This document shows, piece by piece, positions 1 through 36,419 of a DNA stretch of 36,419 nt. The notes under the pieces are model-generated. The model did no database searches and was not told the origin of the DNA. It was given only the letters and a program-made list of their open reading frames with translations. The stretch's first letter is position 1; every line of letters begins with the position of its first letter. Source of the stretch: Herbinix sp. (GTDB lineage: Bacteria > Bacillota > Clostridia > Lachnospirales > Lachnospiraceae); assembly GCA_029239235.1 (NCBI GenBank), contig JAQZBD010000017.1, positions 1-36,419 on the forward strand. Direction: 5' to 3'. The position numbers and the translations under genes are program-made.

Positions 1-75
1 CCTTTTCAAGCTATATTCCCTTTTCAAGCTATATCCTTTTCACGCTATATCTTTGTTCACACCATATCTTTTTTC
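1..75. repeat. Degenerate 16-18 bp tandem repeat at window edge
   Basis: About four head-to-tail copies of CCTTTTCAAGCTATAT-like units start at 1, 17, 35 and 51 and decay rightwards; the first two share CCTTTTCAAGCTATAT exactly. The array probably continues to the left of the window. From 76 to about 210 I see only AT-rich DNA without a gene. Confidence 0.6.
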
Positions 76-210
76 TTATTAATATCCTAAAGCTTCTATA
101 TGTATATATTTTTCTACTCAGTTCCGACGATTTGTTATGTCAAGATGATGGCGAGAAATTACTCTATTCAATCTATTCCAATTATCTCAATGCAAAAACA
201 ATGCAAATTT

Positions 211-276
211 AAGGTTAAATTAAAGTTAAATTTAAAGTTCATTTTAAGTTAGCCATTTAAAATAAATTCATAAGAT
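211..276 (+). promoter_or_regulatory. Direct-repeat operator and possible -10 for the VTC operon
   Basis: Four copies of an (A)AGTTA-like half-site follow one another at 11-12 bp spacing: AAGGTTAAATT (211), AAAGTTAAATTT (222), AAAGTTCATTTT (234) and AAGTTAGCC (246). Same-face direct repeats at about one helical turn are typical of OmpR/PhoB-family sites. A TAAGAT hexamer at 271-276 could be the -10, which would put the last half-site over the -35. No good -35 hexamer is present, as expected for an activator-dependent promoter. The regulator is unknown. Confidence 0.45.
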
Positions 277-382
277 AACGAAAGAGACAAAAGCAATCAA
301 GTGAAAAGCTTAACCAGCACTTAAACAGGCATTTCAACAAGATTACAAGCCGAGAACCAATGGCGGCGGATTGGAGGACAAT

Positions 383-1117
383 ATGGGTGGTTTTCAAGAT
401 ACCTTTAAAAGATATGAAATGAAATATTTATTAGAGGAGGAAAAGTATCATTTACTTCGGGAAAGGCTCCAAAAGAGAATGGAGGTTGATCACTTTGGGA
501 AAGTGACCATCTGCAATATATATTTTGATACACCGGAGCATCTGCTCATCAGAACCTCTCTGGATAAGCCGGTTTATAAAGAAAAGCTGAGATTACGCAG
601 CTATGGAACACCGGATGAAGGGGACAAGGTATTCGTAGAAATTAAGAAAAAATACAAAGGTGTTGTATATAAAAGACGAGAAAAGCTGGAACTGACGGAT
701 GCGGAGCACTATCTATACGATAACTATCCGAGCAAAACGCAGACACAGATATCAAGGGAAATTGATTGGTTTATGAAATCTTATCAGAATTTAGTTCCTT
801 CCATGTATATCTCCTACGAACGAGTAGCAATGTTCGCGATTGATAATCCGGAGGTTCGAGTTACCTTTGATCAAAATATCTTATGGAGAGAGGAGGAACT
901 CTGGCTAGAAAGCGGAGCCTGGGGAAAACCCATCCTAAAAGAGGGTCAAAGACTGATGGAAATAAAAATTCCCGGAACAATGCCGTTATGGTTAGCACAT
1001 ATATTAAATGAACTGGAGATATTCCCGGCATCATTTTCAAAATACGGAAAAGGATATCTTCAATCACTAGAAACGCAGAGAGAAACGATTACAAAAGGAG
1101 AGAAATTATATGCTTAA
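383..1117 (+). CDS. VTC-domain (polyphosphate polymerase-like) protein
   Basis: This is a cytoplasmic VTC-domain protein (PF09359 family), the fold that makes polyphosphate in yeast Vtc4; the bacterial substrate is unproven. Family hallmarks are visible: an N-terminal FKRYEMKYLL strand, IYFDTP, a KLRLRSYG tunnel strand, VFVEIKKKYKGVVYKRR rich in basic residues, and a late LMEIKIPG with the metal-binding glutamate. The length of 244 residues is usual. An in-frame TTG exists at 371, but GGAGG at 373-377 lies 5 nt before the ATG at 383 and must be the ribosome site, so I start at 383. The 3' end overlaps the DUF4956 gene by 8 bp, which indicates translational coupling. The VTC/DUF4956 pairing is common in clostridia and actinobacteria. 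Confidence 0.88.
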   Translation: MGGFQDTFKRYEMKYLLEEEKYHLLRERLQKRMEVDHFGKVTICNIYFDTPEHLLIRTSLDKPVYKEKLRLRSYGTPDEGDKVFVEIKKKYKGVVYKRREKLELTDAEHYLYDNYPSKTQTQISREIDWFMKSYQNLVPSMYISYERVAMFAIDNPEVRVTFDQNILWREEELWLESGAWGKPILKEGQRLMEIKIPGTMPLWLAHILNELEIFPASFSKYGKGYLQSLETQRETITKGEKLYA

Positions 1118-1775
1118 TTCTATATTAACCACTACATTGTCTATGGAAAATTTTTTAATATGTACCATCGCATCCTTGGTATTGGGAGCTGTACTTGCAC
1201 TTGTTCATGGAAGATTCAATAACAGCAGCAAAGGCTTCGTAATGACAATGGCACTATTGCCGGCGGTTGTTCAGATCGTAATATTACTAGTTAACGGTAA
1301 CCTGGGTACAGGTGTTGCAGTTATGGGTGCCTTCAGCTTAATCAGGTTCCGGTCCGTCCCTGGCAGTGCAAAGGAAATCAGCAGCTTATTCATGGCTATG
1401 GCAGTCGGACTTGCCACAGGAACCGGATATGTTGGAGTGGCAGTATTATTTGTGATAATTGTCGGAGGTGCAAGTGTTCTCTTTAACGTTACCAGCTTTG
1501 GAGAAACAAGAACCAGAGAAAAAGAGTTAAAAATCACAATACCCGAAGGCATGGATTATATGGAGATATTTAATGATATTTTCGACGAGTATACAAAGAA
1601 GACCGAATTAATTCGCGTAAAGACTTCTAATATGGGTAGTCTCTACAAATTACATTATCAGATTCTAATAAAAGATCCTGTGAAAGAAAAAGCAATGATT
1701 GATGAGCTTCGTTGCAGGAACGGAAACCTGGAAATCTCCTGCGGCAGAGTTTCAAGTATGGCTGAGGAGCTATAA
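1110..1775 (+). CDS. DUF4956 membrane protein
   Basis: A 221-residue protein with about four membrane segments in the first 130 residues (roughly 14-34, 44-62, 66-82 and 95-127), followed by a soluble alpha/beta C-terminal domain of about 90 residues. The conserved FSLIRFRSVPGSAKEI segment between helices is the signature of DUF4956. AAAGGAGAG lies 7 nt upstream of the ATG. It sits between the VTC protein and a beta-helix lipoprotein; this trio recurs in Firmicutes, often with CotH-type kinases, and suggests a cell-surface polymer or anchoring function. The biochemical activity is not known and I do not infer one. Confidence 0.85.
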   Translation: MLNSILTTTLSMENFLICTIASLVLGAVLALVHGRFNNSSKGFVMTMALLPAVVQIVILLVNGNLGTGVAVMGAFSLIRFRSVPGSAKEISSLFMAMAVGLATGTGYVGVAVLFVIIVGGASVLFNVTSFGETRTREKELKITIPEGMDYMEIFNDIFDEYTKKTELIRVKTSNMGSLYKLHYQILIKDPVKEKAMIDELRCRNGNLEISCGRVSSMAEEL

Positions 1776-1797
1776 CATAAGGAAGAAGGTACAAAAT

Positions 1798-3648
1798 ATG
1801 AAGAAAAAATTATTAGGTATATTATCAGCACTTTTAATCACAGCAATGCTGTTAACAGGGTGTACAAATGCAAGCACTAGCTCTGAATCTACTACGGAAG
1901 GGACATCCTCCTCCTCAGACGCAACCGCTAGTGCCGAGGATAGTTCTTCCTCAGCACAAGCAATAAATACCGCATCAGAGGTTGTAGTAGATACAGAATT
2001 TTCCGCAAGAGATTTGGAAGTTGGCTATGATGAAAGCACAGCCACAAAGGTTACGTTAAATGGCAACAGTATTGAAGTTGCCGGCAATGGTGCTGCGGCA
2101 GAGGGAAGTACCTTAACAATCAATGAAGAAGGTGTTTATATCATCAGCGGAACTTTGAATGACGGTCAGATCATCATAGATGCAAATGCTGATGAAGCAA
2201 AGGTCCAACTAGTCTTAAACGGTGTAACCATCCAATGTTCTAATAATGCACCCATCTACGTTAAGAATGCAGATAAAGTATTTATTACCTTAGCTGAGAA
2301 CTCTAAGAATACTTTGACGGATGGCACAGAATATGTTCAAACCGATGATAATACAGTGGATGGAGTGATCTTTAGTACAGCTGACCTTACCTTAAATGGT
2401 AACGGAACCCTGAACATAACAGGAAACTATAAGCATGGAATCGTTTCGAAAGACGATCTTGTAATCACAAGTGGTACCTATCACATAACCGCAGCTAAGG
2501 ATGCTCTAAATGGAAAGGATAGTGTAAAGATTAAAGATGGAACACTGACCTTAAGTGCAGCGGAAGGAAACGGTATTCAGTCCAAGAACGGAGATGATAC
2601 AACAAAAGGATATGTGTATATTGCTGGGGGAACAATCACGGTTACCAATAGCCAGGAAGGGATTGAAGGTACAGCAATTGTAATCGCAGGCGGTACCATC
2701 GATATAACAGCACAGGATGATGGTTTAAATGCAGCTGCAGGAAGTGCTTCCACGACAGATAATTCAACTTCACAGTCAGGTTCAGATACAACAACCTCAC
2801 AACCAGATTCAGGTACAGCAACGCTACAACCTGGTTCAGATCCAGCGGCTCCTCAGCCTAATACAGCTACACAGGATTCGGCTAATACATTAGCTACAGA
2901 GTCTGCTGATATTACAGCAACAACATTGTCAACAAAGACTGTATCAGCTTCCTCAAACTCATCAACAGATGCAGACTCCACCGATTCATCAACGGATGCA
3001 AACTCCTCTGCAACAATACCGGATGAAACTGCAATGAGAGGCGGCCCCGGTAGAGATGGTGGCATGGGTCAAGGTATGAACGGCGGCATGGGAGGCGGTG
3101 AAATGGGCAATAATTCAAACTGCTATATCATGATTACCGGCGGTACAATTACAGTGAATGCGGAAGGTGATGGCATTGATTCCAACGGCTCTATTGATAT
3201 CTCCGGCGGAAATGTCTATGTAAGCGGCCCTACGAATAGCGGCAATGGCGCAATAGATTATAACGGAACCGCTAATATAACAGGAGGAACAGTAGTAATT
3301 GCGGGAAGTGTTGGAATGGCGCAAGGCTTCTCTGATACCTCAACACAGTATTCCGTATTATATAATTTTTCTACCAGCAGTGCAGCTGGTACAGAGGTGG
3401 CTCTTAAGGATGCTGATGGGAATGTAGTGATTTCTTACACCCCAGTTAAGCAATACCAGTCAGTAGTGATCAGCTCTCCGGACCTTCAAAAGGATGCCAC
3501 CTATACGATAAGCAGCGGTGACCAAACGGCGGAGGTTACATTAAGCTCAGTCTCCACCAGCGGTGGCGAGGCAAGCTCCAGCTTCCCGGGTGGTATGGGC
3601 GGAGGCACGAGAGGTGGAAGAAATGGAGGAGAAACATTTCCAAATTAA
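1798..3648 (+). CDS. Cthe_2159-like carbohydrate-binding beta-helix lipoprotein
   Basis: A 616-residue exported lipoprotein. Residues 1-22 are a signal peptide ending in the lipobox LLTGC (Cys22), so the ATG at 1798 is the start; GGAAGAAGG is just upstream. After an Ser-rich linker there are repeated short beta-strand units of the type GGTITV / GNGIQS / DDGLNA, typical of the PF14262 (Cthe_2159) fold, which binds cellulose and pectic acid in Clostridium thermocellum. Between about residues 315 and 445 the helix is interrupted by a long Ser/Thr/Asp/Pro-rich tract and a Gly/Met-rich patch (GMGQGMNGGMGGGEMG); helix-like units then resume. The tail is again Gly-rich. It is the last gene of the operon, with a terminator 55 bp after it. 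Polysaccharide binding is inferred from family only. Confidence 0.85.
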   Translation: MKKKLLGILSALLITAMLLTGCTNASTSSESTTEGTSSSSDATASAEDSSSSAQAINTASEVVVDTEFSARDLEVGYDESTATKVTLNGNSIEVAGNGAAAEGSTLTINEEGVYIISGTLNDGQIIIDANADEAKVQLVLNGVTIQCSNNAPIYVKNADKVFITLAENSKNTLTDGTEYVQTDDNTVDGVIFSTADLTLNGNGTLNITGNYKHGIVSKDDLVITSGTYHITAAKDALNGKDSVKIKDGTLTLSAAEGNGIQSKNGDDTTKGYVYIAGGTITVTNSQEGIEGTAIVIAGGTIDITAQDDGLNAAAGSASTTDNSTSQSGSDTTTSQPDSGTATLQPGSDPAAPQPNTATQDSANTLATESADITATTLSTKTVSASSNSSTDADSTDSSTDANSSATIPDETAMRGGPGRDGGMGQGMNGGMGGGEMGNNSNCYIMITGGTITVNAEGDGIDSNGSIDISGGNVYVSGPTNSGNGAIDYNGTANITGGTVVIAGSVGMAQGFSDTSTQYSVLYNFSTSSAAGTEVALKDADGNVVISYTPVKQYQSVVISSPDLQKDATYTISSGDQTAEVTLSSVSTSGGEASSSFPGGMGGGTRGGRNGGETFPN

Positions 3649-3702
3649 ACTCCATCGATTCATAAATTAAATTGTTTAAAAATAAAATAGATTGATAACT
3701 AA

Positions 3703-3754
3703 TACAGCATGCCACAGGAAAACACTTAAGTTATCCTGTAGCATGCTGTATTTT
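3703..3754 (+). terminator. Rho-independent terminator after the envelope operon
   Basis: A 17-bp inverted repeat (TACAGCATGCCACAGGA at 3703-3719, TCCTGTAGCATGCTGTA at 3734-3750, one mismatch) is followed by TTTT. Confidence 0.8.
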
Positions 3755-3853
3755 AATCCTCAATTTCTTAGGTTGAGGTATATAATTGTTGGTTTTGGAA
3801 ATGCTACAGCTAAAATGGTTTTAACATATAAATAAATGAATTGAGGGATCAAA

Positions 3854-4102
3854 ATGCAAGCTGCAACCTATCAATGTCCAATATGCCTGGGGAGAAAACT
3901 CACACTTCGATATGAAGCAGGTTATGTTTATTCTTATGTAATTGACTCAGATGCACCGGGCTTAAAAAATCATGAGGAATTTCTATCATTTTTATATGAC
4001 AAGCGAGAACAAAAGGATACCAGAACCTATATCGAGTGTAATCAATGTGGTACCCAATATCCATATACTTTTTTAAATGGGGTACTGGAAGAACATCAAT
4101 AG
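3854..4102 (+). CDS. Small zinc-ribbon-like hypothetical protein
   Basis: An 82-residue soluble protein with two CxxC knuckles, CPIC at residues 8-11 and CNQC at about 64-67, arranged like a zinc ribbon with a long insert of about 50 residues between them. There is no signal peptide or membrane segment. GAGGGATC precedes the ATG. It is a single-gene unit between two hairpin terminators, convergent with the sulfotransferase-like gene. I do not recognise the family; metal binding is inferred from the cysteine spacing only. Confidence 0.6.
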   Translation: MQAATYQCPICLGRKLTLRYEAGYVYSYVIDSDAPGLKNHEEFLSFLYDKREQKDTRTYIECNQCGTQYPYTFLNGVLEEHQ

Positions 4103-4171
4103 GATAAGCTAAGATGACGCAAGTAGCTCACTGAATCGATTCCTAAAAATGCAGACTGGCAGCATAACCGG

Positions 4172-4216
4172 AAAGAAAGTCCCTTCCCCTCTTAAGTGAG
4201 GAGTGGGACTTTCTTT
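4172..4216. terminator. Bidirectional terminator between convergent genes
   Basis: A perfect 12-bp stem, AAAGAAAGTCCC (4172-4183) with GGGACTTTCTTT (4205-4216), contains a smaller CCTC/GAGG helix. It lies between the plus-strand gene ending at 4102 and the minus-strand gene ending at 4243, and T-rich sequence ends the stem in each direction. Confidence 0.75.
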
Positions 4217-4242
4217 GATGAGGACACCTTTTAAAAGATTAT

Positions 4243-5874
4243 TTATTTAAAGTAGAAATTTTCAAAGGTGTATTTATAGGTTCGGTAAGACTGCTTGCTA
4301 TTGCCGGTTTCAAAGGAGCGTATCAGGTTATTATCCTTATCATATTCCTGGAATATCTTTGGGTTGCTGGGACTGATAACGGTATTGGAGCCAATTTCCT
4401 GTGCACTGCTCTGGTACCCGGAGTAGGGAACCTCAAAGCTTTCTACTAAGCTGTAGTTTTTACTGTTTTCATCGACTAAATATTTATAGAACATGGAGGT
4501 TTCATCGCTTTCAGCACTTCCTGCAGAGCCGATATCATCAAAGTGTTCCTGCCAGTTATAATCCGGTCTGGTAGAACTAATTCCAATATTATTGTCAAAC
4601 ATATAAAGATAATACTGACCTTCCTCCAATGAACTATCCTCAACATAGGTTATTGTGTGCTGGCCAAGCTGGCTTTTAAAATCCCCAGCTTTCTCATAAA
4701 GGTAGGAGGTATAGGGGGAATCCTGCCAAAAGGACTCGGTTCCCAGCATGTACTCCAAGGAAGGTGTGCTAAAGATATTATTTATTTTTAAGATACTTGA
4801 GGTCTCTCTTGAGCTTAATAACAAAGTGTCATTACCTAACCATTGGATCGTATTAATATGCATCCAATCCAATTTACCATCCTTATTCGGTTTACAATTG
4901 GTATAATAATCAGGGAACATATCAGTCAGGTCAAGTATCTGACTGATCTCCCCGGTATCAGGCTTCAGATACAGGATTCTATCCTCTTCTTGCGGTGACT
5001 GCGTATCCGTAGCCAATAAAAGAATGTTTCCGCTGTCGTCAAAGGTATAGTCATGATGAACGTTATAGGTTCCCAAATCATAAATACTAGTTAGTCTGCC
5101 CAGAGAATTCATCTCTACAAAAGTAGAGACACCTGCACTGTAATACATTTTATCATCCTTGAAAATCAGACGCAGTGCCCTGTAATTTAGGATAGGGAAC
5201 TCGCTGCGAAGAATACCATCATTATCATAATAATAGAAGAACGAATCCCCCGCAAAAACGGTATAAAGTCCATCCTCCAAAGCCTCACTGGTTTCTCCAT
5301 CCGTATAAGTCAAGATAAGATCGCCGCTTCCAATCAGAGCAGGTGCTTGATAGATAAAGCTTCTAGCTTCTGTTTTACCGGAGGAATAAGTAAGCTTCAG
5401 TGTAATTACGTTGTCGGCTTCCGGAATTACACCGAGAATCTGATACTCGTGTTCCGTTGTCAGATTATCTTCCCCGGAATTAAAACAGGCTCTGGTGAAA
5501 TCCGGTATGTCCGTATTTTCCACATGAACTGTATATTCCATGCTGGCAGGCTCTTCTGTATTGAAGTAAATATACATGCTCTGAGAATTCGTCTGAAAAG
5601 GATTGTCAATAATAAGAGCGTCCTCAAAGGTGTAATCTTTGCTTTCCTTGTATGCCTCGATATCTGCCCAAATTTCATTCTGAGCATTCATATCGTAAAT
5701 GTCTTCAGCCTTTGTTAAGGATAAAGGAGGCGTTTTAATTTCATAGGTAGTACGAATAACAGCATCCGTTTCTTTTGTGTTCTTTAGCTGTACAAGAACA
5801 ACAGCAGCAATTATGGCAATAACAGCCACTACAGCAGTTGTTATAAATGCGGTTTTTAAATATCTGGGTTTCAT
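4243..5874 (-). CDS. Aryl-sulfate sulfotransferase-like membrane-anchored protein
   Basis: The 543-residue product has an N-terminal anchor (about residues 9-31, Ala/Val/Ile-rich), an extracytoplasmic beta-sandwich region to about 170, and then a beta-propeller region. The propeller blades have the form VEMNSLGRL..., DSGNILLLATD and DTLLLSSRETSSILKI, as in arylsulfotransferase (ASST, PF05935 with its N-terminal partner domain), which moves sulfate from one phenol to another without PAPS. Candidate catalytic histidines are HHD (273-274), WMHIN (339) and GQHT (406); I cannot say which is the sulfated one. I start at the ATG at 5874 because AAGGAT lies 6-7 nt upstream; an ATG 14 codons earlier has no ribosome site and would prefix the anchor. 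It is divergent from the two-component system at 6090 and could be its target. Confidence 0.75.
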   Translation of the reverse strand: MKPRYLKTAFITTAVVAVIAIIAAVVLVQLKNTKETDAVIRTTYEIKTPPLSLTKAEDIYDMNAQNEIWADIEAYKESKDYTFEDALIIDNPFQTNSQSMYIYFNTEEPASMEYTVHVENTDIPDFTRACFNSGEDNLTTEHEYQILGVIPEADNVITLKLTYSSGKTEARSFIYQAPALIGSGDLILTYTDGETSEALEDGLYTVFAGDSFFYYYDNDGILRSEFPILNYRALRLIFKDDKMYYSAGVSTFVEMNSLGRLTSIYDLGTYNVHHDYTFDDSGNILLLATDTQSPQEEDRILYLKPDTGEISQILDLTDMFPDYYTNCKPNKDGKLDWMHINTIQWLGNDTLLLSSRETSSILKINNIFSTPSLEYMLGTESFWQDSPYTSYLYEKAGDFKSQLGQHTITYVEDSSLEEGQYYLYMFDNNIGISSTRPDYNWQEHFDDIGSAGSAESDETSMFYKYLVDENSKNYSLVESFEVPYSGYQSSAQEIGSNTVISPSNPKIFQEYDKDNNLIRSFETGNSKQSYRTYKYTFENFYFK

Positions 5875-6014
5875 AGCATCATCCTTTCGTAATAAGTGTT
5901 TACCAAAAAAAACCATAAATAACAGGAAGATTTATAGATTTTTAAGAAATTTACGGGATTATTGTAACTGGTAAAGCTTGAATAAACCTTTAAAAATTAA
6001 AAATACATCGTTTT

Positions 6015-6043
6015 TTGCATTTTGTAACAAAATAGTATAGAAT
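6015..6043 (+). promoter_or_regulatory. Sigma-A-like promoter for the two-component operon
   Basis: TTGCAT (6015-6020) and TAGAAT (6038-6043) are separated by 17 bp, and the start codon follows 46 bp downstream. This lies in the divergent region shared with the sulfotransferase-like gene. Confidence 0.5.
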
Positions 6044-6089
6044 AAAAACAGCTATGTACATGATAAAATAAATAATTGCGAGGCAGGAA

Positions 6090-6767
6090 ATGAAAATACT
6101 GGTTATCGAAGATGAAATTATGCTTGCGGATACGCTCGCTGAAATATTAAAACAAAATAACTATTCTGTTGATCTCTGCTATAACGGAGAAAAGGGATGG
6201 GAATTCATACAGACAGAAGTCTATGACGGCATAGTACTAGATATTATGATACCGAAAATGAGCGGCTATGAAATTCTGAAAGCAATGCGGGAGGCAAATA
6301 TTAATACACCGGTTCTAATACTTACTGCCCGATCAGAAATGGAAGATATCGTAACGGGTCTGGACTGTGGAGCCGATGATTATATGACCAAGCCTTTTGC
6401 AATTACAGAGTTTCTGGCACGAGTCAGAGCTGTTACGAGAAGAAAGGAATATATTCTTCCTGAAAATCCGTCAATGGGAAATGTGTTTTTGTTACAGCAG
6501 CAATGCACGCTGTCCTGTAAAGGCAATTCGATCAGCCTGGGAAAAAAGGAATATCAGATCATGGAGGTGCTGTTGAATAATTGCAGCCAGAAGGTGCCAA
6601 AGGAACAGCTGATTGAAAAGGTCTGGGGCTTTGACAGTGATTGTGAATATAACAATATTGAAGTCTATATCTCCTTTCTTCGTAAAAAGCTAAAGGCGAT
6701 TGAAGCGGATATTACGATTAACAATACCCGAGGTCTTGGATATTATCTGGAGGTTTTGAATGATTAA
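6090..6767 (+). CDS. OmpR/PhoB-family response regulator
   Basis: A 225-residue DNA-binding regulator. The receiver domain (1-118) has the acidic pair E7-D8, the phosphoacceptor D51 in VLDIMIP, the LTA switch residue near 79 and K in TKPF near 101. A winged-helix domain follows (about 130-223, ending YISFLRKKL... NNTRGLGYYL). The closest characterised relatives by style are clostridial and Bacillus regulators of envelope-stress or lantibiotic systems, but the target is unknown. It overlaps the kinase gene by 8 bp. The tandem-repeat operator at 211-254 is the kind of site this class binds, though no link is shown. Confidence 0.93.
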   Translation: MKILVIEDEIMLADTLAEILKQNNYSVDLCYNGEKGWEFIQTEVYDGIVLDIMIPKMSGYEILKAMREANINTPVLILTARSEMEDIVTGLDCGADDYMTKPFAITEFLARVRAVTRRKEYILPENPSMGNVFLLQQQCTLSCKGNSISLGKKEYQIMEVLLNNCSQKVPKEQLIEKVWGFDSDCEYNNIEVYISFLRKKLKAIEADITINNTRGLGYYLEVLND

Positions 6768-7974
6768 GGAAATGAGGTATAAATTTATCCTGGTCACCTT
6801 TAGTTCGCTGCTTCTGATTGTCATTTTAATATTAGGAACCATCTATATCTCAGCTGCCTATAGCAATGAGAGTAATATGAATAAAAAGATGGAGAGGGTT
6901 CTGAGAAATAACGGAAGTACTTTAAAAAACTGGACGAAATATATAAACAGCAATGAGTTTTCTAACTCCCGGGAGGGTTTTTTAAGCAGTACCTTCGCTG
7001 TTAGACTGGATGAAGCAAAGAAAATTACAGAGATAATCGGATATCAAGAAGAGGAGTACCCTGATGTAAGTATTCAGGAGCTGGCAGACAAGACCCTGCA
7101 AATAAATAAGAGAAAAGGAAGCATCGGAGATCTTAAATTTCTCTCAGGTAAAAAGGATTATGGTTACATGCTGGTATTTTCCGATTACAGTGAGCAGAAC
7201 ATCATGCTGCATAATCTCTTACGTTCCTGCCTATTAGTGGGAATCATGGGGAGTCTGCTGATCGGTTTGTTTATTATTAAGCTGTCCTATTGGGTAGTAA
7301 ATCCTGTGGAACGAGCATTTAAAATGCAGAAAATTTTTATTTCCAATGCAAGCCATGAGTTGAAAACACCGATCACTGTTATTTCTGCCAATGCGGAGCT
7401 GTTGGAGAATGGTGACTTGAATAGGAAATGGATCAGAACGATTAAGGAAAATACAGATCGAATGAATGCCTTAGTCAATGATCTGCTTAACTTAAGTCGC
7501 ATGGAGGATAAGGCAAAGATAAAGGAGTATCAAACCTTTAATTTAAGTAAAGTTGTTGTCAATGCAGCTCTTACGATGGACAGTGTGGTTTATGAACAGC
7601 AAAAGGAGCTGATTACCGAGATTGCTGAGAATATTTTTTACTATGGTGAGCAGGATAAAATGAAAGAACTGGTTATAATCCTCCTGGATAATGCCATTAA
7701 ATATTCCGATGAAAAGGGAATAATTAAGGTGAGCCTGTACGAAAGAAATAAAAGAGCGGTTCTGGAGGTATTTAATACCGGGAGTATAATACCAAAGGAA
7801 GAAGGAGATAAAATCTTTGAAAGATTTTATCGAGGAAATACGAATGGCGAGGACATAACCGGCGGTTTCGGCTTGGGGCTACCTATAGCAAAGGCAATAA
7901 CAGTGATGCATAAGGGGAAGATTGGCTTTGAGAATATAAAAGGAACAGGTGTTAAATTCGTTGTAAGGCTCTGA
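6760..7974 (+). CDS. Sensor histidine kinase (HAMP-less)
   Basis: A 404-residue membrane kinase. The first membrane helix spans about 8-32, an extracytoplasmic sensor region about 33-150, and the second helix about 153-176. The phosphoacceptor H199 lies in SNASHELKTP, only about 20 residues after the second helix, so no full HAMP domain fits. The N box is LLDNAIKYS, and the G boxes include GGFGLGLPIAKA near the C-terminus. It is translationally coupled to its response regulator. The signal is unknown; the small extracytoplasmic domain shows no recognisable fold by eye. Confidence 0.92.
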   Translation: MIKEMRYKFILVTFSSLLLIVILILGTIYISAAYSNESNMNKKMERVLRNNGSTLKNWTKYINSNEFSNSREGFLSSTFAVRLDEAKKITEIIGYQEEEYPDVSIQELADKTLQINKRKGSIGDLKFLSGKKDYGYMLVFSDYSEQNIMLHNLLRSCLLVGIMGSLLIGLFIIKLSYWVVNPVERAFKMQKIFISNASHELKTPITVISANAELLENGDLNRKWIRTIKENTDRMNALVNDLLNLSRMEDKAKIKEYQTFNLSKVVVNAALTMDSVVYEQQKELITEIAENIFYYGEQDKMKELVIILLDNAIKYSDEKGIIKVSLYERNKRAVLEVFNTGSIIPKEEGDKIFERFYRGNTNGEDITGGFGLGLPIAKAITVMHKGKIGFENIKGTGVKFVVRL

Positions 7975-8059
7975 CACTCATACCACTTAATTTAAATAGA
8001 AAGTGTAAGCTTAAAAATAAAGCTTGAATATATATCTAAGAAAGTAGGCTAAAGAAGCA

Positions 8060-9484
8060 GTGGAAGAATTATATGAGGAATTAATTTCATATACAAATAA
8101 GGATTATTATCCGATGCATATGCCCGGGCATAAAAGAAATACCGAGTTGTTGCAGATGGACAATCCTTATGGGATTGATATAACAGAAATCGAAGGCTTT
8201 GATAACCTTCATCAGCCCGAAGGTATTCTTAGAAGTTTATCAGAGCGTTTAGCAAGATTATATGGGGCCGGAAAATCATATCCCTTAGTGAACGGGAGCA
8301 CGGCAGGAATACTGGCAGGCATATCCGCTGCAGCAAAGCCGGGAGATACAGTTTTGATTGCTAGAAACTGTCACAAGTCCGTATATCATGGGGCGATGCT
8401 CAGAGGACTTAAACCAATCTACTGTTATCCACAGAAGCTGGAGCAGATGCCGGTTAATGGTGGAATTCTTCCGGAAAATATTAAGGGCCTGTTGATGGAG
8501 CACCCGGAGACCAGGCTGGTGGTTATTACTTCCCCTACCTATGAAGGAATTGTATCCGATATCAGAGCTATTGCAGAAGTGGTACATCGTTATGGTGCCT
8601 TACTTTTTGTGGATGAGGCCCACGGAGCGCATTTCGGATTTCATAACGCATTTCCTAAAAGCGCTGTTACACAGGGAGCAGATATTATAATCCAAAGCTT
8701 ACATAAAACATTACCGGCAATGACTCAATCCGCTGTACTGCATTGCAACCGGGATGAGTTGAATAGTAAGCTGCAGAAGTACTTGGCGGTTTACCAAAGC
8801 AGCAGCCCCTCCTATGTATTGCTGGCAGGGATTGACCGGTGTATTTGTTTATTGGAGAAGAAGGGAACGGAGCTCTTTGAAATATATTACGGGTTGTTGC
8901 GGGAATTTTATGCTTCCGTGGAAGAACTGAGTAATTTGAAGATAGTAGATACAGTATTCCTTGGAAGAGACGGGGTATATGATATTGATCCGTCAAAACT
9001 AACAATTACGGTTCATGGAACTGAGCTTACCGGCCATGAGCTGCAGGTTCTGCTTCGGGAACAGCACCATATTGAATTGGAAATGGCATCATTTGATTAT
9101 GTACTGGGGATGACCAGTATTGCTGATACCAGAGAGGGGCTGACTCGTTTTGCAAAGGCGCTGCTGTCAATTGATCGTAACTTGGGAAACCAAGGAAAGA
9201 AACAATCAGCTCTTGGCAATAATCATGGGTTTACTCCTGAAATAGTTATTTTGCCCGGGGAGGCTATGGAAAGTCAATCGGAAGCAGTCAAATTTCGGGA
9301 AAGTGCCGGTAAGATATCAGCAGCATTTATTAGTCAGTTTCCTCCCGGAGCACCCTTACTGGTGCCCGGAGAGAGAATTGATCAAGAATTAGTTACTTAT
9401 ATAGACAAAATAAGACAAGAAGGAATCACAATTACAGGTCTTATTGGCGAAAGCATGGATGAGATTGAAGTTGTGAAGCTATAG
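8060..9484 (+). CDS. Orn/Lys/Arg decarboxylase-family PLP enzyme
   Basis: A fold-type I PLP enzyme of 474 residues, homologous to B. subtilis YaaO and SpeA and predicted to decarboxylate a basic amino acid. Visible hallmarks are YYPMHMPGHKRN at the N-terminus, NGSTAGILAGISAA for phosphate binding, FVDEAHGAHFGF with the PLP-contacting aspartate, and the Schiff-base lysine K216 in SLHKTLPAMTQ. A C-terminal Orn/Lys/Arg decarboxylase domain contains VPGERI. The start is GTG with a weak purine-rich site (AAAGAAG), so the N-terminus is less certain. It heads the conserved yaaO-...-rsmI block. Substrate choice among arginine, lysine and ornithine cannot be read from sequence. Confidence 0.88.
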   Translation: MEELYEELISYTNKDYYPMHMPGHKRNTELLQMDNPYGIDITEIEGFDNLHQPEGILRSLSERLARLYGAGKSYPLVNGSTAGILAGISAAAKPGDTVLIARNCHKSVYHGAMLRGLKPIYCYPQKLEQMPVNGGILPENIKGLLMEHPETRLVVITSPTYEGIVSDIRAIAEVVHRYGALLFVDEAHGAHFGFHNAFPKSAVTQGADIIIQSLHKTLPAMTQSAVLHCNRDELNSKLQKYLAVYQSSSPSYVLLAGIDRCICLLEKKGTELFEIYYGLLREFYASVEELSNLKIVDTVFLGRDGVYDIDPSKLTITVHGTELTGHELQVLLREQHHIELEMASFDYVLGMTSIADTREGLTRFAKALLSIDRNLGNQGKKQSALGNNHGFTPEIVILPGEAMESQSEAVKFRESAGKISAAFISQFPPGAPLLVPGERIDQELVTYIDKIRQEGITITGLIGESMDEIEVVKL

Positions 9485-9514
9485 CTGATAGAACGTGCTA
9501 GGGAAAGGGAGATC

Positions 9515-10108
9515 ATGGGTAAGATATTTATTGTCATGGGTAAAAGCTCAACAGGGAAAGATACCATATATAAAAAGTTGATGGAGTGTGAGGAGCTAAA
9601 CCTAAAAACAGCAATTATGTATACAACAAGGCCGATCCGAAAGTCGGAGGAAGATGGGGTAGAATATTATTTTGTGAATGAGGAAACGTTAATAGAGCTG
9701 CAAAAACAGAATAAGATTATTGAGCACCGCGCTTATCAAACAATCCATGGTATATGGCACTATTTTACCGTCAATGACGGGCAGATTAATCTGGGGGAAG
9801 CAGATTACTTAATGATAGGAACCCTGGAAACCTATGAACAAATCCGCGAATATTTCGGACAGGATAAGGTGGTTCCGCTTTATATTGAGGTGGAGGATGG
9901 TACCCGTTTAGCGCGAGCTCTAAAAAGGGAGCAAAAACAGGAGCATCCGAAATACGCAGAGATGTGCAGGCGGTATTTGGCAGATGAAGAAGACTTCTCG
10001 GAGGAAAATCTGAAAAAGGTTGGGATTAAAAAGCGATATAATAATTTTGATATCAACAACTGTCTATCGGAGGTAATACACGACATCAAAAATTATACTG
10101 TAATGTAG
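9515..10108 (+). CDS. Guanylate kinase-like nucleotide kinase in the tmk position
   Basis: A 197-residue P-loop kinase of the guanylate kinase family. Guanylate kinase features are clear: the [21 protein letters not shown]-binding lid, IIEH with the base-contacting glutamate, and HGIWHYF. The P-loop GKSSTGKDT (residues 9-17) is atypical: the residue after the lysine is Asp instead of Ser/Thr. AAGGGAG precedes the ATG. In B. subtilis the equivalent slot between yaaO and yaaR is occupied by thymidylate kinase (tmk) and darA. Whether it phosphorylates GMP, dTMP or something else is open, and a second canonical gmk is expected elsewhere in such genomes. Confidence 0.78.
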
Positions 10109-10119
10109 TGAGATTATAT

Positions 10120-10218
10120 GATATAATGTTGACAGACATGATATCAGCGCCGAACGCAGAGAGTGCGCATATTGGCTCGAAGTGTCATATCAGGGCGAGT
10201 TTTCCCGATATAATGATG
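10120..10218 (+). repeat. Structured interspersed repeat, copy A
   Basis: An element of about 99 bp flanked by direct repeats of GATATAATG (10120 and 10207). It can fold into four hairpins: GATATAATGT/ACATGATATC (10120-10129, 10136-10145); GCGC/GCGC (10147-10150, 10165-10168); a weak GGCTC-GAA-GTGTC (10174-10186); and ATATC-A-GGG/CCC-GATAT (10187-10211). The core AGCGCCGAA...GAGTGCGCAT and CGAAGTG is shared with copy B at 32292-32394. It ends 37 bp before yaaR. It could be a small mobile repeat or a leader RNA; the TATAAT at its right end could also supply a -10. Confidence 0.65.
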
Positions 10219-10254
10219 TTAGATATTAATGTTGCAGCCAGGTGGAGGATAGCT

Positions 10255-10695
10255 ATGGAAATTAAGGTGAATCAATTACAGCAACTGAATCAGGTTGAGC
10301 GAAAAGCACCGGTGCCAGAGGCTGATGGTTCGTTTAAATTTACACTAGTTTCCCATATAGAGGAGCGGGAGCTTCAAGCCAGAATCAATTTTATGCTGGA
10401 AGAGATCTCAGCTCATGGTAAGAAGATTGCAAAGCACATGGATATCAAGGATATGAAGCATTATCGTGAGCTTATTCGGGAATTTATGAATGAGATCGTT
10501 AATCGCTCCCATAAGTTCTTCCGCGAGAATTTTCTTGATAAACGTGGCAGACATAGAGTATACACAATGATTAAGCTAATTGATAAGAATTTAGATGATT
10601 TGGCAGCAGAGCTAATTAAGGAAGAGAAGGATCATCTCGCGATTTTGGGAAAAATCGATGAGATAAGGGGACTGCTCCTGGACATTTTTTCATAA
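10255..10695 (+). CDS. yaaR: YaaR family protein (DUF327)
   Basis: A 146-residue soluble helical protein, the same length as B. subtilis YaaR (from memory). The conserved C-terminal stretch [18 protein letters not shown] and [18 protein letters not shown] identify DUF327. I start at the ATG at 10255, 6 nt after GGAGG (10244-10248); longer in-frame readings extend through the structured repeat and are unlikely to be protein. It sits directly before holB as in Bacillus. No function is established. Confidence 0.87.
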
Positions 10696-10753
10696 AGAAA
10701 ATGGGATTCTAAGGATAGCCTGAACATAGTAAGCATTTCATTGGAGGTTCAAG

Positions 10754-11749
10754 ATGCAGGATTTTGAGCAAATTATCGGTCATGAGAGTATTATACAGCA
10801 TTTACAGAACGCAGTTGCAGCTCATAAAATTTCCCACGCGTATATCCTTCATGGAGAAGAGGGTATGGGTAAAAAACTGCTGGCAAATACCTTTGCAAAG
10901 ACTCTTCAGTGTGAAGAAAAGGGTATATTGTCCTGCAATCGCTGCAAATCCTGTATGCAGGCTGAATCCGGCAACAACCCTGATATTATTCGAGTTACCC
11001 ATGAAAAGGCCAGTATTGGTGTTGAGGATATTAGAGTTCAGGTGAACGGTGATATTCAAGTGAAGCCCTATAGCAGCCAATATAAAATATATATAATAGA
11101 TGATGCGGATAAAATGACGGAACAGGCTCAAAATGCTTTATTAAAGACCATTGAAGAGCCGCCGGAATATGCCATTATTCTATTACTCGTCAGCAATATA
11201 AATGTCATTTTACCAACGATTCTTTCCAGATGTGTCGTTTTAAACTTAAAGCCGGTGGATAAGCAGGCAATTAAGGAATATCTCATGGCAAACCATCAGA
11301 TACCGGATTATATGGCGGAGGTAGCGGCGGCATTTTCCGGAGGTAATGTGGGAAAGGCAATAAAGTACGCATCTTCTGAGGATTTTGACCGAATGAAGAG
11401 TGAGGCACTTCATATTTTAAAATATATCGATGATATGGAGCTTCATGAGATTATATCCGGTTTAAAAACGCTAACTGTGAGCAAGAATAATATAGAAGAC
11501 TATATTGATTTAATGATGCTATGGTATCGGGATGTTTTAATGTACAAGGCCACAATGGATCCGGATTTGCTGTTATACCGAGATGAACTGACCTTTATAA
11601 AAGCTCAGGCAAATACCAGAAGCTATGAAGGTCTGGAAAAAATTATTAATGCAATGGAAAAAGCAAAAATCAGGTTGAAGGCGAATGTTAACTTTGACAT
11701 TGCAATCGAGCTGATGCTACTTAGTATAAAGGAGAACAGTAATGGTTAA
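10754..11749 (+). CDS. holB: DNA polymerase III delta' subunit
   Basis: A clamp-loader subunit of 331 residues, AAA+ fold. Residues 34-41 form a degenerate P-loop (GEEGMGKK, Lys in place of Ser/Thr). Next is a four-cysteine zinc module starting in LQCEEKG and ending CNRCKSC, then the DDADKMT Walker B region, the LLKTIEEPP motif and the SRC motif in ILSRCVVL. GGAGG precedes the ATG. It overlaps ricT by 8 bp. With the gamma/tau and delta subunits encoded elsewhere it loads the beta clamp at replication forks. Confidence 0.92.
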   Translation: MQDFEQIIGHESIIQHLQNAVAAHKISHAYILHGEEGMGKKLLANTFAKTLQCEEKGILSCNRCKSCMQAESGNNPDIIRVTHEKASIGVEDIRVQVNGDIQVKPYSSQYKIYIIDDADKMTEQAQNALLKTIEEPPEYAIILLLVSNINVILPTILSRCVVLNLKPVDKQAIKEYLMANHQIPDYMAEVAAAFSGGNVGKAIKYASSEDFDRMKSEALHILKYIDDMELHEIISGLKTLTVSKNNIEDYIDLMMLWYRDVLMYKATMDPDLLLYRDELTFIKAQANTRSYEGLEKIINAMEKAKIRLKANVNFDIAIELMLLSIKENSNG

Positions 11750-12650
11750 TGTAATCGGAGTCAGATTTCGCCGGGCCGGCAAGGTATACTTCTTTGATCC
11801 GGCTGGTTATGATATTAAGCAAGGTGATAACGTTATCGTTGAAACCGCCAGAGGAATTGAATATGGTCATGTTGTATTGGGACCTAGAGATGTAGAGGAT
11901 GATAAGATTATTCAGCCTTTAAAGCCAGTGATCCGCCAGGCAACGGAGGAAGATAATCTGATTGAGAAAAGAAATAAGGAAAAGGAAAAGGAAGCCTTTC
12001 AGATTTGTCTTGAAAAAATACGTAAGCATGGCCTTGAGATGAAGCTGATTGATTCTGAATATACCTTTGATAATAATAAGGTATTATTCTACTTTACTGC
12101 AGATGGAAGAATTGATTTTAGAGAGTTGGTTAAGGATTTGGCCAGCGTTTTCAAAACACGTATTGAATTACGTCAGATAGGTGTTAGGGATGAGACTAAG
12201 ATTGTTGGAGGTATTGGCATCTGCGGAAGACCGTTGTGCTGTCATACCCATTTATCTGAATTTGCTCCCGTATCCATAAAGATGGCGAAGGAACAGAATC
12301 TATCTCTGAATCCAACCAAGATTTCAGGTGTTTGCGGCAGGCTTATGTGTTGCCTGAAGAACGAAGAAGAGGCCTATGAAGAGCTTAACAGCAAGCTTCC
12401 TAATGTAGGAGATTATGTTACTACCAAGGATAGCCTTAGGGGAGAGGTACAGAGTGTAAGTGTCTTAAAGCAATTAGTAAAAGTAATTGTTACCCTTGAA
12501 AACGATGAAAAGGAAGTTCGTGAGTATAAGGTGGAGGATTTACGCTTTAATAAGAAGAAGAGAAAAGAACGAATTACTCTTGATGATGAAGAGTTAAGGG
12601 TATTAGAACTATTAGAGAGGAAGGAAGGGAACTCCTCACTCGATGACTAA
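11742..12650 (+). CDS. ricT: PSP1-domain RicT (YaaT) protein
   Basis: A 302-residue protein carrying the PSP1 C-terminal domain. In B. subtilis RicT forms the Y-complex with RicA and RicF, binds [4Fe-4S] clusters and directs RNase Y cleavage, affecting sporulation and biofilm genes. The cysteine-rich signature is intact: ICGRPLCCHTHLSEF and, about 35 residues later, VCGRLMCCLKNE. Its position between holB and trmN6 is conserved, although yabA, which follows it in Bacillus, is missing. It overlaps both neighbours by 8 bp, so the three genes are probably co-translated. Confidence 0.93.
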   Translation: MVNVIGVRFRRAGKVYFFDPAGYDIKQGDNVIVETARGIEYGHVVLGPRDVEDDKIIQPLKPVIRQATEEDNLIEKRNKEKEKEAFQICLEKIRKHGLEMKLIDSEYTFDNNKVLFYFTADGRIDFRELVKDLASVFKTRIELRQIGVRDETKIVGGIGICGRPLCCHTHLSEFAPVSIKMAKEQNLSLNPTKISGVCGRLMCCLKNEEEAYEELNSKLPNVGDYVTTKDSLRGEVQSVSVLKQLVKVIVTLENDEKEVREYKVEDLRFNKKKRKERITLDDEELRVLELLERKEGNSSLDD

Positions 12651-13401
12651 TAATAATTTTACTAATGAGGAGCATCTAAAGCCCGGTGAGCGGGTTGACG
12701 AGCTTCATCGCAATAATTATCAAATCATTCAAAACACAAAAAAATTCTGTTTTGGAATGGACGCAGTACTGCTTTCCGGTTTTGTTAAAGTGATGCCCGG
12801 AGAAAAGGTATTGGATCTGGGAACCGGAACGGGAATCATACCGATTTTATTAGAGGCAAAGACAAAGGGAAAGCATTTTACCGGGCTTGAGATTCAAGAG
12901 GAAAGTGCTGATATGGCAAGGCGAAGTGTGGCCTTGAACAAGCTGGAAGATAAAGTTGATATTGTCGTGGGTGATATCAAGGAAGCCTCTGCCTTATTTG
13001 GTTCGGCTTCCTTTGACGTTATTACAAGTAATCCACCCTATATGAACCATAATCATGGGCTTGTTAACCCGGGAGAAGCGAAAGCCATCGCTCGACATGA
13101 GATCTTGTGCTCCTTAGAGGATGTAATTAGGGAGGCAGCCAGATGCTTAAAGCCAAATGGCAGATTCTATCTGGTACATCGTCCATTTCGACTGGTTGAG
13201 ATTATTACAACTCTGACAGCATATAAGCTGGAGCCAAAGCGGATGAAGCTGGTTTATCCTTATGTTGATAAAGAACCCAATATGGTGCTTCTGGAATGTA
13301 TCAAAGGTGCAAAATCCAGGGTAACGGTAGAAGCTCCGCTCATTGTGTATAAAGAACCAAATGTATATACGGATGAAATATATGATATCTATGGATATTA
13401 A
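12643..13401 (+). CDS. trmN6: tRNA1(Val) (adenine(37)-N6)-methyltransferase
   Basis: A Rossmann-fold SAM-dependent methyltransferase of 252 residues, the YabB/YfiC family that makes m6A37 in tRNA-Val. The SAM-binding loop VLDLGTGTGIIP and the N6-adenine catalytic motif SNPPYM are both present, preceded by the family's FCFGMDAVLLSGF segment. The N-terminal residues (MTNNNFTNEEHLKPGERVDE) are typical. The next conserved member in Bacillus, the GIY-YIG protein yazA, is not found; 140 bp without a gene separate it from rsmI. Confidence 0.87.
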   Translation: MTNNNFTNEEHLKPGERVDELHRNNYQIIQNTKKFCFGMDAVLLSGFVKVMPGEKVLDLGTGTGIIPILLEAKTKGKHFTGLEIQEESADMARRSVALNKLEDKVDIVVGDIKEASALFGSASFDVITSNPPYMNHNHGLVNPGEAKAIARHEILCSLEDVIREAARCLKPNGRFYLVHRPFRLVEIITTLTAYKLEPKRMKLVYPYVDKEPNMVLLECIKGAKSRVTVEAPLIVYKEPNVYTDEIYDIYGY

Positions 13402-13541
13402 GAAAAGATATAAGTCTCTGAGAAGGTTGGATTATTATAAAAACAGACCACTAAATATTAATTTTATGGTTGTAGAGTACCTATAGAGAGTACTATTTAT
13501 AATAGGAACATCTGGAGATGTTAATAGAAAGGGCTTGAATT

Positions 13542-14390
13542 ATGTCTGGAATGTTATATTTATGTGCCACGCCAATCGGCAATTTAGAAGATATCACGCT
13601 GCGGGTGCTGCGCATATTAAAGGAAGTAGATTTGATAGCAGCAGAGGATACCAGACATAGCATTAAGCTGCTGAATCATTTTGAGATAAAGACGCCAATG
13701 ACCAGCTACCATGAGTTTAATAAGGTAGAGAAAGCAAAATACTTGGTAGAGCAGCTTCTGGGCGGGAAGAACATTGCCTTAATTACAGATGCGGGTACTC
13801 CTGGAATATCGGATCCGGGGGAAGAGCTGGTAAAGCAGGCATACGCTGCAGGAATACAGGTTACCTCCTTGCCGGGGGCATGTGCAGCTATTACGGCACT
13901 CACGTTATCCGGATTATCTACGAGAAGATTTTGCTTCGAGGCATTTCTTCCTTCAGATAAAAAAGAGAGACAGAGAATATTAGAGGAACTAAAGGTAGAG
14001 ACCAGAACCGCGATGCTTTATGAAGCACCGCACCGACTTGTAAAAACACTTCGTGAGTTACTGGAGGCACTAGGAGACCGGACGATAACAATTATAAAGG
14101 AATTAACAAAGAAGCATGAAACCGTGTGGCAAACCACGCTTTCGCAGGCACTTGAAACCCTAGACAACCAGGAACCAAAAGGAGAATATGTGGTTGTTTT
14201 AGAAGGAAGATCCTTCGAAGAGCTGGAAGTTCAAAAGCAGGAGCAGTGGGGTGCTCTTGCGCTAGAGGAACACATGAAGCTTTATTTGGACCGTGGGATG
14301 GATAGGAAGGAGGCTATGAGGGCTGTTGCAAAAGATAGGGGAATGAGCAAGCGGGATATTTATCAAATGCTTATTCCTGGGGAACAATAA
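13542..14390 (+). CDS. rsmI: 16S rRNA (cytidine(1402)-2'-O)-methyltransferase
   Basis: A tetrapyrrole-methylase-fold SAM enzyme of 282 residues. Signatures are GMLYLCATPIGNLEDITLR, AAEDTRHS, ALITDAGTPGISDPG and LPGACAAITALTLSG. It methylates the ribose of C1402 in 16S rRNA together with RsmH. Before it, AGTAC...GTACT (13476-13495) can form a small hairpin and a TATAAT lies at 13498-13503 without a good -35, so it may have its own promoter. Confidence 0.93.
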   Translation: MSGMLYLCATPIGNLEDITLRVLRILKEVDLIAAEDTRHSIKLLNHFEIKTPMTSYHEFNKVEKAKYLVEQLLGGKNIALITDAGTPGISDPGEELVKQAYAAGIQVTSLPGACAAITALTLSGLSTRRFCFEAFLPSDKKERQRILEELKVETRTAMLYEAPHRLVKTLRELLEALGDRTITIIKELTKKHETVWQTTLSQALETLDNQEPKGEYVVVLEGRSFEELEVQKQEQWGALALEEHMKLYLDRGMDRKEAMRAVAKDRGMSKRDIYQMLIPGEQ

Positions 14391-14442
14391 AAGAGGGAAA
14401 CAAATTTGTAATAAGAAAGTTCTGTCTTTTGGAGGTGAAATT

Positions 14443-15345
14443 ATGTTTTATAGTAGATTTCGCGCAAAAGAGGGGAAGATACTTATTTGGGGATTATTTG
14501 CTATATTTATTGCTGTACTGTTTTTCATTCAGCATAACTACTTTAATAACAAAGCTTTTCAGGAACAAACAGTAAGAGCGGAAAACCTATTGTCTGCAGG
14601 AGATTATAAAAATGCCGTGCAGGCTTATAAAAGTGCGCTATCAACCAAAAGCAATGATGAGATGCTTACAATAGGGCTAGCGAATGCATATGTCGGGTTA
14701 GATCAATACGATAAGGCTCTGGAGGTACTGAGAGTCTGCTATAAAGTAAAGGCTTCCAAACGGTTATGTGAGGAGATAGAGGCTATTAGCGCAAAGCAGA
14801 CAGAGTACGAGTATCATCAATATATAAGCAGGGCAGAAGTTTATCATGCGAATAAGGAGTATAAGAAAGCGATCACTGCCTATGAAAAGGCGAAGAAGAT
14901 CAAAGGCAAAGAAATTACTTCTTATCAGAGAATAACAGCCGTTTATATTGCTATGCAAGAATATGAGCTTGCTAAGGAAGAAGCGGTAGAGGGTCAGGCA
15001 ATAACAAAGGATGAATCTTTTTCTGTTTTACTGGAGTTAATTGATGCGGGTATTCTCGAAAATGAATACGATAAACTGATGGCGCAGGCAAAGGAATACA
15101 CCGGACATGAAAATTATAAAGAGGCTATTGCTCAATTCGAGAAGGCAGCTCTATTAAAGTCTGGTGATATTGAAGCATATAAAGAAATAGCTAAAATCTA
15201 TATAACCACGGAAGATTATGGGGAGGCTGAAAGGATTCTGAAGGAAGCTTTAAAAGTCTCTCAGGATAAAGAGTTGGATAATTTGCTCCTCCAGGCCAAG
15301 GAGCTGCAGCAGGATGAAATCAAGGGATTCGTTTGGCAGCAGTAA
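14443..15345 (+). CDS. Membrane-anchored TPR protein
   Basis: A 300-residue protein with one N-terminal membrane helix (about 13-31) followed by tetratricopeptide repeats (for example AGDYKNAVQAYKSAL, NKEYKKAITAYEKA, HENYKEAIAQFEKAA and TEDYGEAERILKEAL). The positive N-terminus (YSRFRAKEGK) predicts that the repeats face outward. GGAGGTG precedes the ATG. No catalytic domain is seen, so it is probably a scaffold. It is not part of the Bacillus block and may be a clostridial addition to it. Confidence 0.8.
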   Translation: MFYSRFRAKEGKILIWGLFAIFIAVLFFIQHNYFNNKAFQEQTVRAENLLSAGDYKNAVQAYKSALSTKSNDEMLTIGLANAYVGLDQYDKALEVLRVCYKVKASKRLCEEIEAISAKQTEYEYHQYISRAEVYHANKEYKKAITAYEKAKKIKGKEITSYQRITAVYIAMQEYELAKEEAVEGQAITKDESFSVLLELIDAGILENEYDKLMAQAKEYTGHENYKEAIAQFEKAALLKSGDIEAYKEIAKIYITTEDYGEAERILKEALKVSQDKELDNLLLQAKELQQDEIKGFVWQQ

Positions 15346-15368
15346 GTTAATGATATAGACAAAAACAT

Positions 15369-15405
15369 GAAGCCTATCGCAGATTGCGATAGGCTTCTCT
15401 ATTTT
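15369..15405. terminator. Terminator between the TPR gene and abrB
   Basis: A perfect 13-bp stem with a 3-nt loop (GAAGCCTATCGCA at 15369-15381, TGCGATAGGCTTC at 15385-15397) is followed by TCTATTTTTA. A plus-strand T-run and A-rich sequence on the left suggest that it serves both convergent genes. Confidence 0.85.
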
Positions 15406-15457
15406 TATCATTTGTATAACTCATATAGGACTGTATGTAGAACAATCTCTGGCTAAA

Positions 15458-15715
15458 TTACTCGATAAGACCAGCAAGTTTAGCAAGTTCAACGATAGTA
15501 TCCTTAGAGATTCTTTTTCCGTGATACTCTAATAAGTTATCCTTGTTGCCGTTAAAAATGTCAGTTGGTTCATACTTCTGAAGGATAATTCTACCTTCAT
15601 CAACGAAAATCTCCAATGGATCTCTCTCGCTTACATCCAATGTTCTTCTTAATTCAATAGGAAGAGTAATTCTTCCAAGCTCATCAAGTCTTCTTACGAT
15701 ACCTGTACTTTTCAT
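15458..15715 (-). CDS. abrB: AbrB/SpoVT-family transition-state regulator
   Basis: A small swapped-hairpin DNA-binding protein of 85 residues. The N-terminal STGIVRRLDELGRITLPIEL is the AbrB fold signature and a short C-terminal multimerisation region follows. AAAGGAGG lies just upstream of the ATG at 15715; the longer in-frame reading has no ribosome site. In B. subtilis AbrB represses stationary-phase genes and abrB closes the yaaO-rsmI block, which matches its place here (though B. subtilis has paralogues Abh and SpoVT, so the exact orthologue is not certain). Confidence 0.88.
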   Translation of the reverse strand: MKSTGIVRRLDELGRITLPIELRRTLDVSERDPLEIFVDEGRIILQKYEPTDIFNGNKDNLLEYHGKRISKDTIVELAKLAGLIE

Positions 15716-15976
15716 AGTAGGCCTCCTTTTTTTATTACTAACATAATGGGGAATAAAATAGAATGCATAATATACAAAATGTAACATCATCATTCAAATT
15801 ACATAATTTGTATATGGCATTTTATAAGATATCATAGGATTTTTTCAATGTCAACTAAAATAATTGTCAAAACATAGCACAAAAACAGAAAAAATTGTAA
15901 ATCAGATACAGATGATACCAAATTTTCCGTCAAAATAGGTATAATTATGATATAAAAGGAAGAGTCATAAAAAATC

Positions 15977-16018
15977 TCACAAATTTCGTCATAAAAGTTT
16001 GTGAAAAACGTATACTGT
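15977..16018 (+). promoter_or_regulatory. Sigma-E-like promoter and inverted repeat upstream of spmA
   Basis: TCATAAA (15989-15995) and TATACTGT (16011-16018) are 15 bp apart and match the sigma-E -35/-10 pattern moderately (about 4 of 7 and 5 of 8). A 10-bp inverted repeat with one mismatch (TCACAAATTT at 15977-15986, AAGTTTGTGA at 15995-16004) straddles the -35. The rest of 15716-16064 is AT-rich and gene-free and must also hold the abrB promoter, which I could not place. Confidence 0.4.
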
Positions 16019-16064
16019 TATAGACATGTTTTATGAATAAAAATAAAGGAAGATGAGGTTTGTT

Positions 16065-16649
16065 ATGCTTAATTATTTATGGGGTATCATGATCGTACTT
16101 GGAGTTACCGTAGGAGTATTACGCGGAGAGATTGGTGCGGTAAGTACTGCAACCATTAATTCATCAAAGGAAGCGGTATCCTTATGTATCACAATGCTGG
16201 GAATCATGGCAATGTGGACCGGTGTTATGCAGATTGCTAAGAAATGCGGGCTGGTAGCTGGCTTTACCAAAGCGCTGCATCCGATAATTCGCTTTTTGTA
16301 TCCGAGTATACCAGCAGGACATATTGTGAATGAGTACATAGCCTCTAATATGATTGCTAACATTCTGGGACTTGGCTGGGCAGCAACGCCTATGGGCCTA
16401 TTGGCTATGAAGGAATTGAAGGCATTAAACAAGTCCTCCGAGGTGGCAAGCTGTGATATGTGTACACTCCTCATCGTTAATATTTCTTCCCTTCAGCTCA
16501 TTCCGGTAAACATTATAGCTTATCGAAGCCAGTATGGTTCAGTTAATCCGGCAGAGATACTTGCCGCAGGCCTTATAGCGACTATTTGCTCCAGCTTTGT
16601 GGGTGTAGCCTTTGCAGTAATTGCAAGGAAATTAAGCAGGGCAAAATAA
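16065..16649 (+). CDS. spmA: Spore maturation protein A
   Basis: An integral membrane protein of about 194 residues with the nucleoside-recognition/Gate fold. It resembles B. subtilis SpmA over its length: NYLWGIMIV, KEAVSLCITMLGIMAMWTG, IAKKCGLVAGF, FLYPSIPAGH and NMIANILGLGWAATPMGLLAMKEL. SpmA acts with SpmB in spore core dehydration. GATGAGG (16052-16058) supports the ATG at 16065; an ATG at 16053 lies inside that ribosome site. Its usual partner spmB is not next to it but about 7.1 kb downstream at 23736. Confidence 0.9.
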   Translation: MLNYLWGIMIVLGVTVGVLRGEIGAVSTATINSSKEAVSLCITMLGIMAMWTGVMQIAKKCGLVAGFTKALHPIIRFLYPSIPAGHIVNEYIASNMIANILGLGWAATPMGLLAMKELKALNKSSEVASCDMCTLLIVNISSLQLIPVNIIAYRSQYGSVNPAEILAAGLIATICSSFVGVAFAVIARKLSRAK

Positions 16650-16824
16650 ACGCTTATTATAAGGTAAGGGATATCTTTTCTACCTATATTATTTGTGAGC
16701 CGGAATTGAGCCGTATCCGCCTGTAGAAGGGCATATATAATAGAAGTGATATGGCTTATTAAATCTTTGAATTGAGGAAGTTAAAAGGGCGGTCTATTAT
16801 ACGGATTTAAAATATAGTTGTATA

Positions 16825-17682
16825 TTATACCAGTTGGAAACTGGATGCTTTATATTGTTTAGGGGTGACCCCCTTTGCCTTACGGAAGGATTTTATAAAA
16901 TAGCTGATATCATTAAAGCCGCAATTGAGGGCTACTTCGGTAATGCTATATTTCATCTCTGCTAATTGTTCACAGGCAGCTTCGATTCGGTAATAGTTGA
17001 GATACTCTGTCGGAGTACATTGAGTCATCTTACGAAAGAAGCGGCAGAAGTACCTGGGGCTAAGACAGGCTGCCTGTGCCATATCCTCCAGTGTGATGGC
17101 TTCCGTGTAATGCTCTTCGATATAATTAAGGACATCCTTAAACCGCTTTATCTGCTGTGAAGAAGCCGAGGGTTCTGTATTAACTGTATAAGCATGTGCT
17201 TCCAGCATCAAACCGATTAACTGAAATAAAGCACCCTGGGTGAGAAATTCATAGCCAGGCTTTCTTTCATTCATTGCACAGAAAAGAGCATCGACAGTTT
17301 CCATAAGGACAGGCTCATTATGATGCTGTAAATGAATCGTGATCTCCTGATTAATTATTTTTTGTATTTGTTTATTACAAAGCTTATTATTACTTAATAA
17401 AAGACGAAGGTCAAACACGATACATTCATAGACACAATCTTCCGGAACACCGCCATGTGGCATACCTCCCTGAATGAAGAGAATGTCCTCCTGATCTGCA
17501 TGGATACGTACTCCATCAACCGTAAGATGAAGGCTGCCCTTGATAATACGAATAATCTCATACTCTGGATGCCATTGATAAGGCATCTGATAGCGGGGAT
17601 GACTTGAGGCCACATGATAAAAGGCTACTGGAAAATCAAAGGTTCCCTGCTGTTTATCCTCTCTGTAATCCAAATATTTCAT
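16825..17682 (-). CDS. AraC-family regulator, probably of the fucose genes
   Basis: A 285-residue regulator: an N-terminal cupin sensing domain (residues about 25-110, with YQWHPEYEIIRIIKG and HADQEDILFIQGGMPHG) and a C-terminal double helix-turn-helix (about 190-280, with LEDMAQAACLSPRYFCRFFRK and ITEVALNCGFNDISYFIKSFRK). The ATG at 17682 is preceded by AAAGGAG at the right distance. It is divergent from fucI, so it is the obvious candidate activator for fucI and the kinase; sensing of fucose, fuculose or a related sugar is inference. No clear terminator lies between it and spmA, which converges on it. Confidence 0.88.
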   Translation of the reverse strand: MKYLDYREDKQQGTFDFPVAFYHVASSHPRYQMPYQWHPEYEIIRIIKGSLHLTVDGVRIHADQEDILFIQGGMPHGGVPEDCVYECIVFDLRLLLSNNKLCNKQIQKIINQEITIHLQHHNEPVLMETVDALFCAMNERKPGYEFLTQGALFQLIGLMLEAHAYTVNTEPSASSQQIKRFKDVLNYIEEHYTEAITLEDMAQAACLSPRYFCRFFRKMTQCTPTEYLNYYRIEAACEQLAEMKYSITEVALNCGFNDISYFIKSFRKAKGVTPKQYKASSFQLV

Positions 17683-17810
17683 CCAAGTAATCTCCTTTCT
17701 ATAAAAAGTGAATATTATCATATTTTATTGTCATTTTAACACAAGTATTAAAGTGAATGCAATTGTATAATATATACATCAGAAAATATTACGAAAATCG
17801 TATTTTATAG

Positions 17811-17981
17811 TCGCGGTAAGCGACATGGTCGCAGTGAGGCGGCTTTGGTCTCTGTTAGACATGGTTGCAGTGAGGCGGCTTTGGCTGCTGTAAGGTGACA
17901 TGACCGCAGGGAAGTGGCTTTGGCCACAGTGAGGCGATATATTCGCAGTAAGATTGCATAGCCGCAAGAAGCGGCAGAAGG
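17811..17981 (+). repeat. Tandem mini-hairpin repeat ladder in the fucI leader
   Basis: Nine degenerate units of 16-20 bp start at 17811, 17829, 17849, 17865, 17885, 17904, 17924, 17943 and 17962; the best is TCGCAGTGAGGCGGCTTTGG. Units alternate two endings, (G)ACATGG and GGCTTTGG, giving a period of about 36-39 bp. Each unit can pair within itself (CCGC-AAGAA-GCGG) or with its neighbour (GCGAC-ATG-GTCGC, GCGGC-TTTG-GCTGC, GTGGC-TTTG-GCCAC). The ladder ends in the fucI ribosome site. A TATAAT without a -35 at 17766-17771 could start the transcript, making this the 5' leader. Confidence 0.75.
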
Positions 17982-17989
17982 AGGATATC

Positions 17990-19783
17990 ATGGCAAAAAG
18001 CAGATTAATTGGGGACTATCCTGTAATAGGAATTCGTCCTACCATCGACGGAAGAAGAGGCGCGGTAAAGGTTCGTGAATCTCTGGAAGTACAGACTATG
18101 GAGATGGCAAAGGCAGCAGCAAGATTATTCGAAGAAAATTTAAAATACTCTAACGGTGAACCCGTAAAGGTTGTTATCGCAGATACTACCATCGGTGGCG
18201 TAGCAGAGGCAGCAGCATGTGCAGCTAAATTCAAAAAAGAAGGTGTAGATATTACCTTAACTGCAACTCCTTGCTGGTGCTATGGAGCTGAAACCATGGA
18301 CATGGATCCTATGACCATTAAGGGCGTATGGGGCTTCAATGGTACAGAACGTCCTGGCGCTGTTTATCTTGCATCCGTTCTTGCTACTCATGCTCAGAAG
18401 GGTCTTCCTGCATTCGGTATTTATGGACATGATGTTCAGAATGCAGATGATACTACAATTCCTGAGGACGTAAAAGAAAAATTACTTCGTTTCGGACGTG
18501 CAGCAGTGGCAGCAGCTACTATGAGAGGAAAATCCTACCTTCAGATCGGTTCCATCTGTATGGGTATCGGCGGTTCCATCATTGATCCTGCTTTCATTGA
18601 AGAATATCTTGGTATGAGAGTTGAATCTGTGGATGAGGTTGAGATTATCCGTAGAATGACAGAAGGCATTTATAATGAAGAGGAATTCCAGAAGGCTCTT
18701 GCTTGGACAAAAGAGTATTGCAAGGAAGGCTTTGATAAGAATGCAGCTGAGTTCCAGAAGAGTGCCGAGGAGAAAGAAAAGGATTGGGAATTCGTTGTTA
18801 AGATGATGGTTATTATCAAGGACTTAATGAACGGTAATCCAAATCTTCCTGAGGGCTGTGAAGAAGAAGCAGCAGGTCACAATGCAATCTGTGCAGGTTT
18901 CCAGGGACAGAGACAGTGGACTGACTTCTATCCAAACGCAGACTTTGCAGAAGCATTAATGAATACTTCCTTTGACTGGGAAGGTGTAAGAGAACCTTAT
19001 ATCGTAGCAACAGAAAACGACGTTCTGAACGGTATCAGCATGCTGTTCATGAAATTATTAACCAATAAAGCACAGATCTTTGCTGATGTTCGTACCTACT
19101 GGAGCCCAGAGGCAGTAAAGAAAGCTACAGGCTATGATTTAGATGGTGCAGCAAAAGAAGCCGGCGGCTTCATCCACCTGATTAATTCAGGAGCAGCGTG
19201 CCTTGACGGTAACGGAGAAGCAAAGGATGAGAACGGTAATGGTATCATTAAGCCTTGGTATGATGTGACTGAGGAGGATCAGAAAGCGATTCTTGCAGCT
19301 ACAACCTGGAATGCAGCAGATACCGGATACTTCAGAGGCGGCGGCTACTCCTCCAGATTCCTTACTAAAGTACAGATGCCTGTTACCATGATCCGTTTGA
19401 ACCTTGTAAAAGGACTTGGACCGGTACTTCAAATTGCAGAAGGCTGGACAGTAGAGCTTCCTGACGAAGTATCCGATAAGATCTGGAAGCGTACTGACTA
19501 TACCTGGCCTTGTACTTGGTTTGCACCAAGAACAACAGGAGAGGGTGCATTCAAGACCGCTTATGATGTTATGAATAACTGGGGTGCTAACCATGGAGCA
19601 ATCTCTCATGGACATATAGGAGCGGATTTAATTACCCTTTGCTCTATCTTACGTATTCCGGTTGCTATGCACAATGTTGAGGAAGAGAAGATCTTCAGAC
19701 CAGCTGCATGGAATGCTTACGGTATGGACAAAGAGGGACAGGATTACAGAGCTTGTGAAACCTACGGACCACTCTTTAAATAA
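17990..19783 (+). CDS. fucI: L-fucose isomerase
   Basis: A 597-residue cytoplasmic isomerase converting L-fucose to L-fuculose (also D-arabinose to D-ribulose), using Mn2+. Length matches E. coli FucI (591). By alignment from memory the metal ligands are E342 (ATENDVLNG), D366 (FADVRTYW) and H542 (SHGHIGAD). GAAGGAGG lies 5 nt before the ATG at 17990. The codon use is smooth and biased, as in a highly expressed gene. It is followed by a sugar kinase; the third enzyme, fuculose-1-phosphate aldolase, is not in the window. Confidence 0.95.
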
Positions 19784-19803
19784 AATGCTTTAAATTCTGA
19801 AGG

Positions 19804-19838
19804 GAAGCAAGCCATATGTAATTTATATGGTTTGCTTC
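19804..19838 (+). other. Stem-loop between fucI and the kinase
   Basis: A 14-bp stem with one G-T pair (GAAGCAAGCCATAT at 19804-19817, ATATGGTTTGCTTC at 19825-19838) follows the fucI stop by 20 bp. There is no T-run, so it is more likely an mRNA-stabilising or processing hairpin than a full terminator. Confidence 0.6.
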
Positions 19839-19964
19839 TCGATACAGGTACGGACATATTCTCATAGTAATACAGTTGACGTGTCAGAAGAACTTGTGAG
19901 TGTTTACTTTCCGAATCTGTTGGATTAAAATGGGAAGATAAGAGTAGGTTATAGGAGGGTTACT

Positions 19965-21338
19965 ATGCAAAATTATTATTTAGCGATTGATATTGGAGCT
20001 TCCGGCGGACGTCATATCCTCGGGAGTGTTGTAGACGGTAAGATCTGTCTTGAAGAAGTATATCGTTTTGAGAATGGAATGGAAAAGGTGGAAGGCTCTC
20101 TTTGCTGGAACACCCATAAGATTTTTCATGAGATATTAGAAGGTATGAAGCGCTGCAAGGAAATCGGTAAAATTCCAGTAAGTGTTGGTGTGGATACCTG
20201 GGGAGTGGACTTTGTACTCCTTGATAAGGATGAGAACATAGTAGGTAATACGGTAGGATACCGGGACGGCAGAACCTTAAAGATGCCGGCAGAGTTGGAA
20301 AGGCTTATTCCTGCACAGCAGATGTACGAGCGGACAGGCATTCAGAGTCAAGTATATAATACCATATATCAATTGATGGCTCTTAAAAAGGAACATCAGG
20401 AGCAGTTAGAGGAAGCGGATGCCCTTTTATTTACACCGGATTATTATCATTTCCTGCTGTCTGGGGAGAAAAGGCAGGAATATACCATTGCTTCAACTGG
20501 TATGATGTTAGATGTTTATAAGAAAACCTGGGATTACGAGCTGATTGAAACACTTGGTCTGCCTAAGAAATTATTTACAGATCTCCAAATGCCGGGTAGT
20601 ATTGTAGGCAATCTTAGAGCAGGAATTAGAGAAGCAATCGGATATGACTGTAAGGTAGTTGCTCCGGCTTCTCATGATACAGCCTCTGCGGTGGCAGCAG
20701 TACCAAGCATAGAGAGAGATACACTTTATATTAGTTCCGGAACCTGGTCTTTGATGGGTATTGAATCAGAGACACCAAACTGTTCCGAAGCTTGCAGAAT
20801 TTCAGGGTTTACAAACGAGGGTGGTTATAACTATAGATATCGAATCTTAAAAAATATTATGGGTCTGTGGATGATTCAATCCGTGCGTAAGGAAATAGGA
20901 GCAGATAAATCCTTTGCTGAGATCTGTGAGAGTGCCTCTAAGGAAGCGATTCCTTCCATCGTTGATTGTAATGATTCCTGCTTCCTGTCACCGGATAGCA
21001 TGACTCAGGCAGTAAAGGATTACTGTGACAGAACCAAGCAGCAGGTTCCGGAGACACTGGCCGAAATCGCAGCGGTTATTTATAACAGTTTGGCAAAATG
21101 CTATGCGGAAACACTGACCGAGATTGAAAAGCTGACCGGAAAGCATTATCCATGTATTAATATTATCGGTGGAGGTTCAAATGCAACTTATTTGAATGAT
21201 TTAACCGCAAAATATACCGGACGTAAGGTGGCAGCCGGTCCTTCCGAAGCAACTGCCATCGGCAATATTATTTGTCAGATGATAGGAAATGGTGAATTTG
21301 CATCCTTAGAAGAAGCTAGAATGAGTATAGTGGTATAA
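19965..21338 (+). CDS. FGGY sugar kinase (rhamnulokinase family), probable L-fuculokinase
   Basis: A 457-residue FGGY carbohydrate kinase. The ATP site is visible as AIDIGASGGRH at the N-terminus and IIGGGSNATYLNDL near the C-terminus; GVDTWGVDFVLLD carries the catalytic aspartate, and ISSGTWSLMGIE and KNIMGLWMIQ are typical of rhamnulokinases. AGGAGG lies 7 nt upstream of the ATG. By family it resembles RhaB, but by position, after fucI, it probably phosphorylates L-fuculose; it may accept both. A 181-bp gap with a hairpin separates it from fucI. Confidence 0.85.
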   Translation: MQNYYLAIDIGASGGRHILGSVVDGKICLEEVYRFENGMEKVEGSLCWNTHKIFHEILEGMKRCKEIGKIPVSVGVDTWGVDFVLLDKDENIVGNTVGYRDGRTLKMPAELERLIPAQQMYERTGIQSQVYNTIYQLMALKKEHQEQLEEADALLFTPDYYHFLLSGEKRQEYTIASTGMMLDVYKKTWDYELIETLGLPKKLFTDLQMPGSIVGNLRAGIREAIGYDCKVVAPASHDTASAVAAVPSIERDTLYISSGTWSLMGIESETPNCSEACRISGFTNEGGYNYRYRILKNIMGLWMIQSVRKEIGADKSFAEICESASKEAIPSIVDCNDSCFLSPDSMTQAVKDYCDRTKQQVPETLAEIAAVIYNSLAKCYAETLTEIEKLTGKHYPCINIIGGGSNATYLNDLTAKYTGRKVAAGPSEATAIGNIICQMIGNGEFASLEEARMSIVV

Positions 21339-21399
21339 CAAAATTTGAGCGGCAGAAGCCTGATTTAGGCAGTGAAGAACGCGTTGCAAAATTTGTTTC

Positions 21400-21470
21400 A
21401 AAAAAATAGCCATAGCACCTGTTAGCCTCGTAAAGCTACGTTCTCTACGTTAACTAACAGATGCTGTGGC
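21400..21470. terminator. Bidirectional terminator between the kinase and the AraC fusion
   Basis: A 17-bp imperfect stem (GCCATAGCACCTGTTAG at 21409-21425, CTAACAGATGCTGTGGC at 21454-21470) has a seven-T run on its minus-strand side (complement of 21401-21406 and beyond), so it best fits termination of the minus-strand gene ending at 21505. It may also stop the kinase transcript. Confidence 0.7.
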
Positions 21471-21504
21471 ATTAATTTATTCTGAATTACTATAAATAAA
21501 AATT

Positions 21505-23439
21505 CTACTTGGATGATTCCAGCATGGAATTAGTAATAACATCAATCTGTGCCGATAAGGAAATTATGTCATTAAACCAGAACATATCAGAGGATGCCTG
21601 AATTACCCTACCCTCCTTAACGGCAGGTAAGTTCTCCCACATTTCATTATCGATTAAGGTATCAGCGCCTGCATTTAATAGAATAAAGTCTCCCATATAC
21701 TCATGAATTACTTCATAGGAAAGATCGACAGACTCCTCATTTTCAAAGGTTTCTCTAAGCTTTGTTGGAGCAGAAAGCCCTAACATATCATAAACCAGGT
21801 TACCCCCTCTTCCATATTGAAAGGCACGGATAAGACCATCTCTAACTTCTACGCAAGACACACTTTTTTCTATAAGGCCAGCTTCTTGTAATTTTTCTCT
21901 GGAATCAGAAAGCTTCTGATTAAACTCGTTAATCAATTCTTCGGCTTTTTCAGAGCGATTAAATACCTCCCCAAAAAAGCTAAGGCGCTCCTCATATGTC
22001 ATGCTAAAAAAATCACCGGCTAAGGTTGGTGCAATTTTTGATAATGTATCATAATCCTTCTCATTATAACTTCCCCATATAATTAAGTCAGGATTTAATG
22101 ACATTAATTCCTCTGGGTTCACGCTCCAGCCATCAATTTCTGTAATATTCTTTGCTAAATCTTCAAAAGCAGCTCCGGTACTAAAGGTAGCCCCAACCGG
22201 TGTAATTCCAAGGGCAAGCAAATCGCCCTGATTATAAGCGATAATTACGTTCTTAGGTTCCTTTGGTATTTCAACATCTCCATATTCCAAATGGATTGTC
22301 CTGGTATCTTTTTCAGCAGCTACTGTATCTGGAATTTGGGTAACAGCCTCTGTGGTAGGCGAATTATCAGTTGTTCCAGTGTTTACCGGTGTAGTACTGC
22401 AGGCAGTAAGTAGCAGCATCATGGACAGTGCGGCTGAAATTAGGGCTTTGTGCTTTATTTGTCTAATCATATTTCGTTCTCCTTCTTTAAAAAGTTTGTC
22501 GATACTAACTTGACCTTGCTCATTATAGAGGAAGAAGGAACGGTAATCCATGGCCTCATGTCTTTTTAGGTATGCCATTTTGTCTCTATATTCTCCGGCA
22601 GTCATATGCTGATGCTTCCGAAAGGTCTTCATCAAGGTAAATTCATTAGCAAATCCACAGGCATAAGCGATTTCTCTTATGGAGAAATCAGTATCTACTA
22701 AATACCTCTTTACCTGTGATAAACGAACATCCATCAAATATTCCTGTGGACTTTTTCCTTCCTGCTGAACAAATAGCTTGTGCAATTGACTTCGACTGAT
22801 CTGCAATGCTGTTGCAAGTGTTTGTATGTAAATGAGCTCTTGATAGTGATTCTTAATATACCGCTTAACCTGCGTAACCACATCAGGCAATAGAATATCA
22901 ATTTGCTCCTGTTGTAGTTCTTTATAAATCTCATAGACCAATTGATAAAAAGCAGATTTTTCGTAGAATGTCTCTAAAGGTGTAGGGTGCTTCCAGCATT
23001 CAAACATTTTTTTTAAAAGTTCTGTTAAAAAAATTGGATTACTGGGAGTAAATCCATACTGCTGCAGAAAGGGATTTACACTTTTAAGTAGTTTCGCATA
23101 CTGGAGCCTATGAAAGGGTGATTCGCCTGCTCTATAAAATACAATATAATATTCTATCCAGCTTCCTAAAGGGTATATGGACAGTTGTGTATCTTTTCCG
23201 CCATGGAACATACCGGTACGTTCCATTTGATATGGCGTATCATTTAAAAAAACCTTTGCTTTGGCTCCAATGGTGTAAATAAATGCGTTTGATGGCATAT
23301 GATACCCTTCTATATTTTCGTTCGGTGGAATCAAATTATGGCGAATATCTTGTAAAGAAATTGAGGTATCATTCCAGATACGCAATATATCATCAAGATT
23401 TTTTATTGAAAATACAGATTTAGTTTCCTTATGTTCCAT
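21505..23439 (-). CDS. AraC regulator fused to a siderophore-binding lipoprotein
   Basis: A single uninterrupted frame of 644 residues. Residues 1-180 are a cupin-like sensing region, about 185-285 a double AraC helix-turn-helix (LATALQISRSQLHKLFVQQ and IREIAYACGFANEFTLMKTFRK), 290-323 a linker. Residues 324-644 are a complete lipoprotein precursor with a signal peptide ending LLTAC (Cys347), followed by an FhuD/FeuA-type iron-siderophore binding fold. B. subtilis Btr (YbbB) is an AraC-binding-protein fusion too, but its binding domain is cytoplasmic and lacks a signal sequence. Here the signal peptide and an internal ribosome site (22470-22487) are intact, so the 321-residue lipoprotein can also be made alone. 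No ABC permease or ATPase is adjacent. AGGAGG precedes the first ATG. Confidence 0.82.
   Translation of the reverse strand: MEHKETKSVFSIKNLDDILRIWNDTSISLQDIRHNLIPPNENIEGYHMPSNAFIYTIGAKAKVFLNDTPYQMERTGMFHGGKDTQLSIYPLGSWIEYYIVFYRAGESPFHRLQYAKLLKSVNPFLQQYGFTPSNPIFLTELLKKMFECWKHPTPLETFYEKSAFYQLVYEIYKELQQEQIDILLPDVVTQVKRYIKNHYQELIYIQTLATALQISRSQLHKLFVQQEGKSPQEYLMDVRLSQVKRYLVDTDFSIREIAYACGFANEFTLMKTFRKHQHMTAGEYRDKMAYLKRHEAMDYRSFFLYNEQGQVSIDKLFKEGERNMIRQIKHKALISAALSMMLLLTACSTTPVNTGTTDNSPTTEAVTQIPDTVAAEKDTRTIHLEYGDVEIPKEPKNVIIAYNQGDLLALGITPVGATFSTGAAFEDLAKNITEIDGWSVNPEELMSLNPDLIIWGSYNEKDYDTLSKIAPTLAGDFFSMTYEERLSFFGEVFNRSEKAEELINEFNQKLSDSREKLQEAGLIEKSVSCVEVRDGLIRAFQYGRGGNLVYDMLGLSAPTKLRETFENEESVDLSYEVIHEYMGDFILLNAGADTLIDNEMWENLPAVKEGRVIQASSDMFWFNDIISLSAQIDVITNSMLESSK
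22470..22487 (-). promoter_or_regulatory. Internal ribosome site and start codon for the lipoprotein half
   Basis: On the minus strand AAGAAGGAG (22487-22479) is 8 nt upstream of an ATG at 22470, exactly where the signal peptide MIRQIKHKALISAAL begins. This would yield a free lipoprotein from 22470 to 21505. Confidence 0.75.
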
Positions 23440-23469
23440 TCAGATCATACCTCCTATGACTGAAATTAA

Positions 23470-23485
23470 GTTAGATTAAACTAAC
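23470..23485 (-). promoter_or_regulatory. Inverted repeat upstream of the AraC fusion
   Basis: GTTAG-ATTAAA-CTAAC lies about 30 bp before the start codon. It may be the operator of the AraC protein itself or of an iron regulator; it is not a good Fur or DtxR box. Confidence 0.35.
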
Positions 23486-23676
23486 ATAATAATCATACCA
23501 TAGCAAATATCGATTGTATATGACCAGATTCGGCTTTTTAAGGTGCAGTAAGGCTTTCTTAATGAATAGGCAATAGGCTTGTATCGCTCAATTAAAATAT
23601 ACGTAAGTAAAAATGGATATTAATTTCTATAAAAGCGCTGTGTTCGCGATGGACATCGAAGCATTTCATATAAAAT

Positions 23677-23705
23677 TCATATGTTCTTGGATAACCTCAT
23701 AGAAT
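23677..23705 (+). promoter_or_regulatory. Sigma-E-like promoter for spmB
   Basis: TCATATG (23677-23683) and CATAGAAT (23698-23705) are 14 bp apart. They match 6 of 7 and 7 of 8 positions of the Bacillus sigma-E consensus (KMATATT, 14-15 bp, CATACAMT). The start codon follows 30 bp later. Confidence 0.6.
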
Positions 23706-23735
23706 AAAACAAAGACATAGTAAGGTTGTTTTAAT

Positions 23736-24263
23736 ATGAGGTTTCTAATCTATATCTCGGATTATATTATTCCATTTATTTTATTTTACATTATCGGAAT
23801 GGGCTTGTTATCAAAGCAGAATGTATTTGATGACTTTATTGATGGCGCCAAGGACGGCTTTAAGGTGGTCTTAGATATCTTACCTACCTTAATTGGACTT
23901 ATGGTGGCTATTGGCATTCTCAGGGCGTCAGGAGCGTTACAAATCATTGCCGGTGCATTGCAGCCTATTACAGACCTCTTGCACTTTCCTTCACAGGCAG
24001 TTCCTCTGGTCATTATAAAAATGTTTTCCTCTTCAGCGGCGACCAGTCTTCTCTTAGATATTTTTAAGGAATATGGTCCGGATTCCTATCTTGGAAGGTT
24101 AACCAGTATTATTATGAGCAGCACGGAAACCATTTTCTATACGCTGGCGGTTTATTTTATGGCAGCAGGTGTTAAAAAGACCCGCTATACACTGGTGGGA
24201 TGTCTTCTTGCTATGTTAACCGGAGTAGTGGCAAGTACGATTATAACGAATTTGGTATTTTAA
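23736..24263 (+). CDS. spmB: Spore maturation protein B
   Basis: A 175-residue membrane protein, Gate fold, near the length of B. subtilis SpmB (178). Recognisable stretches are FIDGAKDGFKVVLDILPTLIGLMVAIGILRASGAL and the conserved KMFSSSAATSLLLDIFKEYGPDS and IMSSTETIFYTLAVYF (typed here in parts). TAAGG precedes the ATG. It works with SpmA in spore dehydration. Here it is cut off from spmA by the fucose and AraC-fusion genes and has its own sigma-E-like promoter. Confidence 0.9.
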   Translation: MRFLIYISDYIIPFILFYIIGMGLLSKQNVFDDFIDGAKDGFKVVLDILPTLIGLMVAIGILRASGALQIIAGALQPITDLLHFPSQAVPLVIIKMFSSSAATSLLLDIFKEYGPDSYLGRLTSIIMSSTETIFYTLAVYFMAAGVKKTRYTLVGCLLAMLTGVVASTIITNLVF

Positions 24264-24363
24264 CTGTAAAACAAGGTAGTCTGACCATGCGTCTACCATG
24301 GATTGAAAATATATTGTAGTATCATTAAGTCATACATAGTCTTGTTTTGTTTTTTATGTGAGA

Positions 24364-24387
24364 AAAAATCAAAATATTTTGATTTTT
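24364..24387. repeat. Perfect 24-bp palindrome
   Basis: AAAAATCAAAAT (24364-24375) is followed directly by its complement ATTTTGATTTTT (24376-24387), with no loop. It abuts the -35 of the ATPase promoter, so an operator is possible. For plus-strand reading it can also act as a weak terminator after spmB. Confidence 0.6.
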
Positions 24388-24388
24388 C

Positions 24389-24417
24389 TTTGCATAAAAA
24401 TATAAAAGGAATATAAT
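24389..24417 (+). promoter_or_regulatory. Sigma-A promoter of the ATPase pseudogene
   Basis: TTTGCA (24389-24394) and TATAAT (24412-24417) are separated by 17 bp, a near-consensus vegetative promoter, 31 bp before the start codon. Confidence 0.65.
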
Positions 24418-24448
24418 GGGAGCATGATATCGAAAGGTTAGGACTTCC

Positions 24449-25738
24449 ATGAAAAGAAAAATTGAAACTGATTTAATGAAATGGAAAATTAGTAAAAATA
24501 GAAAACCGTTAATTGTTAATGGAGCCAGGCAGGTAGGTAAAACATATATTATTCGGGAATTTGGAGAGAGATTCTATAAGAATGTAGTATACATTAATTT
24601 AGAAACGAATTTGGCGGTAGCATCCTTCTTTCAAGATAACATTGACCCGGAGCGGTTACTCCTGTTTTTAGAAAGCTATGCAAAGGAAGCGATAATTCCT
24701 GAACATTCGTTGATTATTTTTGATGAGATCCAGGCATGCGAGAGAGCATTAACCTGTCTAAAATATTTTTATGAAGAGGCGCCGGAATATCATATAATAG
24801 CGGCAGGCAGTTTACTTGGTGTTGCAATCAATAGAGAAAAGTATTCTTTTCCGGTTGGAAAAGTTAATACGTTGACGCTATATCCTTTTGACTTTGAAGA
24901 ATTCCTATGGGCTAATAGAGAAGAAAAACTAGTTGATATAATAAGAGAATGTTTTAAGTCCATAGAAGTAATGCCTGAGGCTCCTCATCAAAGAGCAATT
25001 GACTTATAACGAAATTATTTGATCATCGGCGGAATGCCTGCTGCAATTAATGAGTTTATCGATACGGGTAAATTGATTACTGTTCCCGATGTACAAAATC
25101 AAATATTGGATAACTACTTAGCAGACATGTCAAAATATGCAATAAATACAGAAAGTGTCAAAATTAGAGCTTGTTATCAGTCCATTCCTGCTCAGTTAGC
25201 AAAAGACAATAAAAAGTTTCAATATAAAATGGTTCAAAAAGGAGGAACAGCAGGTATATACGGTACATCGATAGAATGGCTGAATTTTGCTGGTGTTGTA
25301 CTTAAATGTCAAAAGACAGAACATGGAATGGACCCAATATCAGTATATTCTGATCTATCTAGTTTTAAACTATATATGGGTGACATTGGTTTGCTTACTG
25401 CGAAGTCAGGTATCTCATAGCATGTAATCCTAAACGGTGAAAATAATTACTTCATGGGAGCTATTGCTGAGAATTATGTAGCACAATCGCTTACTGCTAC
25501 AGGCTATGATCTATATTACTGGGTCAGCGGAAATACTGCTGAACTAGATTTTTTACTCCAAAAAGACGGAATTATTACCGTGATTGAAGTAAGGCATGAC
25601 ATGAATACAAAATCAAAAAGTCTGTCAGAGTTCTTAAAAAGGTATCAACCCGATAGAGCATACAAAGCATCCTTAAAAAATTTTGGACGAGCTGAGAATT
25701 TTATAGCGATTCCATTATATTCAGTATTTTGTATATAA
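24449..25738 (+). pseudogene. AAA (AAA_14) ATPase with DUF4143, broken by two nonsense codons
   Basis: One frame of about 429 codons reads as an orphan ATPase of the AAA_14/DUF4143 type. The N-terminal part has the Walker A NGARQVGKTYIIREF, the Walker B LIIFDEIQA and the sensor AAGSLLGV. The frame is interrupted by TAA at 25007-25009 (between ...HQRAIDL and RNYLIIGGMPAAI) and TAG at 25418-25420 (between TAKSGIS and HVILNGENNYF). Homologous text continues in the same frame across both stops, so two point mutations, not frameshifts, broke it. The C-terminal nuclease-like motif ELDFLLQKDG...IEV is still readable. These ATPases are common accessory genes; their role is unclear. Confidence 0.85.
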
Positions 25739-25755
25739 ATTACGGAGGTGATATT

Positions 25756-27141
25756 ATGGCACTTGTCGGTGCATTTATTGTTCCCCATCCACCGCTGATT
25801 GTTCCGGAAGTTGGCAAAGGACAGGAGGAACAAATCAGTAAAACAATTGAAAGCTATCATGAAGTTGCTAAACGAATTGCTGCATTAAAGCCTGAGACAA
25901 TCATCATTTCCTCACCACATTCTATGATGTACTCGGATTATTTCCATATCTCTCCAGGGAAGGAAGCAACGGGAGACTTCGGGCAGTTCAGTGCTGGAAA
26001 AGTATCCTATCATGTGTGGTATGACGAGGATTTTGTAGATGCCTTAGAGCAGTGTGCAGAAAAGAATGGTATTGAGGCGGGAACACTGGGGGAAAAGAAT
26101 CCCCATTTAGATCATGGAACCATGGTTCCCCTATATTTTATCAATCAATATATGGAGGACTATAAATTGGTCCGTATGGGCTTATCGGGTCTGTCAAACA
26201 CTGATCACTATAAGCTGGGAAAATGTGTAGCTAAGACAGCGGACAAGCTTGGAAGAAGAATTGTATTTGTAGCAAGCGGTGATTTGTCCCATAAATTAAA
26301 GTCGGAGGGACCCTACGGCTTTGCAAAGGAAGGTTCGGAATTTGATCAGCAGGTGACACAGGCAATGAAAGCTGGAGACTTCCTTAAGTTTATGGAATTC
26401 TCTCCTGACTTCTGCGAATCAGCAGCGGAATGCGGACTTAAGTCCTTCACCATCATGGCAGGCGCATTGAGTGGTAAGACGGTGGAAACGGACTTCTTAT
26501 CCTATGAAGGAACCTTTGGTGTAGGGTATGCTTTGTGTGAGTTTAAAATCACCGGGGAAAGTGATCAGAGGAATTTTGATCAGATATTTACAGAGAAACA
26601 GAGAGCGCTTGTTCGTAAGCAGCAAGAAAAGGAAGACCCTTATGTTCATTTAGCAAGACAGGCTTTGGAATATCATCTTGAAACAGGGGAGTATATGAAA
26701 ATGCCAAAGGGGCTACCGCAGGAGATGACAACACGAAAGGCTGGTGTCTTTGTATCCTTGAAGAAGCACGGAAGTTTGCGCGGTTGTATCGGAACCATTA
26801 GTCCTGTAACGGATAGCATTGCTGAGGAAATTCTTCGCAATGCCGTAAGTTCCGGGCTGGAGGATCCACGATTTCCACCGGTAGCGCAGGAAGAGCTGCC
26901 AGAACTAATCATAAGTGTGGATGTGCTTGGGGAACCAGAACCAATCTCTTCTACGGCAGAACTGGATGTTGTCCGTTATGGAGTTATTGTGTCTTCAGGA
27001 CGAAAACGAGGATTGTTGCTCCCAAATCTTGAAAATGTAAATACAGTGGATGAACAGGTTGCTATTGCTAGGAAAAAAGCAGGAATTTATGACAATGAAG
27101 CCGTTCGTATGGAACGCTTTGAGGTGGTGAGACATAAATGA
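25756..27141 (+). CDS. AmmeMemoRadiSam A/B fusion: Memo-like domain plus AMMECR1 domain
   Basis: A 461-residue protein. The first about 265 residues have the class III extradiol-dioxygenase/Memo fold: VPHPPLIVP (H11), SSPHSMMYSDYF, LDHGTMVPLYF and ASGDLSHKL, with conserved metal-site histidines. The last about 175 residues are an AMMECR1 domain with SLRGCIGTI and DPRFPPV. GGAGGTGAT precedes the ATG at 25756. The downstream radical SAM gene starts within its stop codon (ATGA overlap). Memo, AMMECR1 and radical SAM proteins define the bacterial AmmeMemoRadiSam trio; its reaction is not settled. Ring-cleavage activity should not be assumed. Confidence 0.88.
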   Translation: MALVGAFIVPHPPLIVPEVGKGQEEQISKTIESYHEVAKRIAALKPETIIISSPHSMMYSDYFHISPGKEATGDFGQFSAGKVSYHVWYDEDFVDALEQCAEKNGIEAGTLGEKNPHLDHGTMVPLYFINQYMEDYKLVRMGLSGLSNTDHYKLGKCVAKTADKLGRRIVFVASGDLSHKLKSEGPYGFAKEGSEFDQQVTQAMKAGDFLKFMEFSPDFCESAAECGLKSFTIMAGALSGKTVETDFLSYEGTFGVGYALCEFKITGESDQRNFDQIFTEKQRALVRKQQEKEDPYVHLARQALEYHLETGEYMKMPKGLPQEMTTRKAGVFVSLKKHGSLRGCIGTISPVTDSIAEEILRNAVSSGLEDPRFPPVAQEELPELIISVDVLGEPEPISSTAELDVVRYGVIVSSGRKRGLLLPNLENVNTVDEQVAIARKKAGIYDNEAVRMERFEVVRHK

Positions 27142-27965
27142 AAGTCAGGTGTAACATCTGCCCACACCACTGTAACATAGAGGAAGGGCATATTGGCTTA
27201 TGCAGGGCAAGGACAAATCGCGAGGGTCAAATTACCAGTGAGAATTATGGCAAGCTTACAGCCCTTGCTCTTGATCCGATAGAAAAAAAGCCGCTGGCTC
27301 ATTTTTATCCCGGCAGCAGAATCCTATCTATAGGCAGCTATGGTTGTAACCTGAAATGCTCCTTCTGCCAGAACAGTGACATCTCCATGGTGGGAGGAGA
27401 TGAGATAGGGATTCAGGAAACTACAGCTGAGGAAATGGTTCAAAAAGCATTATTGTTACAGAACCGTAGAAACATCGGAATAGCATACACCTATAATGAG
27501 CCGTTGATTGGTTATGAATTTGTCCGTGATTGTGCTATGCTTGTAAAAGAAAAGGGTATGAGAAATGTAGTGGTGACCAATGGGTATATCTGTGAGGAAC
27601 CGCTAAAACAACTTCTACCGTTTATTGACGCTTTTAATATAGACTTGAAATGCTTTACGGAGCATTATTATCATGAGCTGGGCGGAGACCTAGAGACAGT
27701 AAAGAGAACAATTGAGATAGCCGCTGAACAAAGTCATGTCGAGATTACTACACTAATTGTTCCCGGAAAAAATGATACCAACGAGGAGATGGAGAAGTTA
27801 TCAGAATGGCTGTCAATGATCAGTCCGGAGATTCCGCTCCATATTTCCCGGTTCTTCCCCAGGTGGCAGATGCAGGACTGTGAAGCAACCCCGGTGGAAC
27901 GAGTATATCAGTTAGCGAAGCTTGCAAGGAATAAGCTTTTGCATGTTCATGAGGGCAACTGCTAG
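27138..27965 (+). CDS. AmmeMemoRadiSam system radical SAM enzyme
   Basis: A 275-residue radical SAM enzyme. The cluster-binding motif is C70-x3-C74-x2-C77 (GCNLKCSFCQN), preceded by an N-terminal cysteine module C5-x2-C8-x3-C12-x9-C22. YTYNEP and VTNGYI are typical of the PflA-like branch, and HISRFFPRWQM near the C-terminus is characteristic of this family. It overlaps the Memo/AMMECR1 gene by 4 bp, so the two products are made together. A strong terminator follows. The substrate is unknown; it may modify its fused partner or a small molecule. Confidence 0.88.
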   Translation: MKVRCNICPHHCNIEEGHIGLCRARTNREGQITSENYGKLTALALDPIEKKPLAHFYPGSRILSIGSYGCNLKCSFCQNSDISMVGGDEIGIQETTAEEMVQKALLLQNRRNIGIAYTYNEPLIGYEFVRDCAMLVKEKGMRNVVVTNGYICEEPLKQLLPFIDAFNIDLKCFTEHYYHELGGDLETVKRTIEIAAEQSHVEITTLIVPGKNDTNEEMEKLSEWLSMISPEIPLHISRFFPRWQMQDCEATPVERVYQLAKLARNKLLHVHEGNC

Positions 27966-28012
27966 TAATTGTTTAGCTGAACTTAGAAGAAATTAATAAT
28001 ATGATCAGATGG

Positions 28013-28073
28013 CCGCAAGAAATAATATAGAGGAATGTCATAAAATCCATATTATCTCTTGCGGTAATTTTTT
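28013..28073 (+). terminator. Terminator after the AmmeMemoRadiSam operon
   Basis: A 16-bp stem with one mismatch (CCGCAAGAAATAATAT at 28013-28028, ATATTATCTCTTGCGG at 28049-28064) is followed by TAATTTTTT. Confidence 0.82.
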
Positions 28074-28082
28074 ATATTAATA

Positions 28083-28098
28083 TTACCGTTTAAGGTAA
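28083..28098 (+). promoter_or_regulatory. TTACC/GGTAA operator candidate upstream of the HTH-Uma2 gene
   Basis: TTACC-GTTTAA-GGTAA is an inverted repeat, and a third GGTAAT half-site occurs at 28127-28132. The encoded protein has an N-terminal helix-turn-helix, so autoregulation is possible. Confidence 0.35.
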
Positions 28099-28230
28099 TG
28101 ATATATTGAAAAATAACTCTATTCATGGTAATATATTAGTAGATAAGGAATTAGATAAAACTTATTTAAATTTAGAAATTATATTAGATCATTATTATTA
28201 CATCCATCATTGAATTAGGGGGTTAATAGT

Positions 28231-29013
28231 ATGGATATAGAGTTGTTGAAAAGTGTTAAAAAGCTGCAGAAACTGACCAATGAAGAATTATCACAAAAAT
28301 CCGGTGTTCCGCTTGGAACCTTGAATAAGATATTAAGCGGAGCGACCAAATCACCCGGGTACAATACTTTGAAAGCAATAGCAGATGCCCTTAAGGAGAA
28401 TTCCTATGACTTGAATAGCACTAATGCTGAGGTTTTACACGAAGCTATCCCATATGATGTAACACATAAATATACAACTGACGATTATTATGCACTACCG
28501 GATGATGCGCGAGTGGAATTGATGGATGGTAACTTTTATTTTATGGAAGCTCCTAGTGCAGTGCATCAGACAATCATTGGTGAACTTTATTTTGTTATAA
28601 AAAGTTATATAAAAAAGAAAGAGGGGCAATGTAAAGTATATTTGTCTCCCTTCGATGTACGACTGGATAACGATAATAAAACAATGCTGCAACCAGATAT
28701 TATGGTAATATGTGATAAGAATAAAGTGGATCGAAGCAGATGTAATGGGGCACCGGATTTTATCGCTGAGATTGTATCAAGAAGCAGCGGGAAGCTTGAT
28801 TATATTAAAAAGCTTAATAAATATTTGGATGCAGGGGTCAGAGAATATTGGATTATTGACCCTGAGAAAAAGATGGTTACGGTATTTGAGTTTTCGAGGG
28901 ATAGTACGCCAAAGTATTATACCTTTGTTGACAAAATACCCTTTGGTATATTTGAAGAGCTGGTAATTGATTTTTCTAATATTGAGAAAGAAATCAGCGA
29001 GATAGAGGCTTAA
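28231..29013 (+). CDS. XRE-type HTH fused to Uma2-family nuclease-fold protein
   Basis: A 260-residue protein. Residues 1-60 form a Cro/CI-type helix-turn-helix (LTNEELSQKSGVPLGTLNKILSG). Residues about 75-255 are a Uma2/DUF820 domain (PF05685), a PD-(D/E)XK restriction-endonuclease-like fold, with RVELMDGNFYFMEAP, LQPDIMVICD, PDFIAEIVSRSS and YLDAGVREYWIIDP. The Asp and Glu of the last motifs are the likely metal ligands. AGGGGG precedes the ATG. Uma2 proteins are abundant in cyanobacteria and clostridia, and their DNA target is largely unknown. The gene stands alone between two terminators. Confidence 0.82.
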   Translation: MDIELLKSVKKLQKLTNEELSQKSGVPLGTLNKILSGATKSPGYNTLKAIADALKENSYDLNSTNAEVLHEAIPYDVTHKYTTDDYYALPDDARVELMDGNFYFMEAPSAVHQTIIGELYFVIKSYIKKKEGQCKVYLSPFDVRLDNDNKTMLQPDIMVICDKNKVDRSRCNGAPDFIAEIVSRSSGKLDYIKKLNKYLDAGVREYWIIDPEKKMVTVFEFSRDSTPKYYTFVDKIPFGIFEELVIDFSNIEKEISEIEA

Positions 29014-29037
29014 GGGCAGGTGGATTACTTATAAGGC

Positions 29038-29085
29038 AAAGGGCTGCTACTAAATCAACATGATAAAGTAGCAGCCCTTTTAGAG
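29038..29085. terminator. Terminator between convergent Uma2 and ABC genes
   Basis: A perfect 14-bp stem (AAAGGGCTGCTACT at 29038-29051, AGTAGCAGCCCTTT at 29067-29080) ends in a short T-run. It lies between genes that converge. Confidence 0.85.
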
Positions 29086-29119
29086 AGATATAAATCAAAA
29101 ACTAAGATAAATTGAAATT

Positions 29120-29812
29120 TTAATCCTCCTTAATGCTCTTCGAATATAAAACCGTAGCAATAGCGAAGAGGAGAACGAAATTAATTACAAGAACGATAAG
29201 CCCAAAGACAGTAACATCCTTACCCGCCAAAAAGTAACTGATCTGACCGCTAAAGGTAAATTTTGAGATAGCTTCGATACCGGAATTAAAGTTAGCTAAC
29301 ATCGGCATAAAGGCGAATATCATCCCAATAGATATAGCCATACCGCTTGCTGCAGCAGCATTTTTTGAATACAATCCGAGGCAGGCTCCTAACACAAGGG
29401 ATATGAGACTTCCTATGGCCAGCGATGCCATAAAAATTAAGGACTGTTTTACTGAATACTCGGTAAATAACAAGAATATGCTGCCTGTGATTAAGTTTGC
29501 AAGGAGTACGAAGCCCCCAATGCTGAGCAGATATTCCTTTAAGGTTACATTTGACAGAAATAATACTCGTAATGTATTCTTTTCCTTTTCCTCAGCGATA
29601 ATACTACTGGTAGCCATAATGGGAGTAAAGACACAATGCATCGTTGAGAACATGGATACAAAGAGGGAATCCATTCCAGCCTGACCCTTCATAGCCTGGG
29701 TCATGACAAGGGCAATAATCGGGAATACGATAAATAAAACTAATACGGGCGTATTCTTAAGAGAATCCTTGATCTGTTTATAAAATAAAGCTGTAATATT
29801 CTGAACATGCAT
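29120..29812 (-). CDS. ABC-2-type transporter permease
   Basis: A 230-residue membrane protein with about six segments, the ABC-2 architecture: N-terminal KQIKDSLKNTPVLVLFIVFP, a cytoplasmic loop IAEEKEKNTLRVLFLSNVT (the coupling-helix region common to this family) and a C-terminal pair of helices. Its start codon overlaps the stop of the ATPase gene by 1 bp. It presumably works as a dimer with the upstream ATPase to export an unknown substrate such as a peptide or lipid. Confidence 0.87.
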   Translation of the reverse strand: MHVQNITALFYKQIKDSLKNTPVLVLFIVFPIIALVMTQAMKGQAGMDSLFVSMFSTMHCVFTPIMATSSIIAEEKEKNTLRVLFLSNVTLKEYLLSIGGFVLLANLITGSIFLLFTEYSVKQSLIFMASLAIGSLISLVLGACLGLYSKNAAAASGMAISIGMIFAFMPMLANFNSGIEAISKFTFSGQISYFLAGKDVTVFGLIVLVINFVLLFAIATVLYSKSIKED

Positions 29813-30654
29813 TAGATATCCAACTCCCTTCCGGTTAAAGACATGAATACGGTCTCCAGGTTAGGCTCGGAGGAATGGATGGCTTCCACTTTTTCCTCTG
29901 CAAAATAGGAAGCAATTTGTGTTGCATTCTCCGGCTTATTTATGATAGTTACGGTTTTACCATCCCGGCATAGGATGGATATCATATTCTCTTTATTATA
30001 CTTTCTGCAAATATCATCGGGGATACCAAATTCCACGATATGGCCTTCGTTTAACAGCGCAATATGATTACAGAGTTTATGAGCTTCTATCATGTTGTGA
30101 GTTGTCAGGAATATAGTGGTTCCGTCTGCTTTTAGCTCTAGTAATAGCCGGTGGATCTCATTTGCAGTAGCAGGATCCAGGCCGCTGGTGGGTTCATCTA
30201 AAAAGAGTATCTTAGGATGATGGAGCAAGGCTCTGGCTAAAATCAGCCGTTGCTTCATACCCTTTGATAATTTTTCTGCGGAAAGCTTAACATCGGTTAA
30301 TCCTACCCGCTTTAACGCATTTACCACAACATCTTTTTTAACATTATTAAATTTTGCAAAAAGCATCATGTTGTCATAGCAGGTCAAACGTTCGTAGATT
30401 CCGCTGTTATCCATAACCATTCCTATCTCAGAGTAAATACTACGATCCAGGCTATCACAGCTTTTGCCCATAATCTCCGCACTGCCGGAATAGGAAAGCT
30501 GGCCCGTTAGTATCTTAATAAGAGTTGTCTTTCCTGCTCCGGATGGTCCAAGCAGCCCGAAGATTTCTCCGGATGATACGGTTAAAGAAAGATTTTTTAA
30601 TACTTGCTTTTGATTAAAGCTTTTAGAAATATCCTTAATACATATGCTATTCAT
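29812..30654 (-). CDS. ABC transporter ATP-binding protein
   Basis: A 280-residue cytoplasmic ATPase. Walker A is GPSGAGKT (36-43), the signature is LSKGMKQ (129-135), Walker B is KILFLDEP (148-155) and the switch histidine lies in LTTHNMIEAHKL. The C-terminal region of about 60 residues resembles the extension of bacitracin/lantibiotic-type exporters. It overlaps the DUF3021 gene upstream by 8 bp and the permease downstream by 1 bp. Confidence 0.92.
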   Translation of the reverse strand: MNSICIKDISKSFNQKQVLKNLSLTVSSGEIFGLLGPSGAGKTTLIKILTGQLSYSGSAEIMGKSCDSLDRSIYSEIGMVMDNSGIYERLTCYDNMMLFAKFNNVKKDVVVNALKRVGLTDVKLSAEKLSKGMKQRLILARALLHHPKILFLDEPTSGLDPATANEIHRLLLELKADGTTIFLTTHNMIEAHKLCNHIALLNEGHIVEFGIPDDICRKYNKENMISILCRDGKTVTIINKPENATQIASYFAEEKVEAIHSSEPNLETVFMSLTGRELDI

Positions 30655-31138
30655 CCTCTACCTCCTCTCTTTGCTCCTTATATTCATGGAGCAGCTCATC
30701 ATAGCGCTTACTATCCAGTTTCGTTTTTATAATCATTACAGTAGAACCGATCAGAAAACCTCCGCCAAAGCAGATGAAAAAACCAGCCCAGCCTAGAGAA
30801 TTATTATAAGCGAACCAACCAAATAACAAAATAAACACAATGTGTAGGATAAGAATGCTTAGTAACATAGCAATTGTTCGCCATAGAGCCATCATATGCT
30901 TAAAGATACGCTCGCTAAAGAATAGATTCATTAAGAGGTTTATGGAAGCTGCACTTAATAGAAACTGCAGCAGAGTTATAGAGGCCAAGCCCTTTGATCC
31001 GAATTGGAACATGGTGGATATTTCTCTGGTTTTTTCTCCGAACAGGGCGGCAATTAACATTAGCATCAGGATATCCATTGCAAACAGTATAAGTGTCCTG
31101 GATATAAATTGAAAGAAAGGATTTACCTTGTGTTCCAT
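30647..31138 (-). CDS. DUF3021-type membrane protein
   Basis: A 163-residue protein with four predicted membrane helices (about 12-32, 45-66, 86-110 and 117-140) and a charged, Lys/Glu-rich cytoplasmic tail. This layout and its place beside a LytTR regulator fit DUF3021. In streptococcal LytTR regulatory systems (HdrRM, BrsRM) a small membrane protein inhibits its partner LytTR regulator; by analogy this may be the membrane inhibitor or sensor, an inference. It abuts the LytTR gene by 1 bp. Confidence 0.78.
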   Translation of the reverse strand: MEHKVNPFFQFISRTLILFAMDILMLMLIAALFGEKTREISTMFQFGSKGLASITLLQFLLSAASINLLMNLFFSERIFKHMMALWRTIAMLLSILILHIVFILLFGWFAYNNSLGWAGFFICFGGGFLIGSTVMIIKTKLDSKRYDELLHEYKEQREEVEDE

Positions 31139-31578
31139 TATTTCACCCCCAGTTTTTTTCTAATTACAGGTGCATATTGTCTCGATACAAATATTTTTTC
31201 TTGATTACTCATGGTTACCAGCAGCTTACCGTCAATATCTGCTCTGATTGAGGTAATCTGATTAAAATTTAAGATACAGGATTTATTAATTCGAATAAAA
31301 TCTAAGGCTGCAAGCTGTTCTTCCAATTCATATAATTTTAAATCTGTTTCATACACATCCTTCTTTGTGTAAAAGAAGGTTTTTTTATCGACTGTATCTA
31401 TATAAAGTACCTTTGAGGCATCTAAAATGTAAGTCTGGTCATCTTTTCTTCCTGTGAGCTTTAAATCAAGTACCCGGAGCATGGAAATAATCTTTTCTAC
31501 CTCAGTGCTTATTTTATTGCAGCTGATGGTAATTTCGGTTTCCTTAAGCCCCGGATTCTCATTAATATGTATCTTCAA
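31138..31578 (-). CDS. LytTR-domain DNA-binding regulator
   Basis: About 146 residues. The N-terminal half (to about 50) is a small unrecognised region; the rest is a LytTR domain, with ILYIDTVDKKTFFYT-like beta strands, YELEEQLAALDFIRINKSCILNFNQI and a basic end FVSRQYAPVIRKKLG. There is no receiver domain. On the minus strand GGAGG lies 7 nt before a TTG at 31578, while the ATG at 31593 has no ribosome site and contains that GGAGG, so I prefer TTG. It is the first gene of a four-gene operon with DUF3021 and an ABC transporter. Confidence 0.82.
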   Translation of the reverse strand: MKIHINENPGLKETEITISCNKISTEVEKIISMLRVLDLKLTGRKDDQTYILDASKVLYIDTVDKKTFFYTKKDVYETDLKLYELEEQLAALDFIRINKSCILNFNQITSIRADIDGKLLVTMSNQEKIFVSRQYAPVIRKKLGVK

Positions 31579-31645
31579 AGGATGCACCTCCATTTCTCAT
31601 TCAATATACTAATTCTACCATTTATTTTCAACCTTTCCAGCCTAT

Positions 31646-31746
31646 GTTGCAGAAAATAGCAACTTAGTTTCGCAAAAATAGCATCAGCTTAAATTATTCG
31701 GCAGCAGTAAAGGTTTTCTGCTGCATTTTAATAGTTGCAGAAAATA
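31646..31746 (-). promoter_or_regulatory. 22-bp-phased repeats upstream of the LytTR operon
   Basis: GTTGCAGAAAATA occurs exactly at 31646 and 31734, and a variant GTTTCGCAAAAATA at 31668. Starts are 22, 66 and 88 bp apart, all multiples of 22. LytTR regulators bind paired direct repeats centred about 21-22 bp apart. A GCAGCAG/CTGCTGC hairpin (31701-31724) lies between the copies. Confidence 0.5.
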
Positions 31747-31823
31747 TAAAATACATAAAAATAAAAAAGCTTTTCATACTATCAATAACGACCATGCTTG
31801 TAAGGTCACTAGGTGTCAGATGC

Positions 31824-31844
31824 GAATTATTATTTTAATAATTC
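31824..31844. promoter_or_regulatory. Palindromic operator candidate upstream of the small protein
   Basis: GAATTATTA (31824-31832) and TAATAATTC (31836-31844) form a perfect 9-bp inverted repeat around TTT, and the half-site GAATTATTA recurs at 31894-31902. No gene lies in 31579-31942 apart from these sites. Confidence 0.4.
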
Positions 31845-31942
31845 AAACTAACGCCTTAGAAAATAACGATAAGACATGATTAATAGAAAATGAGAATTAT
31901 TAACGAGAGAAGATGCATTACTGAAACCATTAGGAGGTAATT

Positions 31943-32101
31943 ATGAGCAGAGAAAAAGAAAAGCAAGAAAAGATGAATCAAACAAAATCAAAGGAAAAAT
32001 TCAATAGTATTACTAATTCAGTAAAGCCGGAAAATCAAAATCAAGATCATAATGTAAAGAAGGAAGGCGTAGGAAGACAAAACTTTAAATACAAGGATTA
32101 G
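31943..32101 (+). CDS. 52-residue hydrophilic orphan protein
   Basis: A short frame starting MSREKEKQEK and ending GRQNFKYKD, rich in Lys, Glu, Gln and Asn and without hydrophobic segments or cysteines. A strong AGGAGG lies 6 nt before the ATG and a terminator starts 55 bp after the stop, so it is a complete transcription unit. The low-complexity polar composition recalls small spore or stress proteins of clostridia, but I do not recognise a family. Confidence 0.62.
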   Translation: MSREKEKQEKMNQTKSKEKFNSITNSVKPENQNQDHNVKKEGVGRQNFKYKD

Positions 32102-32155
32102 TATACTTGCTTTAGTAGATTTTAAATTTACGTGAATAGGATTCGATGATAAATG

Positions 32156-32202
32156 AGAGGTACTGGTATCCTTGATATGAGTGATACTAATACCTCTTTT
32201 TT
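32156..32202 (+). terminator. Terminator after the small orphan gene
   Basis: AGAGGTA (32156-32162) pairs with TACCTCT (32191-32197), with an inner GGTATC/GATAC helix, followed by TTTTTT. Confidence 0.75.
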
Positions 32203-32291
32203 AGAGTTGGATTTTATAATAGTTTCTGATACATTTCTCATAACAAGCAATCAGTGGCATTTCCTATGTTGAAATGAGGGACTGGCTGTTG

Positions 32292-32394
32292 TATAATATC
32301 GACAGATATTATACCAGCGCCGAAGCGAAGCGGAGTGCGCATCCTTGGCACGAAGTGCCATAGCATGTGTTTTTTACATGCTATAATATCGACA
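32292..32394 (+). repeat. Structured interspersed repeat, copy B
   Basis: An element of about 103 bp flanked by exact direct repeats of TATAATATCGACA (32292 and 32382). Hairpins: TATAATATC/GATATTATA (32292-32300, 32305-32313, perfect), GCGC...GCGC with an inner CCG/CGG (32317-32340), TGGCAC-GAA-GTGCCA (32346-32360, perfect) and ATAGCATGT/ACATGCTAT (32360-32368, 32376-32384, perfect). The core AGCGCCGAA...GGAGTGCGCAT is shared with copy A (10120-10218). The outer helices differ in sequence between copies but stay paired. It ends 25 bp before tatD. Between 32203 and 32291 I see nothing else. Confidence 0.68.
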
Positions 32395-32418
32395 AAGAAG
32401 GAAGTTAGAGGTTATTTT

Positions 32419-33186
32419 ATGATATTTGAAACCCATGCTCATTATGAAGATGAGGCATTTGATATAGACCGGGAAGAATTGCTGGATAGTTTTTTAAAAA
32501 ATGGAATTAATCATGTAGTTAATGTGGGTTCTGAGGTCGGAACAATTGATAAGATATTGGCCTTGGCCGAACAATATCCCTTTGTTTATGCCGCTGTTGG
32601 GATTCATCCCAGCGGTACCGCGGAGCTGAATGAAGAGACCTTTGCTTGGCTAAAAGAGAAAGCAAAGCATGAAAAGAACCTAGCGATTGGTGAGATTGGT
32701 CTTGATTATTATTGGGATACCCCGGACAGAGCGATTCAAAAGAAGTGGTTTGAGCGGCAGATTGAGTTAGCGCGGGAATTAAATTTCCCAATGATCATTC
32801 ATAGCAGAGACGCGGCAAATGATACCTATTCTATGTTAAAAGCGGCAAAGGCAGAGGAGATTGGGGCGATTATTCATTGCTTTGGTTATGGAGTAGAACA
32901 GGCAAGACAGTATCTGGATATGGATTTTTACCTTGGAATCGGCGGTGTCGTAACCTTTACAAATGGTAAAAAGCTAAAGGAAGTAGTGGAATATGCACCG
33001 CTTGAGAAACTAGTTTTAGAAACAGACAGCCCTTATCTTTCACCGGTGCCTAACCGCGGAAAACGAAATAATTCATTTAATTTAACCTATGTGGCTCAGG
33101 AGATAGCTCGGATTAAACAGATGGATTACGAGACAGTACTTCGGGTTACAGAGGAAAATGCTAAGAGGTTTTACCGCTTGCCCTAG
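32419..33186 (+). CDS. tatD: TatD-family metal-dependent deoxyribonuclease
   Basis: A TIM-barrel metal-dependent hydrolase of 255 residues. Metal ligands are visible as ETHAHY (HxH), IGEIGLDYYW, MIIHSRDA, IIHCFGYG and ETDSPYLSP. GAGG lies 8 nt upstream of the ATG at 32419; a longer in-frame reading runs back into the structured repeat and is unlikely. It is followed by rsmA as in B. subtilis, though the intervening yabE and rnmV are absent. It acts in DNA repair or degradation. Confidence 0.92.
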   Translation: MIFETHAHYEDEAFDIDREELLDSFLKNGINHVVNVGSEVGTIDKILALAEQYPFVYAAVGIHPSGTAELNEETFAWLKEKAKHEKNLAIGEIGLDYYWDTPDRAIQKKWFERQIELARELNFPMIIHSRDAANDTYSMLKAAKAEEIGAIIHCFGYGVEQARQYLDMDFYLGIGGVVTFTNGKKLKEVVEYAPLEKLVLETDSPYLSPVPNRGKRNNSFNLTYVAQEIARIKQMDYETVLRVTEENAKRFYRLP

Positions 33187-33259
33187 AAACGTGTAACATG
33201 AAAGAAGAGCAATAGTCAGCGGTTAAAGCAATTTTTAAGTAAGTGAGTCGTTGATTAGA

Positions 33260-33293
33260 GTGAATAGATGATGAAAGTGAATAGATGATGAAA
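33260..33293 (+). repeat. 17-bp tandem duplication ahead of rsmA
   Basis: GTGAATAGATGATGAAA occurs twice in direct succession (33260-33276, 33277-33293), followed by GTGAA of a third partial copy. It contains the only ATG codons near the rsmA start, in the wrong frame. Confidence 0.8.
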
Positions 33294-33298
33294 GTGAA

Positions 33299-34162
33299 CT
33301 GGGAAACCCCAAGAACACGATTGAGATATTAAATAAATACAAGTTTGTATTCCAGAAAAAATTCGGACAAAACTTTCTGATTGATACACATGTATTGGAT
33401 AAGATTATAAAAGCGGCAGGCATAACAAAGGATGATTTTGTTTTGGAAATCGGGCCGGGTATCGGAACTCTGACCCAGTATCTTTGTGAAAATGCAAGAG
33501 AAGTTGCGGCGGTTGAGATTGACCGGATGCTGATCCCAATTTTAGAAGATACTTTATCGGAATATGATAATGTAACAGTAATAAATAAGGATATTCTAAA
33601 GCTGGATCTAAATGCCCTGGTAGAAGAGAAAAATAATGGAAAGCCAATAAAGGTTGTGGCTAATCTGCCTTATTATATCACTACTCCAATTATTATGGAT
33701 TTGTTTGAACGACATCTACCACTCAAAAATATTACGGTTATGGTTCAAAAAGAGGTTGCAGATCGTATGCAGGCGGCACCGGGAGGGAAAGATTACGGAG
33801 CCTTGTCTCTGGCAGTGCAATATTATGCAAAGCCATATATTGCGGCCAATGTTCCCCCAAACTGCTTTATGCCTAGACCTAATGTGGGCTCAGCGGTTAT
33901 AAGCCTTACCTTACATGAGAATCCTCCTGTACAGGTAAAAGATGAAAAATTACTCTTTCGGATGATTCGAGCGTCCTTTAATCAAAGAAGAAAAACCTTA
34001 GTGAATGGTCTAAACAATTCACTGGAGTTATCCTTTACAAAGGAAGAGATCGGAAAAGCGCTGGAACGTCTGGAGATATCGGAAAACATTAGAGGTGAAG
34101 CCTTGTCACTACAGCAGTTTGCAGCCCTGGCAGACGAGTTAACCACGGGCAGAGTAGGATGA
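33299..34162 (+). CDS. rsmA: 16S rRNA dimethyladenosine transferase, start codon missing
   Basis: RsmA (KsgA) dimethylates A1518 and A1519 of 16S rRNA. The enzyme motifs are intact: FQKKFGQNFL, LEIGPGIGTLTQYL, ANLPYYITTP and the C-terminal RASFNQRRKTL. The conserved N-terminus LGNPKNTIEILNKYKF is encoded from 33299, but between the in-frame stop at 33278 and the TTG at 33395 there is no ATG, GTG or TTG. The TTG at 33395 would lose FGQNFL, part of the SAM site. The sequence ATG-AAA-GTG-AA (33288) followed by CTG-GGA-AAC would be in frame with one extra base, so a single-base deletion is likely. I mark the CDS from CTG 33299. Real frameshift, unusual start or assembly error cannot be told apart here. 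Confidence 0.85.
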   Translation: MGNPKNTIEILNKYKFVFQKKFGQNFLIDTHVLDKIIKAAGITKDDFVLEIGPGIGTLTQYLCENAREVAAVEIDRMLIPILEDTLSEYDNVTVINKDILKLDLNALVEEKNNGKPIKVVANLPYYITTPIIMDLFERHLPLKNITVMVQKEVADRMQAAPGGKDYGALSLAVQYYAKPYIAANVPPNCFMPRPNVGSAVISLTLHENPPVQVKDEKLLFRMIRASFNQRRKTLVNGLNNSLELSFTKEEIGKALERLEISENIRGEALSLQQFAALADELTTGRVG

Positions 34163-34211
34163 TTTCCACATAAGACTGCTACTTTGTGGATTTCTCTCCG
34201 AAAAAACAGGC

Positions 34212-34254
34212 AAAGAAAAGATAAAAGAAAAGATAAAAGAAGAGATAAAAGAAG
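34212..34254 (+). repeat. 12-bp purine tandem repeat
   Basis: Three copies of AAAGAAAAGATA, the last with one change, start at 34212, 34224 and 34236, followed by a partial fourth. They lie just before the terminator of rsmA. Confidence 0.8.
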
Positions 34255-34302
34255 GTCTTTCGGGATTGTAGTAGGAGTGCAACCCGTTAAGACCTTTTCT
34301 GT
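34252..34302 (+). terminator. Terminator after rsmA
   Basis: AAGGTCTT (34252-34259) pairs with AAGACCTT (34289-34296), with an inner CGGG/CCCG helix, followed by TTTTCTGTT. Confidence 0.75.
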
Positions 34303-34350
34303 TATTAATAATTGAACATAATATATAGATTTGCCACAAAACATCACATT

Positions 34351-34560
34351 TTAATTAACTGAGGAAGTAGTCAGATATTTCTGAGTATAGGGGCATGCCT
34401 CTATACATTTTCCACACAGAGTGATTTTTTTGTTCAAGGTATTTGCTTCTATTTCTCTTGCCTTAAGGCGGCGAGCCATTGCATTAAAGATAACATCCCG
34501 ATCAGAATCAGGAGCTCACTCTTTACCTTGAATCGCATAAGAGAAAGTTTTCAAATCTAT
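34351..34560 (-). pseudogene. Remnant of a 4Fe-4S ferredoxin-type protein
   Basis: Read on the minus strand this segment encodes the tail of an iron-sulfur protein: a stretch ending LKTFSYAIQGKE, a TGA (34516-34518), then APDSDRDVIFNAMARRLKA and LCGKCIEACPYTQKYL, stopping at TAA 34351-34353. CxxCxxxCP followed by YTQ is typical of 4Fe-4S centres of queuosine-reductase-like proteins. Upstream, 34561-34642 has no recognisable start or continuation, so the 5' part is lost. It is too short and broken to be functional. Confidence 0.6.
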
Positions 34561-34642
34561 CAAATTATTACAGAGGAATATTGCTGCATATAAGAGAATA
34601 TATTTAATAGAATTACGAAACGATCCGATTTGGAAAAGTTAT

Positions 34643-35950
34643 ATGTACCAATATGAGAATGGCGTGAAGAGGAGAAATGTGGGATATGCCAGGATCGAGG
34701 GAAAGAATGGACAATTAAAGATTACCTTACATATGCAATTGCTAGGTCAATTAGACAGCATATTCCCCACCTATTTGATCCAAAGGGACAAACATAATAT
34801 GGAGTTAATCTATCTGGGAGATTCGGTATTAAAGGGTCAGATGCTGGATAGTAAACTCACTGCGGATGAAAATAATATCATGAATTCAGGCTACAGCCTT
34901 ACGGATATGGGTGGGCTTCTTATATTTTTAAACGAAAATGTGTTCTTTGCTACGGAGTGGGATGATACTCCGATTGTTGCGAAAGAGGTGATGGCTGCCT
35001 TAAAACCGAAAAGTCCGTCCGGGAGTTTGGCAGAGCGAAAGGCGGAAAAGCGATCCCCAGAGGGAACCTCTATCCAAGCAGCGAAGACGGAAACGAAGGA
35101 AGTTTTCGAAGAAAAGCCTAAGATTGTTCAGACCCATACTGAAATCCGGGAAAATAACCTTGAGATAGAAGATTCAATCAGTGGATTAACAATAGAAGAG
35201 CAACTTGCAATTCCAAAGTATCAGTTGCCCAGAGGCTGGAAGACCGTTGAGCGACTGTATAAGCCTTCGCAGAGTACGGTCGAAAAGGAAGTTTTTCCTT
35301 CAGAGTTCTTTAATATACCGGAGATGTCACCGACTCAGGATATTTCCGAATTATTTTTCCAACCCCAAAATGAAGATGTAGGTAATGAGCAGGATGGACG
35401 GGAAGAGTATACCGAAGATCAGAATCAATCAGAATTTGAACAAAATAATGACTTATCAGAGAGAGAAGAGACAGATGAATCCCAGATCTCCGATCAAATG
35501 CCGGATCAAATAGAATGGGAGGCTGCCAGGGACGGGAGTTCAGAGTCAGAGCAGCAAGAGCAATTGTCACAGCAGGAGCACCCGACAGCAAAATATTTCT
35601 TCGAACATTTTACACGCATATATCCTTTTGAGGATAATGAAATTATTTTCTGCGTGAAGATGGAGCCAAAGGATATTGGTATGCTTCCGAAAGAGACCTG
35701 GAGTCTTAGTAATAACAGCTTTCTAATGCATGGTTTTTATTGCTATCATCACTTAATCTTTGCAAAAAGAAAAGACAGATACGGCAGCCAGTACATAATA
35801 GGCATTCCGGGAATTTATCATGAACGAGAGCGCTTCATGGCTAAAATGTTCGGGTTTGAAAGTTTCAAATCCATTCGCCGGAGAGAACTCCAGCAGGGTG
35901 ATTTCGGATACTGGTATCTACCAATTGATTTTAACAGTCAAATGGATTAA
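34643..35950 (+). CDS. Uncharacterised acidic, low-complexity-linked protein
   Basis: A 435-residue soluble protein I do not recognise. Three parts are visible. Residues 1-120 form a beta-rich domain (YENGVKRRNVGYARIEG..., LLIFLNENVFFATEWDD). About 120-320 is a linker rich in Glu, Gln, Ser and Asp, probably disordered. About 320-435 is a second folded domain (TAKYFFEHFTRIYPFED, YCYHHLIFAKRKD, GIPGIYHERERFMAKMFGF). There is no signal peptide or membrane segment. The layout resembles conserved hypothetical proteins of Lachnospiraceae. A weak GGAAAAG precedes the ATG. Its 3' end overlaps the convergent GNAT gene by 20 bp. Confidence 0.75.
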   Translation: MYQYENGVKRRNVGYARIEGKNGQLKITLHMQLLGQLDSIFPTYLIQRDKHNMELIYLGDSVLKGQMLDSKLTADENNIMNSGYSLTDMGGLLIFLNENVFFATEWDDTPIVAKEVMAALKPKSPSGSLAERKAEKRSPEGTSIQAAKTETKEVFEEKPKIVQTHTEIRENNLEIEDSISGLTIEEQLAIPKYQLPRGWKTVERLYKPSQSTVEKEVFPSEFFNIPEMSPTQDISELFFQPQNEDVGNEQDGREEYTEDQNQSEFEQNNDLSEREETDESQISDQMPDQIEWEAARDGSSESEQQEQLSQQEHPTAKYFFEHFTRIYPFEDNEIIFCVKMEPKDIGMLPKETWSLSNNSFLMHGFYCYHHLIFAKRKDRYGSQYIIGIPGIYHERERFMAKMFGFESFKSIRRRELQQGDFGYWYLPIDFNSQMD

Positions 35951-36419
35951 GGAGCACATATCGCAAGTGATCCCTCCAGGTTCCATGAATACGTGCATAG
36001 GATCTGGCTAAACCCTCTTGTTGAAACTGAAGCTTTTCAATTACATGCCGGGAGACTTCGTTTTCCGGCATAATATATGCCTCAACTCGGTGTAAATGGA
36101 GATCCTCAAATATCACATCAAGTCCTTTCCCGATACTTTCAAAGGCAAAGCCCTGGTGTTGGTATTTATGACTGATTTTATAACCAAGGGTACAGCTTTG
36201 ATAGGGTTCACGGAGAAAATTTTGAAAACATACACAACCTACAATCTCCTCGGGATTATTTTTTGAAAATGCCCAAAGGCGAATAAGCTTTCCTTCTGTC
36301 ATATGATTATACTCGGCAGTGAGGGAAGCTTTTTGATAGGAAAGAGTGTAGAAATTCACACCGCGTGCCGGCTCCCAGGGTTCAAAAGTATCCCTGTTTT
36401 CCTCATAGAAGGACAAGAC
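35931..36419 (-). CDS. GNAT (RimJ/RimL-type) acetyltransferase, cut by window end
   Basis: At least 162 residues of a GNAT acetyltransferase. The acetyl-CoA loop is represented by LGYKISHKYQHQGFAFESIGKGL and the RimL-like tail by RVEAYIMPENEVSRHVIEKLQF, LARSYARIHGTWRDHLRY. The frame stays open to base 36419, reading VLSFYEENRDTFEPWEP at the edge, so the start is outside the window. The family acetylates protein N-termini or small amines; the substrate is unknown. Confidence 0.82.
   Translation of the reverse strand, partial: VLSFYEENRDTFEPWEPARGVNFYTLSYQKASLTAEYNHMTEGKLIRLWAFSKNNPEEIVGCVCFQNFLREPYQSCTLGYKISHKYQHQGFAFESIGKGLDVIFEDLHLHRVEAYIMPENEVSRHVIEKLQFQQEGLARSYARIHGTWRDHLRYVLLNPFDC

Follow-up and report, generated by a model that had tools for sequence, protein, structure and literature searches.

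Extragenic hairpin repeats that occur in arrays are familiar from the REP/BIME sequences that go with RAYT enzymes, where the REP sequences carry a GTAG foot. BOX elements of Streptococcus pneumoniae are described, in the part of the report used here, as small, modular, hairpin-forming, and dispersed repeats with tandem inner modules; they are judged to be parasitic, and boxA and boxC can raise the expression of the next gene (PMC3049150). The Correia/NEMIS, RUP, and ERIC elements appear, in the sections of a second report drawn on here, as short mobile repeats whose RNA folds stably and whose ends have inverted repeats and TA, Correia having putative promoters in addition (PMC2229807). For IS608 (IS200/IS605), the corresponding portion of a third report gives subterminal hairpins and insertion 3′ of a fixed tetranucleotide that is kept at the left end, the target being recognized through pairing with a guide inside the element (PMC5934647). 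Neither a promoter -10 target nor direct-repeat edges are described for BOX, RUP, Correia, or ERIC in those parts of the two reports that cover them (PMC3049150, PMC2229807). Moreover, by the terms used, titles and abstract openings in the open-licence literature yielded no such repeat in Lachnospiraceae and no bacterial repeat targeted to the -10 box. Among the literature matches to three 11-base strings is a description of gut bacteria, with one occurrence (PMC10213047).

Two copies of a small element are present in the window, i.e., the whole stretch of 36,419 nucleotides from Herbinix sp. that was analyzed. We consider it very likely that this element is a non-autonomous, four-hairpin interspersed repeat that inserts at extended -10 boxes and has TATAAT at both of its edges. 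Like BOX, it is small, modular, hairpin-forming, and dispersed; as far as the cited part of the BOX report goes, it is set apart, by reading, in its layout, i.e., the whole unit rather than an inner module is in tandem, the target is a -10 box, and the edges are promoter-like. With Correia/NEMIS, RUP, and ERIC, as depicted in the source sections above, it shares being short, folded, and dispersed, whereas its outer ends are direct (TATAAT..TATAAT) and its target is a promoter box, not TA. The subterminal hairpins and the left-end target recall the published outline of IS608, and TATAAT can pair with the ATTATA arm of hairpin 1; unlike in that outline, both edges consist of one and the same hexamer, the target is TATAAT, and the Y1 survey linked no enzyme to the element. 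The likeness to REP/BIME lies in the extragenic hairpin repeats in arrays, but unlike REP/BIME with RAYT the element does not co-occur with Y1 genes.

The two window copies and the wider family

The original prediction had placed a structured repeat pair at 10120-10218 and 32292-32394, with a shared core, TATAAT at either end, and four hairpins. Both copies were found at these places by the covariance model (copy A at 10119-10214 and copy B at 32289-32387) and also as a direct-repeat family (D10) in the window, and all of the parts are present in both (Table 1). The arms of hairpin 2 are GCGC/GCGC and the loop of hairpin 3 is GAA in copies A and B. By reading of both ends, the left end is TATAATRTC inward and the right end is ATTATACCATG inward, which is a direct repeat; terminal inverted repeats, as in MITEs, are not seen. 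GTG-opened reading frames that continue in frame into yaaR and tatD cover a large part of the two elements (10108-10695 and 32335-33186), probably by chance. The window also holds short tandem repeats at 17822-17932 (36 nt) and 34212-34253 (12 nt).

Table 1. Parts of copies A and B and their neighbors; positions are those of the window.
Feature	Position	Strand	Basis
Left extended -10 (TATGA-TATAAT), yaaR-side promoter, copy A; end of unique flank	10117..10127	+	sequence
Copy A hairpin 1, palindrome GATATAATGTT-GACA-GACATGATATC	10120..10145	+	
Copy A GC-rich core/hairpin 2 (AGCGCC...GTGCGCAT)	10146..10170	+	
Copy A hairpin 3 (GGCTCGAAGTGTC)	10174..10186	+	
Copy A hairpin 4 (ATATCAGGG...CCCGATAT)	10187..10211	+	
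Copy A right -10 (TATAAT), 40 bp upstream of yaaR	10209..10214	+	
yaaR (DUF327), gene downstream of copy A	10255..10695	+	
-35 hexamer TTGAAA, exactly 17 bp from copy B left TATAAT, outside element	32269..32274	+	sequence; spacing statistics, 93 loci
Copy B left -10 (TATAAT)	32292..32297	+	
Copy B hairpin 1 (GTATAATATC-GACA-GATATTATAC)	32291..32314	+	
Copy B GC-rich core/hairpin 2	32316..32342	+	
Copy B hairpin 3 (GGCACGAAGTGCC)	32347..32359	+	
Copy B hairpin 4 (ATAGCATGT...ACATGCTAT)	32360..32384	+	
Copy B right -10 and start-region repeat (TATAATATCGACA; identical 13 bases at left end)	32382..32394	+	
tatD, gene downstream of copy B	32419..33186	+	

Further copies were obtained by pattern and BLAST searches in the own genome (4.97 Mb, 345 contigs), and a covariance model (R1) was built from 13 own-genome copies. 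R1 has 29 matches there at E up to 10, 21 of them with E<0.01; the matches include a tandem pair with an 88-bp step. Among 397 sampled genomes of the same family, R1 matches (E up to 0.01) were obtained in 38 and matches to a broader model, R2 (E up to 0.001), in 44, the own genome included in both; because the wide searches score only some ten candidates in each genome, the copy numbers are minimum values. Of 391 genomes sampled across the class, the own genome alone matched, and the repeat therefore looks confined to Lachnospiraceae at that search sensitivity. The outcomes that would have refuted the original prediction did not occur, which speaks for a genuine structured family: additional copies exist, their stems covary, and the sites are not random. 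A phage or plasmid origin was also considered and rejected: in viral contigs, two exact versions of the hairpin 1 sequence were matched 0 times and once, and the tatD copy sequence gave no match in plasmids.

In each unit (~75-120 bp), hairpin 1 is palindromic and contains TATAAT, hairpin 2 is GC-rich, hairpin 3 is small, and hairpin 4 reaches the second TATAAT. The sequence of the element varies between genomes while this plan is kept. Tandem head-to-tail arrays of up to five units were seen, and the same TATAAT box stands at both edges and at the array junctions. The inner parts are 85% alike within a genome (median, 151 pairs) and 52% between genomes, whereas left flanks within a genome are 50% alike (computed on 90 of the 93 filtered loci described below). 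Since the inner parts are alike, the flanks unlike, and element-free sites exist (see below), a dispersed mobile repeat is the best reading. The start-region sequences of the first and last repeat of one locus agree in 25 of 36 cases, compared with 33 of 109 between loci of one genome; this sequence agreement points to local duplication or conversion besides dispersal.

Several other observations concern the form and surroundings of the repeat. At L026 and L032 (G000 C22 and C82), the element has a sub-form in which one more hairpin (TTGYCTG..GCAGRCAA) separates hairpin 1 from the core. Lone palindromes in the own genome (C22, C134, C140, C162, and C238) look like decayed copies. Some matches lie within ~200 bases of contig ends (G019 C12, C16, C20, C28, C40, and C41; G000 C20), as if assemblies break in longer arrays. 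In genome G087, a second repeat (..CAGCAGGAAAACAAGCG..GTCAACGACAGACTGTAAGTCTGGAGTTG.., whole or in part) is present beside several element copies (L131, L134, L135, and L136).

Folding and covariation

Folding of the RNA compared with shuffled sequence gave z -5.91 for copy B and z -0.43 for copy A. Copy A alone thus does not fold far better than chance, and the wider family is needed to settle the claim of a conserved structure. One unit from each of 27 genomes was folded (28 loci were named, one of them outside the filtered set, and all had been found by the structure model); z was below -2.6 in every case, with a median of -5.87.

Compensating base changes in the stems, which had been noted from the two window copies, are borne out by the family. 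In the 13 own-genome copies, both partners of a pair have changed in 14 cells, compared with 4.4 after shuffling. Among 52 aligned matches from many genomes, both-side changes occur in 24 of 29 pairs, with 165 double-change cells vs 37.5 in shuffled and at most 29 in slid controls, in an alignment that was fitted to the structure model and so favors structure. In hairpin 1, the six TATAAT pairs together have a single double change in these matches, while the pairs on either side of TATAAT are double-changed in 19 and 14 sequences. As the TATAAT pairs are fixed and the neighboring pairs swap, hairpin 1 is under pairing constraint and its hexamer under sequence constraint too, the fixity of TATAAT being partly built in, because the search model rewards TATAAT and the locus filter admitted TANMAT only.

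Position at promoters and element-free sites

The position of the element between two copies of a promoter -10 box had been missed in the original prediction. It was examined in a filtered set of loci. A first filter kept 18 loci and was replaced, and a looser one retained 92, among which reverse-strand noise was visible. The final filter kept 93 and dropped 53, mostly opposite-strand or inner readings of the same element; real loci lost in this way include L122, L127, L136, L142, L164, L173, and L206, and the set of 93 still holds a few decayed, reverse-strand, or doubled readings (e.g., L066 +, L128 -, and L123 twice).

In the unique DNA to the left of these 93 loci, matches to TTGACA are highest at precisely 17 bp before the left TATAAT, with a mean of 2.54 (1.12-1.96 at other spacings). 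Thirteen loci have, 16-18 bp away, a -35 that matches in at least 5/6 positions, vs 0-3 in nine control windows; for at least 4/6 it is 30 left flanks vs 6-18 in controls. The looser set of 92 loci again peaks at 17 bp (2.45), with at least 5/6 at 15-19 bp in 13 vs 0-6 in six control windows. That only 30 of 93 flanks reach 4/6 nevertheless counts against insertion at -10 boxes, as does the poor -35 of copy A (2/6 by reading), which has TATGA-TATAAT all the same. The bases before the left box are T-R-T-G-N: T, R, T, and G at -5 to -2 are found in 64, 90, 85, and 86 of the 93 loci, the count of G at -2 being raised by the final filter, which excluded flanks with TTA, CTA, or TAA at their end and a number of those with TTG or TATG; the looser set gives 61, 89, 86, and 74 of 92. 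In Gram-positive promoters, TRTGN before TATAAT constitutes the extended -10. The motif usually starts with C (CATGN) where array units join and at right ends, which indicates that at least the first base of the left TRTGN motif belongs to the flank. To the right of the element, a codirectional gene starts within 260 nt at 74 of the 93 loci (median 66 nt), and 19 are without a clear downstream gene by the rule used; on the left, a gene start pointing away is found at 33. The downstream genes include uvrB, mraY, parA, pyrE, and lepA (some names assigned by eye).

Fifteen loci were compared with the orthologous places in relatives, and these 15 places were then searched with R2. Presence/absence polymorphism was found at orthologous sites (L128/L229, L087/L238, L064/L242, and L069/L227). 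One comparison alone among the 15 pairs is exact to the base (L128/L229): genome G340 has two tandem units, ..CTTTTATGA(TATAATGTC..two units..CATGATATAAT)AAGTTTTATCAG, and G015 has a single TATAAT, ..CTTCTATGT-TATAAT-AAGTTTTATCAG, with flanks that are continuous on both sides. TATAAT thus stands at both edges of the element and once in the element-free site, where a target site duplication is not distinguishable from the element's own end. A second comparison (L087/L238) gives the same picture, there with the right flank alone well matched.

In G254, a genome of the same genus that as a whole has no R1 or R2 match, the element is absent at 8 of 8 places located (L227, L230, L233, L236, L239, L242, L244, and L246). 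At uvrB (L069/L227), TTGATT-17-TATACT without the element corresponds to TTGCTT-17-TATAAT with it, and at mraY (L065/L246) the -35, the 17-bp spacing, and the -10 are likewise kept with and without the element. For L068/L230, L060/L236, and L057/L239 the relative is without the element, and divergence in the gap prevents the junction from being located; for L058/L233 and L063/L244 there is a -10-like box (TATACT), by eye only. Two other relatives also hold the element (L235 and L226, partners L125 and L127), and a third holds a decayed one by eye (L232, partner L129). Not every copy fits insertion at a -10 box: the element at L206 lies in a terminator loop, and its counterpart in G342 (L231) is without a -10. 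In the parA pair (L124/L205), the relative without the full element keeps a lone palindrome (a weak match, E 0.0021); either elements are also lost when repeats recombine or the palindrome predates the full element, and because of this lone palindrome some element-free sites may be remnants.

The yaaR locus of copy A has been followed in more relatives. G254 (L242) has a single TATGATATAAT before yaaR at the same place as copy A, none of the 80 kept yaaR loci of named genomes carries the element, and an extended -10-like box is visible by eye in the yaaR gap of L255, L258, L265, L266, and L269; by parsimony, the element-free state is thus the ancestral one here. The nearest yaaR relative (L254; 95% YaaR identity) is closely alike as far as TTATATGATATAAT and diverges beyond it, with a second GGTATAAT shortly after the first, and its gap may contain a remnant of the element. 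The original remark that copy A lies where darA has been lost is unconnected with the element, as element-free relatives have the same junction, in which yaaR follows a gene that looks by eye like one for guanylate kinase. Other, unrelated hairpin repeats (e.g., ..CGAAGTTTACGAGC.. and ..AGTTCACGAGCAGCGCTTATGTACG..) seem to occupy the yaaR gap of L256, L258, L260, and L263, and the one at L258 begins just 3′ of the -10 box; a second promoter-associated repeat family may exist.

Possible mechanism, alternatives, and implications

The dispersed copies with unrelated flanks, the element-free orthologous sites, and the covarying stems agree with one of the two options raised originally, a hairpin mobile repeat. 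We suggest that it moves by insertion rather than spreading by recombination. Insertion would occur at the TRTGN-TATAAT of ordinary promoters (the σA -10), with the element pointing in the direction of transcription. The left TATAAT would keep the host -35 17 bp away, and the right TATAAT, with TG one base before it, would come to lie a few tens of bases from the gene. The old -35/-10 pair would in this way be moved one unit (~75-120 bp) upstream while a -10 stays beside the gene. Because a -10 remains next to the gene, insertion might be nearly harmless and the neighboring gene would probably keep its switch; both boxes are predicted to fire. Being a -10 box too, the right edge could in turn receive another copy or take part in unequal recombination, and either event would give head-to-tail arrays.

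With respect to the chemistry, a single-stranded route seems the most likely, though the case for it is weak. The ATTATA arm of the element might pair with the TATAAT strand, by analogy with guide and target in IS608, and the melted promoter bubble perhaps supplies this strand unpaired. Tentatively, then, the σA -10 could be the target captured as single-stranded TATAAT through the ATTATA arm, RNA polymerase marking the sites and a -10 being left on both sides. Apart from the -35 counts and L206, several points weigh against insertion at -10 boxes: no enzyme was found among the Y1 and Y2 types examined, there is a single base-exact site, some element-free sites may be remnants, the fixed TATAAT is partly built in, and at some loci (19 and 33 of 93, respectively) a clear downstream gene is missing or a gene on the left points away.

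The same features bear on the alternatives. A REP/BIME-type or IS200/IS605-derived repeat moved by a host Y1 (RAYT/TnpA) enzyme would have hairpin ends and tandem arrays, its left-edge TATAAT would be as in target-retaining single-strand insertion, and Y1 genes are present in the own genome. This explanation is nonetheless unlikely. In a transposase survey of 53 genomes, i.e., the 38 with R1 matches and 15 of those without, 17 of the 38 element-bearing genomes and 9 of the 15 others have Y1 genes, and several element-rich genomes (G247, G087, G161, G371, G223, G241, and G333) have no Y1 gene. Moreover, among the 40 neighborhoods fetched as a subset of the listed matches (30 Y1 and 10 Y2), the element lies within ~1.5 kb of 0 of 30 Y1 loci; no link to a Y1/RAYT mobilizer could be made at the level of genomes or loci. 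An IS91/ISCR-type Y2 (HUH) mobilizer was rejected as well, with Y2 genes in 6 of 38 genomes with the element and 2 of 15 without, and 0 of the 10 fetched loci with the element within ~1.5 kb.

Next in plausibility, and in our view improbable, is a site-specific recombination cassette, in which a small circle would integrate by crossover at TATAAT through a tyrosine recombinase or Xer-like enzyme and build arrays resembling those of integron cassettes. It would account for the recurrence of one box at the two edges and at array junctions and for a palindrome with a short spacer, but the spacer varies, as do some of the arm positions, without loss of pairing.

The other original option, a leader RNA family, fared worse. 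That the element acts in cis as a leader RNA for the gene downstream, be it as attenuator, sensor, or stability element, is very unlikely, even though the stems covary and 74 of 93 copies lie just upstream of a codirectional gene. The 64 downstream proteins scanned (of 74; 10 were left out by eye as short or doubtful frames) contain 114 Pfam families (E up to 1e-5), none of which occurs in more than two proteins, and conservation upstream of orthologous or functionally related genes was not found. The element is missing from all eight G254 places and from all 80 named yaaR loci, its sequences are alike within a genome and different between genomes, copies occur in tandem, and Rfam gave 0 matches at the gathering score for the window and 8 element loci. 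On gene content, lack of orthologous conservation, and Rfam, a leader RNA or riboswitch was rejected. Finally, that the repeat is not mobile and arose by local duplication of a -10 region, grown by slippage and homogenized by gene conversion, is scarcely credible, since the agreement of start regions within loci is offset by a complex inner part that is common to dispersed loci with unrelated flanks and wholly absent at orthologous sites.

If the repeat does insert at -10 boxes, the family targets the promoter and supplies an extra -10 box, which would be a way of living inside the promoters of important genes. This raises the question of which enzyme recognizes TATAAT. The element could mislead promoter and operon prediction, and through doubled -10 boxes and arrays it would be a source of promoter variation for Lachnospiraceae, which are common gut bacteria.
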